Shown: positions 1 to 64,000 of the stretch, in pieces
Layout: each line of letters starts with the position of its first letter
Position numbering within the stretch: position 1 is the first letter of the stretch
Made by a program: the position numbers and the translations under genes
Assembly (NCBI GenBank): GCA_030650395.1
Contig: JAUSDY010000078.1
Coordinates: 62,001 to 126,000, forward strand
Reading direction: 5' to 3'
Length of the DNA: 64,000 nucleotides
Origin: Acidobacteriota bacterium
GTDB taxonomy: Bacteria; Acidobacteriota; Vicinamibacteria; Vicinamibacterales; UBA2999
Notes under the pieces: model-generated
What the model was told of the DNA's origin: nothing
Databases searched by the model: none
Seen by the model: the letters and a program-made list of their open reading frames with translations, nothing else

Positions 1-50
1 TCACTCACTGAGTTTAGTCGCCCACGACGTTGTTCGTGGCGGGCGTTGTG

Positions 51-231
51 CGGAGAGGTATCTCCCAGCGTTCGCTCTCGCTCGGCGGTCAAATCTTCCT
101 CGCCGCATTAATCGCCCCAGCGATGGACGCGCCAAAGACGGCAAGGCGCCTGCGTAGGCTTCGGTCGATTTGACGACGGGATGCTGGTGTCGCCTCGCTC
201 GAACGCTCACGCCGGGAGACACCTCTCCGCG
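51..231. repeat. Outer imperfect inverted repeat
   Basis: The block CGGAGAGGTATCTCCCAGCG at about 51-70 recurs inverted at about 203-229, where the reverse complement reads the same apart from a 6-base insertion (CACGCC) and one substitution. GGTCAAATC near 87-95 also recurs inverted as GATTTGAC near 167-174. It looks like a small non-autonomous repeat element; no transposase is present. Confidence 0.45.
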
Positions 232-277
232 CACGCCCGCGCACCGTTACTGGACTCGCCGCCGGAGGGCGCGTTAG

Positions 278-373
278 CGCGACGAGAGGTTGATTTGAGA
301 AAAAGCGGTGAGCTTACGTGGCGCTTCATGAGCTGGGCCCAACGCTTTTTGCTCAAAGCAACTTCTCGTCGCG
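278..373. repeat. Long imperfect hairpin, about 30-bp arms
   Basis: The left arm (278-307) begins CGCGACGAGAGGTTG and ends AAAAAGCG. The right arm (343-373) begins CGCTTTTTGCTC and ends TCTCGTCGCG. The arms pair over about 30 positions with a few mismatches around a 35-base loop. It lies 36 bases past the 3' end of the minus-strand gene at 409-909 and could act in transcript termination or be a MITE-like relic. Confidence 0.55.
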
Positions 374-408
374 TAGCGGGGCCGGCTGCCACCGCGAACG
401 AGTCTGTG

Positions 409-909
409 TCACTGCGTGCAGCGAGGGGCGGCGATGTTCATGCCTTGCATCAACATCGCGCGGTAGTCGGCAATCTCCTGCTCGCATTTACTCTTCTTGC
501 TCTTCTCCCACAACTTCAAGCCGGCCCACCACGCCAGGGCGGAGATCGGCGCCGCCTGCTGGCGGTAGATCTGCGGCGTCAGGAAGTCGATGATCTGCCG
601 ATGCGTCGGCGCGCTGTTGGGGGCGTCGCCGTGCAGGATGTCGACGTCTTTGAGGAGATCGATGCGAGGCGCGAAGCCGTAGACCTGTACCGCAAACTCG
701 ATGCGCAGCGGCGTGGTTGATTGCTTTTCCCTGGATTCTGAAACGCGCAGGCCCTTCTGGATGCGCGCGAGCGAGACGCCAAGCTTGGTGGCGTCAATCG
801 CCGTCGGCTGATCCGCCGGCGCGGGCCTGGCTTCGCTGTCCTGGGCCCACGCAGGCGCGGAGGCGCTCAGGACCAGCAACAGCAGAGCGAGGGCCCGCAT
901 AACAGCCAT
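409..909 (-). CDS. Secreted protein of unknown function
   Basis: I do not recognise this 166-residue protein. It opens with a signal peptide (MAVMRALALLLLVLSASAPAWAQ, likely cleavage after AWA), so it is probably exported. A short acidic linker follows, then a region (about 40-100) of alternating hydrophobic and charged residues, with a C-terminal segment rich in Lys, Trp and Cys (WWAGLKLWEKSKKSKC). A second in-frame ATG three codons in is an equally good start. It is the last minus-strand gene before the repeats at 1-408 and is separated from sufT by a GGGCTT-type repeat block, so it may not belong to the suf operon. Confidence 0.6.
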   Translation of the reverse strand: MAVMRALALLLLVLSASAPAWAQDSEARPAPADQPTAIDATKLGVSLARIQKGLRVSESREKQSTTPLRIEFAVQVYGFAPRIDLLKDVDILHGDAPNSAPTHRQIIDFLTPQIYRQQAAPISALAWWAGLKLWEKSKKSKCEQEIADYRAMLMQGMNIAAPRCTQ

Positions 910-919
910 TATGACGTTG

Positions 920-995
920 CTGAGGGCTTGAGGGCTTGGGGACCTGAGGACTTGAGCCGGCCAAGCCCTAAAGCCCTTAAGCCCCCAAGCCCTGG
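920..995. repeat. Intergenic GGGCTT/AAGCCC repeat block
   Basis: Tandem variants of GAGGGCTT and GAGGACTT are followed by their inverse (AAGCCCTTAAGCCC), so the block can fold on itself. The same family occurs at 8455-8484, 12021-12108 and 12732-12764, always at gene ends. Confidence 0.7.
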
Positions 996-1002
996 GGTGC
1001 AG

Positions 1003-1410
1003 CTAGAGCATCCCGAGCTGGAGCTTGGCCGCGTCCGACATCCGGTCGCGGTCCCAGGGCGGGTCCCACACGACCTCGACCTTCGCATCGGTCGCGCCGG
1101 GCACGCTCTTGGCCTTGTCACGCACCTCGACCGGCAGCGACTGCGCCGCGGGACATGCCGGCGCCGTCAGCGTCATCTTGACGCCGACCATGCCGGCCGC
1201 GTCGACGACCACGTCGTAGATCAGCCCCAGCTCGTAGATGTTCACGGGGATCTCGGGGTCGAAGACGGTCTTGAGCGCCTCGATCACGAGCGGGCGGATC
1301 TCGTCGGTCTTGGCGGGGTCCACCGCGATGCCGGCGAGCGATTCGCTCACCGCGTTAGCGGGGCTGTCTTCGGGAAGACCACCAGTTGTCATCATAGGCA
1401 GTAACGTCAT
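1003..1410 (-). CDS. sufT: SufT-type DUF59/MIP18 iron-sulfur assembly protein
   Basis: This 135-residue protein contains a DUF59 domain (about 38-128), the family that assists Fe-S cluster maturation or carriage (SufT, and CIA2/MIP18 in eukaryotes). The family core FDPEIPVNIYELGLIYDV and the motif LTAPACPAAQ with its conserved Cys are intact. I chose the start at 1410 because its ATG overlaps the sufU stop as ATGA, typical of translational coupling; ATGs five and six codons later are alternatives. It is the last gene of the rrf2-isc-suf operon, where SufT usually acts when iron-sulfur demand is high. Confidence 0.88.
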   Translation of the reverse strand: MTLLPMMTTGGLPEDSPANAVSESLAGIAVDPAKTDEIRPLVIEALKTVFDPEIPVNIYELGLIYDVVVDAAGMVGVKMTLTAPACPAAQSLPVEVRDKAKSVPGATDAKVEVVWDPPWDRDRMSDAAKLQLGML

Positions 1411-1880
1411 TCCGTCGAAACGGGCGCGGCGGTGTCGCCTGCCCTGAGCGCAGTCGAAGGGTGCGCCACCGCGGCCTTCATGGTGTGCCACGCCAGGCTC
1501 GCGCACTTGATCCGCGCGGGAAACTCGCGCACGCCGGCCAGCACCGACAGCTTGCCGAGGTCGGCGGTCGGCCCGGCATGATCCGAGGTGATCATCGCCT
1601 GGAACTTGTCGAACAGCTCGCGTGCCTGCTCGACGGTCTTGCCCTTGAGCGCCTCGGTCATCAGCGACGCCGACGCCTTCGAGATCGCGCAGCCGGAACC
1701 CTGGAACGCCACGTCCTTGATCACGTCGCCGTCGAGCGTCACGTACAACGTGAGGCGATCGCCGCACAGCGGGTTGTAGCCCTCCTGCGTGGCGGTCGGC
1801 GCGTCGATGGCGCGGAAGTTTCTCGGCCGGCGATTGTGGTCGAGGATGACTTCCTGGTAGAGCTCGTTGACTTGGGACAT
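1407..1880 (-). CDS. sufU: SufU sulfur-relay / scaffold protein
   Basis: SufU accepts persulfide sulfur from SufS for Fe-S assembly. The protein (157 residues from MSQVNELYQEVILDH) carries the three family cysteines in GYNPLCGD, GSGCAIS and RIKCASLAW. The upstream ATG at 1895 would add five residues. The C-terminal tail AHPSTALRAGDTAAP is not part of the family: it is encoded by a CTGAGCGCAGTCGAAGG-type dispersed repeat at 1440-1461 that runs through the reading frame. sufS lies upstream, separated by a palindromic repeat; sufT follows with a 4-base overlap. Confidence 0.93.
   Translation of the reverse strand: MSQVNELYQEVILDHNRRPRNFRAIDAPTATQEGYNPLCGDRLTLYVTLDGDVIKDVAFQGSGCAISKASASLMTEALKGKTVEQARELFDKFQAMITSDHAGPTADLGKLSVLAGVREFPARIKCASLAWHTMKAAVAHPSTALRAGDTAAPVSTE
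1440..1461. repeat. CTGAGCGCAGTCGAAGG repeat inside sufU
   Basis: A copy of a short imperfectly palindromic repeat. Other copies are in the 3' end of sufD (3283-3306), the 3' end of sufC (4583-4607, diverged) and iscS (7787-7811). All are read in frame. Confidence 0.7.
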
Positions 1881-1895
1881 TTGTTTCGACTGCAA

Positions 1896-1976
1896 TCGCG
1901 GAACTAAAGTTCCGCGCTACATGAACCACACGCTACGACCTTCGCGATCGTGTAGCGCGGAACTTTAGTTCCGCGA
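1896..1976. repeat. Palindromic CGCGGAACTTTAGTTCCGCG repeat pair
   Basis: Two copies of a GCGGAACT-AAAGTTCCGC palindrome face each other with GTAGCGC flanks, so the whole block is an inverted repeat. It sits between sufS and sufU in the transcript. A related pair follows the flavin reductase gene at 37816-37890. Confidence 0.75.
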
Positions 1977-1980
1977 TTAA

Positions 1981-3273
1981 TCACGCGAATACCTCACGCA
2001 CTTTGTGCAAACCGCGCACGAGCGCGTCGATGTCTTCGCGCGTGTTGTAGATGCCGAGCGAGGCCCGGATGGTGGCCGGGATGCAGTAGCGATCCATCAC
2101 CGGCTGCGCGCAGTGCTGGCCGGTGCGGACGGCCACGCCCTGCTGGTCGAGGATCGTCCCCGCGTCGTGCGGATGCACGCCCTCGAGCATGAACGACAGC
2201 ACGCCGGTCTTGTGCCGCGCCTCGCCGATGATGCGCGCCCCCGGAATCGCTCGCACTTGCTCGGTGGCGTACCCGAGCACCGCGTCTTCATGCACCAGCG
2301 CCGCCGCGCGATCGATCGTCGACAGGTAGTCAACCGCGGCGCCGAGCCCGACGACGCCGGCGATGTTGGGCGTGCCGGCCTCGAACTTGTACGGCACCTG
2401 GTTATAGAGCGTCTTCTCGAAGGTGACCGACGAGATCATGTCGCCGCCGCCTTGATACGGTGGCATGGCTTCGAGCAGCTTCTTGCGGCCGTAGAGCACG
2501 CCGGTGCCGGTCGGCCCGAACATCTTGTGGCTCGACAGCACGTAGAAATCGCAGTCGAGCGCCTGCACGTCGATCGGCAGATGCGGCGCCGCCTGCGCGC
2601 CGTCGATCAGCACGACCGCGCCGTGCGTGCGGGCCTGCGCGATCATCTCCTTGATCGGATTGATCGTGCCGAGCGCGTTCGAAACGTGGCCGATCGCCAC
2701 GATCTTCGTCCGCGGCGACAGCAGCTTCGCGTACTGATCCTGATCGATCTCGCCAAGGTCGTTGATCGGCACCACCGTGATCGCGGCGCCGGTCTGCCCG
2801 GCCACCAGCTGCCACGGCACGATGTTCGAGTGATGCTCCAGCCACGACAGCAGGATCTCGTCGCCGGGCTTCAGCGTCGATCGCCCGTAACTCTGCGCGA
2901 CCAGGTTGATGCCGTCGGTCGTGCCCTTGGTCAGCACGATGGTGCGAGGATCGGGGGCGTTGAGGAAGCGCGCCGCCTTGGCGCGCCCGCCCTCATAGAG
3001 CGCCGTCGCGCGCTCGCTCAACAGGTGCGTCGCGCGATGGATGTTGGCGTTGGCGTGGCGATAGTAGTCGTCCATCGCCTGCAACACGGACGTGGGCTTC
3101 TGGCTGGTGTTGGCGCTGTCCAGATACACCAGCGGCTTGCCGTGCACCCGCTCGGACAGAATCGGAAAATCCGCGCGGACCTTCATCACGTCAAACCCGG
3201 AAGGAGTTTCTGCCTTCTGCCTTTTGCCTTCTGCCTTCACGTTGCCTTCTGCCTTGACCGTGGCCGTCGCCAT
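1981..3273 (-). CDS. sufS: SufS cysteine desulfurase
   Basis: This PLP enzyme (430 residues) takes sulfur from cysteine and passes it to SufU. The family signature is complete: DGAQAAPHLPIDV, the PLP lysine in SSHKMFGPTG, and the active-site Cys in RTGQHCAQP (about residue 388). Group II character fits the adjacent sufU. The ATG at 3273 overlaps the sufD stop by one base (TGATG). The first 29 residues ([16 protein letters not shown]) come from a heptameric CCTTCTG repeat and are foreign to the family; the conserved part begins at MKVRADFPIL (3186), which could be the true start. Confidence 0.95.
   Translation of the reverse strand: MATATVKAEGNVKAEGKRQKAETPSGFDVMKVRADFPILSERVHGKPLVYLDSANTSQKPTSVLQAMDDYYRHANANIHRATHLLSERATALYEGGRAKAARFLNAPDPRTIVLTKGTTDGINLVAQSYGRSTLKPGDEILLSWLEHHSNIVPWQLVAGQTGAAITVVPINDLGEIDQDQYAKLLSPRTKIVAIGHVSNALGTINPIKEMIAQARTHGAVVLIDGAQAAPHLPIDVQALDCDFYVLSSHKMFGPTGTGVLYGRKKLLEAMPPYQGGGDMISSVTFEKTLYNQVPYKFEAGTPNIAGVVGLGAAVDYLSTIDRAAALVHEDAVLGYATEQVRAIPGARIIGEARHKTGVLSFMLEGVHPHDAGTILDQQGVAVRTGQHCAQPVMDRYCIPATIRASLGIYNTREDIDALVRGLHKVREVFA
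3208..3256. repeat. CCTTCTG/CCTTTTG heptamer repeat in sufS 5' end
   Basis: Six or so 7-base units, read in frame as KAEG and RQKAE at the SufS N-terminus. Same family as 7163-7246 and 9047-9126. Confidence 0.7.
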
Positions 3274-4561
3274 CACAACCCTCCTGGGCTGAGCGCAGTC
3301 GAAGCCCGCACATCGCGCTCGAGCGCGCTGAACAACGTCGCCGAAATCTGCTCGCGCAGCTCGGGAATCTTCAACCCGTCGAGCACTTCGCCGGCAAACG
3401 CGTGCAGCAGCAGGTCGCGCGCCTCGGTCCGGTTCAGGCCGCGCGCCTGCAGGTAGAACATCGCTTCTTCGTCGAGCTGCCCCACCGCCGCCCCGTGCGT
3501 GCACTTGACGTCGTCCGCGAAAATCTCGAGCTGCGGGTTCGAGTTGATGGTGCAATCGTCCGACAGCAGCAACGCGCGATTGGTCTGCTTCGCGTCGGTC
3601 TTCTGCGCGTCGATGCGCACGATGATGCGGCCGTTGAAGACCGCCTTCGCCTTGCCGGCCAGGATGCCCTTGTAGATCTCGTGGCTGGTGCAATGGGCCG
3701 TCGCGTGATCGAGAGAGGTGTGCGTGTCCATCAGGCGATCGCCGTCGGCGAGATAGACGCCGTTGATCGTGCAGTCGGCGCCCTCGCCCTTCAGGCCGAT
3801 GCCGATGTCGTGCCGCATGATCCGGCTGCCGGTCGAGAACGCGTGCGACGCAAACACACCCTTGGCCTCGACGTGGACCTGCAGGTTGAAGACGTGAAAC
3901 GCTTTGTCCGACTCGCGCTGGTCCGTGGAGAAGTCGACGATCGCGCCTTCTTCCACCACGACTTCCGCGACGGCGTTATTGAAGTAGACGTCGCCCGGCG
4001 CGCCGATGAATGTCTGCGCGATGCGGACCTGGCTGTTCGCGCCCGCAATGACGAGCGTGCGCGGGTGCGCCACCACGCCCTTGCCGTCGCCGCTCGTGAC
4101 CACCACGATGTGAATCGGCGTTTCGACGACCGCGCCCCTCGTCACCATGATCGCCACGCCATCGTCCAGGAACGAGGTATTGAGCGCCGCGAACGGATGC
4201 GTGTCGATGCTGAAGACCCGGCCGAGGTGCTGTTCGATGCCGTCGGTGGCATCCCGCGCGCCGTCGCGCAGGCTCGCAATGCGAATGCCCTTGGGTAGCG
4301 CACTCAAGTCGGACAGGCCGGCCGCAAACTGGCCGTTGATGATGGCCAGCCGCACCGATCCAGGAACCGCCACGCTGTTGACGAGCGACGCGGCGTGCTG
4401 TGGCGCGCCGTGGGCCAGGGGAAAGTTACTGTCGGCAATCGGCGCGACGTTCGTGAAGCGCCACTCTTCTTGACGCGTGGTCGGGAAACCCGTCTGGGCG
4501 AAACGGGCCTTCGCTTTCGCGCGTCGCTCCTCCACCCACGCGGGTGTGCTGGTCGTCGTGG

Positions 4562-4565
<4 letters not shown>
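3273..4565 (-). CDS. sufD: SufD, Fe-S assembly scaffold subunit
   Basis: SufD pairs with SufB and the ATPase SufC in the SufBC2D scaffold. The 430-residue protein has the SUF family beta-helix: QVRIAQTFIGAPGDVYFNNAVAEVVVE in the middle, and the C-terminal NPQLEIFADDVKCTHGAAVGQLDEEAMFYLQARG, which includes the conserved CxHGA segment. Translation starts at a GTG (4565) that overlaps the sufC stop as GTGA. The last residues (RASTALSPGGL) are encoded by the CTGAGCG repeat at 3283-3306 rather than by family sequence. Confidence 0.94.
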
Positions 4566-5347
<782 letters not shown>

Positions 5348-5350
5348 GAT

Positions 5351-6796
<1,446 letters not shown>

Positions 6797-6800
6797 GGTT

Positions 6801-6831
6801 TGGTTATTCGCAATTCGTTATTGGTTATTTC
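6801..6831. repeat. AT-rich GGTTATTCG(T/C)AATTGG minisatellite
   Basis: One of four copies of this low-GC repeat (others at 10602-10637, 29264-29292, 31064-31098). Here it lies in the sufA-sufB gap. Confidence 0.65.
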
Positions 6832-6832
6832 A

Positions 6833-7162
6833 TTAAGCGGAGAATGATTCTCCGCAGCCGCACGTGCTGGTGGCGTGCGGATTCTTCAATGTGAAGCTGG
6901 TCGCCAGCAGGTTGTTCTCGTCGAAGTCGAGCACCGTGCCGTCGAGCAGCTTCAGGCTGCGCGGGTCGACGAACACCTTCGCGCCGCCGGTGCCCTCGAA
7001 CACGTGATCGCTCTCGCGCGCGGCTTCGTCCCAGGCGAACTGGTAGCTGAAGCCCGAGCAGCCGCCGGCCTTCACCGCAATGCGGAGGCCGCCCTGCGGC
7101 CGCTCGGTCTTGGCCAGCTGGCGCGTAATCACCCGCGCCGCGCTTTCGGTAATCTCGATCAT
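6833..7162 (-). CDS. sufA: A-type Fe-S carrier (SufA/ErpA/IscA family)
   Basis: The 109-residue protein is a full-length A-type carrier that delivers Fe-S clusters to apo-enzymes. The three ligand cysteines are in [10 protein letters not shown] (about 35) and TCGCGESF (101 and 103). I start it at [11 protein letters not shown] (7162). The larger frame reaching 7327 would only add translated heptamer repeat (RRQKAEG). The base just upstream on the coding strand, AGGCAGAAGGAAATG, shows that the last repeat unit supplies a Shine-Dalgarno-like AGAAGG. Which A-type subfamily it is cannot be told from motifs alone. Confidence 0.92.
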
Positions 7163-7246
7163 TTCCTTCTGCCTTCTGCCTTCTGCCTTCTGCCTTTTGC
7201 CTTCTGCCTTCTGCCTTCTGCCTTCTGCCTTCTGCCTTCTGCCTTC
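7163..7246. repeat. CCTTCTG heptamer tandem repeat, about 12 units
   Basis: A nearly perfect 7-base tandem array (one CCTTTTG variant) fills most of the iscS-sufA gap. On the coding strand the unit is GGCAGAA, and its junctions contain AGAAGG, so it can serve as ribosome-binding sequence for sufA. Confidence 0.85.
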
Positions 7247-7286
7247 GACGTCACTAACTGGCAGCGCCCCCACTCGTTGCGGCCAA

Positions 7287-8453
7287 TCAGACGGGTGACA
7301 TGGCACGAAGCCGTGTGACCACATCACTCACCTTGCGCGCCGCATAATCGACTTCGGCTGCGGTCGTCGTTCGACCGATTCCGAAGCGAAGCGATGCGCG
7401 CGCGCGGTCCTTCGAGAGTCCCAACGCAACAAGCACGTGTGATGGTTCAGCCGCGGTGCAGGCCGCGCCGGACGACACCGCGACGTCGTCCAGGCTCACC
7501 AGCAACGCCTCGCCATCAATTCCTTCGAAGCTGACGTTCAGGTTGCCGGGCAGGCGCGCGTCGAGCGTGCCGTTCACCGTCATCCCGTCGGTCGTCGCGC
7601 CGAGCGCTTCGAGCAATCGATCGCGAAGCCCTGTCACGCGCGTCGCTTCTGACGGCATCTCGGCCTGCGCGAGCTCCGCGGCGCGCCCAAAACCCGCGAT
7701 GCCTGGCACGTTCAACGTGCCTGAGCGCATGCCGCGCTCGTGGCCGCCGCCGTCCATCTGCGCGGCGATCTTCACACCGCGGTTGCTTGCCCTGAGCGAA
7801 GTCGAAGGGCGCCGCACATACAAGGCGCCGGCGCCCTTGGGCCCGTAGATCTTGTGGGCCGTGATCGACACCAGGTCGACGTCGAGCGCATCGACATCGA
7901 ACGGCACCTTGCCGACCGCCTGCACCGCGTCGGTGTGGAACCACGCGCCCTTTGAATGGGCCAGCGCGGCCGCTTCCTTGATCGGCTGCAGCACACCGAT
8001 CTCGTTGTTGGCCGCCATCACGCTCACGAGCACGGTTCGCGCGGTGATCGCCGCGTCCAGCTCCGCGAGATCCACCAGTCCGGAACTGCTGACCGGCAGC
8101 ACCGTGACGCGCCAGCCTTCGCTCTCGAGACGCTTCAGCGGATCGAGCACGGCCTTGTGCTCGGTCACCACCGTCACGAGGTGATCGCCGTCACTACGCC
8201 TGGCCTCGGCCGCGCCTTTGATGGCGAGGTTGTTGGCTTCGGTCGCGCCGCTCGTGAAGACCACGTCCTTGCTGCCGGCGCCGATCAACGAGGCGACCTG
8301 CTTTCGCGCCCGCTCGATCGCATCGTTTGCTTCCCACCCGAAGCGATGCTGCTTGCTGGCGGCGTTGCCAAACCGCTCGGTGAAGAACGGCAGCATCGTC
8401 TCGAGCACACGCGCATCGACAGGAGTCGTCGCGTGATGGTCGAGGTAAATCAT
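7287..8453 (-). CDS. iscS: IscS/NifS-type cysteine desulfurase
   Basis: Second PLP cysteine desulfurase of the operon (388 residues), group I. Motifs: [11 protein letters not shown] at the N-terminus, [24 protein letters not shown], the PLP lysine in [12 protein letters not shown], and the long active-site loop [15 protein letters not shown] with the catalytic Cys at about 332. An insertion ([11 protein letters not shown], about 219-229) is encoded by the CTGAGCGAAGTCGAAGG repeat at 7787-7811 and falls in a surface region of the fold. It follows the Rrf2 regulator and precedes sufA, the usual place for iscS in isc-type operons. Confidence 0.93.
7787..7811. repeat. CTGAGCGAAGTCGAAGG repeat inside iscS
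   Basis: In-frame copy within the iscS coding region, adding about ten residues relative to the family. Confidence 0.7.
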
Positions 8454-8454
8454 G

Positions 8455-8484
8455 TCAAGCCCTCAAGCCCACAAGCCCTCAAGT
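8455..8484. repeat. AAGCCCTCAAGCCC repeat between rrf2 and iscS
   Basis: Short member of the GGGCTT/AAGCCC family filling the 36-base gap between the two genes. Confidence 0.6.
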
Positions 8485-8489
8485 CCACG

Positions 8490-8969
8490 TCATTCACCGA
8501 TCGGTGGCACAAACATCATTCGCGTCACCGTGTGCGTCGTCGGCACCGGTGCGGGGCCGTCGTTGTCGGCGGCCATTTCGGCGACCGTCACCGTGGTCAG
8601 CGTTTCGAGAATCCGGTTTTTGATCTTCCAGAGCGGGTCTCGAATGCTGCACTTCGTGTATTGATCGCAGGTGTGGTCGTCGGTCGAGCACGCCGTCACG
8701 GTGACCGGGCCGTCGACGGCCTGGATCACATCGGCGACGGAAATCGTCGACGCGCCGCGTCCCAGCCGATACCCGCCGCGCGTGCCCTGGACCGACACCA
8801 GCAGGCGCGCGCGCACCAGCCGCTGCAGCACCTTGGCGAGCAGCTCCAAAGGGATGTCGTAGGACTCGGAGATCTCACGAGCGCTGGACGACGCACCGCT
8901 TTCCGGCCGCATGGCCAGGTGCTTCATCGAGATCAGGGCGTAGTCGGATTTCTTCGAAAGTCTCAGCAT
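8490..8969 (-). CDS. Rrf2-family Fe-S regulator (IscR-like)
   Basis: This 159-residue winged-helix protein is of the IscR/SufR type. The N-terminal helix-turn-helix (MLRLSKKSDYALISMKHLA, then IPLELLAKVLQRLVRARLLVSVQGTRGGY) binds DNA. Three cysteines in ACSTDDHTCDQYTKC (94, 101, 107) match the spacing that holds a [2Fe-2S] or [4Fe-4S] cluster in this family. It leads the isc-suf operon, so it most likely senses Fe-S status and represses its own transcription through the palindrome at 9020-9044. I chose MLRLSKK (8969) because it matches the family start and follows the promoter. Confidence 0.92.
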   Translation of the reverse strand: MLRLSKKSDYALISMKHLAMRPESGASSSAREISESYDIPLELLAKVLQRLVRARLLVSVQGTRGGYRLGRGASTISVADVIQAVDGPVTVTACSTDDHTCDQYTKCSIRDPLWKIKNRILETLTTVTVAEMAADNDGPAPVPTTHTVTRMMFVPPIGE

Positions 8970-9006
8970 ATTGGGCCGCCTGGCGATATACGACCGCAGC
9001 AGTCCT

Positions 9007-9035
9007 ATTTTAGTGCGAGATGTCCGACACTGCAA
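9007..9035 (-). promoter_or_regulatory. Promoter of the rrf2-isc-suf operon
   Basis: On the minus strand, TTGCAG (9030-9035) and TAAAAT (9007-9012) are separated by exactly 17 bases, a good sigma70 match. The -35 box lies inside the palindrome at 9020-9044. The start codon follows about 38 bases after the -10. Confidence 0.65.
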
Positions 9036-9044
9036 GTCGGCTAT
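9020..9044 (-). promoter_or_regulatory. Candidate Rrf2/IscR operator
   Basis: A 25-base element reads ATAGCCGACT on one side and GTGTCGGACAT on the other. Its core is CCGAC-N7-GTCGG and it resembles the outer half-site (ATA..YYGACT) of type 1 IscR sites, though the centre diverges. It overlaps the -35 box, as expected for autorepression. Confidence 0.5.
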
Positions 9045-9046
9045 AC

Positions 9047-9126
9047 AAGGCAGAAGGCACAAGGCAGAAGGCAAAACCAAGCCTTTCTGCCTTGTGCCTT
9101 TTGCCTTTTGCCTTTTGCCTTTTGCC
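9047..9126. repeat. Heptamer repeat forming an inverted repeat
   Basis: AAGGCAGAAGG-type units (9047-9077) are followed by their inverse (CCTTTTGCC units, 9085-9126), so the RNA would fold into a long hairpin directly after the cysO-moeZ stop codon and before the rrf2 promoter. It could terminate the upstream transcript. Confidence 0.6.
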
Positions 9127-10590
9127 TTAGTACTTCGGCTGACTGGGATCGACCTGATCGATCCACCCGAGGATGCCGCCGGTCAGGTTCCTGACGTTCG
9201 TAAACCCTTTAGAACGAAGGAATTCCTGCGCCTTGGCGCTACGCATCCCGGACTTGCACTGGGTGACGATCGCGGCATTCGGGTCGAGCTCGACGTAGCG
9301 CTTGGGCAGGTCCCCTAGCGGCAACAGGATCGATCCCGGAATCCGGTTGATCTGGTATTCCTGCGGTTCCCGCACGTCAACAATCACCACGTTCGCGCCG
9401 CGGTCGAGCTCCGCTTTCAGCTCGCTCGACGTCAACGCCGCAGCACCGGCGCCGGCGGCCGCCGTTTTCGCCGCAGCTTCTGCAACCTGATGCGGAGCCA
9501 CACCGCAGAATTGTTCGTAGTCGATCAGTTTCTTCACCGTCGGATGCGTGCCGCAGACCGGGCAATCGGCGTCCTTGCGCAGCTTCAGCTCGCGGAAGCG
9601 CATCCGCAGCGCGTCGTAGATCAGGAAGCGCCCGATCAACGGTTCGCCGACGCCGAGGATCAACTTGATCGTTTCGGTGGCCTGGATCACGCCGATGATG
9701 CCGGGCAGCACGCCGAATACGCCGCCCTCGGCGCAACTCGGCACCAACCCGGGGGGCGGCGGCTCGGGATAGAGGCAGCGATAGCACGGGCCGTCTTTCG
9801 CGCCGAACACCGAGGCTTGCCCTTCGAAGCGGAAGATGCTGCCGTAGGCGTTGGGCTTGCCTGACAGCACGCACGCGTCGTTCACGAGGTAGCGCGTCGG
9901 AAAATTATCGGTGCCGTCGAGAATCACGTCGTACGGCTCGAACAGGCGCATCGCGTTCTCGGAGCTGAGCGCGGCGTCATAGGTCTCGATGTGCACGTTC
10001 GGGTTGAGCGCGTTCAACCGATCCTTCGCCGAATCGAGCTTCGGCCGCCCGACGTCCGGCGTGCCGTGCAGCAGCTGCCGCTGCAGGTTGCTGAAATCCA
10101 CCACGTCGAAGTCGACGATGCCGATGGTGCCGACGCCGGCGGCGGCGAGGTACATCGCGGCCGGCGAGCCAAGGCCACCCGCGCCGATGCACAGCACCTT
10201 GGCGGCCTTCAGCTTGCGCTGGCCGTCGACGCCGACCTCCGGCATGATCAGGTGGCGGCTGTAACGCTTGATCTCGTCGCCCGACAACTCCGGCAACGTT
10301 TCGGTCGCCGCGGGCGCGCCACCGGCCACCGACGGGATGATGCTGACGGTGTCGCCCGCCTTCACCGGCGTCTGATCCTTCTGCAAGTAGCGGATGTCGT
10401 CATCATTCACATAGACGTTGACGAAGCTGCGCAGCTTGCCATCGGCGGCGTAGAGATGCTGCTTGAGGCCCGCGTACTTCGTGGTGAGGTTCTGCAGCAG
10501 CTCGCCGACGGTCGCGCCGTCGATCTCGACGGCATCAAGCTTCTCAGTGAACGGCCTCAGCGGTGTCGGGATCAGAATCTTAGTGGCCAT
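9127..10590 (-). CDS. CysO - MoeZ (E1-like) - rhodanese fusion
   Basis: A three-domain, 487-residue protein. Residues 1-91 are a ubiquitin-like sulfur carrier of the CysO type (IPTPLRPFTEKL, KLRSFVNVYVNDDDIRY, ending SIIPSVAGG with the Gly-Gly at 90-91). Residues about 100-370 are a MoeZ/ThiF-type adenylating domain: KRYSRHLIMPEVGVDG, GAGGLGSPAAMYL, DFDVVDFSNLQRQ, and Zn pairs in CYRC and CPVC. Residues about 385-487 are a rhodanese with active loop CKSGMRS (Cys445). In mycobacteria these are two separate proteins that make a CysO thiocarboxylate for CysM. Here the carrier Gly-Gly is internal, followed by Ala92. mec and cysM lie just upstream in the same operon. Confidence 0.93.
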   Translation of the reverse strand: MATKILIPTPLRPFTEKLDAVEIDGATVGELLQNLTTKYAGLKQHLYAADGKLRSFVNVYVNDDDIRYLQKDQTPVKAGDTVSIIPSVAGGAPAATETLPELSGDEIKRYSRHLIMPEVGVDGQRKLKAAKVLCIGAGGLGSPAAMYLAAAGVGTIGIVDFDVVDFSNLQRQLLHGTPDVGRPKLDSAKDRLNALNPNVHIETYDAALSSENAMRLFEPYDVILDGTDNFPTRYLVNDACVLSGKPNAYGSIFRFEGQASVFGAKDGPCYRCLYPEPPPPGLVPSCAEGGVFGVLPGIIGVIQATETIKLILGVGEPLIGRFLIYDALRMRFRELKLRKDADCPVCGTHPTVKKLIDYEQFCGVAPHQVAEAAAKTAAAGAGAAALTSSELKAELDRGANVVIVDVREPQEYQINRIPGSILLPLGDLPKRYVELDPNAAIVTQCKSGMRSAKAQEFLRSKGFTNVRNLTGGILGWIDQVDPSQPKY

Positions 10591-10601
10591 GCAATTTTCT
10601 T

Positions 10602-10637
10602 TTGGTTATTCGTAATTGGTTATTCGTTATTAACGGG
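10602..10637. repeat. AT-rich GGTTATTCGTAATTGG minisatellite
   Basis: Copy of the low-GC repeat between mec and the cysO-moeZ start; it also encodes the last residues of Mec (EPVNNE). Confidence 0.6.
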
Positions 10638-11033
10638 CTCTTCATCAAAGGCCGTTCGATCGTCCTTCAACCGCCACGAAGTCAGGTCCTTGTCTTCGCC
10701 CGCCATTACCGAGACGATCACGTACGAAAACGACGGCCACGCGTGATCGAGATCGTACTGCGACGGGCGCGCCGGGTGATCCGGGTGCGAATGGTAAAAG
10801 CCCAGCAGGTCCAGTCCCGCCTCGCGCGCGCGTTGTTCGGCCGCTCGGTAATCGTCGGGCCGGACCAGGAAGCGCCGGCGCGGCCCTTCCTCGGTGGTGT
10901 TGGCCAGCGGATGCGCTTCGAGCACCACGCCGTCGCGGCCGAGCATGGCGCCGCAACACTCGGACGGGAACGTCTGCCGCCCATGATCGCGGATCGCCGT
11001 ATCCACGGCCTTCTTCAGCACGACGCCCGCCAT
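10620..11033 (-). CDS. mec: Mec-type JAMM (M67) metalloprotease
   Basis: The 137-residue protein is a stand-alone JAMM peptidase. The metal and catalytic residues are all present: Glu25 in FPSECCGAMLG, then HSHPDHPARPSQYD (His81, His83, Asp94). In mycobacteria Mec hydrolyses the CysO-cysteine adduct to release cysteine. The start codon overlaps the cysM stop by one base, and the CysO-bearing fusion follows 29 bases later, so the same role is very likely. It may also have to cut after the internal Gly-Gly of the fusion. The C-terminal PVNNE comes from the AT-rich repeat. Confidence 0.92.
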   Translation of the reverse strand: MAGVVLKKAVDTAIRDHGRQTFPSECCGAMLGRDGVVLEAHPLANTTEEGPRRRFLVRPDDYRAAEQRAREAGLDLLGFYHSHPDHPARPSQYDLDHAWPSFSYVIVSVMAGEDKDLTSWRLKDDRTAFDEEPVNNE

Positions 11034-11986
11034 CAGTTGGTGCCGCAGATCGACGCGCCTTCGGGGGGATCCTCCCAGAAGCGCTCAGACAGGTAGCGCT
11101 CGCCGCCGTCACAAAACACCACCACCACCACGGCGTCTTTGCCGGCCACCTTGAGCGCGCCGGCGAGGTTGGCGCCGCTCGAGATGCCGACCAGCAGCCC
11201 TTCTTCCTGCGCGAGGCGGCGCGTCATCTCGTACGCCTCTTCGGTGCCGACGCGGACGTCTTCATCCGCGAGCGTCGCATCGTAGATGCCGGGCACCATC
11301 GCCGACTCCATGTGTTTCAGCCCCTCGAGGCCGTGGAGTGGTGAATCGGGCTGCACCGACGCCAGCACGATCTCTTCGTTGAACTCGCGCAGCCGCCGGC
11401 CGGCGCCGACAAACGTGCCGCTCGTGCCGAGACCGGCGACGAAATGCGTGAGTCGGGCGCCCACCTGCCGGATGATCTCGGGGCCCGTCGTGTCGTAGTG
11501 CGCCTTCCAGTTGAAGTCGTTGTTGTATTGATCGGCGTAAAAATATTTCGCCGGGTTCGACTCATGCGTCCGTTGCGCCATGCGGATGGCGCCATCAGAA
11601 CCTTCGAGCGGATCGGTGAACGTCAAGCCGGCGCCGTAGGCGCGCAGGATGCGTTTTCGTTCGGGCGTGACGTTCTCGGGCAGGCACAGCTCGACTTTGA
11701 AGCCGAGCGCCGCGCCCATCATCGCGTAGGCGATGCCGGTGTTGCCGGAGGTGGCGTCGAGAATGACCCGGCCGGGCGCGAGCTGCCCCGACGACAGACC
11801 TTCCTGAATCATCCGCAGCGCGGGCCGATCCTTCACCGAGCCGCCGGGGTTCTGCCATTCCGCTTTCGCGTACAGCTCGACACCGGGAACCGCGCGCTCG
11901 ATCCGGCGCAGGCGGATGAGCGGCGTGTTGCCGACCAGGTCGACGATCGAAGGGTTGACGCGCGCGGATTCCGTTGGGATTGCCAT
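11033..11986 (-). CDS. cysM: CysM-type cysteine synthase
   Basis: A fold-type II PLP enzyme (317 residues) making cysteine from an activated serine and a sulfur donor. The PLP lysine is in NPGGSVKDRPA (Lys52); the pyridoxal-phosphate loop TSGNTGIAYAMMG and GLGTSGTFVGAG are intact. Clustering with a CysO carrier and Mec indicates that the sulfur donor is protein thiocarboxylate and the acceptor probably O-phosphoserine, as in mycobacteria; the sequence alone does not settle the acceptor. The gene leads the operon. Confidence 0.92.
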   Translation of the reverse strand: MAIPTESARVNPSIVDLVGNTPLIRLRRIERAVPGVELYAKAEWQNPGGSVKDRPALRMIQEGLSSGQLAPGRVILDATSGNTGIAYAMMGAALGFKVELCLPENVTPERKRILRAYGAGLTFTDPLEGSDGAIRMAQRTHESNPAKYFYADQYNNDFNWKAHYDTTGPEIIRQVGARLTHFVAGLGTSGTFVGAGRRLREFNEEIVLASVQPDSPLHGLEGLKHMESAMVPGIYDATLADEDVRVGTEEAYEMTRRLAQEEGLLVGISSGANLAGALKVAGKDAVVVVVFCDGGERYLSERFWEDPPEGASICGTN

Positions 11987-12020
11987 CTCCGACTCTCAGG
12001 CTGTCAATTTAACTACAGAT

Positions 12021-12108
12021 CCGAGGACCTGCGGACTTGAGGACTTAAGGGCTTGGCCGACACTCAGTCCCATCGCAAGCCCTTAAGCCCTCGAGCCCTC
12101 AAGCCCGT
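12021..12108. repeat. GGGCTT/AAGCCC inverted repeat block
   Basis: Units such as GGACTTGAGGACTTAAGGGC (12033-12052) are answered by AAGCCCTTAAGCCC on the other side, giving a self-complementary block between the divergent cysM and glycosylase genes. Confidence 0.65.
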
Positions 12109-12124
12109 GTAATCTGTTTTTGTC

Positions 12125-12751
12125 ATGGCGCCCAACTATTCCGCTGCGCGTCGTCACTTGACGAAAACCGATCCCAAGCTCGCCGCGATCATCAAGCGCG
12201 TCGGGCCGTGCCGGTTGCACAGTGTTGCACCGGCGGATCCGTTCGAGGCGCTGACGATGTCGATCGCGTCGCAGCAGCTGTCGACCAAGGCCGCCGACAC
12301 AATATTCCGGCGCTTCTGCGGCCTGTTTCCGCCAGACCGCAGGCCGACGCCTGAACGTGTGATGACGCTCACCGATGATCAGATACGGGCGGTGGGCTAC
12401 AGCCGGCCGAAGGTCTCGTTCATCAAGGACCTGGCGAGCCACGTGCTCGACGGCCGGCTCGATTTGAAGGGGCTGACGAAACATCCGGACGACGAGGTGA
12501 TGCGCCAGCTGGTCGCGGTCAAGGGCATCGGCCGGTGGACCGCCGAGATCTTCCTGATGTTCAGGCTCGGCCGGCCCGACATTTTTCCGGCGGACGATCT
12601 GGGGTTGATGAATGCCGTGCAGCGCGTCTACGCCAAGCGCAAGCGCCCCACGCCGAAGCAGCTGCGAAAGATCGGCGAGGCGTGGCGGCCGTACCGCTCG
12701 GTGGCCGCTTGGTATCTCTGGGCGAGTCTAGCCAAGCCCCCAAGCCCTTAA
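12125..12751 (+). CDS. DNA-3-methyladenine glycosylase II (AlkA-like, HhH-GPD)
   Basis: A base-excision repair glycosylase (208 residues) that removes alkylated bases. The HhH-GPD core runs about 40-190. Seen are TMSIASQQLSTKAADTIFRRF, the hairpin-helix-hairpin LVAVKGIGRWTAEIFLMF and the catalytic Asp in FPADDLGL. It lacks the N-terminal AlkA domain, so it resembles the shorter family members. The C-terminal KPPSP is read from a GGGCTT-family repeat. It stands alone between two minus-strand genes. Confidence 0.9.
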   Translation: MAPNYSAARRHLTKTDPKLAAIIKRVGPCRLHSVAPADPFEALTMSIASQQLSTKAADTIFRRFCGLFPPDRRPTPERVMTLTDDQIRAVGYSRPKVSFIKDLASHVLDGRLDLKGLTKHPDDEVMRQLVAVKGIGRWTAEIFLMFRLGRPDIFPADDLGLMNAVQRVYAKRKRPTPKQLRKIGEAWRPYRSVAAWYLWASLAKPPSP

Positions 12752-12764
12752 GCCCTCAAGCCCT
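12732..12764. repeat. AAGCCCTTAAGCCCTCAAGCCC repeat
   Basis: Covers the glycosylase stop codon and the gap to the broken SIMPL gene. Confidence 0.6.
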
Positions 12765-13221
12765 TATTTCAAGGACGCCGTGACCCTGACCTGGGCGCGG
12801 ATTTCGATCTCGCCGGCCGAGACCGGCGTCGACGCGTCCTGCTTGGCCATGCTGCGCTCCATCATCATCATCGGGCGCGGCTCGCCGCCGCCGCTGAAGG
12901 ACTCTTCAATGCGCAGCACGCGATCGATGTTGCGCCGCGCGCCGGCGGCCATCGACTCGGCGCGGGCCACCGCCGCCGCCACCGCCTTCTGCAGCGCCTC
13001 GCGTTCAAGGCTCTCGCGGTTCTTCAGGTCGGCTGCGCGTCTTTCGGATTCTTCGACCGGCTCTCCGCGCCAATCCGCACCCACGCTTGATCGGGCGCCG
13101 CTTTGACGACGCCTTCCCCCGACGCAACGACCACCGGCAACTCTGGCGCACTGGGCTGTGCCCCCGCAAATGTCGGCGCGAGAAACAGCAGCGCGAGAAT
13201 TGCCGGTACGATTTTTTTCAT
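12764..13221 (-). pseudogene. SIMPL (DUF541) periplasmic protein, deleted and frameshifted
   Basis: The 5' part (13221 down to about 13027) encodes a signal peptide (MKKIVPAILALLFLAPTFAGA) and the SIMPL start VVVASGEGVVKAAPDQAWVRIGAESRSKNPKDAQ, then stops. The 3' part continues in another frame with the family's C-terminal half: ADLKNRESLEREALQKAVAAAVARA, RNIDRVLRIEESF, IRAQVRVTASLK. The middle of the domain, roughly 80 residues, is missing at the junction near 13030. So this looks like a deletion that also shifted the frame; an assembly error is the alternative. Confidence 0.75.
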
Positions 13222-13269
13222 TGGTTGTCTCTACCGATAAGACGCCGCGAATGAGGGCACGGTCGTAAG

Positions 13270-13331
13270 CACCTGGCACCTGGCACCTGGCACCCAACCC
13301 TAGGCACCCCTTGGCACCGTACGCACTGTAC
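13270..13331. repeat. CACCTGG / GTACGCAC short tandem repeats
   Basis: Three CACCTGG units, then CACC-bearing variants and CGTACGCACTGTACGCACC, fill the gap behind the FGE-like gene. Confidence 0.6.
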
Positions 13332-13336
13332 GCACC

Positions 13337-14146
13337 TTAGCCCTCTTGCGTAGATCCATCGTCCGAGTACACCACCCGAAACCCGATGCTGTACGCGTAC
13401 GTATCAGGCGGCACTTTGTGTCGATGAGCGCAGCGCAGCTGATCGACATCATGCGTGACCCACGACCCGCCGCGCACGAGGCGCAGCGTGCCGCTGCCCG
13501 GACCGCGCGGGTTGCGATGGTCGCCGTTGCGATAGGCGTCGGCGCGGTACCAGTCGGCGACCCATTGCCACACGTTGCCCGACATGTCGTAGAGCTGCAG
13601 GCCGTTGGGCGGATAACAGCCGACGGGGCGCGTGCCGCGGTGGCGCTTGAGTGCGGGGTCCGGCAGGAAGTTCGCGCGCGACGCATCGACGTCGTTGCCC
13701 CATGGGTACCGTGACTTGACGACATCGCCACGCGCGGCACGTTCCCATTCGGCTTCGGTCGGCAGCCGTACGAGGCGTCCGATCCGACCGCTCAACCAGC
13801 GGCAGTATGCGGTCGCATCGGCGTGCGTGACCAACGTCACCGGATGGGTGGCGCGCTCGCGCGGCGGCTCGCCGCCGCGCCAGACATACGGCGCGGCCAG
13901 CTCGCGGAACGACGATTCCTGCGCCGGGGTCACGACCAGCGGCAGATCGCGCACGGCGGGCGCGCCGTGCCCGGTCTCTTTGGTGAACTCGGCGTACTGA
14001 TCCACCGTGACGGGATGGGTCGACGCGTAGAACGCGTCGACGTGGACGTCGTGTGCCGGCCGTTCGTCGTCGGCGCCTTCGTCTGACCCCATGGTGAATT
14101 CGCCTGGAGGGATTCGAACGAAGCGCGGAATAGGGTCTTCGCGCAT
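13337..14146 (-). CDS. Formylglycine-generating-enzyme-like (FGE-sulfatase domain) protein
   Basis: The 269-residue protein is almost entirely one FGE-sulfatase domain: FVRIPPGEFTMGSDEGADDERP at the start, THPVTLVTHADATAYCRWLSG, RLPTEAEWERAARG, YPWGN, DMSGNVWQWVADWY, LVRGGSW and SIGFRVV. The domain family covers true sulfatase activators and many others, such as oxygen-dependent EgtB/OvoA-type and structural modules. One cysteine of the FGE type remains in LRCAHRHKV but the pair needed for copper-dependent FGE is not evident, so substrate is unknown. No signal peptide. It diverges from the aminotransferase gene with only 35 bases between. Confidence 0.82.
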   Translation of the reverse strand: MREDPIPRFVRIPPGEFTMGSDEGADDERPAHDVHVDAFYASTHPVTVDQYAEFTKETGHGAPAVRDLPLVVTPAQESSFRELAAPYVWRGGEPPRERATHPVTLVTHADATAYCRWLSGRIGRLVRLPTEAEWERAARGDVVKSRYPWGNDVDASRANFLPDPALKRHRGTRPVGCYPPNGLQLYDMSGNVWQWVADWYRADAYRNGDHRNPRGPGSGTLRLVRGGSWVTHDVDQLRCAHRHKVPPDTYAYSIGFRVVYSDDGSTQEG

Positions 14147-14181
14147 CCAGCAGCTTCCGGGGCAGTATAAACTGCCGTGGC

Positions 14182-15351
14182 ATGAAGCTCGAACAGTTCG
14201 ACATGGAACGTATGCAATCCACCTACGAGAACCAGGTCGAGTTCAATTTGTCGGAAAGCGGTGTCCGGCCGCTGACAGCCCGCGAATTGATTGCAGACAC
14301 GGCGGGCCTCGAGGCCCTGCTGGACCAGCCGCTGGTCTATTCCCAGTCGAACGGCACGCTCGAGCTTCGGGCCCAAATCGCCGCGATCTATCCGGGCGCC
14401 GGCGTCGACCACGTCGAGGTCACCAACGGCGGATCCGAAGCCAATTTCATCACCGTGTTCCGCCTGATCGAGCCCGGCGACGAAGTCGTGATGCTCGTGC
14501 CCAACTACATGCAGACATGGGGCTTGGCGCGCGCCTTCGGCGCCACCATTTGCGAGTGGCGACTGGTCGAAGACGCCCAGGCCGGGCGGTGGCGCATCGA
14601 CCTCGGCGCGCTCGAGGCGCTGGTCTCGGCCCGCACCCGGATGATCGTGATCTGCAACCCGAACAACCCGACCGGCGCGCGGCTGACCGCCGCCGACCTT
14701 GACGGCATTGCGCGCATCGCCGACAAGCACGGCGCGTGGATCCTGTCGGACGAGGTCTACCAGGGTGCGGAGCTCGACGGGCAGGAGACCGCGTCGATGT
14801 GGGGTCGGTCCGATCGCGCGATCGTCACGAGCGGCCTGTCGAAGGCGTACGGCTTGCCGGGACTTCGCATCGGCTGGATCGTGGCGCCGCCGCCGCGGGT
14901 GGCGTCGTTCTGGTCGTACCACGACTACGTCACCATCGCGCCCGGCGCGCTGAGCGATCGGCTGGCGCGTGTTGCGTTGACGCCGCAACGCCGCGCGCAA
15001 CTGTTCGAGCGCACGCGCGGCATCCTGCGCGCGAACCTGCCGATGATCGAAGAGTGGCTGCGCACGAGCGGCGGCTTCTCGTGGATCCGGCCGGAAGCCG
15101 GCGCCATCGTCTACGTGCGCTACGACCATCCCATCAACTCGACCGAGCTGGTGACCCGCTTGCGCAAAGAGAAGAGTGTGCTGGTGGTGCCCGGCGATCA
15201 CTTCGGCATGGACGGCTACCTCCGGCTCGGGTTTGGCGAGCCGCAGGAATACAACCGCGCCGGCCTGGAGCGGTTGCGCGAGCTGCTCGCGTCGCTCGGC
15301 AAGAGCCCCGGCGGGGCCGCGTCCCGATCGCAGAGCGCGTCGATCGCATGA
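14182..15351 (+). CDS. Class I/II PLP aminotransferase
   Basis: A fold-type I aminotransferase of 389 residues. Seen are EVTNGGSEANFI, the PLP-binding Asn/Pro region NPNNPTGARL, DEVYQGAEL and the PLP lysine in SGLSKAYGLPGLRIGW. The amino-donor cannot be read from the sequence. The stop codon overlaps the next gene as ATGA, so it is translationally coupled to a homoserine-dehydrogenase-like protein and then a CoA-transferase. That points to a catabolic or biosynthetic route in which an amino acid is transaminated, reduced or oxidised, and handled as a CoA ester. A second ATG at 14203 is an alternative start. Confidence 0.85.
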   Translation: MKLEQFDMERMQSTYENQVEFNLSESGVRPLTARELIADTAGLEALLDQPLVYSQSNGTLELRAQIAAIYPGAGVDHVEVTNGGSEANFITVFRLIEPGDEVVMLVPNYMQTWGLARAFGATICEWRLVEDAQAGRWRIDLGALEALVSARTRMIVICNPNNPTGARLTAADLDGIARIADKHGAWILSDEVYQGAELDGQETASMWGRSDRAIVTSGLSKAYGLPGLRIGWIVAPPPRVASFWSYHDYVTIAPGALSDRLARVALTPQRRAQLFERTRGILRANLPMIEEWLRTSGGFSWIRPEAGAIVYVRYDHPINSTELVTRLRKEKSVLVVPGDHFGMDGYLRLGFGEPQEYNRAGLERLRELLASLGKSPGGAASRSQSASIA

Positions 15352-16412
15352 ACCGCCCGGAACTGTTGCTGGTCCTCATCGGCTTCGGCCACGTGGCGCG
15401 GCGCTTCGTGAAGCTGCTCGACGAGATCGCCGACCGCCTCGACTTCACCTGGAAGATCGTGGCGGTCGCCACCAAGCACCACGGCAGCGTCGTTGACCTC
15501 GAGGGCATCGACATGGCGCGCGCGATTGCGAAGTTCGAAGGCTCGCAGTCGCTCGACCGCCTCGACGCCGCGCCGCGCGAGCGCAGCGGCATCGACGTGA
15601 TCCGCCAGGTCGCCGACGCGCTGGCGGACGAGGCGGCGGAGGGCCGGCTGATTTGCGTCGAGACCACCGTGCTCGACATCGATCGCGGCGAGCCCGCCGT
15701 GTCGCACGTGCGCGCCGCCCTCGAAGGCCAGGCCCACGTCATCACCGCCAACAAGGGCCCGGCGGCCTTTGCGTATCACGAGCTCGAGGCGCTGGCCGAG
15801 TCGGTGGATCGGATTTTCTTCTTCGAGGGCGCGGTGATGGACGGCGTGCCGGTGTTCAACCTGGTGCGCGAGACCATGCCGGCGGTGACCATCGAGGGCT
15901 TTCGCGGCATCATCAACACCACCTGTCATTACGTGCTGTCGGAGCTGGAACGCGGCCGGGAATTCTCGCAAGCGCTGGCCGAGATGCAGATGCGCGGCAT
16001 TGCCGAAGCCGATCCGACGCTCGATATCGACGGCTGGGACGCGGCGGCGAAGACCGCCGCGCTCGTCAACGTGCTGATGGGGAGCGCGATCACCCCGCAC
16101 CACGTCGCGCGAACCGGCATCAAGGACGTCGACGGGCTCGACGTGCGCGACGCGCTCGGCCGCGGCAAACGCGTGCGGCTGGTGGCGTCGGCGTCGAGAG
16201 TGGGCAGCAAGGTCAGGGCGCTGGTGGAGCCGGAGATGCTCGACAAGACCGACCCGCTCTTCAGCCTCGAGTCGCTCGACAACGCGCTCTATCTCGACAC
16301 CGACCTGCTCGGCCAGGTCGGCATCGTCCAGCGCTCGAGCGGGCTGACGCAAACGGCGTACTCGCTGGTCACCGACCTCGCGCGCATTTCACAACGTCTT
16401 CGAGAGTTCTGA
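15348..16412 (+). CDS. Homoserine dehydrogenase-like oxidoreductase
   Basis: This 354-residue protein has an N-terminal NAD(P)-binding fold (LLVLIGFGHVARRFVKLLDE) and the homoserine dehydrogenase catalytic core: HVITANKGPAAFAYHEL, FFFEGAVMDGVPVFNLVRE, FRGIINTTCHYVLSELERG and DPTLDIDGWDAAAKTAALVNVLMG, which carries the family's Asp and Lys. It has no ACT domain, so no threonine feedback site. I place the start at 15348, the ATGA overlap with the aminotransferase; the stop overlaps the CoA-transferase start as TGATG. With no threonine genes nearby, it may act on another hydroxy-amino acid. Confidence 0.82.
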   Translation: MNRPELLLVLIGFGHVARRFVKLLDEIADRLDFTWKIVAVATKHHGSVVDLEGIDMARAIAKFEGSQSLDRLDAAPRERSGIDVIRQVADALADEAAEGRLICVETTVLDIDRGEPAVSHVRAALEGQAHVITANKGPAAFAYHELEALAESVDRIFFFEGAVMDGVPVFNLVRETMPAVTIEGFRGIINTTCHYVLSELERGREFSQALAEMQMRGIAEADPTLDIDGWDAAAKTAALVNVLMGSAITPHHVARTGIKDVDGLDVRDALGRGKRVRLVASASRVGSKVRALVEPEMLDKTDPLFSLESLDNALYLDTDLLGQVGIVQRSSGLTQTAYSLVTDLARISQRLREF

Positions 16413-17599
16413 TGCAGGGACCGCTAGCCGGATTCACGATCCTCGACCTCACCCGTGTGTTGTCGGGCCCGTATTGCACGATGGTGCTGGCCGATTTGGG
16501 CGCGCGAGTGATCAAGCTCGAGCAGCCCGGCAAGGGCGACGACACGCGGCACTGGGGCCCGCCGTTCATCGGCGACGAGAGCGCGTACTTCCTCAGCATC
16601 AATCGCAACAAGGAAAGCGTCACGCTCGACTTCAAGCCGGCCGGCGGCCGCGAGGTGTTCGAACGACTCGTGGCGCGCGCCGATGTGCTGGTCGAGAACT
16701 TCCGGCCGGGCACGCTCGACCGCGCCGGCATGGGATGGGACGCGTTGCATCAGCGCTTTCCGAAACTCGTCTACGCGTCGATCTCGGGTTATGGCCAGAC
16801 CGGACCACGCAAGGACGAAGCCGGTTACGACGCGGTGATGCAGGCCGAAGGCGGCCTCATGAGCGTGACGGGCGACCCCGACGGGCCGGGTTATCGCATG
16901 GGCGTCGCGATCACCGACATGGTGGCGGGCTTGTACTGCGCGCAAGGGATCACGGCGGCGTTGCTGGCGCGCGAGCGGACCGGCACCGGCCAGCGCGTCG
17001 ACATCGGCATGCTTGATACCACCGCGGCCCTGCTCACCTATCAAGCCGCGAACTATTTCACGACCGGCAAGACGCCTGGCCGCAGGGGCAACCGCCACGC
17101 CACCATCGCGCCGTACGAGCCATTCACAACCGTCGACGGCGAGATCGTCGTCGCCGTCGGCAACGACGACATCTGGAAGCGCTTCTGCGCGGCGATCGGG
17201 TTGCCGGCAATGGCGGACGATCCGCGCTTCACGACCAACCGCGATCGCATTGCGAACTACCAGCAGATGCGTCCCCCGATCGACCGCGCGTTCCGCACCG
17301 CGACGAGCGCCGAATGGGTCGCGCGGCTGAACACGGCTGGTGTGGCCAACGGCGAAGTTCGCGACATTGCCCAGATGTTGAACGACCCGCAGCTGGCCGC
17401 GCGCGAAATGATCGAGACGCTGATGCACCCGACGGTGGGCGCCACCCGTGTAATCGGCGCGCCGATCAAGCTTTCGGATACACCGGCGAGCGTGCGCACC
17501 GCGCCGCCCGTGCTTGGCCAGCACACCGACCGCGTGCTGGGCGAGTTCGGCTATTCCACGGATGAGATCGCAAAGCTTCGCGAGGCGCGCGTGATCTGA
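16412..17599 (+). CDS. Class III CoA-transferase (CaiB/BaiF family)
   Basis: The 395-residue protein is a full-length formyl-CoA-transferase-like enzyme that moves CoA between carboxylic acids. The family start GFTILDLTRVLSGPYCTMVLADLGARVIKLE, the VENFRPGTLDRAGMGW segment, SGYGQTGP, and AITDMVAGLYCAQG with the catalytic Asp (about 169) are present. The first codon is the ATG of a TGATG overlap with the preceding dehydrogenase-like gene. The substrate is unknown. Confidence 0.88.
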   Translation: MQGPLAGFTILDLTRVLSGPYCTMVLADLGARVIKLEQPGKGDDTRHWGPPFIGDESAYFLSINRNKESVTLDFKPAGGREVFERLVARADVLVENFRPGTLDRAGMGWDALHQRFPKLVYASISGYGQTGPRKDEAGYDAVMQAEGGLMSVTGDPDGPGYRMGVAITDMVAGLYCAQGITAALLARERTGTGQRVDIGMLDTTAALLTYQAANYFTTGKTPGRRGNRHATIAPYEPFTTVDGEIVVAVGNDDIWKRFCAAIGLPAMADDPRFTTNRDRIANYQQMRPPIDRAFRTATSAEWVARLNTAGVANGEVRDIAQMLNDPQLAAREMIETLMHPTVGATRVIGAPIKLSDTPASVRTAPPVLGQHTDRVLGEFGYSTDEIAKLREARVI

Positions 17600-17613
17600 G
17601 CGACAATCGTTGG

Positions 17614-18042
17614 ATGGCCGATGTTGCTCTCGTCCGGAAGCGTGTCAAGACCGCCATCGATCAGGCGCGGCGCGATCAAGCCGAGCGCCGCGACCGCGTG
17701 GCCGAAGTCACCAAGGCGTACGACACCTTCCTGGAATCCGCGGCGATCCCGGTATTCCGGATGTTCGCGAATATCCTGAAATCAGAAAATCTCAACTTCG
17801 AAGTGATGACGCCGTCGGGCGGCGTGCGGCTGCAATCGGAACGCCATCGCGACGATGCGATTGAGATGGAGCTGGATACGACGGCCGATCCGCCGCAGCC
17901 GCTCGTCACGGTGACGCGTGCACGTGGCAGCCGCGTGATCCAAAGCGAGCGCTCGATCAAGGGCAGCAACCCGCTCGTGCACCTCACCGAAGACGATGTG
18001 ATCGAGATGTTGTTGGAAGAGCTGCGGCCGTGGCTTGTCTAA
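17614..18042 (+). CDS. Conserved-looking protein of unknown function
   Basis: I do not recognise this 142-residue soluble protein. The first 45 residues are a charged amphipathic helix (VRKRVKTAIDQARRDQAERRDRVAEV), the middle has alternating strands (FEVMTPSGGVRLQSE, AIEMELDTT, PLVTVTRARGS) and the end is helical (LTEDDVIEMLLEELRPWL). It starts 14 bases after the CoA-transferase stop and may be cotranscribed. Confidence 0.65.
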   Translation: MADVALVRKRVKTAIDQARRDQAERRDRVAEVTKAYDTFLESAAIPVFRMFANILKSENLNFEVMTPSGGVRLQSERHRDDAIEMELDTTADPPQPLVTVTRARGSRVIQSERSIKGSNPLVHLTEDDVIEMLLEELRPWLV

Positions 18043-18047
18043 AAGAA

Positions 18048-18102
18048 GCCACGAAGTTCACGAAGACTTTGTTTGAATAGTATTCGTCGTGTTCTTCGTG
18101 GC
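18048..18102. terminator. Inverted repeat between convergent genes
   Basis: GCCACGAAG (18048-18056) and CTTCGTGGC (18094-18102) pair perfectly, with further complementarity inside (TTCACGAAG / TTCGTCGTG). It lies in the gap between two converging genes, where a bidirectional terminator would be expected, but there is no clear T-run. Confidence 0.45.
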
Positions 18103-18109
18103 TGTATTC

Positions 18110-19117
18110 TTAGGCAAGCCGCTCAACCACGCTCGTATCCACGCCCTCTCGTTTGAGTCCCGAGAGCAAGCGATCGCGGTCGTGGGTCTTGCGGAAGGCT
18201 TCGCGGACGTCGACGACGCCGCTCTGAACCAGTCCCAGCAGCACGTCGGTCAGCGGCACCATGCCGTGGCGTCGCCCGCTTTCGAGCGCGAGCGGCAGCT
18301 GGCCCAACTGCCCGTCGCCGATCAGGCGCGTCACCGCCGCGGTGGCGAGCATGATCTCGCGCGCGACCACCCGGCCGCCGCCGGTCTTTTTCAACAGCAC
18401 CTGCGACACCGCGCCGCGGAAGCTCTCGGCCATCGCGGCCTGCACCGACGTCCGCGCCCCCGCCGGCGCGAGGTCGAGCAGGCGCTCGACTGCATCTGAC
18501 GTTGACGGGGCGGTAATCGAGACGAAAACGAGAAGCCCGCGGGCCGCCGCGAGCGCTTCGTCGGCGCCGCCGCGGATCTCGCGCTGGCTCACGAGCGCGG
18601 TGTGGTTGTCGTGCACCAGGCGAATCTGGCGCTCGAGCGTGATCACGTACTCGGCCCGCTGGTGATTCACCAAATCGACCAGCGCCGACATCAGCGTGGA
18701 CTTGCCGCTGCCGCGCGATCCGGCCACGAGCACGAGACCCTCGGCCTCGGTCGCCAGCGCCTGGATCTCGCGGGTCAGGCCGAGCTGCTCGGCGGTGGCC
18801 GCCCGGGTCGCAATCATCGTGAAGACCACGCCCGGACCACGATGGTCCATCCAGCTCGTGCAGCGAATGCCACCCAGCCCCGGCAGCTGCGCGATCCACT
18901 CGGTGGCCTGGCCGCTACCGACCGACTCTTGCGCCTCTTGCGGAACGATCTCCATGATCGCGGCTTCCACGTCGGCCTTCGACAGCACGGCTTCGTTGTC
19001 GAGCAATCGAATGTCGCCCTCGACCCGGATGGAGGGCCGCGAGTCGGAGGTCAGGAACAGGGACGATGCGCCGCGGGCGAACGCGATTCGGATGCACACG
19101 CCCGGTGGCGGGTCCAC
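18110..19117 (-). CDS. PilT-like secretion/motor ATPase, Walker B region missing
   Basis: The 335-residue protein aligns with the C-terminal half of PilT along its length. Walker A is GSRGSGKST (133-141), followed by VNHQRAEYVITLERQIRLVHDN and VSQREIRGG. The conserved block that should come next (the ...DPDVILVGEMRD... Walker B segment and the start of the His box, about 30 residues) is absent: REIRGGADEALAAA runs straight into LLVFVSITAP. After it the family resumes: VSQVLLKKTGGGRVVAREIM and GMVPLTDVLLGLVQSG. The TIEDPIE glutamate is also changed (TLERQIR). ATP hydrolysis is doubtful. The neighbours give no pilus context. Confidence 0.8.
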   Translation of the reverse strand: MDPPPGVCIRIAFARGASSLFLTSDSRPSIRVEGDIRLLDNEAVLSKADVEAAIMEIVPQEAQESVGSGQATEWIAQLPGLGGIRCTSWMDHRGPGVVFTMIATRAATAEQLGLTREIQALATEAEGLVLVAGSRGSGKSTLMSALVDLVNHQRAEYVITLERQIRLVHDNHTALVSQREIRGGADEALAAARGLLVFVSITAPSTSDAVERLLDLAPAGARTSVQAAMAESFRGAVSQVLLKKTGGGRVVAREIMLATAAVTRLIGDGQLGQLPLALESGRRHGMVPLTDVLLGLVQSGVVDVREAFRKTHDRDRLLSGLKREGVDTSVVERLA

Positions 19118-19147
19118 TCCCTACATCGGCTTGGGGGAAAGACGACG

Positions 19148-19876
19148 TTAGCGCGAGCGTTCCGCGAGGTGCAAGCTCATTAAGCCAAACAGCACCGGCA
19201 CCACGCGGACGTGCGAGAAGCCGAGGGCCCGCAAGCGCTCGGCCACGCCGTGCGCGCCGGGGTAGCGGCGGATCGATGCGGGAATGTAGCGATACGTATC
19301 CGGATCGCGATGGAGCACCCAGCCGAGCGCCGCGCCCACGACGGTGAGATACCAGAGATACACCGCGCGGACCGCCGCCGGCTCCGGCCGGTTGAAGTCG
19401 AGCGAGAGCAGCCGCCCACCGGGTTTCAGCACGCGGGCGATCTCGGAAATGGCGCCGGTCAGATCGGGAACGTTGCGCAGCCCGTAACCGGTCGTCACGA
19501 GATCAAATGCGCCCGGCGGAAACGGCAGGCTCGTCATGTCGCCGCCGAGAAACCTGACACGCCGCGCCGCGCCGCGCGCCGCCGCCTGTTTGGCATCAGC
19601 GAGCTGCAACATGCGCAGCGTGATGTCGAGGCCCACCGTTCGCGCACCGCGGGCGGCAACCGCAAACGCAATGTCGCCGGTGCCGCACGCCAGATCCAAC
19701 GCGCGCTCATCGGGCCGCACGTTCGCCAGCGCAACAAGCGTCCGCTTCCACCGCGCATCCTGTCCGTATGACAGCAGCGCAGTAATCAGATCGTAGCGAT
19801 CCGCAATCGTTGAGAAGAGTTGTCGGACGTAGCGGCGTTTGCTATCGGGACTGTCGAACGCGGCGTTCAGCGACAA
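19148..19876 (-). CDS. UbiE/MenG-type quinone methyltransferase
   Basis: A SAM-dependent methyltransferase of 242 residues acting on the ring of ubiquinone or demethylmenaquinone precursors. Motif I is LACGTGDIAF; the family signature GYGLRNVPDLTGAISEIARVLKPGG and the N-terminal FSTIADRYDLITALLSYG are clear. The start is a TTG at 19876 preceded by GGGAGGG six bases upstream, a strong ribosome-binding site. Whether menaquinone or ubiquinone is the product cannot be told here. Confidence 0.9.
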   Translation of the reverse strand: MSLNAAFDSPDSKRRYVRQLFSTIADRYDLITALLSYGQDARWKRTLVALANVRPDERALDLACGTGDIAFAVAARGARTVGLDITLRMLQLADAKQAAARGAARRVRFLGGDMTSLPFPPGAFDLVTTGYGLRNVPDLTGAISEIARVLKPGGRLLSLDFNRPEPAAVRAVYLWYLTVVGAALGWVLHRDPDTYRYIPASIRRYPGAHGVAERLRALGFSHVRVVPVLFGLMSLHLAERSR

Positions 19877-19882
19877 GAATTG

Positions 19883-19928
19883 CCCTCCCGACTAAGACTA
19901 CCCTCCCGACGAGAGATTCCCTCCCGAC
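19883..19928 (-). repeat. Three GTCGGGAGGG motifs, 18 bases apart
   Basis: On the minus strand, GTCGGGAGGG occurs three times at even 18-base spacing; the last supplies the Shine-Dalgarno of ubiE/menG. The other two may be decoys or part of a short tandem repeat. Confidence 0.5.
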
Positions 19929-19950
19929 AGAAAGTGCCCCCCGGTCAGCA

Positions 19951-21312
19951 TCAAGAGAGCCATCCGCCGATGGTTTGGACGAGCAGCCAGGCGTTGAGCG
20001 AGCCGATGACGATGGCGACCACCCAGGCGACGCCAGTCAGCCACTTCGGGTTGACGAATACGCCCATGCGCGCCGCATCGCTGGTGAAGATCACGAGCGG
20101 AACCACCGCGAACGACAGCTGCAGGCTGAGCACCACCTGGCTCAACACCAGCAGCCAGCCCGTGCTGTCCTCGCCGAACCACACAATCGTGATGAGCGCG
20201 GGCACGAGCGCCAGCAGGCGCGTCACCAGACGCCGCAGCCACGGCCTCAGGCGAATGTGGAGGAAGCCTTCCATCACGATCTGCCCCGCGAGCGTGGCCG
20301 TGAGGGTGGATGCCGTGCCCGAGGCGAGCAGCGCCAGCGCGAACAGCGTGCTGGCGCCGGCGACGCCTAGCAGCGGCGACAGCAATTGATACGCATCGCG
20401 GATGTCGGCGACGTCGTAGCGGCCGGCCTGGTGGAAAGTCGCCGCGGCCACCACCAGGATCGCCGCGTTCACGAAGAACGCCAGTGACAGCGCGGCCGTC
20501 GAATCGATGGTCGCGAACTTGATCGCCTGGCGCTTGTCGACCTCGCCGCTCGCCCACGCCCGGGTCTGGACGATCGACGAGTGCAGGTAAAGATTGTGCG
20601 GCATCACCGTGGCGCCGAGGATGCCCATCGCGATGTAGAGCATCTCGGGATTGGAGAGAATCTGCGTCGTCGGTAGCAAGCCGACCGCGAGGCTGCCGAG
20701 GTCGGGACGCGACATCAGAACCTGGATCCCGAAACACACCGCAATCGTGGTCACGAGCGTGACAATGATGGCTTCGGTGAAGCGGAAGCCCTTGTTCTGC
20801 AGCCACAGCAGCATGAGCACGTCGAGCGTCGTCAGGCAGACGCCGAAGGCCATCGGGATGCCGAAGAGCAAATTGAGCGCCAGCGCGCTGCCCAGCAGTT
20901 CCGCCAGGTCGCAGGCGACGATCGCGATCTCACACAGGACCCACAAGCAGATCGCCACGGGCTTCGAGTAATAGTCGCGGCAAGCCTGCGCGAGATCGCG
21001 GCCGGTGGCCACGCCGAGCCGCACGCACAGCGCCTGCAGCAGGATCGCCATCAGGTTCGAGATCAGGATGACGCTCAGAAGCGCGTAGCCGAACTTCGAT
21101 CCGCCCGCGATGTCCGTGGCCCAATTGCCCGGGTCCATGTAGCCGACTGAGACGAGATAGCCGGGACCCAAAAACGCGAGGAACCGCCGCCATGGGGCGC
21201 CGGAGATCGGTACCGCGATCGAACGATAGACCTCAGGTAGGGACGGAACCTTGACGACGGTCTGCTCGAGGGGCGCTGGGTCGGTGACGAGATTTTGAAT
21301 AATCAAAATCAT
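19951..21312 (-). CDS. mntH: MntH, Nramp-type Mn2+/Fe2+ transporter
   Basis: A 453-residue inner-membrane transporter with about eleven helices. The metal-site motifs are intact: DPGNWATD (Asp60, Asn63) in helix 1 and [10 protein letters not shown] in helix 6. It is transcribed divergently from a DtxR/MntR-type regulator 65 bases away, the common arrangement for manganese-controlled uptake. Confidence 0.95.
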
Positions 21313-21377
21313 AAGCCAGTATCAGGCGAAGAATCAAGCGGGCCCTTTCAAACCTTTGCTAAGATGTTGAAGGCTCA

Positions 21378-22049
21378 ATGCTTCCGTCCAGTACCGTTGA
21401 GAATTACCTGAAGGCGATTTACGTTGGCGAGACCCATTTGGTGGGCGGGCAAAGGCTCGTACCGATGGGGCAACTGGCCTCGGCGCTGGGCATTGCTCCT
21501 GGCACCGCCACCACCATGGTGAAGGCGCTCGCCGAGTCGGGGCTCGCGATCTACGAGCCGTACAACGGCGTGCGCCTGACGTCAGCCGGCGAAAAGCTCG
21601 CCGCGCGCGTGCTGCGACGCCACCGCTTGATGGAGTTGTTCCTGGTGCAGGTGATGGGCATGCGTTGGGACGAAGTCCACGACGATGCGGAGCAGTTGGA
21701 ACATGTGGTGTCGGATCGACTGGTGGAGCGCATCGACGAGATGCTGGGCCATCCGGAAGTGGACCCGCATGGCGATCCGATTCCGACGGCGGAGGGCAAA
21801 CTCGCGGAGCGGCCGCTCGATACGCTGCTGACCTGCCCGTTGCACACGCGCGTCACCGTGGCGCGCGTCACCGATCAGGACGCGGCCTTCCTGCGGTTCC
21901 TCGAGAGCCATCATCTCAAGCCCGGTCAGACGATCGAAGTCGAAGCGCGCGACGAAGTATCAGACGCCGTGCTGCTCAAGGGCCGCGACGATGCGCGCAT
22001 GACAATCGGCGCTCGTGCCGCATCGAAGCTGCTGGTCAAAGCTTCCTGA
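21378..22049 (+). CDS. mntR: DtxR/MntR-family metalloregulator
   Basis: A 223-residue metal-dependent repressor. The winged helix (STVENYLKAIYVGE, MGQLASALGIAPGTATTMVKALAESGL) is followed by the dimerisation/metal domain (RHRLMELFLVQVMGMRWDEVHDDAEQLEHVVSDRLVERI) and a FeoA/SH3-like C-terminus. The divergent mntH suggests manganese as the main signal, though an iron-sensing role is possible. TAAGAT just ahead of the gene (about 21359-21364) could be its -10. Confidence 0.88.
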   Translation: MLPSSTVENYLKAIYVGETHLVGGQRLVPMGQLASALGIAPGTATTMVKALAESGLAIYEPYNGVRLTSAGEKLAARVLRRHRLMELFLVQVMGMRWDEVHDDAEQLEHVVSDRLVERIDEMLGHPEVDPHGDPIPTAEGKLAERPLDTLLTCPLHTRVTVARVTDQDAAFLRFLESHHLKPGQTIEVEARDEVSDAVLLKGRDDARMTIGARAASKLLVKAS

Positions 22050-22709
22050 TCAGATAGCCACAGAGACGCGATCGAGCACTGCGGCCAACTCTCGTGCGTG
22101 ATCGATCACGTACGGCGTGGGCAGCGGCTGACTGCCAAACTTTGCGGCACCGAAGCCGTATCGCGTGAGCACGAATGGGCAGCCGGCAGCCTCTGCCGTC
22201 ATTGAATCGATCGGGGTATCACCCACCATCACAATTGGATCGCCGGGCCCGAGCGACATCAGCGCGCGCAGGCCGGCGGGATCGGGCTTGCGCCCGTGCT
22301 CGCTGTCGCCGCCGATGATGCGCGAGAAAAAACCGCGCAGCCCGAGCGCCTCGAGGATGCCGATCGACGGGCCCAGCGGCTTGTTGGTGAGCACCGCCAA
22401 CGGCCCGCGGTGCACGCAGAGCGCCAGGCTGTCGCGAACGCCCGGATACAGGGCGGTGTGATCGAGCAGCCGCCGGTCGTAGATCTGCATGAAGCGATCG
22501 AGCGCGCCGGCCGTCGCCGGGTCGAGCCCCGCGCGCTCGAGCGCGCGGCGCACCAGCACCGCCACGCCGTCACCCACCATCGCCACCGCCTCCGGCAGCT
22601 CCAGCGGCGCGGCGCCGTACGACTGCACCAGCTCGCTCACCGAGTCGCCGAGGTCGCGCGCCGAATCGATCAGCGTGCCGTCTAGATCAAAAGCTATGAT
22701 CACGCGCAC
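22050..22709 (-). CDS. gph: HAD phosphatase, phosphoglycolate phosphatase-like
   Basis: A 219-residue HAD hydrolase. Motif I is IIAFDLDGTLIDS with the nucleophile Asp, motif II is LTNKPLG, and motif III/IV is GRKPDP...MVGDTPIDSMTA. It matches Gph, which removes 2-phosphoglycolate formed in DNA repair, but several HAD enzymes share this pattern. No ATG precedes motif I; the start is a GTG at 22709 (or the next GTG at 22703). It diverges from queC with 26 bases between. Confidence 0.85.
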   Translation of the reverse strand: MRVIIAFDLDGTLIDSARDLGDSVSELVQSYGAAPLELPEAVAMVGDGVAVLVRRALERAGLDPATAGALDRFMQIYDRRLLDHTALYPGVRDSLALCVHRGPLAVLTNKPLGPSIGILEALGLRGFFSRIIGGDSEHGRKPDPAGLRALMSLGPGDPIVMVGDTPIDSMTAEAAGCPFVLTRYGFGAAKFGSQPLPTPYVIDHARELAAVLDRVSVAI

Positions 22710-22735
22710 GATCTTAATGTAATGAGTGATCACGC

Positions 22736-23443
22736 ATGAGCACGCTCGTCCTGCTATCCGGCGGCCTCGACAGCGCGGTGCTCGCCGCGCACGAGGCACA
22801 GCACGGCCAGGTGCGGCCCGTCTACGTGAGCGTCGGGCTGGCATGGGAGCTGGCGGAGCTCGCCATGATCGATCGCCTGCTGGCGGCGCCGGCGTTGGCG
22901 CGGGTCGATTCGCTCACGCGGGTCGAGTTCACGATGCGCGACGTGTATCCCGCATCGCACTGGGCGATTCGCGGCGTGCCGCCCGCGTACGACACCCCGG
23001 ATGAAGACGTCTATCTGACCGGGCGGAACCTGGTGCTCCTGGCCAAGGCCGGCGTCGTCGCCGCCACGACCGGCGCAACACGGATCGCGCTCGGTCCGCT
23101 CGCGGGCAATCCCTTTCCAGATGCGCGACCCGAGTTCTTCACGGCAATGTCGAGCGCGCTGTCGCTCGGGCTCGATCACGCCATCGCGATCGTGACGCCG
23201 TTTCTCGACTGGCAAAAGGAAGACGTGATCCGCCGCGGTGTCGAGCTCGGCGTGCCACTCGAACTCACGCTCTCCTGCATGAATCCCGTTGGAGGTTCGA
23301 CGGGTTCGACAGGTTCGGCGGGTTCGACAGGTTTACCAGTTCATTGCGGCTGGTGCAGCAAGTGCCGTGAGCGAAGGGATGCGTTTGCCGCCGCGGGCGT
23401 GCCGGACCCGACGATCTATGCCAACGCCTCACCTCGCACTTAG
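22736..23443 (+). CDS. queC: QueC-like 7-cyano-7-deazaguanine synthase
   Basis: An ATP-PPase (235 residues) of the QueC family, making preQ0 for queuosine or related deazaguanines. The PP-loop is SGGLDSAVLA (8-17). The four zinc cysteines are Cys181 and CGWCSKC (204, 207, 210). Between the first cysteine and the rest is an extra NPVGGSTGSTGSAGSTGL linker encoded by a GGTTCGACG tandem repeat at 23294-23337. The other Que enzymes are not in this window, so an amidotransferase-like relative is possible. Confidence 0.8.
   Translation: MSTLVLLSGGLDSAVLAAHEAQHGQVRPVYVSVGLAWELAELAMIDRLLAAPALARVDSLTRVEFTMRDVYPASHWAIRGVPPAYDTPDEDVYLTGRNLVLLAKAGVVAATTGATRIALGPLAGNPFPDARPEFFTAMSSALSLGLDHAIAIVTPFLDWQKEDVIRRGVELGVPLELTLSCMNPVGGSTGSTGSAGSTGLPVHCGWCSKCRERRDAFAAAGVPDPTIYANASPRT
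23294..23337 (+). repeat. GGTTCGACG tandem repeat inside queC
   Basis: Four to five 9-base units in the reading frame, coding for Gly-Ser-Thr repeats within the zinc-binding region. Confidence 0.7.
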
Positions 23444-23646
23444 AGTCTGAACCCTCTCGACCGTTCGAGGACGATGCCGATCTCCCGGAAGTGAAGGTTG
23501 CTCAGCATCTGCGGATTGCGGACGATCGCGGCGCCCATCAAGCAGATGGCTGCCCCGATCAGCGAAACCGTGGTCACCCGCTCGTGCCGGATCACGACGC
23601 CGAGGATCAGCGCCACCACCGGAATGAAGAACGCCGCGATCCGCTG
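23440..23646 (-). pseudogene. C-terminal remnant of an EamA/DMT transporter
   Basis: The minus strand encodes about 64 residues ending in a stop at 23440-23442. They include a typical last EamA helix pair: FFIPVVALILGVVIRHERVTTV and SLIGAAICLMGAAIVR. Upstream the frame runs into unrelated sequence at about 23646, so the remainder of the gene (over 200 codons) is gone. It has no start codon and should be inert. Confidence 0.7.
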
Positions 23647-23838
23647 CCGAAGGGTGTCACCGTGGTGCCGGCCGAACCGTCACTGCGCCGCCACGTCTAC
23701 GCCGCATGGCGCACCCACGCGACGCGCCGCAACGTGATTCGCGCGGCGGTGGAGGCATTTCAGCTCGCCGCGTCGAAACTCAACACGACACCTACGTCGC
23801 GCACTCGCCGTCGGTCGTCTCGGGCCGAAACGCGGTAG
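23647..23838 (+). pseudogene. C-terminal remnant of a LysR-type regulator
   Basis: In the plus direction, LPKGVTVVPAEPSLRRHVYAAW followed by RTHATRRNVIRAAVEAFQLAASKL is the characteristic end of a LysR effector domain; the rest, including the DNA-binding domain, is missing. It overlaps the end of the sulfite reductase gene on the other strand. It abuts the EamA remnant, so both ends meet at what looks like a deletion scar near 23646. Confidence 0.6.
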
Positions 23839-25624
23839 TCTCGGCGAGATCGATGTAGTCGGTCGCCGTTGCCGTCTCGCTCGTCAAGCTCTCGAGATCG
23901 CTCAACAGCGCCTTGACCTTGGGCACCTCGATCCTCCGGAAAAACGCCACCGGCGTTTCACCGTCCTGCTTCTCGTCCGCATAAAGACGCACGAGTCGTT
24001 CGAGCGCCGTCGCGGCACGGCGGGCAGGCACCTTGGCCGCGAGCCGTCCGAAGGTCGTGCGGTCCGCATCGATGCCGCCGCCGACCTGGATGAAGTACTG
24101 CGGCACGGCCTTGCCGTCCACCTTCCGCAGGCTGCCCTGGAACCCGATCGTTGCAATGTGATTCTGGCCGCACCCGTTGGGGCAGCCGCTGATCTTGATG
24201 TCGAGTTCCCTGGCCATCTCGATCAACTCCGGAGCTGCGCGCAGGTGCTGCTCGAGCGCCTGGCCGAGCCCGCGCGACTGCGTGACCGCCAGCTTGCACG
24301 ACTCCGCGCCAGGACAACTCGTGACGTCGGCGATCGAATCGGCGTCGGGCAGGCCCAACCCCGCTGCCTGAAGACAGTTGTAGAGCGCCGGCAATTCGTT
24401 TTGGCGGACCCATCTGAAGACGAGGTCCTGAACCGCGCTCACCCGGACCGTGCCGTCGCCGTAGGCAGAGGCGAGATCGCCGAGGACGCGGAACTGCGCG
24501 CCGCTCAAGTCGCCCAGCGGCACCGTCACGACGGCCGACACAAAGTCGTTCTGCTTCTGCGGCCGCACGTTGGTGCGGACCCAACTCTCGAAATGACCGA
24601 GCGTGGCCGGCGAGGTCCGTCGCTCGGGGACGATGCCGGGACCACGGAGGGACGCCGCCTCGAGGCGCCGAACGATCTCGTCGACCGCCGGCGCTGGCGG
24701 ACGCCGCCACGACGGCGCGGCTTCGTCGCTCGCGGGCTCCTGCTCGAATTCCAGCTTGCGCCCGCCTTCCGCGCGAACCTTCGCCAGCGCGTCGTCGAAC
24801 GCCGCACGCCACGCGTCCCATCCCAGGGTCTTGATGAGGAACTTCATGCGGTTGCGTTGCTTGTGCTTGTAGTCGCCCCGCTCGTGGAACACGCGGATCA
24901 CGGCCTCGGCCACGCGCAGCATGTCTTCGACGGGCAGAAAATCAAAGAGCACCGCCGCCGCGGTCGTCATGGTGGCCGTCCCGCCGCCGATGTAGACGCG
25001 GAATCCGCGGTGGCCCTCCTGGATGCGCGCCAGCCAGCCGATGTCGTTAATGGTGAGCTTGATGTGATCGCGCGAACAGCCTTCAAAGGCGATCTTGAAC
25101 TTCCGCGGCAGCGACGAGCTCAGCGGGTGTCGAAGCAGGAAGCGCGTGAGCGCTTCCGCGTACGGCGTGACGTCAAACGGCTCGTCGGCGGCAACGCCGG
25201 CAAACTGGCAGGCCGTGATGTTACGGACCGAGTTACCGCAGGCTTCCCGCGTGGTCAGGCCGGCCTCGGCCAGCCGGCGCATCGCGGGTTCGGCATCGTG
25301 CAGCTTGACGAAGTGCAACTGGATGTTCTGGCGTGTCGTGATGTGGCCGAAGCCGCGCGAGTACTGCTCCGCGACGTCGGCGAGCGCGTCAAGCTGCTCC
25401 ACCGTCAACACGCCCTGCGGAATTTTCACGCGGATCATTTGCGCATCGTCCAGCTGACGCTGCCCGTAGGTGCCTCGGACGAGGCGGAACACGCGCCACT
25501 GATCGGGTGTGATCTCGCCACGTTCGAATTTGCCGAGCATGTCGGCAAACTCGTCGATGTCGGCTTCGCTCGCGAACGACAGCCGCGCGCGGCCAAGGGT
25601 TGTCGGGCTGTCATGAGCGGACAT
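23792..25624 (-). CDS. Sulfite/nitrite reductase, siroheme [4Fe-4S] type
   Basis: A 610-residue, two-repeat reductase that takes six electrons to reduce sulfite to sulfide (or nitrite to ammonia). The siroheme-iron-sulfur ligands are TSCPGAESC (Cys437, Cys443) and SGCPNGCGQ (Cys481, Cys485). Ferredoxin-like repeats start RVKIPQGVLTVEQLDALADVAEQ and YSRGFGHITTRQNIQLH. The operon carries both siroheme genes upstream and a cysteine-rich leader, which favours sulfite as the main substrate, but nitrite is not excluded. The end of the gene overlaps the LysR remnant. Confidence 0.93.
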   Translation of the reverse strand: MSAHDSPTTLGRARLSFASEADIDEFADMLGKFERGEITPDQWRVFRLVRGTYGQRQLDDAQMIRVKIPQGVLTVEQLDALADVAEQYSRGFGHITTRQNIQLHFVKLHDAEPAMRRLAEAGLTTREACGNSVRNITACQFAGVAADEPFDVTPYAEALTRFLLRHPLSSSLPRKFKIAFEGCSRDHIKLTINDIGWLARIQEGHRGFRVYIGGGTATMTTAAAVLFDFLPVEDMLRVAEAVIRVFHERGDYKHKQRNRMKFLIKTLGWDAWRAAFDDALAKVRAEGGRKLEFEQEPASDEAAPSWRRPPAPAVDEIVRRLEAASLRGPGIVPERRTSPATLGHFESWVRTNVRPQKQNDFVSAVVTVPLGDLSGAQFRVLGDLASAYGDGTVRVSAVQDLVFRWVRQNELPALYNCLQAAGLGLPDADSIADVTSCPGAESCKLAVTQSRGLGQALEQHLRAAPELIEMARELDIKISGCPNGCGQNHIATIGFQGSLRKVDGKAVPQYFIQVGGGIDADRTTFGRLAAKVPARRAATALERLVRLYADEKQDGETPVAFFRRIEVPKVKALLSDLESLTSETATATDYIDLAETTAFRPETTDGECAT

Positions 25625-25642
25625 TTCAGGGCTCCTTGCAAA

Positions 25643-26422
25643 TCAAGAATGGGCGCCGGCCCGCGCGTCGGCCGTCACAAATCCTTCGAACAGGTCGATC
25701 GGCAGCCCCGCCACGGCGCCGACGACGATGGTGCCGGGCGCATCGCCGTTAGGAGCCGGAACGGCGACGGTCGCGAGTTGAGCGAGGCCGCCCTTCCACA
25801 CCCACATGTGCGGCGTGGCCGCGCCCAGCACCAAGGCCGCCGGCGTGCCGGCCGGCCAGCCTCTGTCGATCAGCCGCTGAGTCAGGCCCGCCCTGGCTCG
25901 CACCGACATCATCGCCACCAGCGTGAGCAAACCTGGCGGGAGCGCAGCGATTGTCGCGTCGAAGGCGCTTTCGTCCGATGCGGTGATCACGACGAAGCCG
26001 GATGACGTGCCGCGGTGTGTCACCGGAATGCCGGCGAGGGCCGGCGCCGCGATCGCGGTCGTGAGGCCCGGCACCACCTCGAACGGAATGCCGGCGGCCT
26101 GCAGGGCCAGCGCCTCCTCGCCGCCCCGGCCGAACACGAACGGGTCCCCGCCTTTGAGGCGGACGACTCGCCGGCCCGCGAGACCGGCGGCCACCAGCAG
26201 GTGTTCGATCGTCGCCTGTGACGTCTGCTCGCCTCCGCCGCGCTTGCCGACGCAGACGACCTCGGCATGTCTCGCCAGCGCCAGCACCTCGGGCGACACG
26301 AGCGCGTCGTGGAGCACGAGGTCCGCTGCGCGGAGGCGGCTCGCGGCCTTCTGCGTCAAGTGATCCGGATGGCCGGGTCCGGCGCCAACCAGCGAGACGA
26401 ATCCGCAGGCCGGTGCGGTCAT
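25643..26422 (-). CDS. cobA: Uroporphyrinogen-III C-methyltransferase (SUMT)
   Basis: This 259-residue enzyme methylates uroporphyrinogen III twice to precorrin-2, the first step to siroheme. The family motifs VSLVGAGPGHPDHLTQKA, RLKGGDPFVFGRGGEE and VVPGLTTAIAAPALAGIPVTHRG are all present. The gene overlaps the precorrin-2 dehydrogenase gene by four bases and sits just ahead of the sulfite reductase, so the siroheme made here is for that enzyme. Confidence 0.95.
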   Translation of the reverse strand: MTAPACGFVSLVGAGPGHPDHLTQKAASRLRAADLVLHDALVSPEVLALARHAEVVCVGKRGGGEQTSQATIEHLLVAAGLAGRRVVRLKGGDPFVFGRGGEEALALQAAGIPFEVVPGLTTAIAAPALAGIPVTHRGTSSGFVVITASDESAFDATIAALPPGLLTLVAMMSVRARAGLTQRLIDRGWPAGTPAALVLGAATPHMWVWKGGLAQLATVAVPAPNGDAPGTIVVGAVAGLPIDLFEGFVTADARAGAHS

Positions 26423-27312
26423 CGCGGTCTCGTGGCGCGGTCGGGCGAGTCGTACAAGCGGTTCAGCGCGTCGAGCAGCTGAGGACGTCTCGCGGGCATC
26501 GGCACGCCCGCATCACGTTGGCGGCGGCTGAGGTCGTGCGCGCGCTCGGCCCACGTCGCGATATCGGCGGGCACCAGCTCGTCGAATGCTTCACGCAACA
26601 GGCCGGCGAGCGCCGGCGCCTGGCCCGCGGTCGAGAACGCTACGGTCACGCCGCCGCGGGCAATCGTGCCGCCAAGGAACGCGGTGGCGTTCGCCGGATC
26701 GTCAACCGCATTCACGAACACGCCCCTCGTTTCCGCAGCCTCGCGGACGGCCCGGTTCACCGCCGGCGGCGCCGCCGCGGTCACGAACCACGCGCCGTCG
26801 AGGTCGCCGTCCTGAAATGCGCGCTGAACGACGCGGACCCGCGATCGATCGATGGCGCTCGAAACATCAGGCGCAACAACCGTGACATCGGCACCCGCAG
26901 CGAGCAGCGCCGGAATCTTCGATGCCGCCACGGCGCCCGCGCCGACCACCACGACGCGGCGGCCGTCGAAGCGGAGAAACACCGGCAGGCGCGGCAGGTT
27001 GCGATCATCGGGCTGAGACAGCGGTGTTGAGCTCCTCCGCCCGAGAGCGATCCCGACAGCGAGCGCGATTGCGAACCCTGCGAACAACCACGCTCCGTTC
27101 AGCGAGAGCGGAAGCCGGCTGAGGTCGAGCGGGCCGGGCAGCCCCGGCCACGGGCCCTTGCGAGAGATGTCTTCCCACAGCAGCAGGCCCAGCGCGACGA
27201 CGGTCGCTGCCGAGGCGAGCGGCGCGGCGGTGAGCCGATCGAGCCACCACGGCGCGTCCTGGCGCTCGGCTTCCGGTTCGACAAACGGTTCAACGAGTAG
27301 CGGTATGGCCAT
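26419..27312 (-). CDS. Membrane-anchored precorrin-2 dehydrogenase (Met8/CysG-B type)
   Basis: The C-terminal 195 residues are a siroheme synthase N-domain: NLPRLPVFLRFDGRRVVVVGAGAVAASKIPALLAAGADVTVVAP, FVTAAAPPAVNRAV, FVNAVDDPANATAFLGGTIARG and the Asp used for oxidation/ferrochelation. The N-terminal 95 residues are foreign to the family: two predicted helices (ASAATVVALGLLLWE and GAWLFAGFAIALAVGIALG) that should anchor the enzyme in the membrane. A GGGG sequence about ten bases upstream serves as ribosome-binding site. It is the first gene of the operon behind the cysteine leader. Confidence 0.9.
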   Translation of the reverse strand: MAIPLLVEPFVEPEAERQDAPWWLDRLTAAPLASAATVVALGLLLWEDISRKGPWPGLPGPLDLSRLPLSLNGAWLFAGFAIALAVGIALGRRSSTPLSQPDDRNLPRLPVFLRFDGRRVVVVGAGAVAASKIPALLAAGADVTVVAPDVSSAIDRSRVRVVQRAFQDGDLDGAWFVTAAAPPAVNRAVREAAETRGVFVNAVDDPANATAFLGGTIARGGVTVAFSTAGQAPALAGLLREAFDELVPADIATWAERAHDLSRRQRDAGVPMPARRPQLLDALNRLYDSPDRATRPR

Positions 27313-27338
27313 GTCAATTCCCCACGAAAAACGAAACC

Positions 27339-27378
27339 AAAAACGACAAAGCCCGGAAAGCTGAGAAGCCTTCCGGGC
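27339..27378 (-). terminator. Intrinsic terminator / attenuator ahead of the siroheme operon
   Basis: In the minus-strand transcript, GCCCGGAA and TTCCGGGC (27371-27378 and 27351-27358) form an 8-bp G+C-rich stem with extra pairing inside, followed by TTTGTCGTTTTT. It lies between the cysteine-rich leader peptide and the first structural gene, so it would stop transcription before the operon unless prevented. Confidence 0.75.
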
Positions 27379-27430
27379 CTTGGTCTGAAACTTGTTTGGT
27401 GTGCCGGTTGTGGAAGCTAGGGGGGCACGA

Positions 27431-27505
27431 TCAACATGTGCAGAGCGCGGCGCTCGGAGGCTGGGCCCCGAGACAACAACACGCGCAGGTGCACATCGCG
27501 AACAT
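27431..27505 (-). CDS. Cysteine-rich leader peptide (24 residues)
   Basis: The minus-strand frame from ATG at 27505 reads MFAMCTCACCC, then LGAQPPSAA, then LCTC and a TGA: seven cysteines in 24 residues, three of them consecutive TGT codons. A second in-frame ATG is at 27496. No Shine-Dalgarno precedes it, but the promoter places the transcript start at or one to three bases before the ATG, so translation would be leaderless. It precedes an intrinsic terminator and the operon for siroheme and sulfite reduction. This is the layout of cysteine-responsive ribosome-mediated attenuation, known as leaderless poly-cysteine frames in mycobacteria. Confidence 0.75.
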   Translation of the reverse strand: MFAMCTCACCCLGAQPPSAALCTC

Positions 27506-27514
27506 CAGGAGAGT

Positions 27515-27544
27515 TTTATCCCACGAGCTCGCGGCAACTGTCAA
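27515..27544 (-). promoter_or_regulatory. Promoter of the leader peptide / siroheme operon
   Basis: The minus strand has a perfect -35 TTGACA (27539-27544) and a -10 GATAAA (27515-27520) 18 bases apart, preceded by TGG as in extended -10 boxes. Nine bases separate the -10 from the leader ATG. It begins 14 bases behind the stop codon of the preceding lipoprotein gene. Confidence 0.7.
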
Positions 27545-27557
27545 GTGCTGGCCAACA

Positions 27558-28517
27558 TCAACGCTCGATGCGGATCCAGCCGTCGCCGGTGCGAACCTTG
27601 AGGATCTTGCCGCCGTCGCCCATCTTCGCCCGGAGGCTGCGCCGCCGCTCGCGGCGCTCGTCGCTATTTTCTCCGTCGCGCCGGCCTTCCCCAGCCACGT
27701 CCTTCAGCAAGGGATGCTGATCGATGCGGACGGCGCCAGAGGCGGTTTCCAAGTCGAGCTCGGCGTTGAACCTCGAGGGCAGGGTCAGGACCACATTGCC
27801 GTCGCCGGTTGTGAAGTCCCAATCTGCGGTCATCGCGGAATCCGGATCGATGTTGACGCGAATCGTGCCGTCGCCGGTCTTGGCGTGTAGCGCCGTGGGT
27901 TTGGCGTCGATGCCGATGCTGCCGTCGTCGGTTTCGAGATCGAGCTTGCCGGCGGCATCCTCCAATTTGATCGAGCCGTCACCGGTGCGGATCTGGATGT
28001 CGCCCGTCACGCGCACGCCGGTCACGCTGCCATCAACGGTATTGAGCACGAGCTTGCCGTCAAGTGCTTCCACGCGTATCGAACCGTCGCCGCTTTTGGC
28101 CTCGAGGTTGGTCGCGCGGGGGACGGCGACACGTAAGCGCGCGGTCGGCGAGATGTGCATGCCGATCGTGACGCCGCGGAAATCGGTGCGGGCCGGCCCG
28201 GTGACGCGCACCACGATCCGGTCGCCCTTCTGCTCGACTTCGACTGTCATCTGATCGATGAGCGGCTGCGCCATCGCCCGCCTTTCGATCTCGACCTCGA
28301 CCTCGTTGCGGTCCCACGAATGCACCTCGATGGCGCCGTCGAAGGTGTCCAGCACCAGCTCCGGCGCGCCGGTCACTTTGAAGGTGCGGGTGTCGCGCGA
28401 TGACAGCCCTTCGGTATGGAGGTTCATTTCGCATGCGCCCAGCGCGGTTGCGGCGAAAAGCGCGACGGCGGCCGCGAGGGCGGGTCGGCGGATCTGGAGC
28501 GTCATGCAGTACCTCAC
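27558..28517 (-). CDS. DUF4097 lipoprotein with beta-helix repeats
   Basis: The 319-residue protein starts with a lipoprotein signal peptide (AALAAAVALFAATALGAC, lipobox LGAC, Cys about 29), so it is probably anchored in the outer or inner membrane. The rest is a DUF4097 right-handed beta-structure: LVLDTFDGAIEVHSWDRNEVEVEIERRA, then repeats around the sequence TGDGSIKLED and DGSI (KSGDGSIRVE, TDDGSIGID, TGDGTIRVN, TTGDGNVVL). The C-terminus adds a charged insert and a last TGDGWIRIE repeat. Members are often next to anti-sigma genes; none is here. Role unknown. Confidence 0.8.
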   Translation of the reverse strand: MRYCMTLQIRRPALAAAVALFAATALGACEMNLHTEGLSSRDTRTFKVTGAPELVLDTFDGAIEVHSWDRNEVEVEIERRAMAQPLIDQMTVEVEQKGDRIVVRVTGPARTDFRGVTIGMHISPTARLRVAVPRATNLEAKSGDGSIRVEALDGKLVLNTVDGSVTGVRVTGDIQIRTGDGSIKLEDAAGKLDLETDDGSIGIDAKPTALHAKTGDGTIRVNIDPDSAMTADWDFTTGDGNVVLTLPSRFNAELDLETASGAVRIDQHPLLKDVAGEGRRDGENSDERRERRRSLRAKMGDGGKILKVRTGDGWIRIER

Positions 28518-28542
28518 GGGACAGTAGACGGCCCCTTGGTGC

Positions 28543-29748
28543 TTAGTGTTCCAGCGCCGCGACGCCGCCGATGTAGGTCTGTCGAACCCCCAGGTCGGGT
28601 CCGAGCACCACGAGGTCGGCGAAAAGGCCCACAGCGATTGACCCCCGATCCACCAGACCCAGCTCGGCCGCGGGGGTTGACGCGCACATTCTCGCCGCCT
28701 CGAACACGGGCATCCCGATGCGGTTGACCAGCGTGCGGAACGCGGTATCCATCGTCAACACGCTGCCGGCAACCGTGCCGTCTTCGAGCTCCGCGGTTCG
28801 AGCGGTCACGATGATGGTCTGATCGCCGAGCCGTGCGCGGGTGCCGACGGCAAGGCCCGCGCCCGCCGTCGCATCGGTGATCGCCATCAACCGGCGCGGG
28901 CCCTTCGCGCGAATGGCGATCGCCATCAATGACGAATGCACATGGAAACCGTCGCAGATCAGCTCCGCCGCCACGGCGTCGGACTCGAGGACCGCGCCGA
29001 CGACGCCGGGGGCGCGTGAGGCCATCGGCGTCATGCGGTTGAAGAGATGCGTGGCGTGGCAAACGCCCGCGGCAATCGCCGCGCGGGCTTCATCGTAGGT
29101 CGCGCCGGTATGGCCAATCGACACGCGGTGTCCAGCGGCGACAAAGTCGCGGACCAGATCCATTCCACCCGGCAATTCAGGCGCAAGCGTGATGATCCCG
29201 ACATCCTGCCGTGCGGCCTTAATCGCCGCGAGGATCTCGGTAGCGGCGAACTCCTGTAAGTTTTCGTTATTCGTAATTGGTTCTTGGTTATTCCGAGGCG
29301 GCAGGCGCAAGCAACGCCTCGGCTGCGCGCCATTCCATTCAGGGTTGATGAAATTGCTTTCGAGGTGGGCCGGCATGACGCGCGCCGAACGCGGGTCGGG
29401 CGCGAGCCGCGCGGCGGCGACTGCGGACAACATCGCGGCGAGCGTCGACGGAGCGCACGCAATCGAGGTCGGACAAAAGGCCGTGACGCCGTACTTCGGC
29501 AGCCGCGCCGCGACGCCGGCAATGGCGGCCGCCCCGTCGAGCACGTCGAGGCCCTCGAGGCCGTGGATGTGCACGTCGACGAAGCCCGGGACGATCAGGT
29601 GACCGCTGAGATCGACCAGCGTGGCGCCGGCGGGCGCGTCGATCACGCGCGACTCGATCGCTTCGATCCGGCCGTCGTGAATGACGAGGCTGCCGCCCGG
29701 CACCACTCGATCCGGCAGGACAAGGTCCGCGCCGGCGAGCACGATCAT
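28543..29748 (-). CDS. nagA: N-acetylglucosamine-6-phosphate deacetylase (NagA)
   Basis: A 401-residue amidohydrolase that deacetylates GlcNAc-6-phosphate. The HIHG motif, metal Glu in HLESNF, His in SIGHTGATYDEA, CHATHLFNRM and the catalytic Asp in AITDATAGAG are present. Two departures stand out: HLEGPF is HLESNF, and the His after INPE..GA is Gln (NGAQ). Just after this lies an insertion (PPRNNQEPITNNENLQE) encoded by an AT-rich repeat at 29264-29292. I start at 29748 because the ATG overlaps the ROK gene's stop as ATGA. Confidence 0.88.
   Translation of the reverse strand: MIVLAGADLVLPDRVVPGGSLVIHDGRIEAIESRVIDAPAGATLVDLSGHLIVPGFVDVHIHGLEGLDVLDGAAAIAGVAARLPKYGVTAFCPTSIACAPSTLAAMLSAVAAARLAPDPRSARVMPAHLESNFINPEWNGAQPRRCLRLPPRNNQEPITNNENLQEFAATEILAAIKAARQDVGIITLAPELPGGMDLVRDFVAAGHRVSIGHTGATYDEARAAIAAGVCHATHLFNRMTPMASRAPGVVGAVLESDAVAAELICDGFHVHSSLMAIAIRAKGPRRLMAITDATAGAGLAVGTRARLGDQTIIVTARTAELEDGTVAGSVLTMDTAFRTLVNRIGMPVFEAARMCASTPAAELGLVDRGSIAVGLFADLVVLGPDLGVRQTYIGGVAALEH
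29264..29292 (-). repeat. AT-rich minisatellite inside nagA
   Basis: A TTCGTTATTCGTAATTGG-type copy within the reading frame, giving an Asn/Gln/Thr-rich stretch that is absent from other NagA proteins known to me. Confidence 0.7.
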
Positions 29749-30650
29749 GCGCGGGGCAGAGACGCCGCGCGCGCGGCGCCGATGGCGACGGCGTCGGAGC
29801 CGAGCGTGGACAGCACGACCCGGACGCGGTCGGCCTGTGCGGGCTGCAACCGGCGGCTGCACTCGACGCGAATCGGTTCCAGCATCAGGTCGCCGGAACT
29901 GGCGAGCATGCCGCCAAGCACGATGGCTTCGGGATCGAGGATGGTCGTCAGGTTGGCGACGGCCATGCCGACGTACTTCGCGGTATCGCGAATCACCGAG
30001 ATCGAGACGCCGTCACCGTTGCGTGCTCCGGTGATCACGTCGTCGGCCGTGAGCCGCGAGAGATCGCCGCCGAGGTGATCCGCCACCGACGATCGATCGC
30101 CCGACTTGATGCGCCACACCAGGCGCTTCACGATGCCGGCGGCCGCGATCTCGGACTCGAGCCCGCCATAGCGCCGGTAATCTTCGCGCTCGACTGGATT
30201 CATGGCGAGCCAACCGACGGCTCCTGCCAGTCCGTGCGCGCCGAGCCACGGCGCGCCGTTGATCAAGGTTCCGGCAATCACGTGCTCGCCGACGGCGAAG
30301 GTGATCACCTGCTTCAACCCGCGCGCCGCGCCGCACCACTGCTCGGCGATCGCCGAGGCGGTGCCCGCGCCCACGGCCTGTGGCACTGGCGCGTCCCGCG
30401 ACACCTCCGCCAGCGCCGCCGCAATATCGCCGGGCACGTCGTCGCTGGCCAGCGTCATCGCGACGGCCGTCGCCGACACCGCCCCGCCGGCGGCCGCGAT
30501 GGCGCGCCTGGCCGCGTCACGCACGCCGGCGGCGAGGTGGCCCGATGATTGCGCCAGCTCCGCGCGCGACAGCGTGTGCCCGGTGTCGTCGACCACGACC
30601 ACGCGCACGACGGCGTCGGACAGGTCCACCCCGAGGGTCATCTTACTCAT
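29745..30650 (-). CDS. ROK-family sugar kinase-like protein
   Basis: The 301-residue protein shares the ROK fold ([77 protein letters not shown]). It is probably a kinase for N-acetylglucosamine or glucose, given the coupled nagA. The ROK zinc-binding motif CGxxGCLE is missing; the equivalent spot reads [13 protein letters not shown] catalytic Asp may be in NDA-like positions but I cannot place it confidently. It overlaps the gene upstream by 8 bases. Confidence 0.75.
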
Positions 30651-31065
30651 CGTCGGGATGCCAATCGGGATGCGCGTGCAGCTTGCGGCCGTCGAGCGGC
30701 AGCGGCCCCGCCGGAGGCCCGAACAACCCCGCGTCGATTCGTTTCAGCAATGCCGCTAATCCTCGTTCATCCGGCGCCGCGATCACAAGCACGCCGCTGC
30801 CTTGCGCGGGCGGAAAGCCGCGGTCGTCGAGGTAATCACGATCGAGCGTCACGAGCGTGCGCCGCAGCTGGCGCGCCAGGCAAAAATGCTCGCGATCGCG
30901 GGCGCGGCGCAGGTCGGGATGCTCCATCACGAACAGCACGTCCCAGCGCAGCTGCTCGCGCATGAACACCACGACGCCGGATGGCATGTTCGCGTCCGCA
31001 TACACGCGCGGCCGGTCAGTGACCGCCTCGGCGACCGGACCCAGCTCGGACCAGAGGGTTCCCAT
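30643..31065 (-). CDS. DUF5615 PIN-like protein
   Basis: A 140-residue protein with the DUF5615 (PIN-like nuclease fold) pattern: [20 protein letters not shown] with the first acidic pair, [43 protein letters not shown] with the second. No antitoxin partner is evident, so a toxin role is not supported. It overlaps the ROK gene by 8 bases. Confidence 0.75.
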
Positions 31066-31098
31066 TGGTTATTGGTAATTGGTTCTTCGTTATTGGTT
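31064..31098. repeat. AT-rich minisatellite between DUF5615 and DHS-like genes
   Basis: TTGGTTATTGGTAATTGG-type copy; it also contributes the last codons of the DHS-like protein (TTTNQ). Confidence 0.6.
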
Positions 31099-32241
31099 CG
31101 TCGTGGTTCGCTGTTCGGGCTTCTTTTTCTTCTTGTTGATTTGCGTGCGCGCTTCACGCTCCAGATCGGCGACCAGCTGCACGCGCTGTTTGAGCAGCGC
31201 CTTGCGCGGGCGGCGGCCGTTCTTGTGCCCGACGGCGTACTCGCAGAACAACGGGAACGCGATGGTCGAGTCGCAATACGCCACGGCGGTATCTGGCAGC
31301 ACACTCGGATTCAGCTTGCCCCAGCTCACCGCCTCGGCCGGTGTCGCGCCCGACAACCCGCCCCACACCACGGAATCGGTCGTGATCTGGATGAAGTAGT
31401 CGTTGCCGCCCTTCAGGATGCCGTAGACCTCCCACAGCGTGGGCTGGCCCTGCAGGTAGAAATTCTTCGGCGAGCCGCCGCCGAGGATCACGCAGCCGTT
31501 CTTGTCGGCGGCGCGGATGATCGCGCAGACTTCATTGACGTCCTGGTTTGGATCGATCTGCAGCGTGCTGCGGTTGATCAGCTCGTGATACGCGATGTTC
31601 ATGCCGATCGAGCTGTCGCCCGGCGACGAGGTGTAGATCGGCACGCCGTATTTCGCGGCCGAGGCGACGAGCGAATACTTCTCGCAACCCTTGCGGACCT
31701 TGATCAGATGTTTGCCGAGCGCCTCGTGCAGCTCCGCCGACGACACCGGCCCTTCCATCCCGCTCGCGACCAGGAACTCGCGGATGAACGTGTCGGTATC
31801 GAGCAGCACCTGCGCCGGGAACAGCACGTCGTAGATGCGGATCACGCCCTCTTCGTAGAGCACGCGGTCGTCGACAAACGGCGAGCCGCGCCGCAGCGTG
31901 AAGTTCAGCGCGTAATGCAGGTCGTGATAGAGGTTGGCGCCGGTGCTGATGATGAAATCGACCAGCCCCCGTTCCATCAGCTCGATCACGCACCCGCCGA
32001 GGCCGGCCGGCGTCATCGCGCCAGCGATTGTGAGCGCGATGGTGGTGTCGTGCTGCTTGGCCAGCATCTTGTCGCCGAAAATACGGCAGGCTTCACCGAG
32101 CCGCGCGGCATTGAACGCCTGGAACCCGTCGTCGATCAACGTCGTGATCGCGGCGCTCCCCTTCGGGCGGTAATAGCGAATCGGTTTGCCTTTGAGAAAC
32201 GACTTCGGACCCTTCGGAGCCCCAGGGCAACGGTACGGCAT
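31090..32241 (-). CDS. Deoxyhypusine synthase-like protein
   Basis: A 383-residue enzyme with the DHS fold. The NAD-binding ISTGANLYHDLHYALN, the IGMN segment, GGGSPKNFYLQ and the catalytic Lys in AEAVSWGKLNP are all visible. Bacteria lack the eIF5A substrate for hypusine, so this family is thought to act on polyamines (for example making homospermidine from spermidine). The C-terminal tail (KKKKKPEQRTTTNQ) is low complexity, partly from the AT-rich repeat. It faces away from the plus-strand membrane-protein gene 65 bases away. Confidence 0.85.
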   Translation of the reverse strand: MPYRCPGAPKGPKSFLKGKPIRYYRPKGSAAITTLIDDGFQAFNAARLGEACRIFGDKMLAKQHDTTIALTIAGAMTPAGLGGCVIELMERGLVDFIISTGANLYHDLHYALNFTLRRGSPFVDDRVLYEEGVIRIYDVLFPAQVLLDTDTFIREFLVASGMEGPVSSAELHEALGKHLIKVRKGCEKYSLVASAAKYGVPIYTSSPGDSSIGMNIAYHELINRSTLQIDPNQDVNEVCAIIRAADKNGCVILGGGSPKNFYLQGQPTLWEVYGILKGGNDYFIQITTDSVVWGGLSGATPAEAVSWGKLNPSVLPDTAVAYCDSTIAFPLFCEYAVGHKNGRRPRKALLKQRVQLVADLEREARTQINKKKKKPEQRTTTNQ

Positions 32242-32306
32242 CGTCCTAAGGGTAACATCCGGCGGAATACCTTCCCAACGACTCTTTGGGGTAGCATCAT
32301 GAGTTC

Positions 32307-32733
32307 ATGGATGACCGGCTGTGGGTTCCGGCGGCGGGTGTGCTGGCAGCCATCGCCGTGGCAGTCGTGCTGTTGCTGTGGTGGAAGGGCCAGCCCTTTG
32401 CCGAAGGGGACGTGTTCCGGGCCAGCCGGCTGTCACGCGGCAACCGGCTGTTTCCGACCCAGGTCCTGATTACCCCGACCACCGTGGTGCACTACACCCC
32501 GGAGCTGGTCGGCCGAAAAGAACATTCGATCCATATTGCACATGTCTCGTCGGTCAGCATCGACACCAACCTCCTGTTCTCGAACGTGCTCATCGAAACG
32601 AGCGGCGGCACCACCCCTGTGCAATGCCATGGGCACCGCAAGAGCGATGCGGTCCGCATGAAGCAGCTGATCGAGCAGCACCAGACGCAGTACTACCGGG
32701 CGCCGGCCGGCGGCCCGCCGCAGGAGGTGGCAC

Positions 32734-32741
<8 letters not shown>
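32307..32741 (+). CDS. Small membrane protein with a PH-like domain
   Basis: A 144-residue protein. One N-terminal helix (VPAAGVLAAIAVAVVLLLWW) anchors it; the rest reads as a bacterial PH-like beta domain (NRLFPTQVLITPTTVVHYTPELVGRKEHSIHIAHVSSVSIDTN, VLIETSGGTTPVQCHGH) followed by a helix. Its stop overlaps the sigma54 activator gene by 8 bases, so the two are probably made together. Role unknown. Confidence 0.7.
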
Positions 32742-34086
<1,345 letters not shown>

Positions 34087-34226
34087 ACACAAGGGCAAAA
34101 GTGGTTCTTGTGTTCGTTTGTGTCATATCTGAATAGGTCGATTGACGCCGCTTTTGGACACATTCGTCAATTCCTACTTCCTCAGTAAATTGTTGAAAAT
34201 AAAAGATTAGTTACCAGAAAATGCTC

Positions 34227-34253
34227 AGGAGCGTGGTTGCTCCTGCAGTTTTT
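34227..34253 (+). terminator. Intrinsic terminator after the sigma54 activator
   Basis: AGGAGC (34227-34232) pairs with GCTCCT (34239-34244) around a 6-base loop, and five T's follow at 34249-34253. Confidence 0.65.
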
Positions 34254-34262
34254 GGTTGCGAT

Positions 34263-34278
34263 ATGACTTTATAGTCAT
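34263..34278. promoter_or_regulatory. 16-base palindrome upstream of the HD-GYP/GGDEF gene
   Basis: ATGACT-TTAT-AGTCAT is a perfect inverted repeat with a 4-base centre. Its position, about 135 bases before the start codon, fits an operator. No regulator can be named. Confidence 0.35.
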
Positions 34279-34411
34279 GTATGCTCCGTCTCGCTTGAAG
34301 AGAACATTCGCCCCCCGGCGCCCCATTAACACTTGTCGAGGCTCGCTCTGGCCGATTGCGGTCATGGCCACCCGAGCCAAGGCGGTCTGGGGTTCATAAC
34401 TAACAGCGCAC

Positions 34412-36937
34412 ATGCGCGCCCTGCCGCCTCCTGCCCGGCTCTACGTCGGTGCCTCCATCGCTGTCGGCGCCTTGCTCGTGGTGTTTCTGGGGCCTCGCTC
34501 CACTTTCAGTAATCCACTGCTTTTCGCGGTTCTGCTGATCACGTCTGCCGTCACATCCGCGTTCAAGGTGAGCCTGCCGCTCGCCAAGAGCGGATCGACG
34601 ATGTCGGTGTCGTACGCCGTGGACTTCGCGGCGCTGATGCTGCTCGGGCCGAACGAAACGATGCTGGTGGCGGTCACCAGCGCGTGGAGCCAGTGCACCT
34701 TCCGCATGAAGGTGAAGAACCCCCACTACCGCACGCTCTTCAGCATGGCGTGCCTGGCGATCACGGTGCAGGCCGCCGGCTTCGCCTACGAAGCGCTCGG
34801 CGGCGTGCCCGGCACGCTCGCGCGCGATGTGACCGGCGTCGCCAGGCCGCTCGTCGCGGCGGCGACGGTGTATTTCATCTTCAACACCTCGCTGATCGCG
34901 ATCGCGGTGGCCCTCGCCACCAAGCAAACGTTCGTCGCCGTCTGGAACCAGAACTTCCTGTGGAGCGCGCCAAGCTACTTCGTCGGCGCCGGCGCCGCAG
35001 CGCTCGCGACCTTGGCCGTGATGACGGCGGGCGTGTGGCTGGCCATCCTGGTGACGCCGATCCTCTACCTGACCTACCGCACTTATAAGGTCTATCTCGG
35101 ACGCATCGACGACGAGCGCCGGCACGTCGAAGAAATGGCCGACCTGCACCTGGCCACCATCGAAGCGCTCGCGGGCGCGATCGACGCCAAGGATCAGACC
35201 GCGCAGTCGCACATCCGTCGTGTGCAGGTCTATGCCACCGGCATCGCGCGCGGCCTCGGGATGTCAGACATGGAAATTCAGGGCGTGAAGACCGCCGCGC
35301 TGCTGCACGACATCGGCAAGCTCGCCGTGCCCGAGCACATTCTCTCGAAGCCCGGGCCGCTCACCCAGGAAGAGTTCCAGAAGATCCGCGTGCATCCCCA
35401 GGTTGGCGCAGAAATTATCAGCGCCGTGCCCTTCCCCTATCCCGTGGCACCGCTGATCCTCAGCCACCACGAGCGCTGGGACGGCAAGGGCTATCCGCAA
35501 GGTTTGAAGAGCGAAGAAATTCCGCTCGGCGCGCGCATCTTGTCGGTGGTCGACTATTTCGACGCCCTCACGTCGGATCGCCCGTACCACCAGGCGATGA
35601 CGTTCGAGGCCGCGGTGGCGCTGCTGCAGCAGGAGGCCGGCCGCGCGCTCGATCCCATGGTGGTGCAGATGTTCGTCAAGATGATGCCCGAGATGGCCGA
35701 AGCCGCCGGCACCATCGACCACGCCACGCCGCGCCGGCTCTCGTTCGAATCGACCTCGGATCTCGGCCGCCCCGCCGTCGGCTTCCAGCCCGAGAACAGC
35801 AAGGGCAGCACGGTGTTCGAAGACATTGCGCTCGCCCATCGCGAAATCTACGCGCTCTACGAAATCGCCCAGACGATGGGCACGAGCCTTGGCGTCTCCG
35901 ACACCATGGCGCTGATCTCGTCGAAGCTCTCGAACCTCGTGCCGTTCTCGTCGTGCGCGCTGTTCCTCTTCGACGAGGAAAACGAAACGATCACCTGCCG
36001 GTTCGCCACGGGCACCGAGGCCGACGTGATCGGCACGATGACGGTGCGCGGCGGCCAGGGCCTGGCGGGATGGGTCGCCCGCAACCGCCGTCCGCTCGTC
36101 AATGCGCGGCCCAGCGCGGAGTTCGAGGCCGCCGGCATCACCAACCAGGTCACGACGCTCAAGTCGGCGCTGGTCGCACCGCTGGTGTTCAGCGATCGCT
36201 TCATCGGCACGCTGGCCGTCTATTCGCTCCAGCCGGACTTCTACACCGACGATCACCGCCGCCTGCTCGACCGCGTTAGCGAGCAGGCCTCGGCCGTGAT
36301 CCACAATTCGATCGTGTTCGAGCAGACCCAGGAGGATTCGCTGACCGATCCGCTGACCGGCCTCCCCAACACGCGCTTCATGTTCATGCACCTGACGCGC
36401 GAGCTGGCGCGAGCCGAGCGGCTCAAAGCCGAAGTCGCTCTGCTCGTCATGGACCTCGACAGCTTCAAGGAAATCAACGACAACCACGGCCACCACGTCG
36501 GTGACAAGGCGCTGCGCGAAGTCGCCACCGTCTTGCGGTCGGCCATTCGCCCGTACGACATCTGCGTGCGCTACGCCGGCGACGAGTTCATCGTCGTGCT
36601 CTCCGGCTGCGGCGCCGACGAAGCCGAGCGCAAGCGGCTCGAGCTGCAGCGCACGGTCGACGAGGTGCTGTTTGAAGCGCGGCCCGGCCGCCGGCTGCCG
36701 CTGGCCATCAGCGTCGGCGCGGCGATCTATCCGCAGGACGGCGAAACCTACGAGGCGCTGCTGGCCACGGCCGACAGCCGGATGTATCGCGACAAGGCGC
36801 GGCAAAAGCAGCGCGTGCAAGTGCAGCCCGCCGCAACGGGCACCGACGGTCTGCCGGCCGTCTCGGTGCCGCGGACGCCGGCGCCGCAGGAAATCACCGA
36901 GATCGATATCCAGCGCGCGGGCTTCGGGGTCCTGTAG
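34412..36937 (+). CDS. Membrane HD-GYP / GAF / GGDEF cyclic-di-GMP protein
   Basis: An 841-residue protein with an unusual combination. Residues 1-230 hold about six to seven membrane helices (MASE-like sensor). An HD-GYP phosphodiesterase follows at about 245-420, with HDIGK (299-303) and HHERWDGKGYP. A GAF domain covers about 475-630. A GGDEF diguanylate cyclase ends the protein at about 645-815; its signature is AGDEF (722-726), a variant that is usually active. So it could both make and break cyclic di-GMP. A terminator follows the stop codon. Confidence 0.9.
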   Translation: MRALPPPARLYVGASIAVGALLVVFLGPRSTFSNPLLFAVLLITSAVTSAFKVSLPLAKSGSTMSVSYAVDFAALMLLGPNETMLVAVTSAWSQCTFRMKVKNPHYRTLFSMACLAITVQAAGFAYEALGGVPGTLARDVTGVARPLVAAATVYFIFNTSLIAIAVALATKQTFVAVWNQNFLWSAPSYFVGAGAAALATLAVMTAGVWLAILVTPILYLTYRTYKVYLGRIDDERRHVEEMADLHLATIEALAGAIDAKDQTAQSHIRRVQVYATGIARGLGMSDMEIQGVKTAALLHDIGKLAVPEHILSKPGPLTQEEFQKIRVHPQVGAEIISAVPFPYPVAPLILSHHERWDGKGYPQGLKSEEIPLGARILSVVDYFDALTSDRPYHQAMTFEAAVALLQQEAGRALDPMVVQMFVKMMPEMAEAAGTIDHATPRRLSFESTSDLGRPAVGFQPENSKGSTVFEDIALAHREIYALYEIAQTMGTSLGVSDTMALISSKLSNLVPFSSCALFLFDEENETITCRFATGTEADVIGTMTVRGGQGLAGWVARNRRPLVNARPSAEFEAAGITNQVTTLKSALVAPLVFSDRFIGTLAVYSLQPDFYTDDHRRLLDRVSEQASAVIHNSIVFEQTQEDSLTDPLTGLPNTRFMFMHLTRELARAERLKAEVALLVMDLDSFKEINDNHGHHVGDKALREVATVLRSAIRPYDICVRYAGDEFIVVLSGCGADEAERKRLELQRTVDEVLFEARPGRRLPLAISVGAAIYPQDGETYEALLATADSRMYRDKARQKQRVQVQPAATGTDGLPAVSVPRTPAPQEITEIDIQRAGFGVL

Positions 36938-36967
36938 GACCGAGTTCAAGAGAGATTCACAGGAGAC

Positions 36968-37016
36968 CAGGAGGTCAGGAGAAATATTTTCTTCTGATCT
37001 CCTGGCCTCCTGTTTT
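36968..37016 (+). terminator. Intrinsic terminator after the HD-GYP/GGDEF gene
   Basis: CAGGAGGTCAGGAGA (36968-36982) pairs with TCTCCTGGCCTCCTG (36998-37012), a 15-bp stem with one G-T wobble and a 15-base loop, then TTTT. CAGGAG/CTCCTG units are repeated beyond the stem. Confidence 0.65.
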
Positions 37017-37063
37017 GTTCTTCTGGCCTCCTGTTTATTCTTCCGGACTGTTACGATCACGCG

Positions 37064-37816
37064 GTGATCACGTTTCCGGTTCGCGAGGTGTTATTCGCGA
37101 CCCCCCGCGCGCGCGGCATCAGCCTCGACCTTGGCGACCAGGCGTTCCTGTTTTCCGCCGGACAGGCGGTCATGGTCGGCCTGAACGGCTCGCCGTTGCG
37201 GAAGCCGTACTCGATCGCGTCGGCGCCATGGGAAGTGGCGAAAACCGGCGTCATGCAGCTGCTGATTCAGATTGACGACAGCGCGCTCGACCCGCACCTG
37301 GAGCGCGCGACCCCGGGCACGCGGGTGGACGTCGAGGGCCCGTTCGGCACGTTCGGGCTGCCGGCCGGCCAGTCGGAGCCGCTGCTGTTCGTCGCGGGCG
37401 GGACCGGCATCGCTCCGCTGCGGTCGATGTTGATGGAGCGGCTGCTGCGCGGCGGCGCGGCGCCCGCCTTCGCCAAGGCTTCCACCTCCGCCAAGGCTAC
37501 GGCGGACAGGTCGGCGGGGCAGGCTATCAGCGTGATCTATTCAGCCAGGTCTCCGGAAGAGTTTGCCTTTCGATCCGAGCTGGATGCGCTGGAGAAGGCC
37601 GGGCGCATCACCGCGCATTTCACGGTGACCCGCGATGAAGGCGGCGCCTGGCCAGGACGACGGGGCCGGATCGACCACGCGCTCGTCGAGAAGGCCTTGC
37701 CTTCGCCCGAAGCGCGCTGTTTGATCTGCGGGCCCCCGCCGTTGGTGACCGACACGAGCGAGCTGTTAGTGAGGTTGGGCGTGAAGCGCGATCGGATTCT
37801 TACGGAACAATACTAG
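37064..37816 (+). CDS. FAD/NAD(P)H ferredoxin-reductase-like flavoprotein
   Basis: A 250-residue FNR-type reductase. The FAD site is PLRKPYSIASAP, the phosphate-binding GTRVDVEGPFGTFGL and the NAD(P) site FVAGGTGIAPLRSMLME, ending CLICGPPPLVTDTSELL. No [2Fe-2S] motif is present, so it needs a partner. An internal AAPAFAKASTSAKATADRSAG stretch is not family sequence: it comes from a CCGCC-rich dispersed repeat (37466-37527) that also occurs in the S9 peptidase gene. Start is GTG. It may be an electron-transfer subunit or a flavohaem-type reductase. Confidence 0.8.
   Translation: MITFPVREVLFATPRARGISLDLGDQAFLFSAGQAVMVGLNGSPLRKPYSIASAPWEVAKTGVMQLLIQIDDSALDPHLERATPGTRVDVEGPFGTFGLPAGQSEPLLFVAGGTGIAPLRSMLMERLLRGGAAPAFAKASTSAKATADRSAGQAISVIYSARSPEEFAFRSELDALEKAGRITAHFTVTRDEGGAWPGRRGRIDHALVEKALPSPEARCLICGPPPLVTDTSELLVRLGVKRDRILTEQY
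37466..37527 (+). repeat. Dispersed GGCTACGGCGGACAGGTCGGCGGG repeat
   Basis: In-frame copy in the flavin reductase gene; GCTACGGCGGACAGGTCGGC also occurs at about 50380 in the S9 peptidase gene, where it is again translated. Confidence 0.65.
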
Positions 37817-37890
37817 TCGCGGAACTAAAGTTCCGCGCTACACCGCCGCTACACCTCATGGGCGTAGCGCGGACCTTCAGGTCCGCGGTT
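37816..37890. repeat. Palindromic GCGGAACTAAAGTTCCGC / GGACCTTCAGGTCC pair
   Basis: Two related palindromes, the second with GACCTTCAGGTC in the centre and the same GTAGCGCGGA flank as at 1896-1976. They lie between convergent genes and could act as a terminator. Confidence 0.7.
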
Positions 37891-37894
37891 TCCA

Positions 37895-38668
37895 CTACAT
37901 GCCCAGCACGTGGAAACCGGCGTCGACCATCAGCACTTCGCCGGTGATCGCCTTGCCGGCATCGCTCAGCAGGAACGCGGCGGCGTCACCCACCTCAGAC
38001 GAGTCGATCGCCCGGCGCAGCGGCGCTTTCTCGCGCACGACGCCGAGGATCGACGAGAAGCCGCCGATGCCCGCGGCGGCGAGCGTCTTCACCGGTCCTG
38101 CGGAGATCGCGTTGACGCGGATGTTCTCGGGTCCGAGATCCGCCGCCAGGTACCGCACCGACGATTCGAGCGCCGCCTTGGCCACGCCCATCACGTTGTA
38201 ATTCGGGAAGACGCGATCGCTGCCGAGGAAGGTCAGCGTCAGGACGCTGCCGCCCCCGCGCGCCGCCATCAGCGGCTGCGCCCCGCGCGCCAGCGCGATC
38301 ATCGAGTACGCGCTGATATCGAGCGCCTGCTTGAAGCCATCGCGCGAGGTGTTCACGAACCGGCCGGTGATGTCCTCTCGCGGCGCGAACGCGGCGCCGT
38401 GCACGACGAAGTCGAGCCCGCCGTGGTGTTCCGTGATCTTCGCGTAGACCGCGTCGATCTGCTGATCGTCGGTGACGTCGAGCGGCAACACCAGCGGACG
38501 CGGCGTCAGCGTGTCGGCGAGCTCGCCGACATGCTCTTCGAAGCGGCCCTGATAGGTGAGCACGAGGGTGGCGCCCGCCTTCGACGTGGCTTGCGCGATG
38601 GCCCAGGCCAGCGAGCGATGGTTCGCCACGCCGACAATCAGGCCAACCTTCCCGGTGAAATCCGCCAT
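37895..38668 (-). CDS. fabI: Enoyl-ACP reductase FabI
   Basis: The 257-residue SDR enzyme reduces enoyl-ACP in fatty-acid synthesis, the triclosan/isoniazid-type target. The FabI-type start (GKVGLIVGVANHRSLAWAIAQA) and catalytic YNVMGVAK (Tyr157, Lys164) are clear. The tyrosine at the position of E. coli Tyr146 is Phe (LTFLGS), a change worth noting because that residue shapes substrate positioning. The start codon overlaps the upstream gene's stop as TGATG. Confidence 0.93.
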   Translation of the reverse strand: MADFTGKVGLIVGVANHRSLAWAIAQATSKAGATLVLTYQGRFEEHVGELADTLTPRPLVLPLDVTDDQQIDAVYAKITEHHGGLDFVVHGAAFAPREDITGRFVNTSRDGFKQALDISAYSMIALARGAQPLMAARGGGSVLTLTFLGSDRVFPNYNVMGVAKAALESSVRYLAADLGPENIRVNAISAGPVKTLAAAGIGGFSSILGVVREKAPLRRAIDSSEVGDAAAFLLSDAGKAITGEVLMVDAGFHVLGM

Positions 38669-39381
38669 CAGTGATTTTTCTTGCCGCCGCGCCTGCGGCG
38701 TCCGCCGCCATGCCCCTGAGGCGCACCGTTCGAGCGGCCGTCGCCCTGCGATTGCGCATGCGGATCGCGGAAGCGCATCGGGCCGACGTTATTGTCCTGG
38801 CCGCCGCCCGCAGGACGCCGCCGGCGGAACTTGCCCTGGCCACCCGCTGCGTGACGCTGCGCGCCGTTGTTGCGGCCGCGGTTATTGAGCGTTTGAATCG
38901 TGAATTCCGGCATCGCGCGCGGTGTCGGCGTCGCGCCTTCGATTTTCGGGAACTGCGCGCGGATCAAGGGACGGCGAACCGGGCCTTCTTCGCGATCTTC
39001 GTCGAGAGGCGATTCGGTTTCGGTGAGGGGAATTTCGGAAACAAATGCCGGCGGCGCCACGGGCGGCGGCGGTTCGGGGGGGGAGGCGGCGAGCGGATCG
39101 GCCGCGGTCGCCGCCGCTGCGGCGGCCGGCGGGGAGTGCGGCCGCCCGCCCGGGCCCTGCATGGTGTCGAGCACCTGGGTGAACAGCGCCGGCGGCTGCG
39201 TCTTGCGACGCGGCGCGGGCACCTTCGCCTCTTTGTATTCGTGCTCGGCGTCGCAACTGCCGCAACGCGTGCGTCTGATTTCGTCGTCGATCATCGCCAC
39301 GATAGCGTGATCGGTAATGCGGCGCTCGCGTGGACAGTAATCGTCCAGCACGTCACCCGGCCGGAACCGGCGGTCTTGCAT
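38668..39381 (-). CDS. Zn-ribbon and RGG-rich protein of unknown function
   Basis: A 237-residue protein I cannot name. The N-terminal 50 residues look like a zinc ribbon or domain (DDYCPRERRITDHAIVAMIDDEIRRTRCGSCDAEHEYKEAK, three cysteines in two clusters). A Pro/Ala-rich linker follows, and the C-terminal 70 residues are Arg/Gly/Asn-rich (RRRRPAGGG, GHGGGRRRRGGKK), as in RNA-binding tails. It is translationally coupled to fabI. Confidence 0.65.
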   Translation of the reverse strand: MQDRRFRPGDVLDDYCPRERRITDHAIVAMIDDEIRRTRCGSCDAEHEYKEAKVPAPRRKTQPPALFTQVLDTMQGPGGRPHSPPAAAAAATAADPLAASPPEPPPPVAPPAFVSEIPLTETESPLDEDREEGPVRRPLIRAQFPKIEGATPTPRAMPEFTIQTLNNRGRNNGAQRHAAGGQGKFRRRRPAGGGQDNNVGPMRFRDPHAQSQGDGRSNGAPQGHGGGRRRRGGKKNH

Positions 39382-39463
39382 GCAACTCCCCCGAAAATCC
39401 GACTAGCTGCCCCGCCAGGGCCAAGTCGGAAACAGTCGTCACTTACGTCGAACTACAGTCCAT

Positions 39464-39489
39464 GGGCCGTTAACGTTCAAAAACGGCCC
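39464..39489. promoter_or_regulatory. Hairpin in the 180-base gap after argH
   Basis: GGGCCGTT (39464-39471) and AACGGCCC (39482-39489) form a perfect 8-bp inverted repeat. It could be a terminator of argH or part of the leader of the Zn-ribbon gene, both on the minus strand. I see no other feature between 39382 and 39561. Confidence 0.4.
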
Positions 39490-39561
39490 GGACATTCATG
39501 TAGAGGGCGGGAAGCGCCTGATCGGTCGGTAGACCGGAAAGCACAGGGCAAACGGAATATA

Positions 39562-40950
39562 TCAAAGGGATGCTCCGCGGGCAAGCCACGCCCGTGTTTC
39601 GGCCAGGGCGGCCCCCACGGCATCCGGATGTGTGGACTGGGGGGTGGTTCGCGCCCGGACCGACGCGGCCGCCGTGACCTTCGCCTTGACGTCGTCGCCA
39701 AAGAGGGCGCTCGACTCGCGCCATTCCGCCAGCGAGAGCGCCTCGAAATCGCGCCCTTCGGTGAGCAGGCGGCGCACCAGCGCGCCGACCACTTCATGGG
39801 CCTGGCGAAACGGCATGCCGCGCGCGACCAGGTAGTCGGCGACGTCGGTCGCCAGCAGCAGGCCCGATGCGGCGCGCCCCGTGCGTTCGGGATGCAGCGT
39901 GAGCTTGCCGATCACCGCGGCCGTGGCGTCGAGAGAAACGGCGAGCGTGTCTTCAGCGTCGAAGAGCGGTTCCTTGTCTTCCTGCAGGTCCTTGTTGTAC
40001 CCGGTCGGCAGCCCTTTCATCGTGACGAGGAAACCGGTGAGGTGCCCAATCGCGCGTCCAGCCTTGCCTCGCACGAGCTCGAGCGGATCCGGATTTTTCT
40101 TCTGCGGCATCATGCTGCTGCCGGTGGCCGACGAATCGGCCAGCTCGAAGAATGAGAATTCCTCGCCGGTCATCAGGATGAAGTCTTCCGCGATCCGCGA
40201 CAGGTGCACCATGCACAGCGACACGGCGTGCAGGAAGCTGACGGCGAAGTCGCGATCCGACGAGGCGTCCATGCTGTTGGCGACCACGCGCGAGAAGCCA
40301 AGCGCCGTGGCGAGCGCGGCGGTATCGACGGGATAGCCGGTGCCGGCGATCGCGCCGGAGCCGAGCGGCAGCGCATCCGCCTCGTCACGCGCGTGTTCGA
40401 GGCGGGCATGATCGCGACGCAGTGCCGCGGCGTGGCTCAACAGAAAGTGCGAGACCAGCACGGGCATGGCGCGGCGCATATGCGTGTACGACGGCATCAG
40501 GGCGTCGCCGGCACGCTCGGCTTGATCGGCAAACGCCGCGATCGCCGCGCGCAGCCGCTGTTGGAGGAGCGGGATGCGGCGCCGCAGATACAGCCGGAGA
40601 TCCACCGACACTTGCTCGTTGCGGGACCGGCCGGTGTGCAGACGGCGGCCCGCATCGCCGATGCGCGCGACCAGCTGGCGCTCGACGAAGCTGTGCACAT
40701 CCTCGTCGTCGCCATTCACCCACGATGGATCGTTCCGGCCGTGTTCGAGGATCTCGGTCAGCGCGGTGGCAATCGCCCTGGCATCTGCCGCGTCCAGCAC
40801 GCCCGCGCGGGCCAGGGCGCCGGCCCACGCCAGGCTGCCGGCGACATCGTCTTCGAAGAGGCGGCGATCGAACGGAAACGACACGCCGAAATCGAACGCC
40901 GCAGGATCGGGAGCGGAATCAAAACGGCCAGACCATAAATGCTGTGACAT
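39562..40950 (-). CDS. argH: Argininosuccinate lyase
   Basis: The 462-residue enzyme splits argininosuccinate into arginine and fumarate. The signature GSSMMPQKKNPDPLELVRGKAGR is complete, as are LHTGRSRNEQVSVDLRLYLR and SYTHMRRAMPVLVSH. It is close to the argG-like gene upstream, which ends 38 bases before it in a GGGGTTCA tandem repeat. Confidence 0.95.
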   Translation of the reverse strand: MSQHLWSGRFDSAPDPAAFDFGVSFPFDRRLFEDDVAGSLAWAGALARAGVLDAADARAIATALTEILEHGRNDPSWVNGDDEDVHSFVERQLVARIGDAGRRLHTGRSRNEQVSVDLRLYLRRRIPLLQQRLRAAIAAFADQAERAGDALMPSYTHMRRAMPVLVSHFLLSHAAALRRDHARLEHARDEADALPLGSGAIAGTGYPVDTAALATALGFSRVVANSMDASSDRDFAVSFLHAVSLCMVHLSRIAEDFILMTGEEFSFFELADSSATGSSMMPQKKNPDPLELVRGKAGRAIGHLTGFLVTMKGLPTGYNKDLQEDKEPLFDAEDTLAVSLDATAAVIGKLTLHPERTGRAASGLLLATDVADYLVARGMPFRQAHEVVGALVRRLLTEGRDFEALSLAEWRESSALFGDDVKAKVTAAASVRARTTPQSTHPDAVGAALAETRAWLARGASL

Positions 40951-40951
40951 G

Positions 40952-40998
40952 TCGGTTCAGGGGTTCAGGGGTTCAGGGGTTCAGAGGTTCAGGGGTTC
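40952..40998. repeat. GGGGTTCA tandem repeat
   Basis: Five or six 8-base units (one GAGGTTCA variant) span the argG-like stop codon and the gap to argH. Confidence 0.75.
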
Positions 40999-42044
40999 GC
41001 CGATCGGCCCACCACACGACAGTCGCCCTTGAAGAGGCGGATGCGGACCGTGCCGGTCACGCCGGATTGCACGGCTCCGACCGAGGCGTCGAGCGCCGAG
41101 CGGAGACGATCGAACCAGTCGCCGCGATCGATCGCGTCGGCGTAGGTGCTCGAGAGCGTGCGCAGGAAGCGGTCGACGTTATCGGACGACACGAAGCGCT
41201 CGAGCTCGGAATGCGCCAGGTGCAGCACGGCGGCCGCAGGCGCCTCGTAGACGGCGCGGGATCGGCTACCGTCCGAGTGGTTCTTGACGCGCTCGAGCCG
41301 GCCGCAGCCATGCTCGCCGGCAATCGTCGAGAGACTTTCGATCAGCTCAACGAGCGGCATCACGACGCCGTTGATGCCGGTTGGCGCGCCGTGCTCGAAC
41401 GAGATCGCCACCGTCGCGGGTTGCGCGGGCGTCTGGGCCAGCGGCCGCGTGATCTTGAACAGCGTTTCCGGCGCCTCTTCAGCCGCGTCGTCGCCGCGCC
41501 GCCCAATCGTTCGGCCCCACAGGTTATCGTCGACCCGTTCTTCAGTCAGGCCCGCCGATGAAATGCCAAGGCGATCGGCATAACCGGCAATCGCCGCATT
41601 GGCCAGGCCCCATTCGTCGACGAGCGCGAGCTCGGTCAGCGAGGGATCGAGCGCGCGCAGCGGCCTGGCGAGGCGAACGCGATCGCGGCCCGAGCAGCCG
41701 TGCGCGACGATGGTGGCGTTTTCGAGGCGGGCGATCTCGGCGAGCTTCTTCGCGATCATCGGGCGGCCGAGCGCGGTCGCCATCGGGTAGCGCCCCTCAG
41801 ACAGCGCATCGGCCTTCAGCGTCGGCAGCACGAAATCACGGACGAACTCTTCGCGGGTGTCGAGCACGTGGCTGCGGATCGCGCCGGACGCCATGGCGCG
41901 TTCACGCACCGCGACCAGATCGGCCGACTGGCCCAGGTCGAGCGTGACGGTTATGACGTCGGCATCGCCGCGCTCGACCAGCCATGGAATGGCGACCGAC
42001 GATCGCAGGCCCCCCGAGTACGCAAGCACAATCGATTTCTTCAT
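40989..42044 (-). CDS. Divergent argininosuccinate synthase-like protein (ArgG)
   Basis: The gene sits where argG should be, between argR and argH, and the protein (351 residues) shows the ArgG outline: KKSIVLAYSGG at the start, VDEWGLANAAIAGYADRLGI, and GVVMPLVELIESLS. Several core residues of the family are changed. The PP-loop SGGLDTS is SGGLRSS. The aspartate-binding HGCTGKGNDQVRF segment is HGCSGRDRVRLA. It is also about 50 residues shorter than usual. Either this is a remodelled enzyme, or it has lost activity. No second ArgG is in the window. Confidence 0.7.
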   Translation of the reverse strand: MKKSIVLAYSGGLRSSVAIPWLVERGDADVITVTLDLGQSADLVAVRERAMASGAIRSHVLDTREEFVRDFVLPTLKADALSEGRYPMATALGRPMIAKKLAEIARLENATIVAHGCSGRDRVRLARPLRALDPSLTELALVDEWGLANAAIAGYADRLGISSAGLTEERVDDNLWGRTIGRRGDDAAEEAPETLFKITRPLAQTPAQPATVAISFEHGAPTGINGVVMPLVELIESLSTIAGEHGCGRLERVKNHSDGSRSRAVYEAPAAAVLHLAHSELERFVSSDNVDRFLRTLSSTYADAIDRGDWFDRLRSALDASVGAVQSGVTGTVRIRLFKGDCRVVGRSANP

Positions 42045-42050
42045 ACGGCG

Positions 42051-42503
42051 TTATTCATCCGCGAACGCCTGGAGCCTCTTGACGACCGCCAGCGCGTTCT
42101 TCGGGTCGCGCGCGATGATCAAAATAGTGTCGTCACCCGCCAGGGTCCCCACGACCTCAGGCAGCTTGGCCCGGTCGATGGCGAGTCCCAGCAACTGCGC
42201 CTGGCCCGGCCCGGTGCGCAACACCACGAGCTGCTGCACCGGCTCGAGCGTCACCAGGTATTCCGACAGCGCCCGGGCCAGCGTCCCGAACGCGGTGGTC
42301 TGGGGCGTATTGTCCACACTCGACGGCTGATAGGCCCCGTCGGCCGAGCGCTTGAGCAGCCCGAGCTCCTTGATGTCTCTCGAGAGCGTGGCCTGCGTCA
42401 CGGCAAAGCCGCGGGCTGCCAGCCGCTGCCGCAGCTGCTCCTGGTTACGCACGGCCTCGTGCTCCACCACGTCGAGGATGGCCGATTGACGGCGAGCCTT
42501 CAT
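42051..42503 (-). CDS. argR: ArgR/AhrC-family arginine repressor
   Basis: A 150-residue regulator. The winged helix ([47 protein letters not shown]) is the ArgR type with conserved SRD; the C-terminal hexamerisation domain includes [33 protein letters not shown], the arginine-binding GDDT. I start at MKARRQS (42503); an in-frame ATG at 42533 would add ten residues. It is between the argG-like gene and divergent argC, and likely controls both. Confidence 0.92.
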
Positions 42504-42563
42504 ATTTATGCGCCTAAGTGAATCAGTATACACACGAATCCAGCTGTTTATGCCCGAAAACCA

Positions 42564-42593
42564 TTGACAGAGACGAAATTATTCATGTATAAC
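42564..42593 (+). promoter_or_regulatory. Promoter of argC-B-D-A-J
   Basis: TTGACA (42564-42569) and TATAAC (42588-42593), 18 bases apart. ATTATTCATGTATAACTATTC over the -10 contains ATTCA/TATTC half-sites like ArgR boxes. The gap of 107 bases to argR on the other side has a similar TGAATC-bearing stretch. Confidence 0.6.
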
Positions 42594-42610
42594 TATTCTT
42601 TCTTACGCAT

Positions 42611-43648
42611 ATGGATACAGAGGTCATCAGCGAAACGGAAGGGGACCAGCGCGGCCATAACAGGCTGATCCGCGTGGCTGTGGCGGGTGCCACTGGCTTT
42701 GCAGGGCAGGAGTTGATCCGCCTCCTTGCGCGGCACCCGAACGTCACGATCACGGCCGCCACCGCTTCGCAGGCGACCAGCACGCCGCGCCGCCTGCCGT
42801 CGCTCGCCAAGATCTGGGACGGCACGGTCGTGCCGCTCAACGCGGCCGCGTTCGCTGCGGATGCCGTGTTCCTGGCGCTCCCCGAGTCAGCGTCAGCGGA
42901 GATTGCGCCGGCGCTGCTCGCGTCGGGGCTGCGCGTGATCGACTTGTCGGGCGCGTTCCGCTTGAGGAATGACGCCGCGCGCGAGAAGTGGTACCCGGCG
43001 ACCAAGTCGCTGCCGGCCGGCGTCGCGTATGGGCTGACGGAATTCGAGTCTGACGCTATTCGCGGCGCGAAGTTGCTGTCGAACCCCGGCTGCTACCCCA
43101 CGGCGTCGCTCCTGGGCCTGTTGCCGCTCGAGCGCGCTGGCCTGCTGCAGCCTGGCGCCGATATCGTGATCGATGCGAAGTCGGGGATTTCTGGCGCGGG
43201 GAAAGCGGCGACCGATCGGACGCATTTTTCCGAGAACCACGGCAGTGTGGCGGCCTACAACCCGTTTGGCCATCGCCATACGCCGGAAATGGAACAGGCG
43301 CTCGGGCGCGGCGTGACGTTCGTGCCGCACCTGGTGCCGCTCGACCGGGGCATTCTCGCGAGCCTCTATGCCCGCCTGGTGCCCGGCACGACGGCGGCGG
43401 CGGTGACCGCGGCTTACGAGCGCGCCTACGCGGCAGCGCCGTTCGTGCGCCTGACGGGAGACGCGCTCCCCGAAATCAAGCACGTGGCGCACACGAACTT
43501 CTGCGACATCGGTTGGAAGGTCGACGAAGCCGGCGCGCGGATATTCGTGGTGAGCGTGATCGATAACCTCGTGAAGGGCGCGGCTGGGCAGGCGATTCAG
43601 AACTTCAACGTGATGTTCGGACTGGATCAGAAGGCGGGTCTGCTATGA
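42611..43648 (+). CDS. argC: N-acetyl-gamma-glutamyl-phosphate reductase
   Basis: The 345-residue enzyme carries out the third step of arginine synthesis. NAD-binding VAVAGATGFAGQELIRLL follows a 20-residue extension, and the catalytic Cys161 is in SNPGCYPTA. HFSENHGSVAAYNPFGHRHTPE matches the family. The ATG at 42611 lies only about 11 bases after the predicted transcript start without a Shine-Dalgarno, so a GTG near 42674 may be used. Its stop overlaps argB as ATGA. Confidence 0.94.
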   Translation: MDTEVISETEGDQRGHNRLIRVAVAGATGFAGQELIRLLARHPNVTITAATASQATSTPRRLPSLAKIWDGTVVPLNAAAFAADAVFLALPESASAEIAPALLASGLRVIDLSGAFRLRNDAAREKWYPATKSLPAGVAYGLTEFESDAIRGAKLLSNPGCYPTASLLGLLPLERAGLLQPGADIVIDAKSGISGAGKAATDRTHFSENHGSVAAYNPFGHRHTPEMEQALGRGVTFVPHLVPLDRGILASLYARLVPGTTAAAVTAAYERAYAAAPFVRLTGDALPEIKHVAHTNFCDIGWKVDEAGARIFVVSVIDNLVKGAAGQAIQNFNVMFGLDQKAGLL

Positions 43649-44457
43649 AGAACCGGCCCGTGGTGCTCAAGCTCGGCGGCGAGCTGCTCGAAGGCCCTGG
43701 CACGCTGACCGCGATTGCCAAGGTGATCAAACGCGCGTCAGCGAAGCGCCCGCTGATCGTCATCCATGGCGGCGGCCGCGAGATCGATGCCGCGCTGGCC
43801 CAGGTCGGCATCCCCAAGCGCCAGGTCGATGGCTTGCGGGTGACGGATCCGGAAACGCTCGACATCGTGGTGTCGGTGCTCGCCGGATCGATCAACACGC
43901 GGTTTGTCGCGGCGATCAACAGCGTAGGCGGCAAGGCCGTGGGGTTGACGGGAGGCGATGCCGGCGTGGCGCCGGTGAAGAAGGCGGCGCCGCACAAGGC
44001 GACCAGCGGCGACACCGTCGATCTCGGGATGGTGGGCACGCCTGATAAGGCGCCCGCTCCTGCGCTCCTGGCCCTGTTGTGCAAGGCGGGATACGTGCCG
44101 GTGATCGCGTGCATCAGCGCGTCGAAAGACGGGAAGCTGTTCAACGTGAATGCCGACACGCTGGCCGGAAGCCTGGCCGCGCGCGTGAAGGCCAAGCGGC
44201 TGGTGATCGCGGGCGGCACCGCGGGCGTGCTCGACAAGCGCGGGCAAACGATTCCGCGGCTGAACAGCACGCAGATCGCGAAGCTGGTGACGTCGGGTAC
44301 GGCCAACGCGGGCATGGTCGCCAAGCTGACCGCCTGCCAGGCCGCGCTCAAGGGCGGCGCCAGCAGCGTCGTGATCGTGGATGGACGCCAGGCCTCGAGG
44401 CTCGCGAAGGCAGTGGCCCTGGAGAAAACCACCGCCACGTCGAGGGTCGTGAAGTAA
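43645..44457 (+). CDS. argB: Acetylglutamate kinase
   Basis: A 270-residue amino-acid kinase: VVLKLGGELLEGPGTL, the substrate site IVIHGGGREIDAAL, and the C-terminal GTAGVLDKRGQTIPRLNSTQIAKLVTSGTANAGMVAKLTAC. It lacks the N-terminal helix of arginine-sensitive versions. Coupled to argC upstream; argD follows 6 bases later. Confidence 0.95.
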   Translation: MKNRPVVLKLGGELLEGPGTLTAIAKVIKRASAKRPLIVIHGGGREIDAALAQVGIPKRQVDGLRVTDPETLDIVVSVLAGSINTRFVAAINSVGGKAVGLTGGDAGVAPVKKAAPHKATSGDTVDLGMVGTPDKAPAPALLALLCKAGYVPVIACISASKDGKLFNVNADTLAGSLAARVKAKRLVIAGGTAGVLDKRGQTIPRLNSTQIAKLVTSGTANAGMVAKLTACQAALKGGASSVVIVDGRQASRLAKAVALEKTTATSRVVK

Positions 44458-44463
44458 ACGCCG

Positions 44464-45690
44464 ATGACTACAAACGCACAGACCGTCACCGCGCTCGAAG
44501 CGCAGCACGTGCTTCAAACCTACCAGCGGCAGCCCGTGGTGTTTGTCCGCGGCGAAGGCACGCGCCTGTTCGATGACAGCGGCCGCGCCTATCTCGATTT
44601 CATCTCGGGAATCGGCGTGGTGGTGTTGGGCCACGGCCATCCGGGGCTCGCGGCGGTGATCGCGGATCAGGCGAAGACCCTGATTCACACCTCGAACCTC
44701 TACTACCACCCGCTGCAAGGACAGCTCGCGGCGAAGCTGGCGTCGCTCTCGGGGCTGCAGCGCGCGTTCTTCTGCAATAGCGGCACCGAGGCCGTTGAAG
44801 CGTGCCTGAAGTTCGCGCGCCGCTATTGGTACTCGCAGGGCGTCAAGAACCGGACCGGCTACGTCGCGCTCGAACACGGTTTCTCGGGTCGTACCATGGG
44901 TGCGTTGTCGGTGACCGCCAACGCGCACTATCGCGATCCGTTCGGCCCGCTCGTGCCGGGCGTCACGTTCGTGGCGCCCGACGATGTGGCGGGGCTGGAG
45001 GCGGCGGTGAACGACACGACCGCTGCGATTATTGCCGAGCCGATCCAGGGTGAAGGCGGCGTGCGGCCCCTCTCCCCGGATTTCGCCGCCGCGATCGCGC
45101 GGGTGACGAAGAACACCGGGACGCTGTTGATCGCCGACGAGATTCAGTGCGGCCTCGGGCGCACCGGCCGGCCGTTCCACTTCCAGGCGTTCGGGTGGTC
45201 GCCGGATCTCGTCACCGTCGGCAAGGCGATCGGGTCGGGCATTCCGATCGGCGCGGCGCTCGTGGCGGAACACGTCGCCAAGCAGATTTTCGCGGGCGAC
45301 CACGGCACGACATACGGCGGCAACCTGCTGTCGACACGCGCCGCCATTTACGTGCTCGAGCAGCTGGCCGGCCCCGTCGCGGCAAACATCAAGACGGTGG
45401 CGCCGGTGTTCGAACAACGGTTGCTGGCGCTGCAGCAGAAGCATGCGGTCGTGCGGTCGGTGCGCGGAGCGGGATTGATGCGCGGCCTCGAGCTGGCGGT
45501 CGATGCCCAGCCGGTGATCGACGCCGCTCTCAAGTCGGGGCTGTTGGTGAACCGGACGGCGGAACGCGTGATTCGCATGCTGCCGCCGCTCACGGTGTCG
45601 GTCGCGGAGATTGAAGAAGCCGTCGGAATTCTCGACGGTGCGTTGGCAACGGTGTCGGTCGAAGGATCGAGTATTGAGGTGAAAGCGTGA
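44464..45690 (+). CDS. argD: Acetylornithine aminotransferase
   Basis: A class III aminotransferase (408 residues). PLP-binding NSGTEAVEACLKFAR, LEHGFSGRTMGALSVT, LLIADEIQCGLGRTG and the PLP lysine in DLVTVGKAIGSG (Lys254) are intact. Position between argB and the acetyltransferase gives the assignment; the stop overlaps the next GTG start as GTGA. Confidence 0.95.
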   Translation: MTTNAQTVTALEAQHVLQTYQRQPVVFVRGEGTRLFDDSGRAYLDFISGIGVVVLGHGHPGLAAVIADQAKTLIHTSNLYYHPLQGQLAAKLASLSGLQRAFFCNSGTEAVEACLKFARRYWYSQGVKNRTGYVALEHGFSGRTMGALSVTANAHYRDPFGPLVPGVTFVAPDDVAGLEAAVNDTTAAIIAEPIQGEGGVRPLSPDFAAAIARVTKNTGTLLIADEIQCGLGRTGRPFHFQAFGWSPDLVTVGKAIGSGIPIGAALVAEHVAKQIFAGDHGTTYGGNLLSTRAAIYVLEQLAGPVAANIKTVAPVFEQRLLALQQKHAVVRSVRGAGLMRGLELAVDAQPVIDAALKSGLLVNRTAERVIRMLPPLTVSVAEIEEAVGILDGALATVSVEGSSIEVKA

Positions 45691-46370
45691 CGCTGCGAGT
45701 TGTTGTTGACAATGGGCCGGGCAAAAAGCGTCGAGCTCCCGCGACCCGTCGTTTGAAGGCGGCCGGGCCGTCCATCACGTTGCGCGCGGCGATCGCCGCC
45801 GATGCGCCGCAACTGCACGCGCTCATCGCGTCGCACCTCGAAGAGGGGCGCCTGCTGCCCCGCGCACTCGGCGAACTGGCCATTCACGCACCGCGGTTCG
45901 TCGTAGCGGTCGCAGGTGGCGACCAACCTTCAGGTGGCGACAAACCTTCAGGTGGCGACAAACCTTTAGGTTTGTCGAACGGCGATCGGATCGTCGGCTG
46001 CGCGGAGCTGGCGCCGCTCTCCGGGTCGGTCGCCGAGGTCCGCTCACTGGTCGTCGGCCGCGACGCGCGCCGCAAGGGGCTCGGCCTGCGCATGATCGAC
46101 GAGCTGGGCCGCCGTGCCCGCCGTGAAGGCTTCACGCGGTTGTGCGCGTTCGCGCACGACCCGAAGTTCTTCGTGCGGCTCGGGTTTTCGATCGTGCCGC
46201 ACACCTGGGTGCCCGAAAAAATCGCGCGCGACTGCCATTCGTGTGATCTGTTCCGCAACTGCGGGCAGTACGCCGTCGTGTTGGACCTTCACGCCAGAAC
46301 CTCCGTGGCAACCCTCGCGAGAACCTCCGTCGGAACCTCCGTAGGAACCCCCGTCAGTTCCCGTGTCTGA
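45687..46370 (+). CDS. argA: GNAT N-acetyltransferase, probable N-acetylglutamate synthase
   Basis: A 227-residue GNAT protein; ITLRAAIAADAPQLHALIASHLEEGRLLPR, EVRSLVVGRDARRKGLGLRMIDELG (acetyl-CoA loop RRKGLG) and FFVRLGFSIVPHTWVPEKIARDC match short ArgA-type acetyltransferases. The operon supports that role. Two stretches are foreign: GGDQPSGGDKPSGGDKPLG, from a CAACCTTCAGGTGG repeat at 45915-45985, and a C-terminal RTSVATLARTSVGTSVGTPVSS from a CCTCCGT(C/A)GGAA repeat at 46299-46355. Confidence 0.8.
   Translation: MTLRVVVDNGPGKKRRAPATRRLKAAGPSITLRAAIAADAPQLHALIASHLEEGRLLPRALGELAIHAPRFVVAVAGGDQPSGGDKPSGGDKPLGLSNGDRIVGCAELAPLSGSVAEVRSLVVGRDARRKGLGLRMIDELGRRARREGFTRLCAFAHDPKFFVRLGFSIVPHTWVPEKIARDCHSCDLFRNCGQYAVVLDLHARTSVATLARTSVGTSVGTPVSSRV
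45915..45985 (+). repeat. GGCGACAAACCTTCAGGT repeat inside argA
   Basis: Three 18-base units that end in the palindrome AAACCTTTAGGTTT, translated as GGDKPSGGDKPL. It belongs to the same CCTTCAGG family as 37816-37890 and 51970-52020. Confidence 0.75.
46299..46355 (+). repeat. AACCTCCGTnGG tandem repeat at the argA 3' end
   Basis: Four or five units of about 12 bases, read as RTSV, LARTSV and GTSVGTPV, forming the whole C-terminal tail. Confidence 0.65.
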
Positions 46371-47571
46371 CGTCCGCGCGATCTCCGGCGGCGTGACGGC
46401 TCCGGCGGGCTTCCGGGCCAGCGGACTGCACTGCGGCATCAAGGCCAGCGGCAAGCCGGACCTGGCGCTGCTCGTCAGCGATAGCGCGGCTACCGCAGCG
46501 GGAATCTTCACGCTGAATCTCGCGAAGGCCGCGCCGCTGCTCGTCTGCGAAGAACATCTCGAGAAGAGCGGCGGACGCGCGTTCGCGCTCGTGACCAACA
46601 GCGGATGCGCCAACGCGTGCACCGGCCCGCAGGGCATGGCCGATGCAAGAGAGATGGCGCAGCTCACCGCCGCCGCCGTCGGCTGCAGAGTCGAAGAGAC
46701 GCTGATTGCGTCCACGGGCGTGATCGGCGTCAACCTCGAGATGGATCGCCTGCGCTCCGGCATTCCTCAAGCCGTCGCTGCCCTCTCGGACGAAGGCGGT
46801 GCGGCGGCGCGCGCGATCATGACGACCGATCCGTTTCCGAAAGAACATGCCGTCGAGGTCACCACCAGCGTGGGCACCTTCCGCGTGGGCGGCATGGCCA
46901 AGGGCTCGGGCATGATCGAGCCGCGCATGGCGACCATGCTGGGCTACCTGACGACCGATGCCGCGGTTGATCAGGCGCTGCTGGCGCGCGCATTGACGGA
47001 GGCGTCGCGCTACACCTTCAACGCCATCACCGTCGACGGCGAGCCGTCGACCAACGATTGTGTGTTCGCGCTGGCCAACGGTGCCAGCGGCGTGGTGATC
47101 GACGAGGGCCTGTATCCGGCGCTCGTCGATGGATTCCGCGCTGTCGCCCAGGAGCTCGCGCTTGGGATCGTGCGCGGCGGCGAAGGCGCGACCAAGCTCA
47201 TTGCCATCACCGTGAGCGGCGCCAAGTCGGATGCCGATGCGTGGCTCGCCGCGCGCGCGATCGCCAACTCGCTGCTTGTGAAAACCGCGATCCATGGCGG
47301 CGACCCGAACTGGGGCCGCCTGGTTGCGGCCGCCGGCCGCTCGGGCGCGGCGTTCGTGCTCGAAGGCGCGCGCGTGCAGATTGGATCGCTCGTGCTGTTC
47401 GAGAACGGCCGGCCGTTCGACGAGCGTGCGCCGCAGGCCGCCGACTACTTGATGGGCAAGGACCTGCAGATCGAGGTCGGCCTCGGCACCGGCGGCGCCC
47501 ACCGCGCCACCGTCTGGACCTGCGACCTCTCAGCCGAGTACGTCAAGATCAACGCGGAGTATCGGACGTAA
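46363..47571 (+). CDS. argJ: Glutamate N-acetyltransferase / ornithine acetyltransferase
   Basis: The 402-residue ArgJ recycles acetyl groups from acetylornithine to glutamate. It is synthesised as one chain that cleaves itself before Thr191 (EPRMATMLGYLTTDA). The IVTNSGCANACTG-like segment (ALVTNSGCANACTG), VDGEPSTNDC and HGGDPNWGRLVAAAGRSG are intact. The GTG start overlaps the preceding gene by 8 bases. With both argA and argJ, the acetyl group can be made afresh or recycled. Confidence 0.95.
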   Translation: MSDVRAISGGVTAPAGFRASGLHCGIKASGKPDLALLVSDSAATAAGIFTLNLAKAAPLLVCEEHLEKSGGRAFALVTNSGCANACTGPQGMADAREMAQLTAAAVGCRVEETLIASTGVIGVNLEMDRLRSGIPQAVAALSDEGGAAARAIMTTDPFPKEHAVEVTTSVGTFRVGGMAKGSGMIEPRMATMLGYLTTDAAVDQALLARALTEASRYTFNAITVDGEPSTNDCVFALANGASGVVIDEGLYPALVDGFRAVAQELALGIVRGGEGATKLIAITVSGAKSDADAWLAARAIANSLLVKTAIHGGDPNWGRLVAAAGRSGAAFVLEGARVQIGSLVLFENGRPFDERAPQAADYLMGKDLQIEVGLGTGGAHRATVWTCDLSAEYVKINAEYRT

Positions 47572-47577
47572 CGTCGA

Positions 47578-47696
47578 TCTCAGATCGCTGATTTCAGATT
47601 GCAGATCAATTGAAGATTTCTGACGTGAGATTCGCAAATCCGAGAATCAACAATCGGCAATTGATCAGAGATCTGAAATCAGAGATCTGAAATCGA
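47578..47696. repeat. TCAGATCTGAAATC-type AT-rich repeat
   Basis: Units such as GATTTCAGATTGCAGATC and GAGATCTGAAATCAGAGATCTG are partly palindromic and fill the 129-base argJ-argF gap. GATCAATTG and CAATTGATC also pair. Confidence 0.65.
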
Positions 47697-47700
47697 CACC

Positions 47701-48624
47701 ATGCAGAATTTCCTGTCCATCCTTGACCTCGATCCCGATCGCCTCGCGAAGCTGCTGGAACTGGCGGCGAAGCTGAAGCGGCAGCGCGTCAAGGGCATGA
47801 AGGCGCCGACCGCGGCGGCGTTGAACGGCAAGCACGTCGGCCTGCTGTTCGAGAAGCCCTCGCTGCGCACGCGCGTCACCTTCACCATCGGCGTCCGCGA
47901 GCTCGGCGGCGACATCGTCGAGATTCCGGCGGACGTCATGCGCGCGGACCGCGAGCCGATCAACGACGTGGCCCGTAACCTCGAGCGCTGGGTGGACGCG
48001 GTCGTCATCCGCACGTTCGGACAAGAGCGTCTCGCCCACATCGCGGAGATCACGCCGAACCTGCACGTGATCAACGCGCTCACCAACGAAGAGCACCCCT
48101 GCCAGGCGCTGGCGGACATGCAGACGCTGACGGAGAAATGGCCGTCGTTCGAGGGCCGCCGGATTGCGTTCGTCGGCGACGGCAACAACGTCTGCGCGTC
48201 GCTGGTGCACGTCGCGATGATGCTCGGCGTCGGCGTCAACGTGGCCACGCCGAAGGGTTACGAGCTGCCCGATGAAGTCGTCGATCAGGCAGCAGCGGTC
48301 TCGCAGAAAGGCGCCGGCTTGACGGAGTTCACCGATCCGAAAGCCGCCGTGCGCGACGTCGATGCGATCTACACGGACGTGTGGACGTCAATGGGCCAGG
48401 AAGTCGAGTACACGGATCGCAAGAAGACATTCCAGCGCTACCAGGTCAGCGAGAACATGATGGCGCTTGCCAAGCCCGGTGCGTTATTCATGCACTGCCT
48501 GCCGGCACATCGCGGTGAAGAAGTCACCGACGAAGTGATCGAATCACCGATCTCGGTGGTGTTCGACCAGGCGGAAAACCGCCTGCATGCGCAAAAGGCG
48601 CTCCTTGTGCAAATGCTGACGTAG
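47701..48624 (+). CDS. argF: Ornithine carbamoyltransferase
   Basis: A 307-residue enzyme forming citrulline. Carbamoyl-phosphate site FEKPSLRTRVTF (a common Leu variant of STRTR), HPCQALADMQT and the ornithine loop HCLPAHRGEEVTDEV are complete; DVWTSMGQE matches. It lies behind argJ in the same direction after a repeat-filled gap. Confidence 0.94.
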   Translation: MQNFLSILDLDPDRLAKLLELAAKLKRQRVKGMKAPTAAALNGKHVGLLFEKPSLRTRVTFTIGVRELGGDIVEIPADVMRADREPINDVARNLERWVDAVVIRTFGQERLAHIAEITPNLHVINALTNEEHPCQALADMQTLTEKWPSFEGRRIAFVGDGNNVCASLVHVAMMLGVGVNVATPKGYELPDEVVDQAAAVSQKGAGLTEFTDPKAAVRDVDAIYTDVWTSMGQEVEYTDRKKTFQRYQVSENMMALAKPGALFMHCLPAHRGEEVTDEVIESPISVVFDQAENRLHAQKALLVQMLT

Positions 48625-48626
48625 GC

Positions 48627-49070
48627 TTACGGCGTCCAGTCGTTCTTTTTCATGATCGCCCACGCTCGCGGCTTCACGGCCCGAAGCGAGACCACCCAGG
48701 CCACGGTGCCGACGACCGTCAGGAACCTCTCGGTTCCGTTAAGCGCGTCGTCGAAGACGCCCAAGCTTCCGGCGCCATAGATGCCGAGGAGCGTCGCAGG
48801 GATGATTCCCACCGCCATGGAGAGCCCAATGGCGCGCTGCGCCGGGGTCAGGTGACGATCGACGACCGAATCAACCGCGACCACGAAGGCCGCCCCGGCC
48901 ATCAAGAGCGCCGCTGGAATCAACAGAAAAATCAGCAGCGTACCCACGAACGGAGTGAGCATCAGGCACCACCACAACAAGCGAATCGCACCTGATGGCC
49001 TCGGCAGCGGAGGCTCGGCCGGGATGTCCCCGGCCGGGACGTTCGGTTCGGAGGTCTCGGGCGACGTCAC
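48627..49070 (-). CDS. Small membrane protein of unknown function
   Basis: A 147-residue protein. After a Pro-rich cytoplasmic start there are about four membrane segments: LWWCLMLTPFVGTLLIFLLIP, AALLMAGAAFVVAVDSV, IGLSMAVGIIPATLLGIYGAG and FLTVVGTVAWVVSLRAV. No family recognised. It converges with argF and follows the S9 peptidase gene. Confidence 0.65.
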   Translation of the reverse strand: MTSPETSEPNVPAGDIPAEPPLPRPSGAIRLLWWCLMLTPFVGTLLIFLLIPAALLMAGAAFVVAVDSVVDRHLTPAQRAIGLSMAVGIIPATLLGIYGAGSLGVFDDALNGTERFLTVVGTVAWVVSLRAVKPRAWAIMKKNDWTP

Positions 49071-49091
49071 TAGGTTGGCCGCATACTGCGA

Positions 49092-51377
49092 CTACTGCTG
49101 TGTCGTCGTCGACTTCGGCTTTTCCTTCAAATACTTGTGGTACCACGCCACGATGCGGTTTTCGAAGTCGATGCTCTCGGCGACGCTGTTCGGCGGGCGA
49201 TGGCCGCCGTTGACGTAGCGGACCCATTCGACTTCCTTCCCAAGCCGGCGAAGCGCGTAATACAACTCGCGCGACTGGTTGGCCGGCACATTCGGATCCT
49301 GATCGCCGCTGATCGTCAGCAGCGGCGTCTTGACGCGATCGAGACGGAAGATCGCGGAGTGCTCGATGTAGCGCTCCGGGAACTCCCACAACGTGCCGCC
49401 GATGCGGTCCTGGCTCTTCTCCGGCGCATGCGTGTTGCGGACGCCGAGCCGCTCGCTGTCGGTGTAGAAGCTCACCATGTTGACCTTGCCCGAAACATTG
49501 ACGGCTGCCTTGAAGCGGTCGGTCTCGGTCAATAGCAGCACCGTGGCATAACCGCCGTAGCTGGTGCCGTGCACGCCGAGCCGATCGGGATCGGCAATGC
49601 CCATGTCGATCAGCTTGTTGGCCGCGGCCGTGACGCCCTTCGCCCACGACTCACCCGGCCGACCGACGACGAGATTCACCGACGGGTGGAACACGGCGTA
49701 GCCTTGCCCCGCGATGAATGCCGCGCGGCCGTTGAAGCCGTTATCGAAGAAGGTTTCGTACAGCTCGAAGACCGTCGGGTACTTCTTCCCCTTTTCGTAG
49801 CCGATGGGATAGCGGAGGACGCCGTACAGCACCTTTCCGTCCGCATCGCGGTACGAGACAAGCTCGGAGGCCGGTAGCGCCTTCTTCGCGATCCATGGAT
49901 TCAGGTCCGTCAGCTTGCGGACACTCGTGAACGACGCGTCTGCCGCGTACAACTCCGCCGGACGGGTCCCGTCGGATTTCTGGAACACGACGGTGCTGCC
50001 GTCGCGCGAAGTGCGGAAGCCCTGATACACGCCGCTGTCGCGAACCAGCGAGGTCAACGCTTTCGTTTTGAGGTCAAGCCGCGAGAGCCCGCGGTCCCAG
50101 CGATCAGGCTCGCCGTATTGCACCAGCAGCGCATCACCTGACGGCGCCCAGTCGACGACGCTCAACTTGGGGTTGCGGTCTTCGTTCTTGTCGTCGAGCG
50201 TGAGCACGCGCTCGCGCGCGCCGTCGGCGACCGCGGCGACGTACCAGCCCTTCTTGCTGGTCAGCAGCAACTTCGAGCCATCGCGCGAGAACGACGTCAC
50301 GGAAAACGACTCGACTTCTTCCTCACCACCCGCCTTCGCGCTAGGCGCTTCCGCCTTCGCGCCATCGGGCGCTACGGCGGACAGGTCGGCGGGCAAGGCC
50401 TTCGGCCTTGGCGTGATCGATCGCGGCCTGGCCTCATCAATCCTCTGGACAAAGACCTCGCCCTTCTCGGCGTACGCAAATATCCGCCCGTCGTCCGACC
50501 ACCTGGGTGTCATTGTCTTGAGCGTCTTGGCGTCGAGCACCGTGCGCGGCTGGCCGTTGCGGGCGAGCGTTCGAATGGCGTTGTCAGTGCCGCCAATCAC
50601 GTCGTAGCTGGTCTTCTCAGTTGAGTCTTCGAGCCAGGTCACAAACGATCCATCGCGCGAGAGCTGATAGTTGGTGATCGCAGCGGTCGGCACCATCGCC
50701 GTCGCGGCGCCGGTTGCGGGATCGATCTCCGCCAGCGAACGGCGGCGATTGGAGCGGTTCATCGCATCCCAATCCAGGAACGGCTTCGACGATTGGACGA
50801 CGACGGGGCCGGTGAGGATCGCCTTGAACGCCGCTTGCGCCGCGGCATCGTCGGCGGGGCTGCGAAGGGCGACGAACAGCTTCGCGCCATCAGGCGTCCA
50901 GACCAGCTCTGAATTCGCGGCGACTTCGGCGCCGCGCTGGCGCGGCACTTCGGCGAGCGCTTTTCGATCGGCGTGATAGACCCACAGCTTCGTCTCGGGC
51001 AGACCCGACGGCGATTCGGTAACCGTCAGCAGCGCGAGCCGGCTGCCATCGCGCGTCCATGCCGCCTGGCGGATGTTCATCAAGCCAGAGCCCACCGTCT
51101 CGGTGCCGCCGGTGCGGGTATCAATCACTCGCAGCTCGACCATCGACGGCGCGACATAGGTCGGGTCGCCATAGCGACGGTGGTTGGTCTCGGCGTTGTC
51201 GTACAAGCGGCGCGCGCCAACGGCGATGCGGCGGCCGTCCTCACTGAAGTCCAGCACGTTGACGGTGGTGACCTTGAGGGTGTCTTCGGCCGTGATCGGA
51301 TCGAGCGCCTGCGTCGAAGGCGAGGCGGTCGCGAGGACGGCGAGAGTTGCGGCCGCTAGTAGTTTCTTCATGATCAC
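49092..51377 (-). CDS. Secreted S9 family peptidase (prolyl oligopeptidase-like)
   Basis: A 761-residue periplasmic/secreted serine peptidase. Signal peptide MKKLLAAATLAVLATASPSTQA; beta-propeller to about 450 (WTRDGSRLALL, WTPDGAKLFVALRS, WAPSGDALLVQYG); alpha/beta-hydrolase end with GTSYGGYATV (Ser606), ISGDQDPNV (Asp692) and NGGHRP (His726). An internal PSAKAGGEEEVE and PDGAKAEAPSAKAG stretch comes from a CCGCCTTCGC repeat at about 50332-50402. It overlaps the preceding secreted-protein gene by 4 bases and may clean up or process exported proteins. Confidence 0.88.
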   Translation of the reverse strand: MIMKKLLAAATLAVLATASPSTQALDPITAEDTLKVTTVNVLDFSEDGRRIAVGARRLYDNAETNHRRYGDPTYVAPSMVELRVIDTRTGGTETVGSGLMNIRQAAWTRDGSRLALLTVTESPSGLPETKLWVYHADRKALAEVPRQRGAEVAANSELVWTPDGAKLFVALRSPADDAAAQAAFKAILTGPVVVQSSKPFLDWDAMNRSNRRRSLAEIDPATGAATAMVPTAAITNYQLSRDGSFVTWLEDSTEKTSYDVIGGTDNAIRTLARNGQPRTVLDAKTLKTMTPRWSDDGRIFAYAEKGEVFVQRIDEARPRSITPRPKALPADLSAVAPDGAKAEAPSAKAGGEEEVESFSVTSFSRDGSKLLLTSKKGWYVAAVADGARERVLTLDDKNEDRNPKLSVVDWAPSGDALLVQYGEPDRWDRGLSRLDLKTKALTSLVRDSGVYQGFRTSRDGSTVVFQKSDGTRPAELYAADASFTSVRKLTDLNPWIAKKALPASELVSYRDADGKVLYGVLRYPIGYEKGKKYPTVFELYETFFDNGFNGRAAFIAGQGYAVFHPSVNLVVGRPGESWAKGVTAAANKLIDMGIADPDRLGVHGTSYGGYATVLLLTETDRFKAAVNVSGKVNMVSFYTDSERLGVRNTHAPEKSQDRIGGTLWEFPERYIEHSAIFRLDRVKTPLLTISGDQDPNVPANQSRELYYALRRLGKEVEWVRYVNGGHRPPNSVAESIDFENRIVAWYHKYLKEKPKSTTTQQ
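50332..50402 (-). repeat. CCGCCTTCGCGCC repeat inside the S9 peptidase gene
   Basis: Several CTTCGCG units plus GCTACGGCGGACAGGTCGGCGG, shared with 37466-37527. Translated in frame. Confidence 0.6.
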
Positions 51378-52651
51378 TCCTTGATACGGCGAGCGCGAAT
51401 CAGGACCTGGATGTCGTCGTTCCGCCCGTTCTCAAAACTCAAGCGCTGGCGGCCGTCTGCGTCGGTTAAAATCGCCGACGGGATGGAGCTGGCGACCACG
51501 GTCCAACCAGCGGGCAGCACGACGGTGTTGCGCGGCCGGCCGAAGGCGCGATCCCAGACGAGCTCATCGCCATCGAGCAGGTACCGGTTCGGATCGGTAT
51601 AGGTCTCGGTGATGCGAAGCCGCGCCGATTGGCCCTGCTTCACGACCGGAAACGAGATGACGAGGAGCTGCGTCTGGTCGGTGACGGGTTCTCCAGCGTC
51701 GAGGCCGCGTTTTTTCAGCTCGGCGCCAGAAATCGTTTCCACTTTCAGCTTCTCCCCGGTATCGAGCAGCACTGCGGAAGGATTCGAGACGGTGCTGCCC
51801 GCGCGCACGACATTGAAGTAGTGGCCCACACCGGCCCGCGACTCGGTGTAGTCGTGAAACAGGCTGAACGAGTGCGTGGCCGGGTCGTTGGGGAAATAAA
51901 CGATCTCGCGATCCTGGTGAGCGCGCTCCGACAGCCGCGCGCTCTGCGAAGCCAGCGTGACCATTTGTGGGGCCGAACCTTTAGGTTCGGCCGTCCCGGT
52001 CGGACCTGAAGGTCCGACCCCACGCACCGCGAGACCCTGCCTTGCCCTGATGACGAGCGGCGCCGCCCCCGGGCCCGCGTTCATGAACGCGATCATGACG
52101 CGCCCATCCGGCGTCGACATCACCTGAGAGGGCACGTTGCAGCTGATCAACCGGTAGCCGGCCGGCAGCACCACCGCGTTGCGGCGGATGCCGAGCGAGC
52201 GATCGAAGACGATCGCGTCGCCATCACGGAAGTAGCTCTTCGCATCCTTGTAGGTCTTGTCGATCAGCACGCGCCCCTCGCCGCCGGCCGGGACGGGCCG
52301 CGCCAGGTGCACCTTCAGCCACTCGGTGTCGAGGTCCGCGGTGGGATGGCCCTCGGCACGCGCCTGCGCGCCGCTGACGACCTCCCACTTGAGCGGCTGA
52401 CCGGTCATCATGTCGGCGACGCGCTCGTCGCTGGCGATGCTGCCCTTGCGGATCGCGTTGAAGAAGAACTTCGCGCCCGGCGTGGTGGCGGTGACTTCGT
52501 AGAAGATGCGGAATTGCGCCGTGTCGGGGCCGAGCAGCTCGTAACGCGTGTAGTCGTCTTCCTGGGTCTGACGCTGAGGAGTTTGCGCCCACGAGGGCGC
52601 GGCGAGGAAAAGAACGAGGCCGGTGACCAGCAGACGCATGTCGCGCATCAT
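51374..52651 (-). CDS. Secreted two-repeat protein of unknown function
   Basis: A 425-residue exported protein (signal peptide MRLLVTGLVLFLAAPSWAQ; a start at 52639 is equally possible, but the ATG at 52651 overlaps the hemG stop). Two similar halves can be aligned: RNAVVLPAGYRLISCNVPSQVMSTPDGRVMIAFMNAG and RNTVVLPAGWTVVASSIPSAILTDADGRQRLSFENGR, each preceded by YFRDGDAIVFDRSLG or YLLDGDELVWDRAFG. I cannot name the family. Between the halves a VRGVGPSGPTGTAEPKGSAP stretch comes from a palindromic repeat at 51970-52020. Confidence 0.7.
   Translation of the reverse strand: MMRDMRLLVTGLVLFLAAPSWAQTPQRQTQEDDYTRYELLGPDTAQFRIFYEVTATTPGAKFFFNAIRKGSIASDERVADMMTGQPLKWEVVSGAQARAEGHPTADLDTEWLKVHLARPVPAGGEGRVLIDKTYKDAKSYFRDGDAIVFDRSLGIRRNAVVLPAGYRLISCNVPSQVMSTPDGRVMIAFMNAGPGAAPLVIRARQGLAVRGVGPSGPTGTAEPKGSAPQMVTLASQSARLSERAHQDREIVYFPNDPATHSFSLFHDYTESRAGVGHYFNVVRAGSTVSNPSAVLLDTGEKLKVETISGAELKKRGLDAGEPVTDQTQLLVISFPVVKQGQSARLRITETYTDPNRYLLDGDELVWDRAFGRPRNTVVLPAGWTVVASSIPSAILTDADGRQRLSFENGRNDDIQVLIRARRIKE
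51970..52020. repeat. GAACCTTTAGGTTC / GGACCTGAAGGTCC palindromes
   Basis: Two adjacent palindromes of the CCTTCAGG family, read in frame within the secreted protein. Confidence 0.75.
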
Positions 52652-53832
52652 AGCGCCGATTCGCGAACACGATTGGCGGCGGCCGCGCCCTGCTCGAGGA
52701 GCGCCGCGACCCCGAGGCGACCCAGGTAGTTGCCGGCAAGTGCCAGCCACGGCGGGAGCGAGGCCAGCGACGGCGCGACCTGACCAATCGCCGCGTCGTA
52801 GACCGGGATCGCCGCGGGTCGACGCGTGAGGTGCACGGAGAGCGGTGTGGCGTCCCGGCCGGTGACGCGGCGGCGATCGGCGGCGAGCATCTGCACCAGT
52901 CGATCGTCATCAAACGCCGTCAATCCCTGATCGCGATCGCCGACGATCCAGGTTTCGGATCGCCGCGTGCTTCTCCCGGCGAAAATGTCGGCGTTCAACA
53001 GCACACCGAGCGCGTTGATGCCGGTCCCGGACGGAAACAGGATCCCGAACCCGTGGATATCGTCGGGATGCGGTTCGAAAAACATCGTGACCGTCGCCAG
53101 CGACGCAAGGCGAACGCGAGCGATCGCGGCGGCCAGCTCCGGCGCGTGCGGCGCGACCAGATGTGCTGCCGCGGGCGCCGGCGTACTCACCACCGTTGGT
53201 ACTCCAGCATCCACCGTGCCCGCGCTATTGAACTGAACACGGACTCCCCGATCGCACAGCCGTTCATATAAGCGCGTGGTGAACTGGCCCATGCCGCCGC
53301 GCGGCGCCGCCAGCTTTCGCAATCCGCGTCGACGCCCATCGAAAATCGCGCGGGCCGACAGTACGCCCGGCGGCGACGCATAGACGCCCTGCATCGCCGG
53401 CTCGAGCAACCAGCGCGTGGCCCCTTCGCCGATCACGCGGCGACCCCACGCTTCCATCGTTTCCTGCTCGCCTGCCGAGGTCGCGCGCGTTACGAAGGCC
53501 GCGCTCAATCGCGCCGCGAGTCCAAGCGATTCGGCAACCGTCAACGGCCATCGCCAGGGACGGCCGTTGCGAAAAATGTAGCGCCGTTTGCTCGACGCCT
53601 GCGGAAACTCAGGGGTCAGGTCCAGCCGCTGAAACCACGCGGCGACGGTGTTATCCCACACGAACGCATTGGCGCCGGTTTCAACCAATCCATGTTCGGT
53701 CTGTTGGGACTGAATGAGCCCGCCCGGATGCGGCGCCTGTTCAATGACCTCGACGGCGAACCCGCGGTCGGCGAGGTGCCAGGCCGCGACGAGCCCGGAC
53801 AGACCCGCGCCGATGACGCGCGCCGGCCTCAT
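52648..53832 (-). CDS. hemG: Protoporphyrinogen oxidase (HemY/HemG, FAD type)
   Basis: A 394-residue FAD enzyme oxidising proto- or coproporphyrinogen. The dinucleotide fold RVIGAGLSGLVAAWHLADRGFAVEVIE and GGLIQSQ, VETGANAF are characteristic of HemY. The C-terminal FAD motif is LALAGNYLGRLGVAALLEQG. It is slightly shorter than usual (about 450). hemN overlaps it by 4 bases. Since the pathway continues with HemH, the product is protoporphyrin IX or coproporphyrin III. Confidence 0.9.
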   Translation of the reverse strand: MRPARVIGAGLSGLVAAWHLADRGFAVEVIEQAPHPGGLIQSQQTEHGLVETGANAFVWDNTVAAWFQRLDLTPEFPQASSKRRYIFRNGRPWRWPLTVAESLGLAARLSAAFVTRATSAGEQETMEAWGRRVIGEGATRWLLEPAMQGVYASPPGVLSARAIFDGRRRGLRKLAAPRGGMGQFTTRLYERLCDRGVRVQFNSAGTVDAGVPTVVSTPAPAAAHLVAPHAPELAAAIARVRLASLATVTMFFEPHPDDIHGFGILFPSGTGINALGVLLNADIFAGRSTRRSETWIVGDRDQGLTAFDDDRLVQMLAADRRRVTGRDATPLSVHLTRRPAAIPVYDAAIGQVAPSLASLPPWLALAGNYLGRLGVAALLEQGAAAANRVRESAL

Positions 53833-55187
53833 ATCGCGCGCGAATAGGTTGGCCCTTGCGGCGGCGACTCGCGCAGATACCTGTCGAACAGGGCGGCAAC
53901 GTTGCGGATGAACGGTTTGCCGGCCGGCGTGACGCGTACCTCGTGCTCGCCCGCCTCGACGATGCCGTCGCGAACCAACGCCTGCAGCTCCGCTGCCGCA
54001 TCGGCGCGCTCGGCCGGTGTCGGGCTCGCCTCACCTACCGTCATCAGCGAGCGGATCAAGCCCGCGCGGCGGCGGTCGTCGTCCGACAATACGTGTCCGC
54101 GCAACGTCGCAATTTCGCCCGCGGCGATGCGCCGTTCGTACACCGTGACCACCTTCTCGTTCTGGTGGTAGCAGCCCGGGGTCTCGGAGATAGCGCTGAC
54201 GCCAAGCCCGAGCAGCGCCGTCGTCTGGCGCTCGGCATAGCCCATGAAATTCCGGTGCAGCGTGCGCTCGGCCGCAGCGACGGCGAGCGCGTCATGCGGC
54301 AGCGCGAAGTGGTCGAGGCCAATCTCGAGATACCCGGCCGACAACAGACGGTCACGCAGGATCTCGTACAACTCGCGCTTGGCGGCGCCGGCCGGCACCT
54401 GCTCGTCGGTGAACTTGCGCTGCGCCGGCTTGATCCACGGCACGCGGGCAAACCCATAGACCGCCAGCCGATCCGGCCGCAGCCGGATGACCGCCTCCGA
54501 CAATCGCACCATGCTCTCCGGGGTCTGCGCCGGCAACCCGTAGATCAGGTCGAAGTTGATCGAGTCGAACCCCGCCGCCCGGGCCCTCGCGCACAAGGCG
54601 GCGGTGGTCTCGAGCGGCTGATTCCGGTTCACCAGCCGCAGGACCTCCGGGTCGATGTCCTGCACGCCGAGCGAGATGCGCGACAGCCCGTGTTGCCGCA
54701 TCACCTCGAGATGCGGCGCGGTTGTCACGCGCGGATCGACTTCCACCGATCCTTCGTAATCCGTGGCGAGCCTGGGCAGCCGTTCGCGCAGTCCTCCGAG
54801 CAACCGGCCCAGCACCTCGGGCGGGAGGAAGGTGGGCGTCCCGCCCCCGAGGTGAATCTGCGACACCGGCCGCTCGGCAAGAACGGGGACCCGCGCCAGG
54901 TAGAGATCGAGCTCCGCCAGCACGGTGTCGACGTAGGGCGCGGCGCGCTCGTGATTGCGCGTAATGACGTTGTTGCAGCCGCAGAACGTACACAGGGACT
55001 CGCAGAACGGCAGATGCACGTAGACGGCGAGCGACGAGTCTGGCGCGGTGAGCGCCGCGCGCAGCGCCGCCACCCACGCGTCAGGCTCGGGCGTGCTTTG
55101 CCAGTTCGGCACCGCCGGATAGCTCGTGTAGCGTGGCACCGGCACGTCGTACTTCTCCAGCAGTTGCGTTAGCGGCGTGACGGTCAT
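53829..55187 (-). CDS. hemN: Oxygen-independent coproporphyrinogen III oxidase
   Basis: A 452-residue radical-SAM enzyme decarboxylating coproporphyrinogen III. The cluster motif is CESLCTFCGC (Cys62, 66, 69); VPRYTSYPAVPNW, HLGGGTPTFL and SLGVQDIDPEVLRLVNRNQP follow the HemN pattern, as does AKRELYEILRDRLLSAGYLEIGLDHFALP. The ATG at 55187 overlaps the hemE stop. With HemN the haem route works without oxygen, but HemG may still need an acceptor. Confidence 0.94.
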   Translation of the reverse strand: MTVTPLTQLLEKYDVPVPRYTSYPAVPNWQSTPEPDAWVAALRAALTAPDSSLAVYVHLPFCESLCTFCGCNNVITRNHERAAPYVDTVLAELDLYLARVPVLAERPVSQIHLGGGTPTFLPPEVLGRLLGGLRERLPRLATDYEGSVEVDPRVTTAPHLEVMRQHGLSRISLGVQDIDPEVLRLVNRNQPLETTAALCARARAAGFDSINFDLIYGLPAQTPESMVRLSEAVIRLRPDRLAVYGFARVPWIKPAQRKFTDEQVPAGAAKRELYEILRDRLLSAGYLEIGLDHFALPHDALAVAAAERTLHRNFMGYAERQTTALLGLGVSAISETPGCYHQNEKVVTVYERRIAAGEIATLRGHVLSDDDRRRAGLIRSLMTVGEASPTPAERADAAAELQALVRDGIVEAGEHEVRVTPAGKPFIRNVAALFDRYLRESPPQGPTYSRAI

Positions 55188-56221
55188 TTGAAGGTCTCCC
55201 TGATGGTGCCGACGAAGGTCCGGACGGCAGCTTCCGGCGTGCCGGGCAGCACGCCGTGACCGAGTCCGCAGATCCACCCGGCGCGGCGCTCTTCACCAAG
55301 TGCGGCAATGGGCCGCAAATAGTCGTGCAACGCCTCGCGCAACTGCGCGTCGGGCAGGAACAACCAGGCGGGATCGAAATTGCCCTGCACAAAACCCTGG
55401 CGTGGCGCCGCCAGCACCGACGCGAGGTCCCAGCGCGAGTCGATGCCAAAGCCGGCCCACGGCGCATCCGCCAGCGGAGACGCCAGCAACGCCGGATGCG
55501 ACGCCTTGGCGTAATAACCAACACGGCCGGGAAATGCCCGCACGAGGCCCGCCAGATCCGGCGTGACCTCACGATGAAAATACGATGGCGGCAGGTCACC
55601 CGCCGCCGTGTCGAGGATCATCACGATGTCGGCGCCGGCCTCGAGCTGCATCGCGATCGCGTCGTGCAGCAGCGGCGCGGCGTGGCGGGCGAACTGCCGG
55701 TACAAATCCCACGACGACTTTGCGATGCGCATGGCGCCGGCATGCGACCCTTCCATCGCGTAGACAAACAAGGTCCACGGACCGCCGACAAAGCCAATCA
55801 GTCCTTTGTCGGCCGAAAGCGCGGCGCGTGTCGCCGCGACGGCCTCACCTTGAAAACGCAGTCGCGTTAGGGCCTCGGCGCGCGGCCGGAACCGGTCGAT
55901 GCGTTCGCGGGTGAGTGGCCCGTCCAGCCGCGGCGGTCCCTCGTCATACGACAGCGCCATGCCGAGCGCCTCGAGCGGAAACAGCAGATCGCTGAACAGA
56001 ATCGCCGCGTCGAAGTCGAAGTCGCGGACCGGGCCCATCGCCACTTCGCACGCCAGCTCCGGCACGCGGCACAACTCTTCAAACCGATGCCTCCGCCGCA
56101 ACTGTTGATACGGCCGGTGGTAACGGCCGGCCTGGCGCATCAGCCAGATGGGCGGCGCGCCAACGGCGTCGCCGGCTAGCGCTTGTCGAAACCGGTTGCT
56201 TACAGCGAGCTGGCTGCCCAT
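55184..56221 (-). CDS. hemE: Uroporphyrinogen decarboxylase
   Basis: A 345-residue enzyme. The family signature PPIWLMRQAGRYHRPYQQLR and the catalytic FDFDAAILFSDLLFPLEALGM with conserved Asp are intact, as are FVGGPWTLFVYAMEG and GFVQGNFDP. Its first 22 bases overlap the response-regulator gene. Confidence 0.95.
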   Translation of the reverse strand: MGSQLAVSNRFRQALAGDAVGAPPIWLMRQAGRYHRPYQQLRRRHRFEELCRVPELACEVAMGPVRDFDFDAAILFSDLLFPLEALGMALSYDEGPPRLDGPLTRERIDRFRPRAEALTRLRFQGEAVAATRAALSADKGLIGFVGGPWTLFVYAMEGSHAGAMRIAKSSWDLYRQFARHAAPLLHDAIAMQLEAGADIVMILDTAAGDLPPSYFHREVTPDLAGLVRAFPGRVGYYAKASHPALLASPLADAPWAGFGIDSRWDLASVLAAPRQGFVQGNFDPAWLFLPDAQLREALHDYLRPIAALGEERRAGWICGLGHGVLPGTPEAAVRTFVGTIRETFK

Positions 56222-56874
56222 TGGTATCCAATGCCTCTCACCGACCTGATAAATCGGCCGTCTTCATCGCCAAGCGCCTGCCGCAACCGCACAATCGCGT
56301 TGTCGACGGTGCGCTGCGTCGGAAATTCTTCGACGCCCCATACACGGTCCAGAATCTCAGAGCGGCCGACGGCGCGCGGCGCGGCCTCGACCAGCATCGA
56401 CAACACGCGAAAATCCTTGACCTGCAGGAACACTCGCGCGCGCGACGGGTGGTCGACCGCCATGGCGTCCCAGTCGATCGTCGCCGCACCGACCCGCAAT
56501 ACGCGCCGCGGCGGCTGCGTCGTCAGGACGTGCCGCACCCTCAGGATGAATTCCTTCAAGTGAAACGGCTTCGGCAGGTACTCGTCGGCGCCGAGCTCGA
56601 AGCCGGTCAGCCGGCTCTCCGCCGAATTGAGCGCCGTCATGAACATGATCGGCGTGAGCGATCGCTGGCGAATCTCCGGAGCGAGGTCGAAGCCGGAGCC
56701 ATCCGGCAACATCACGTCGACGATGGCCAGGTCCCACGCGCCGGCGGCGGCCGCGGCGCGGCCCGACGCGAGCGTGTCGACCCACGTGACGTCAAGACCC
56801 TCCTTGATCAGGCGCTCCTCGAGCGTCTTGCCCAGCGAACGATCGTCTTCGACCAGCAGGACACGCGACATCAC
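56200..56874 (-). CDS. OmpR-family response regulator
   Basis: A 224-residue regulator: receiver domain with phospho-Asp53 in LAIVDVMLPDGSG, LPKPFHL (Lys), and a winged-helix output domain (RTVDNAIVRLRQALGDEDGRFIRSVRGIGYQW). It is encoded between the histidine kinase and hemE and shares 22 bases with hemE, so it is built into the haem operon and may regulate it. Confidence 0.93.
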   Translation of the reverse strand: MMSRVLLVEDDRSLGKTLEERLIKEGLDVTWVDTLASGRAAAAAGAWDLAIVDVMLPDGSGFDLAPEIRQRSLTPIMFMTALNSAESRLTGFELGADEYLPKPFHLKEFILRVRHVLTTQPPRRVLRVGAATIDWDAMAVDHPSRARVFLQVKDFRVLSMLVEAAPRAVGRSEILDRVWGVEEFPTQRTVDNAIVRLRQALGDEDGRFIRSVRGIGYQWAASSL

Positions 56875-57752
56875 ACCGCCTCCGGCAGCTCGATCGACAC
56901 GCTGAACCCCGAGAGGGCGCCTTTGTGCAGCTGAATCTCGCCCTGCATCTGATTGAGCAAGCCTCGGCAGACAAACAGGCCAACCCCGGACCCGCTCGTC
57001 GCCGTCGGCCGAACGAACGGCCGGTCCAACGCGGTGGCGAGGTCCAACGCGGCGCCGATGCCATCGTCGCTCACGACGATGGTGATCGCACCGGAGGCGT
57101 TGCGACGCAGTTCGACGCTGATCCGCTGCGCGCGCCCATGCACGACGGCGTTCTGGAGCAGGTTGCGCAGAATGCTTTCGAGGGCGCGGCGATCGGCGCG
57201 CACGCGCTCGTCGCCCGTCACGTCGATCTGCAGCTCGGGCCAGTCGTCGCGCAGATAGTCGATCAGCGTGCGAATCTGAATGGGCTCGATGAAGACGGCG
57301 CCGTCGGTCTTGGTGAAGAACAGCGCATTCTCGAGCTGAAGCTCCAGCCGCACGGCGTCCTTCAGCATGCGCTGCAGGTTCGGGTTGCCGGCCGCCTCCG
57401 GCAGATCTTCGCGCAAGGCTTCGGCTTGCAGCCGCAGCGACGCCAGCGAGGTCTTGAGGTCATGCGTAAAAGCCATGAAGAACGCGCGCATGTCGCGGCG
57501 GCGCCGCTGCTCGAGCTGTATGGCGACCAGCAGCGCCACGCCGCCGGCGACGAGCATCGCCACCAGCATCACGCCTTCGAGGATCAGCATGCGCGTCACG
57601 CGGCCGAGCTGAGCGGCCTCGGGCCCTTCGAGATCGCCCAGGTGCCGGGCCTGGCTCAATCCGAAGATCAGCCACCAGGACGCCAGGGCCACCGTGAACA
57701 CCAGCCACCCGATGGCGGCGGCGTACTGCCACGTGATGCGCGTCAGCCTCAC
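56871..57752 (-). CDS. Sensor histidine kinase
   Basis: A 293-residue membrane kinase. Two helices (IGWLVFTVALASWWLIFGL and GVMLVAMLVAGGVALLVAI) flank a short extracytoplasmic loop of about 30 residues (SQARHLGDLEGPEAAQLGRV). The H box is FTHDLKTSLASLR (His97), N box ILRNLLQNAVVHG, G boxes DDGIG and GSGVGLFVC. Its GTG start overlaps the hemL stop as GTGA. The very small sensor loop suggests it senses membrane or redox state rather than a bulky ligand. Confidence 0.92.
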   Translation of the reverse strand: MRLTRITWQYAAAIGWLVFTVALASWWLIFGLSQARHLGDLEGPEAAQLGRVTRMLILEGVMLVAMLVAGGVALLVAIQLEQRRRRDMRAFFMAFTHDLKTSLASLRLQAEALREDLPEAAGNPNLQRMLKDAVRLELQLENALFFTKTDGAVFIEPIQIRTLIDYLRDDWPELQIDVTGDERVRADRRALESILRNLLQNAVVHGRAQRISVELRRNASGAITIVVSDDGIGAALDLATALDRPFVRPTATSGSGVGLFVCRGLLNQMQGEIQLHKGALSGFSVSIELPEAV

Positions 57753-59038
57753 GGCGCCTCCGCCGCGTGCGCGGCGTCGATCAACGCCGCCGCAGCGGTC
57801 TCCAGGGTCTGCGCGTCGTGCGCCATCGAAATGAACCCGACTTCGTATGAGGAGGGCGGCAGGTACACGCCGCGATCGATCGCGGCGTGGAAGAACCGCG
57901 AGAACCACTCGGCGTTGCCGGCGGGAATCGCATCGGGCCGCCGCACGACGCCGGCCGCGCGGGTGTGAATCCAGAAGATCGATCCCTGCCGCACGACGCA
58001 GAGCGGCTTCAGCAGATTGGCGAAGCCGTCCACCAACTCGGCGCAGAAGCGCTCCGCACGACGTTCGAGCACGGCCCAGCCGTCGTGCGTCTCCATTTTC
58101 GTGAGGGCCGCCAGCCCGGCGCGCATGCCGACCGGGTTCGCGCTGAGCGTGCCGGCCTGATAAACATTGCCCGCGGGCGCGACGCGGTCCATCAACGCCC
58201 GGCGGCCGGCATAGGCGCCGACCGGAAAGCCGCCGCCGATCACCTTGCCGAAGGTGACCAGATCGGGCCGGATGCCGAGCAGGCCCGCCATCCCCGTCTT
58301 GCCGATGCGGAAACCGGAAATCACTTCGTCGAACACCAGCAACGAACCCGCCTCGCGGCAGCGCCGCTCGAGGTGACGGAGCCAGTCCGCACGCTGCGGC
58401 AGAAGCCCGTAGTTGGCAGGCAGGGGCTCGACGATCGCGGCCGCGATCTCGCCGCCATGCGTATCAAACGCGCGATCGAGCGCGGCCTCGTCGTCGAGCG
58501 CGACGATCAGCGTTTCGCCGGCGACCGCCGCCGACACGCCGGCGCTCGACGCCGTCGCCTGGCCGGCCAGGCCGCTCCCCGCCTTGACCAGCATTCCGTC
58601 GGCGTGGCCGTGATAACACCCGTCGAACTTCAGCACGAGCGATCGGCCCGTCACGGCCCGGGCCACCCGCAACGCCGACATCACGGCTTCGGTACCGGAC
58701 GAAACGAATCGAATGCTCTCGGCCCACGGCACGTTGCCGGCGATCCATTCGGCCAGCGCCAGCGAGTACGGCTCGCAGCACCCGAACGTCCAGCCGTCGT
58801 CCAGGGCCTGCACCGCGGCCACGTGCACATCCGGGTCGCGGTGGCCAAGCACGAGCGGTCCGAAACTCTGGCAGAAGTCGATGAACGTGCGACCGGTCAC
58901 GTCGGTCAGCGTGGCGCCGGACGCGCGCTCCATGAAGATGGGCAGGCCGCCGACCGAATGGAACGCGCGCACGGGACTGTGAACGCCGCCGGGGGCGACG
59001 AGCAGCGCGCGCGCGTACAGCGAGGCGTGGTCGATCAC
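57749..59038 (-). CDS. hemL: Glutamate-1-semialdehyde aminomutase
   Basis: A 429-residue PLP enzyme for 5-aminolevulinate formation by the C5 route. PLP lysine in LVTFGKVIGGGFPVGAYAG (Lys265), FVSSGTEAVMSALRVARA and KFDGCYHGHADGML are diagnostic. The start is a GTG overlapping the hemB stop as GTGA; no better ATG exists in frame. Confidence 0.95.
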   Translation of the reverse strand: MIDHASLYARALLVAPGGVHSPVRAFHSVGGLPIFMERASGATLTDVTGRTFIDFCQSFGPLVLGHRDPDVHVAAVQALDDGWTFGCCEPYSLALAEWIAGNVPWAESIRFVSSGTEAVMSALRVARAVTGRSLVLKFDGCYHGHADGMLVKAGSGLAGQATASSAGVSAAVAGETLIVALDDEAALDRAFDTHGGEIAAAIVEPLPANYGLLPQRADWLRHLERRCREAGSLLVFDEVISGFRIGKTGMAGLLGIRPDLVTFGKVIGGGFPVGAYAGRRALMDRVAPAGNVYQAGTLSANPVGMRAGLAALTKMETHDGWAVLERRAERFCAELVDGFANLLKPLCVVRQGSIFWIHTRAAGVVRRPDAIPAGNAEWFSRFFHAAIDRGVYLPPSSYEVGFISMAHDAQTLETAAAALIDAAHAAEAP

Positions 59039-60021
59039 GCCGGCACTCCGATCGCCCTCGCGCGCCGCGCGCCGTACGTGATGATGAACGCCGCCCCGGC
59101 GCGCCTGAACACGTGCCACGTTTCGAGCAGCGCGGCATCGACATCGGCCAGCCCCTCGCGTCCCAGCGCGCAAAGCCCCGCGTACTCGCCGCTCACTTGG
59201 TAGGCCCCGACCAGCCGCGCGGTCGCCTCCCGAATCGGTGCAATCAAATCGAGCGACGTCATGCCGGGCTTGACCATCAGCAGATCGGCGCCTTCTTCCG
59301 CGCAGCGGATGCTCGAGGCGATCGCATCGGTGCGCGACCTGACGTCGATCTGGTAGTGCGCGCGGTTGCCATGACGCGGGGCCGAGCCGGCCGCCTCGCG
59401 AAACGGCCCGTAGAATTGGCTCGCGAACTTGGTGCTGTAACTCATGATCGGCACCGGCTGATGCCCACGCGCGTCGAGCGACTGGCGCAGCCACGCGGTG
59501 CGGCCATCCATCATGTCGCTGGGACTGACGCCGTCGGCGCCGGCGTCAGCGACGCGAACCGCCAGATCTCCGAGCGCGGAAAGCGTGGCGGCCAGGTCGA
59601 TGCGCCCGCGCTCGTCGCTGATCGCGCAGTGGCCATCGGCGGTACTGGAACACAAGCAGACGTCGACCCACAGGTGAAGCTGCGTGCCAAAGCGCCGCTT
59701 GATCGCCTCGACGACCCGCGCCGCGAACGCGCCATCGGCGGTCGCGGACCCGGTGTGGGACGGCACGGCGAACAACAGGAAGTGCCGCAAGCCCGCAGCA
59801 ACATCACGGCCGATGGTCTCGAGCCCGGCGTGCAGGCCGAGGCGCGAATTGCCGTCGAGCCCAGCTATCGGCTCCGTCCCTTCCAGACCTTCGACGACGA
59901 AGATCGGTTGAATCAGATGCGCGGTCGTAAAGCTGATCTCGCTGCACAAATCGCGCAGATGAGCCGACTGGCGCAGCCGCAGCCGCGTCCATGATGGCAA
60001 CGCGCTGGTCACGACAGGCAT
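59035..60021 (-). CDS. hemB: Delta-aminolevulinic acid dehydratase
   Basis: A 328-residue porphobilinogen synthase. The two Schiff-base lysines are in MSYSTKFASQFYGPF (Lys198) and LLMVKPGM (Lys251); the metal cysteines are in CLCSSTADGHC (122, 124, 132), so a zinc-type enzyme. I use the ATG at 60021, which overlaps hemCD by 13 bases; one 33 bases further up is possible. Confidence 0.95.
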   Translation of the reverse strand: MPVVTSALPSWTRLRLRQSAHLRDLCSEISFTTAHLIQPIFVVEGLEGTEPIAGLDGNSRLGLHAGLETIGRDVAAGLRHFLLFAVPSHTGSATADGAFAARVVEAIKRRFGTQLHLWVDVCLCSSTADGHCAISDERGRIDLAATLSALGDLAVRVADAGADGVSPSDMMDGRTAWLRQSLDARGHQPVPIMSYSTKFASQFYGPFREAAGSAPRHGNRAHYQIDVRSRTDAIASSIRCAEEGADLLMVKPGMTSLDLIAPIREATARLVGAYQVSGEYAGLCALGREGLADVDAALLETWHVFRRAGAAFIITYGARRARAIGVPA

Positions 60022-61493
60022 ATGTCTCGCTCCCACGATGCGCGATCGAGCCACACCCCGGTGCGGCCGGCGTCGCCGAGCGCGGCAGCGATCACCTGGT
60101 GGGTGCGGCCCGGTCCCGACCCATGCCAGCCGCGATCAAGCGCGGGCCAACGCGCCAGCGCCGTCGTGAAGACAGTTCCGCTCGTCCAGAAGAAATGCGA
60201 GCGCGACGGCAGGTCCTCGGGCAACTCGGGCGTGACCGAATAAGTCGCCACCGCATCGGCGGTATTCGCGCCCGCGGCGTGAGTCAACCGTACCCACGTC
60301 ACGTCGCGGCCCGCAAGCGCATCGACAGGCGGCCGCTCTTCGTCGCCCAACCCATCGGCACAGCCATGCACCCAGATGCCCTGCGCGGCAAGCTTGCGCC
60401 ACGTCTGACCGCCCGCCGCCCACACCGCGGTGTCGGGTGTCGGCGCCCACCCGGACGGCAGCGCTTCGGCGCGCGTCACGCGGAGCCCGACGTCCGGGCC
60501 AGGACGCTGCGCGGGTAACGGATTGCGAGTGGCGTTGATTTCTTCGCCCGGCGCCGGCCATACCCGTTCGGCCGACGCACGCGGAAACTCGGCCCGTGGC
60601 GCGGCAAGCTCCCACCGGCACTCGTGCTCGTCGGCCGGGCCTCGGGCGCGGATGCTGACGACGCGACCGTACGGCGTGTCGATGATCGCGGCGCCCAGCG
60701 CCTGGTGGCAGCCGCCGCCCTGTGCCGCGAGCAGTTGCCGCTCGGCGGTCACCGCATTGGTCGTCGCCCGACAGACGATCTCTTCGAGCAGCGCTTGCAG
60801 ATCGTCGCGTCCTTCACGGATCTCCAATGCCAGCGCGCCCTGTGCCGGCGCCCAGGGGAACTCACGCATCGGCAGCACCATCCAGTGACACTGATCAAGG
60901 TACCCGCGTACTGTAGCGGCCTCGCGCTCGAACGGCGGGCCGAACGTCAGCAGCCGATCGAGCGCAGCTTTCGCCATGACCAGCCCGTGCGCGTCGCCCT
61001 CGACGAGTTTGCGGAGGCGTGTCTCGATGTTGCCGCGAACCGGCTGCGTGTGAACGGCGCGTACCGGCCAGGGCAACAGCGACGGCAAGGTCTCTTGCAA
61101 CAGAAACGCGCGGCGCGGAGACGACGACAGGATGCGGATCTCGGCGGGAGCCGCGCCAACGATGCGGCGTCGAATCAGCAGCAGGTCACGCGGATCGGCG
61201 CGCGGCAGCGCGCCGGCGACCGTCGTTCCCGGCGGCAATTCAATCGGCAAATCCTTGAAGGAGTGGACGACAACGTCGGCCTCGCCGTGCAGCAGGGCGT
61301 GCGACAGGTCGGCGGTAAAGGCGCCGCGGTCGCCCAGTTGCCAGAGCGGCGTCGCCTGGTCGCGATCACCGGCCGACGCGCGGGTGTGACACTCGACGAC
61401 CAGGCCGGGATGGGCGCGCGACAGCGCGCGGCTGACCAGCGCCGCCTGCAGGCGCGCCAGCGCACTGCCCCGGCTGAGAACATTCAGGCGCAC
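60009..61493 (-). CDS. HemC-HemD fusion (hydroxymethylbilane synthase, uroporphyrinogen-III synthase)
   Basis: Residues 1-295 are HemC: SRGSALARLQAALVSRAL, HSFKDLP (catalytic Asp81), SSSPRRAFL and the dipyrromethane Cys262 in AAQGGGCHQ. From about 300 to 494 is a shorter, divergent domain with a HemD-like layout (VGLRVTRAEALPSGW, GRDVTWVRLTHAAGANTADAV, FFWTSGTVFTTALA), some 175 residues rather than about 250. It should close the ring to uroporphyrinogen III, since no other hemD is present. It overlaps hemA by 10 bases. Confidence 0.88.
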   Translation of the reverse strand: MRLNVLSRGSALARLQAALVSRALSRAHPGLVVECHTRASAGDRDQATPLWQLGDRGAFTADLSHALLHGEADVVVHSFKDLPIELPPGTTVAGALPRADPRDLLLIRRRIVGAAPAEIRILSSSPRRAFLLQETLPSLLPWPVRAVHTQPVRGNIETRLRKLVEGDAHGLVMAKAALDRLLTFGPPFEREAATVRGYLDQCHWMVLPMREFPWAPAQGALALEIREGRDDLQALLEEIVCRATTNAVTAERQLLAAQGGGCHQALGAAIIDTPYGRVVSIRARGPADEHECRWELAAPRAEFPRASAERVWPAPGEEINATRNPLPAQRPGPDVGLRVTRAEALPSGWAPTPDTAVWAAGGQTWRKLAAQGIWVHGCADGLGDEERPPVDALAGRDVTWVRLTHAAGANTADAVATYSVTPELPEDLPSRSHFFWTSGTVFTTALARWPALDRGWHGSGPGRTHQVIAAALGDAGRTGVWLDRASWERDICLS

Positions 61494-62329
61494 AGGTCAT
61501 GCCACCCGGACGGATGGAGCGTGGCGCGCGTGACGAACGCGTGCGCGCATCTGCGGACCTCTTCCCTCGCCGACGCGGCACATTGATCGCTGATTTGCGC
61601 GGCGGCGTTCAACTCGACAAAGATGTCGTCGAGCGTGACGACCGACGGGAACGGCGGCGGCGGATCGAGCCGGCCCTCGGCACGTAGATCGATCAGCCGC
61701 ACCACATCCGCGTAACGCGCTCGCAGTCTGCCGATACCGGACGACGGGATCGGCGCGGCCACGACGATCGCGGTCCGGCCGGCGAGCGTGGCGGCAGCAT
61801 TCGCGTCGATGCGCCGGTAGGTGATGCCGGTCACATCCCACTGCAGCGAATCGCGACGGCCCCAGAGATCCAACTGGCGGCCATCATCCCGAAGGAAGGG
61901 CAGAATCTTGCCGGCGAGCATGCCGGTGCCGACCAGGGCAATGCGCGAGCAGTCCCGGACGCGGCGCCTCACCGCGCTGCCGTACGATCGCGATCCCAAT
62001 CCGACCAGGTGGCGCGCGCGGATCGTTTTTGCATCGGCAAGCAGCCGTTCGCTGACGTCACGAATGGCCGCGTGTTCGGACTGCAGTCCGACCACGAAGG
62101 CCTTGAACTGCGACATCACCTCGGTTTCACCAATGATCGGAGACCCGAGGCCGCAAATTACTTCGAGGAGGTGCGAGTACGCCGCTTCGCCCTGGAAGAG
62201 CGCCGCGGTCGGCGGGACGATCGTCCCCTGATCGACAAACGTAATTTCACGCAGGCACGTCCGCCACACTACCCCTCCGGCCGCTGCACGACTTTGGCCC
62301 GGAGCCGACTGAATGACGCTGAATTCCAT
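61484..62329 (-). CDS. hemA: Compact glutamyl-tRNA reductase (HemA-like)
   Basis: The protein is 281 residues, against about 420 for HemA. The catalytic-cysteine region is WRTCLREITF (in place of TCNRVEIY), the substrate-binding GLGSPIIGETEVMSQFKAFV matches HemA, and the NADPH fold is RIALVGTGMLAGKILPFLRDDGRQLDLWGRR. It has a short N-terminus and no C-terminal dimerisation domain. It sits right where hemA is expected, ahead of hemCD, so the assignment rests on context and motifs. A 45-base longer frame (ATG at 62374) is possible. Confidence 0.75.
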   Translation of the reverse strand: MEFSVIQSAPGQSRAAAGGVVWRTCLREITFVDQGTIVPPTAALFQGEAAYSHLLEVICGLGSPIIGETEVMSQFKAFVVGLQSEHAAIRDVSERLLADAKTIRARHLVGLGSRSYGSAVRRRVRDCSRIALVGTGMLAGKILPFLRDDGRQLDLWGRRDSLQWDVTGITYRRIDANAAATLAGRTAIVVAAPIPSSGIGRLRARYADVVRLIDLRAEGRLDPPPPFPSVVTLDDIFVELNAAAQISDQCAASAREEVRRCAHAFVTRATLHPSGWHDLCA

Positions 62330-62399
62330 GGTGCCGCATCCGATTTTACGAACGCCTGCCCGCCAAATTGTCATGATTTTGTCGGCGGCTATCGCTTGC

Positions 62400-63386
62400 T
62401 CAGCAGCCTACCGCTGTGATGAGTCGCGAGAGGGCGTCGATCCACTCGGGCTGGTCGTTGAGGCATGGGCAGAGGCGATAAGCGGCCGCGTCGCCGCCGC
62501 CGGACGCGAATTCCACCCGGCCTTCATTGCCCAGTTCATCGAGGGTTTCCAAACAGTCGGTGGTAAAGCCAGGCGCGACAACGAGCGGACGCCGGATGCC
62601 TCGCGCATGCAACCCGGTCAGCACGTCGGCAGTACCGGGACCCAGCCACTTCTCGGGACCGAAACGCGACTGGAACGCGACGGTGTAATCGGAGGGCTGC
62701 CACCGCAGTGCCATGGCCAATGCGGCGACAGTCCGATCGCAATGCTGCCGGTACGGATCGCCGGCGGTTACATATCGTTCCGGCAGGCCGTGAAACGACA
62801 ACACGATGTGATCGGGCGGCGGTCCCGCGGCGCTCGCGTCTTCGATTCGCTTGACGAGCGCGCCGACATAACCCGGATCCTCGTAGTACGGCGGCACGCA
62901 CCACAAGGCCGGCACGAAGCGGCGCGCGGCGCCGGCGCGATCGGTAGCAGCGGCAAATGCCGCGTCGTAGACCGACGCCGTTGTCGCCGACGAATACTGC
63001 GGAAACATCGGCACCACGATGACCTCCGTGATGCCGTCCGCCAGAAGATTGTCGATCGCCTGTTCGAACGAGGGACCTGCGTACGCCATTCCCAGGGCCA
63101 CGCGGTAGCCCGCGCCAAGCGTGTCCTGCAATCGCTGCCGCTGTTTCTCCGACTCGACGAGAAGCGGCGAGCCTTGCGGCGTCCAGATGCGTTGATAGAG
63201 CCGCGCCGAACGGCGCGAGCGCAGCGGCAGGATCAGGCCGCGCAGCAGCGGCTGCCAGAGCCAGGGCGGATAATCGATGACCCGGCGATCCGAGAGAAAC
63301 CGTGACAGGTACTGCTTCACCGCCCGCGGTGTCGGGGCGTCAGGTGTACCCACCTGGCCGAGAATTACTCCGACCGTTGCCGACAT
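62400..63386 (-). CDS. hemH: Ferrochelatase
   Basis: A 328-residue metal-inserting enzyme. VGVILGQVGTPDAPTPRAV is the family start (MSATVGV at 63386; a further ATG at 63455 is in frame), the catalytic His199 is in LSFHGLPERYV, and Glu in GFTTDCLETLDEL. It is the first gene of the haem operon. Coproporphyrin or protoporphyrin may be the natural substrate. Confidence 0.94.
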   Translation of the reverse strand: MSATVGVILGQVGTPDAPTPRAVKQYLSRFLSDRRVIDYPPWLWQPLLRGLILPLRSRRSARLYQRIWTPQGSPLLVESEKQRQRLQDTLGAGYRVALGMAYAGPSFEQAIDNLLADGITEVIVVPMFPQYSSATTASVYDAAFAAATDRAGAARRFVPALWCVPPYYEDPGYVGALVKRIEDASAAGPPPDHIVLSFHGLPERYVTAGDPYRQHCDRTVAALAMALRWQPSDYTVAFQSRFGPEKWLGPGTADVLTGLHARGIRRPLVVAPGFTTDCLETLDELGNEGRVEFASGGGDAAAYRLCPCLNDQPEWIDALSRLITAVGC

Positions 63387-63419
63387 GTTGCCCACACAGT
63401 GTATGTCGGAGACCGAAGA

Positions 63420-63450
63420 GATCGGATCGGCGCACCCCCGATCCGATCCT
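63420..63450. repeat. GATCGGATC / GATCCGATC inverted repeat
   Basis: A 9-base inverted repeat with a short GC-rich centre lies between the receptor gene's stop codon and the hemH start. It may be a terminator, but no T-run follows. Confidence 0.4.
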
Positions 63451-63456
63451 TTCATT

Positions 63457-64000
63457 TCAGAACCGCGTAGTCAGTGCGACCCGCACCGACCGCGGCGAGC
63501 CGGGCGTGATGTTGAAGTTGTTGTGGGCGAACGCGTAGTAGCGCCGATTGGACAGGTTCTCGAGGTTGACCTGGGCCCGCAACTTGGCGGTGAGGTTGAC
63601 GAACACGCCCGCATCGACGCGTGTATACTCCGGCAGACGGACCAGGTTGTCGGTCGACGTGAAGACCGCACCGCGGTGAATGATGCCGAGCGCCACGCCG
63701 ACACGGGAGGTCAGCTCGTACTTGTTCCAGAGCGACAGCGAGTGCCTGGGCAATTGCGCCAGCACCGCGCCGGCCAGAGCCGTGCTGGAAATCGATTGGG
63801 TGATCTCGCCGTCCTGATAGGCGTAGCCGCCGGCCATCAGCCAGGATCGCGTGACGTTGCCGTTGAACCCGATTTCGACGCCCTGCGTCTGCTGGGCATC
63901 GACCAGGATCGCCCGCGTCGGATCCGTCGGATCGGGCACGGCGACGTTGTCACGATCCAGCCGGTAGACGGCCGACGTAAAGGCCAGCGCGGGGGTGACG
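63457..64000 (-). CDS. TonB-dependent receptor, C-terminal part (runs off the window)
   Basis: The last 180 residues of an outer-membrane beta-barrel: AYQDGEITQSISSTALAGAVLAQLPRHSLSLWNKYEL, PEYTRVDAGVFVNLTAKLRAQVNLENLSNRRYYAFAH and the terminal ...RVALTTRF with its aromatic end. The NRRYY and VNLENLSN segments are typical of siderophore receptors. The start lies beyond 64000. Confidence 0.85.
   Translation of the reverse strand, partial: VTPALAFTSAVYRLDRDNVAVPDPTDPTRAILVDAQQTQGVEIGFNGNVTRSWLMAGGYAYQDGEITQSISSTALAGAVLAQLPRHSLSLWNKYELTSRVGVALGIIHRGAVFTSTDNLVRLPEYTRVDAGVFVNLTAKLRAQVNLENLSNRRYYAFAHNNFNITPGSPRSVRVALTTRF

Follow-up and report, generated by a model that had tools for sequence, protein, structure and literature searches.

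A predicted double operator at the promoter of an Rrf2-headed isc/suf gene run in Acidobacteriota

The window, by which we mean the entire stretch of 64,000 nucleotides of Acidobacteriota DNA that was analyzed, carries a gene for an Rrf2-type regulator on its minus strand (8490–8969; 159 amino acids, with Cys94-X6-Cys101-X5-Cys107). It is followed on the same strand by an iscS-like cysteine desulfurase gene (7287–8453), sufA for an A-type carrier (6833–7162), sufB (5351–6796), sufC (4562–5347), sufD (3273–4565), the cysteine desulfurase gene sufS (1981–3186), sufU (1407–1895) and, as the ninth and last gene, a sufT-like one (1003–1365). The iscS-like gene, sufB, sufC, sufD and sufU were assigned by profile search. 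We infer MIEITE as the start of sufA, the open frame being extended ahead of it by repeat-coded sequence, and MKVRADF as that of sufS. The start of the sufT-like gene is provisional, and its product scores 142.2 bits against TIGR02945, 1.2 short of the cut-off of 143.4. The regulator gene had been proposed to head a nine-gene set, and this is what is found: nine same-strand Fe-S genes in the order rrf2-iscS-sufA-B-C-D-S-U-T. They likely share one transcript: a terminator scan of positions 300–9300 returned no excess of sites over shuffled sequence (6 versus 7.2). Two weak promoter-like places occur within the run on the same strand. Next to the suf genes, also on the minus strand (9127–11986), lie cysM, a JAMM protease gene (mec) and a ThiS-MoeB-rhodanese fusion gene (moeZ), which we take to resemble the CysO-CysM-Mec pathway of mycobacteria. 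In several relatives, rrf2 is located closely downstream of cysM-mec-moeZ. In the suf cluster, several of the borders between genes carry arrays of a 7-bp unit, AAGGCAG/AAGGCAA (3208–3238, 7165–7246, 9045–9073 and 9081–9128), a 20-bp version of which has 18 matches in the window versus 0.00 expected. The array at 7165–7246 extends the open frame of sufA by a low-complexity stretch.

Read 5′ to 3′ on the minus strand, the region in front of rrf2 contains two palindromes, O1 (9044–9020) and O2 (9010–8986), ahead of the ATG at 8969; the repeat arrays within 9045–9128 are directly upstream of O1. The predicted operator O1, ATAGCCGACTTGCAGTGTCGGACAT (9020–9044, centre 9032), comprises CCGAC (9040–9036), seven bases and GTCGG (9028–9024). 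The palindrome CCGAC-N7-GTCGG over the −35 box in front of the Rrf2 gene (9024–9040) had thus been described exactly. Inside O1 lies the −35-like hexamer TTGCAG (9030–9035; three of six positions compared to TTGACA), separated by 17 nt from the −10 hexamer TAAAAT (9007–9012; five of six consensus positions), which runs into O2. The predicted operator O2, AAATAGGACTGCTGCGGTCGTATAT (8986–9010, centre 8998), extends over the 3′ part of the −10 as well as the expected start point. Judged by its typical distance from a −10, this point should be near 9000, in O2; O1 is upstream of it. The distance between both centres is 34 bp. While hexamers and spacing were correct in the original prediction, its wording of a well-formed promoter is an overstatement, because the −35 matches at only three of six positions and a promoter scan requiring at least nine of 12 did not list TTGCAG-N17-TAAAAT. 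The single operator that it described did not hold either, as O2 had been overlooked; the observation is real, and was understated. O2 is the better conserved of the two palindromes in the genomes compared.

O1 has two mismatches to the type-1 consensus of E. coli IscR (17 of 19 fixed positions match), and its core is also that of RisR, an Rrf2 protein of Myxococcus xanthus. Matches at up to three mismatches are expected 0.03 times per window, and O1 is the sole place in the 5.4-Mb genome with two mismatches or fewer. Genome-wide, the three-mismatch level is uninformative (12 strand hits versus 13 for the reversed control). The O1 palindrome is not due to chance, and the evidence from conservation is stronger than that from consensus matching. 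For this comparison, 58 rrf2 loci (that of the window and 57 others) were drawn from 60 genomes including the window's, 57 of which gave a match; matches of 76.7 bits or less and one gene cut by a contig end (G020) were excluded. The conservation upstream of orthologous rrf2 genes on which the original prediction hinged is borne out for many of them. In 44 of the 58 loci, the 150 nt upstream contain GAC-N7-GTC, compared to a mean of 2.34 and a maximum of eight in 200 rounds of shuffling and to none in 53 far-upstream windows of the same loci. O2 is found at zero to three mismatches in 45 loci and the remaining 13 have five to seven, which separates two clear groups. For L043, which belongs to these 45, the palindrome scored was the wrong one of two; its O2 is likely the adjoining ATATCAGACCATCCCGGTCGGGTAT. 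O1 was detected in 29 of the 45 O2-bearing loci, leaving, by the criteria used, 13 of 58 loci without O2 and 16 of 45 without O1. Five additional rrf2 loci beyond the 58 (L097, L101, L103, L105 and L107) all carry O2, and four carry O1. With one mismatch allowed, the O2 pattern is present in 48 of the 60 genomes, and the reversed control produced two hits in all 60 together. In two relatives from the Chlorobiota/Ignavibacteria (L110 and L111; 40–41% identity), GAC-N7-GTC is absent within 200 nt. On an Oligoflexia contig (L112:4855), the centre of ATATAGGACTGAATCGGTCATATAT lies 146 nt in front of an Rrf2 gene of 35% identity.

Isc or suf genes were present in the stretch examined around rrf2 in all 58 loci, 51 of which contain iscS and seven sufA-B without iscS. 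In two loci (L056 and L062), iscS follows behind a suf run that starts with sufA. Two genomes of one genus (G018 and G033; loci L071, L072, L038 and L045) encode a pair of Rrf2 paralogues. One is accompanied by iscS, the other by sufA-B-C-D-S-U-T, and the latter alone has its own O2.

Within the window's genus, eight distinct genomes were aligned in nine rows (L093 duplicates G007). The invariant blocks include CGACTTGC, GTC, TAA, TAGGAC and GGTCG, with variable sequence in between, and O1 is invariant as CGACTTGC-N3-GTC in the eight distinct genomes. These blocks take in the TTG of the −35 and some of the −10, as would be expected if conservation merely reflected a promoter and shared ancestry, with no operator involved. 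This explanation is extremely unlikely, however, given that the right half of O2 (GGTCG-AT-T), downstream of the −10, is also invariant in the genus, that the sites recur before unrelated genes and that the position of O1 varies across the loci in steps that the promoter does not follow. The distance between O1 and O2 in the 29 loci is 34 (n = 8), 35 (n = 8), 39 (n = 7), 40 (n = 5) or 42 bp (n = 1), or 16 loci in a 34/35-bp class, 12 in a 39/40-bp class and one at 42 bp. These classes are 5 bp apart while the distance between −35 and −10 remains 17 or 18 nt, as it does for the −35 TTG in 32 of the 45 O2 loci. In the 34/35-bp class, the −35 starts with TTGC in 13 of 16 loci and lies inside the 7-bp centre of the palindrome. 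When O1 is farther away, the −35 is TTGACG in ten and TTGATC in two of 13 loci. The palindrome thereby loses one base of the core on its right side, GTC becoming GAC, as in ATACCCGACCAAACTTGACGGGTAT of L039. The O1 classes may therefore represent promoter strength traded against operator quality, with the bound dimer shifted by about half a helical turn.

The regulator belongs to the Rrf2 superfamily (PF02082: 110.8 bits, cut-off 30; TIGR00738: 110.3, cut-off 73.3), its fold being assigned on the basis of Pfam. Three cysteines before the dimerisation helix, spaced as C-X6/7-C-X5-C, occur in 58 of 58 loci and could be Fe-S cluster ligands. The original prediction likened the palindrome to type-1 IscR sites, and the regulator might accordingly be a genuine IscR that reads such sites with a [2Fe-2S] cluster. 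The match of O1 to the type-1 consensus at all but two positions agrees with this, and the solved structures that the regulator matches best in sequence are IscR chains by name. Nonetheless, the regulator falls far below the IscR cut-offs (TIGR02010: 86.8 versus 207.55; PRK10857: 74.3 versus 275), and a higher score is reached with TIGR02944, the SUF regulator of the Xanthomonas type, which is its best equivalog at 101 bits, though under the cut-off of 110.65. Compared with the solved IscR chains, the DNA-reading residues Ser40, Glu43 and Gln44 of IscR (PMC9973013) align to Glu, Ala and Lys in a recognition helix, [ED]L[LM]AK[VI][LM]Q, that is kept in 58 of 58 loci. The wing residue Arg59 of IscR is Gln here (across the 58: Gln in 53, Lys in four and His in one). 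The third residue after the last cysteine is Arg in 58 of 58 loci, compared to His in IscR. IscR cysteines are spaced X5/X5, a region in which the solved chains carry substitutions, and not X6/X5 as in the window. A genuine IscR is thus unlikely. The palindrome resembles a type-1 site, but a strict IscR site is not supported, with the IscR cut-off missed, the reading residues replaced and a core that is equally RisR's. The earlier interpretation is partly supported: right in kind, it names a less fitting relative.

In the window's own genome, a good site occurs only at the rrf2 promoter. The O2-type pattern at up to three mismatches gives 121 strand hits versus 81 for the control; neither it nor the type-1 pattern supports a wider regulon there, and the search for a second member was negative. 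Its erpA (L187, G000:C156) has no site better than four mismatches in a 3.3-kb stretch, and the best matches before cysM in the window have five and six mismatches, i.e., no good site. At this locus, the gene for the erpA-type carrier is located between a fumarase-like gene and a Fur-family gene, all on one strand. Looking for the same palindrome near other Fe-S genes had been suggested; this gave no good site in the window's genome, and in some relatives sites before separate suf operons and erpA. Across the 60 genomes, 21 O2-pattern places are not in front of rrf2. Seven precede cysM-mec-moeZ, three separate sufA/sufB operons and three erpA-type carriers, two are flanked by an FTR1 permease gene and a gene divergent to it, and one stands before a radical-SAM gene, the opposite flank being occupied by a divergent gene; five have no clear link (L081, L090, L091 and two in G028). 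The two FTR1-type iron permease loci (L084 and L087) come from two families of the order, and the divergent gene encodes a secreted-looking protein that resembles a von Willebrand A protein by eye. In two genomes (L085 and L086), a second palindrome, GACC-N5-GGTC (equal to GAC-N7-GTC), directly follows the operator before sufB.

The link with cysM was examined in 18 loci in which the start of cysM is nearly complete (the window, L073–L078, L083, L119, L120, L124, L127, L128, L130, L131, L132, L133 and L136). A site at two mismatches or fewer precedes cysM in 14 of them, seven of which (L073–L078 and L083) had been chosen because of a site; among loci chosen regardless of a site, seven out of ten carry one. 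The loci without are the window, L124 and L127 (3 mismatches), all of one genus, and L130. Not counted were loci with no or only a partial cysM match, as well as L122 and L135 (best match 36% identical), the former without and the latter with a site. The cysM link is restricted to some genera, because six named loci outside the window's genus (L097, L098, L103, L105, L106 and L107) have no cysM site and, within that genus, the link is absent in all three readable cysM starts (the window, L124 and L127), where the site is degenerate. Note that L106 is the genome of L130, and that L108 and L109, with a cysM but no site, repeat L124 and L127. In L073–L078, L120, L131 and L136, the operator and start codon of cysM overlap (GTCGGATATG or GTCGGACATG), which would leave the transcript a very short leader. 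For seven of the 13 rrf2 loci without O2, the DNA upstream of moeZ was examined. Three (L083, L119 and L120) have a site at the cysM promoter, two (L118 and L121) have a site at one mismatch in that DNA, and two (L117 and L122) have no site at two mismatches or fewer upstream of moeZ. A joint loss of rrf2 and site in G008, a member of the window's genus, was considered and dropped: the suf cluster runs to the contig end just past sufA, so the absence is an assembly gap. Similarly placed at a contig border is the cluster of G031, where the contig starts inside iscS. G046 has suf genes with neither a nearby match to the window's rrf2 nor a site at one mismatch or fewer in the stretch examined, and G016 (78% complete) gave no sufB match.

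In the phylum as a whole, a slightly looser pattern matches in 120 of 297 genomes, many of which may be chance matches, since the control also yields hits. Family f23 stands out with matches in 28 of 33 genomes (117 strand hits versus ten for the control). We inspected 31 loci of this family, chosen among the matches listed; several are one site recurring in sister species, and divergent genes flank some of the sites. Within this choice, three sites precede rrf2-iscS and 11 have the start of a TonB-dependent receptor gene within 450 nt. Others are associated with an OMP_b-brl_4 barrel (n = 1), feoAB (n = 1), sigma factors (n = 2), EF-hand proteins (n = 2) and PepSY-type proteins (n = 4; one above the Pfam cut-off, one below and two by resemblance). 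For seven (L179, L180, L181, L200, L205, L206 and L212), no adjoining gene is recognisably related to iron or Fe-S. Three loci from two more families, picked for their perfect sites (L184, L185 and L186), all precede rrf2-iscS-sufA. Sites before TonB receptors and feoAB would also fit a different reader, i.e., another iron or stress regulator such as one of the Fur family, with rrf2 merely among its targets. Indeed, a Fur-family gene was found in 21 of 22 genomes tested, the window's included. We nevertheless regard such a reader as quite unlikely: the site precedes rrf2 and Fe-S genes across different gene orders, the Fur-family gene of the window's genome adjoins an erpA that is without a good site, and the operator core is that footprinted for RisR, an Rrf2 protein encoded beside suf (PMC9973013).

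The reading that we prefer, and consider highly probable, is a two-operator autoregulatory promoter at which the cluster-loaded regulator would repress through O1 and O2 as a feedback, in the manner of RisR. When clusters are plentiful, the three cysteines of the regulator would hold an Fe-S cluster, and holo dimers would occupy both operators, keeping RNA polymerase off the promoter. When clusters become short, by iron limitation or oxidation, the regulator would lose its cluster and the dimers would leave, upon which the nine genes, including that of the regulator, would be expressed. Its action would resemble that of RisR of M. xanthus more than that of E. coli IscR. In some relatives, the same site is also present before genes for sulfur supply, carriers and iron uptake. 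A broader scenario, which we put forward tentatively and as somewhat less probable than its opposite, is an ancestral Acidobacteriota Fe-S and iron regulon headed by an Rrf2 protein. One GAC-N7-GTC operator would join cluster assembly, CysO/Mec-type cysteine supply, A-type carriers and iron uptake (FTR1, FeoAB and TonB receptors), with lineages adding and shedding members, down to the suf promoter in the window's genus. The double operator would have arisen as operator symmetry was traded for −35 quality, and O1 would occupy two positions that differ by half a helical turn.

Members of the Acidobacteriota are abundant and difficult to cultivate. Among the matches listed in a search of the open-access literature, no printed operator or regulon for an Acidobacteriota Fe-S regulator was found. 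The present analysis provides this phylum with a concrete predicted Fe-S operator, and suggests that the supply of Fe-S clusters, cysteine and iron may share one switch in parts of it. The regulation is of a known kind, with a predicted double operator and, possibly, a wider regulon in relatives.

Several known Rrf2 systems offer points of comparison. RirA of rhizobia, a cluster-bearing Rrf2 protein, is reported to control iron uptake (PMC10510648), which parallels the f23 sites before TonB receptors. It differs in that the regulator of the window scores only 63.5 bits against the RirA model (cut-off 193) and in that the window's genome yielded no iron-uptake site. The SUF regulator of TIGR02944 is the best equivalog and by name a regulator of SUF, but the window's protein remains below its cut-off. 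To our knowledge, no operator has been mapped for it. With E. coli IscR, the regulator shares the Rrf2 fold, the position as first gene of the operon, a palindrome with near-identical core and length and the presence of more than one site per promoter, comparable to the isc operon of Yersinia, upstream of which two type-1 motifs are reported (PMC4055776). It differs in missing the IscR cut-off, in its recognition helix and in carrying Gln instead of Arg59. Moreover, E. coli suf is activated through a type-2 site and not repressed (PMC9973013).

RisR would be the best functional parallel, set beside the regulator by its published description. As reported in PMC9973013, RisR heads suf in M. xanthus and carries a cluster, its holo form, for which [4Fe-4S] is suggested, represses isc and suf, and its footprint reads TtGAC-N7-GTCCt/a over the −10 or −35. 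It is without Ser40, Glu43 and Gln44 of IscR and retains Arg59. RisR is placed in Rrf2 group IS6, which includes Acidobacteria and of which, according to that 2023 paper, no member had been investigated previously (PMC9973013). The differences with RisR are several. In PMC9973013, one protected region of about 30 bp is described per promoter, as opposed to two predicted operators here, and the cysteines (C92, C102 and C108) are spaced X9/X5 rather than X6/X5. Arg59 of RisR is Gln in the window's regulator, the run here also holds iscS and sufA, and in some relatives the site precedes cysM, erpA and genes for iron uptake. In both systems, an Rrf2 gene heads a suf operon, three cysteines are present and the IscR recognition residues Ser40, Glu43 and Gln44 are absent. 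By that same description (PMC9973013), the GAC-N7-GTC core with AT-rich arms over the −10/−35 of suf and isc promoters is a RisR-like operator, and such a core is found at the promoter of the window.

Follow-up and report, generated by a model that had tools for sequence, protein, structure and literature searches.

The stretch of Acidobacteriota DNA analyzed here (64,000 nucleotides; hereafter the window) carries on its minus strand a three-gene operon, whose gene identities were assigned with Pfam and NCBIfam. The first gene (26419..27312) encodes a precorrin-2 dehydrogenase, the siroheme synthase N-domain (TIGR01470, PF13241), and overlaps by 4 bases the gene for uroporphyrinogen-III C-methyltransferase (SUMT; 25643..26422; TIGR01469, PF00590). 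The third gene (23792..25624) encodes a nitrite/sulfite reductase family protein with two stretches each of PF01077 and PF03460; NirA/CysI-type models score below cut-off for this product, which, judged from its sequence, is probably an assimilatory sulfite reductase. This order agrees with the siroheme/sulfite reductase operon proposed in a preliminary description of the same DNA, the third gene being placed at the level of the nitrite/sulfite reductase family. Among the nearest named relatives of the first protein, all from uncultured Acidobacteria MAGs, that of Acidobacteria MAG RIFCSPLOWO2_12_FULL_67_14b is 77% identical; several of the related records bear the names Vicinamibacteria or Vicinamibacterales, and on the strength of these relatives the genome is placed in the class Vicinamibacteria. 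In the window protein, an N-terminal extension of approximately 105 residues (26990-27312), with the hydrophobic stretches VVALGLLLW and AIALAVGIALG, precedes the dehydrogenase domain; the extension also occurs in L002, of the same genus, and in L003, whereas for nearly all other relatives the alignment lacks it. At 19951-22049, an NRAMP-like transporter ORF (minus strand) lies back to back with a DtxR/MntR-like regulator ORF (plus strand), as recognized by eye from the translations.

Upstream of the first gene, also on the minus strand, a –35 box TTGACA (27539..27544) is separated by an 18-base spacer from a –10 box GATAAA (27515..27520), which lies 9 bases before an ATG at 27505; the –10 spacing is identical in the close relatives L002 and L003. 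The ATG opens a presumably leaderless frame, MFAMCTCACCCLGAQPPSAALCTC* (27431..27505), of 24 codons, seven of which encode Cys, and the three consecutive TGT codons at 27473..27481 are the presumed stall site. The encoded peptide is identical in the same-genus genome L002. Between the frame and the genes lies a G+C-rich hairpin, GGCCCGGAAGGCT-TCTC-AGCTTTCCGGGC (27379-27351), with a folding energy of –27.4 kcal/mol, in which the predicted terminator 5΄ arm (region 3, GCCCGGAAGGCT, 27367..27378) was delimited by sequence, folding and covariation and the 3΄ arm (region 4, AGCTTTCCGGGC, 27351..27362) by sequence and folding. The hairpin is followed by the T-rich tract TTTGTCGTTTTT (27339..27350), and the GGGG Shine-Dalgarno-like sequence of the first gene is located 3΄ of this tract, outside the hairpin. 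Within the frame, the putative antiterminator strand (region 2, AGCCTCCG(AG), 27453..27462) was defined by its covariation and pairing with the terminator 5΄ arm, AGCCTCCG (27462-27455) standing opposite CGGAAGGCT (27375-27367), and folding indicates that a CTCGG (region 1, 27463..27472) would form a protector stem with the CCGAG of region 2 as long as the RNA is free. The promoter, the frame with its Cys codons, the hairpin with its T-tract and the pairing of the frame with the 5΄ arm had all been pointed out in the preliminary description, and direct reading of the sequence bears each of them out. The whole leader is more stable than its dinucleotide shuffles (z = –2.4), and the window had no Rfam match at the gathering score.

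We examined whether this arrangement recurs in related genomes. The first protein is present in 60 of 99 of these, and Cys-rich short frames recur 5΄ of its gene in many relatives, with a shared plan in which TTGAC and a –10 box are 17-18 bases apart, GTG or ATG follows 8-10 bases after the –10 box and opens a Cys-rich frame, and a GC-rich terminator lies some 100 nt 3΄ of the first Cys codon, ahead of the gene. In the siroheme/sulfite reductase leaders of Vicinamibacteria, the frame has 23-36 codons and a strong terminator lies 84-118 nt 3΄ of the first Cys codon. The architecture is kept in 22 leaders from several families (terminators from –17.9 to –33.5 kcal/mol), and in a larger set of 72 non-redundant leaders the predicted terminators average –24.4 kcal/mol and have a T-tract; every parsed leader contains a strong predicted terminator between frame and gene. 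In some relatives the gene starts directly after the T-tract, and at three loci (L012, L017 and L021) the hairpin nearly abuts the start codon. A model-free detector requiring no alignment (at least 4 Cys codons in 9, a short frame and a terminator) matched 37 of 80 upstream regions of homologous loci (approximately 121 kb), while 560 kb of control DNA taken at these loci gave 7 matches; this confirms that the unit of Cys frame and terminator occurs upstream of homologous operons more often than expected by chance. A separate search with the pattern ATGTGYNNNTGYNNNTGYTGY gave 29 matches, against 13 in the reversed control, and was set aside, as only a few matches with a following terminator looked real. 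Homologous leaders lacking Cys codons or the terminator would have spoken against the preliminary description; instead, the frame, the promoter spacing, the terminator and the covarying antiterminator proved to be conserved across several families within the order. The comparison of sequences confirms the window leader as one member of a conserved family in the class Vicinamibacteria.

The spacing between promoter and frame bears on how translation of the leader would begin. TTGAC or a near variant was found 36-42 nt before the in-frame start codon in 58 of the 72 leaders (at 38-39 nt in 40 of the 58), and the remaining 14 had no –35 element within the range searched, 36-43 nt upstream of the start codon, under the criteria used. 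The start codons of the 58 leaders are GTG (40), ATG (15) and TTG (3), and only 7 contain a Shine-Dalgarno-like motif, at a position that would overlap the promoter. This spacing argues strongly for leaderless frames with a 5΄ UTR of about 0-3 nt, and it does not prove that +1 is the A of the ATG.

We then calculated the pairing energy between the strand that directly follows the Cys codons and the 5΄ arm of the terminator in the same leader, and compared it by permutation with the energies obtained when the arms were exchanged among leaders (2:3 pairing). In the set of 22 leaders, pairing with the own arm averaged –22.4, compared with –18.1 for exchanged arms (sd 0.6, 0/5000 permutations). 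The 72 non-redundant leaders gave –20.99 and –18.40 kcal/mol, respectively (sd 0.31, z = –8.5, 0/10000 permutations), and the excess was found both in siroheme-type leaders (z = –6.8) and in those of other operons (z = –3.9); the segment nearer the terminator showed no excess of own-partner pairing in the 72 leaders. Examples are the arm GCCCGGAAGTC with CGACTTCCGGGC (L025), CCCGGGACC with GGTCCCGG (L020), ACCCGCGAACC with GGTTCGC (L033) and, in the window, CCCGGAAGGCT with AGCCTCCG. Covariation of this kind would be expected if the leaders are classical attenuators, and it upholds the antiterminator that had been suggested from the window alone. The peptide tail VPALSV is conserved in one family because of a constraint on the RNA, its coding sequence GTCCCGGCG being the antiterminator strand.

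Folding the leader for alternative stems, as had been recommended at the outset, indicated a switch in the window: when the transcript ends with the 5΄ arm and the RNA is free, region 2 is sequestered in the CTCGG/CCGAG stem and upstream capture of the arm has a probability of 0.12, whereas a ribosome placed on the Cys codons raises this to 0.78-0.9995. The 1:2 protector stem, clear in the window by folding, showed weak covariation across leaders (z = –2.4). For the 72 leaders, the mean capture of the 5΄ arm was 0.82 in free RNA, 0.96 in the stalled state and 0.82 with shuffled segments; with capture so high in the free RNA already, the clear thermodynamic switch seen in the window does not extend to the set as a whole. 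For the other leaders, these folding models point to an off state that probably comes from ribosome movement and kinetics rather than from a stable protector stem. It is here that the mechanism has its largest gap, the 1:2 stem being weakly supported outside the window.

To identify the genes that might be controlled by such leaders, we trained a covariance model on the 22 leaders and obtained matches in 70 of the 99 relatives at E ≤ 0.01, the weakest of which cover the terminator alone, a structure that other genes may have as well. The genes downstream of 38 matches outside the training set were identified, and 35 of the matches proved to precede genes of sulfur, cysteine or thiol function: cysD, accompanied by cysN and in most cases by cysH (13 of 38; two contigs stop inside cysD), TauE, alone or 5΄ of cysDNH or cysH (5), cysteine synthase CysK/CysM (3), a YeiH-type transporter (4), a RimK-like ATP-grasp protein (4), a TlpA/ResA-like redoxin (4; L116, L135, L141 and L143), and a cysH-containing siroheme operon together with a SUMT-sulfite reductase operon (2). 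Poly-Cys attenuators also precede an outer-membrane/TonB-type protein gene (1; L129) and a 224-aa ORF without a Pfam or NCBIfam match (1; L145). The last of the 38 (L140) precedes a prephenate dehydratase gene; its frame is rich in Phe rather than Cys and has a terminator in the same arrangement as the Cys leaders, and shows the attenuator architecture with another codon, matched to another pathway. A Phe-rich short frame with a terminator at L272 (about 1021-1100) is a second candidate. A Phe leader was absent from 29 of 30 upstream regions of prephenate dehydratase genes, and Phe leaders therefore do not provide a general control for codon swapping. Two loci from the pattern search (L060 and L077) have an ATP-grasp gene and cysDNH downstream. 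The RimK-like ATP-grasp gene is repeatedly the first behind a poly-Cys attenuator (L080:1140-2387, L121, L128, L133 and L142), and a relative of it lies 3΄ of the redoxin gene in L116; the product of the enzyme may be a peptide containing Cys, or a thiol.

In the window's own genome, a model search at E ≤ 10 gave one convincing copy, that of the window, and CysD was not found. The preliminary description dealt with the one siroheme/sulfite reductase operon of the window; in the class the picture widens to a multi-operon cysteine/sulfur regulon, for which the downstream genes provide support and in which the response to cysteine is presumed. Among 396 genomes of the phylum, 29 had a match at E ≤ 1e-5, all belonging to the same class as the window (26 to the same order and 3 to another family in the class); this search is less sensitive than that of the 99 relatives, and weak leaders elsewhere could escape it. 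Most homologues of the first gene labelled Myxococcota were without the leader module. Two loci labelled Myxococcales/Deltaproteobacteria (L175:2390-2475 and L176:540-620) have a leaderless-looking poly-Cys frame before the siroheme gene, with a MCACACCCRPGL... sequence of the MNRMCACACCCRPGLTARVCARA type, and no clear intrinsic terminator was seen at either. Entries titled Bifidobacterium breve (L186), Planctomycetales (L166) and Acidimicrobiia (L218) contain Acidobacteriota-like first genes (56-60% identical), and these titles are probably wrong; the L186 locus carries the attenuator.

We consider it highly probable, from the arrangement of the sequence elements, that the leader mediates ribosome-dependent transcription attenuation, in which a leader peptide from a leaderless frame would serve to sense charged tRNA-Cys. 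Transcription would start on the start codon or no more than about 3 bases from it, and, as the spacing suggests, ribosomes would enter the Cys-rich frame unaided by a Shine-Dalgarno sequence. When cysteine is plentiful, the ribosome would clear the Cys codons and region 2 would be covered or refolded with region 1; with region 2 occupied, the terminator (3:4) would form and the operon would be off. When Cys-tRNA is short, the ribosome would stall on the Cys codons and cover region 1, and the free region 2 would capture the terminator 5΄ arm (2:3), allowing RNA polymerase to read into the siroheme/sulfite reductase genes. In the window frame the stop codon comes after region 2, so the off state must arise through refolding in the wake of the ribosome. 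Sequence comparison makes the elements and their co-evolution visible, and from them we infer the stalling, the read-through and the cysteine response.

Other readings of the same leader were weighed against this one. A stalled ribosome in the poly-Cys tract might open a structure in which the first gene's ribosome-binding site is otherwise concealed, which would be translation attenuation with the type of sensor, a leaderless poly-Cys frame, found in mycobacteria. Where the hairpin almost touches the start codon, as in L012, L017 and L021, a translational effect is possible, and in such relatives the hairpin could act on translation as well. However, the window leader and the remaining ones have a strong intrinsic terminator with a U-tract between frame and gene, the GGGG of the window gene is free of the hairpin, and the covariation partner is the terminator 5΄ arm; we therefore regard translation attenuation as improbable.

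The Cys codons might instead slow the ribosome under oxidative stress, or the RNA might directly sense a ligand such as siroheme or sulfide; thiol-redox genes are indeed among the targets (the four TlpA-like redoxins). Against such a redox or metal sensor, the alignment shows no conserved aptamer-like core beyond the codons, promoter and terminator, Rfam finds nothing in the window, and Cys makes up 19% of the residues in the frames, more than any other amino acid, though the frames were chosen for Cys; this reading appears very improbable. Slighter still is the chance that the product of the frame is a small peptide that functions in binding metals or thiols, with a passive and partly leaky terminator. 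Cys-X-Cys-X-Cys-Cys-Cys patterns do recur, but the frame length and Cys spacing are variable, the residues after the Cys tract differ by family, those that are conserved track the RNA pairing (VPA is GTC CCG GCG, on the antiterminator strand), and the leader unit precedes different sulfur operons.

Transcription attenuation by dispersed copies of one element leads to a broader proposal, which we favor by a small degree: that the cysteine supply of Vicinamibacteria is largely controlled by ribosomes, the copies of this leaderless poly-Cys attenuator defining a cysteine/sulfur regulon that predicts gene functions, as a terminator-based counterpart of the mycobacterial leaders with an apparently separate origin. 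If this is true, membership in the regulon would predict functions for the RimK-like ATP-grasp ligase, the YeiH-type transporter and the secreted redoxin, and would tie uncharacterised genes to cysteine or thiol metabolism. For a group that is widespread and mostly uncultured, a single element would provide a regulon open to testing. Cysteine-sensing transcription attenuation has barely been documented so far, and here putatively leaderless leader peptides would be joined to classical terminator/antiterminator switching. The element also suggests that poly-Cys sensing was reached independently in Actinobacteria and Acidobacteriota.

Attenuators of the trp/his type combine a leader peptide, mutually exclusive antiterminator and terminator structures, and codons for the product of the pathway. 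The leaders described here share these features: codons matched to the pathway, an intrinsic terminator whose action is predicted, and a co-evolving, mutually exclusive antiterminator were all found; they differ in the probable leaderless initiation, in the stop codon 3΄ of region 2 and in cysteine as the proposed signal. The ilvBNC leader of Corynebacterium glutamicum, according to the title of Morbach et al. 2000 as listed in PMC10272879, likewise attenuates through a leader peptide whose synthesis requires no ribosome-binding site, and differs in that it concerns branched-chain amino acids in a single operon of Actinobacteria. In Rhodobacterales, uORFC-8-2, a short frame with Cys codons before cysS, was predicted to act by ribosome-mediated transcription attenuation (PMC8632094). 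It resembles the present leaders in combining such a frame with an intrinsic terminator; however, its two Cys codons are at 14-15, its target is cysS, it occurs in Rhodobacterales only and it is not reported to be leaderless (PMC8632094), whereas here 3-9 Cys codons lie near the 5΄ end and the targets are sulfate assimilation and siroheme genes, cysDNH and others. A survey of premature terminators left almost all predicted attenuators of Acidobacteria without an assigned function (PMC2965389), and a description of this Vicinamibacteria leader was not found in the open-access literature searched. The mycobacterial cys leaders, noted early on in PMC4633059 as well, are poly-Cys frames without a conserved or recognisable terminator (PMC1262725), and the passages of PMC13236596 and PMC9031893 that cite Canestrari et al. 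2020 treat leaderless polycysteine short ORFs, which in the former act on translation. The likeness lies in the presumably leaderless frame, the consecutive Cys codons, the cysteine/sulfur genes and the several operons per genome; in mycobacteria, a different phylum to which no sequence relation is shown, the ribosome-binding site is masked and there is no terminator, in contrast to the Rho-independent terminator and covarying antiterminator found here. The mycobacterial precedent cited in the preliminary description therefore applies to the leaderless poly-Cys sensor and not to the output, which is translation there (PMC13236596) and likely a Rho-independent terminator here. Judged by its sequence features, the Vicinamibacteria leader is best described as an attenuator with trp-type working and a mycobacterial-style sensor, standing outside both the mycobacterial and the Rhodobacterales families.
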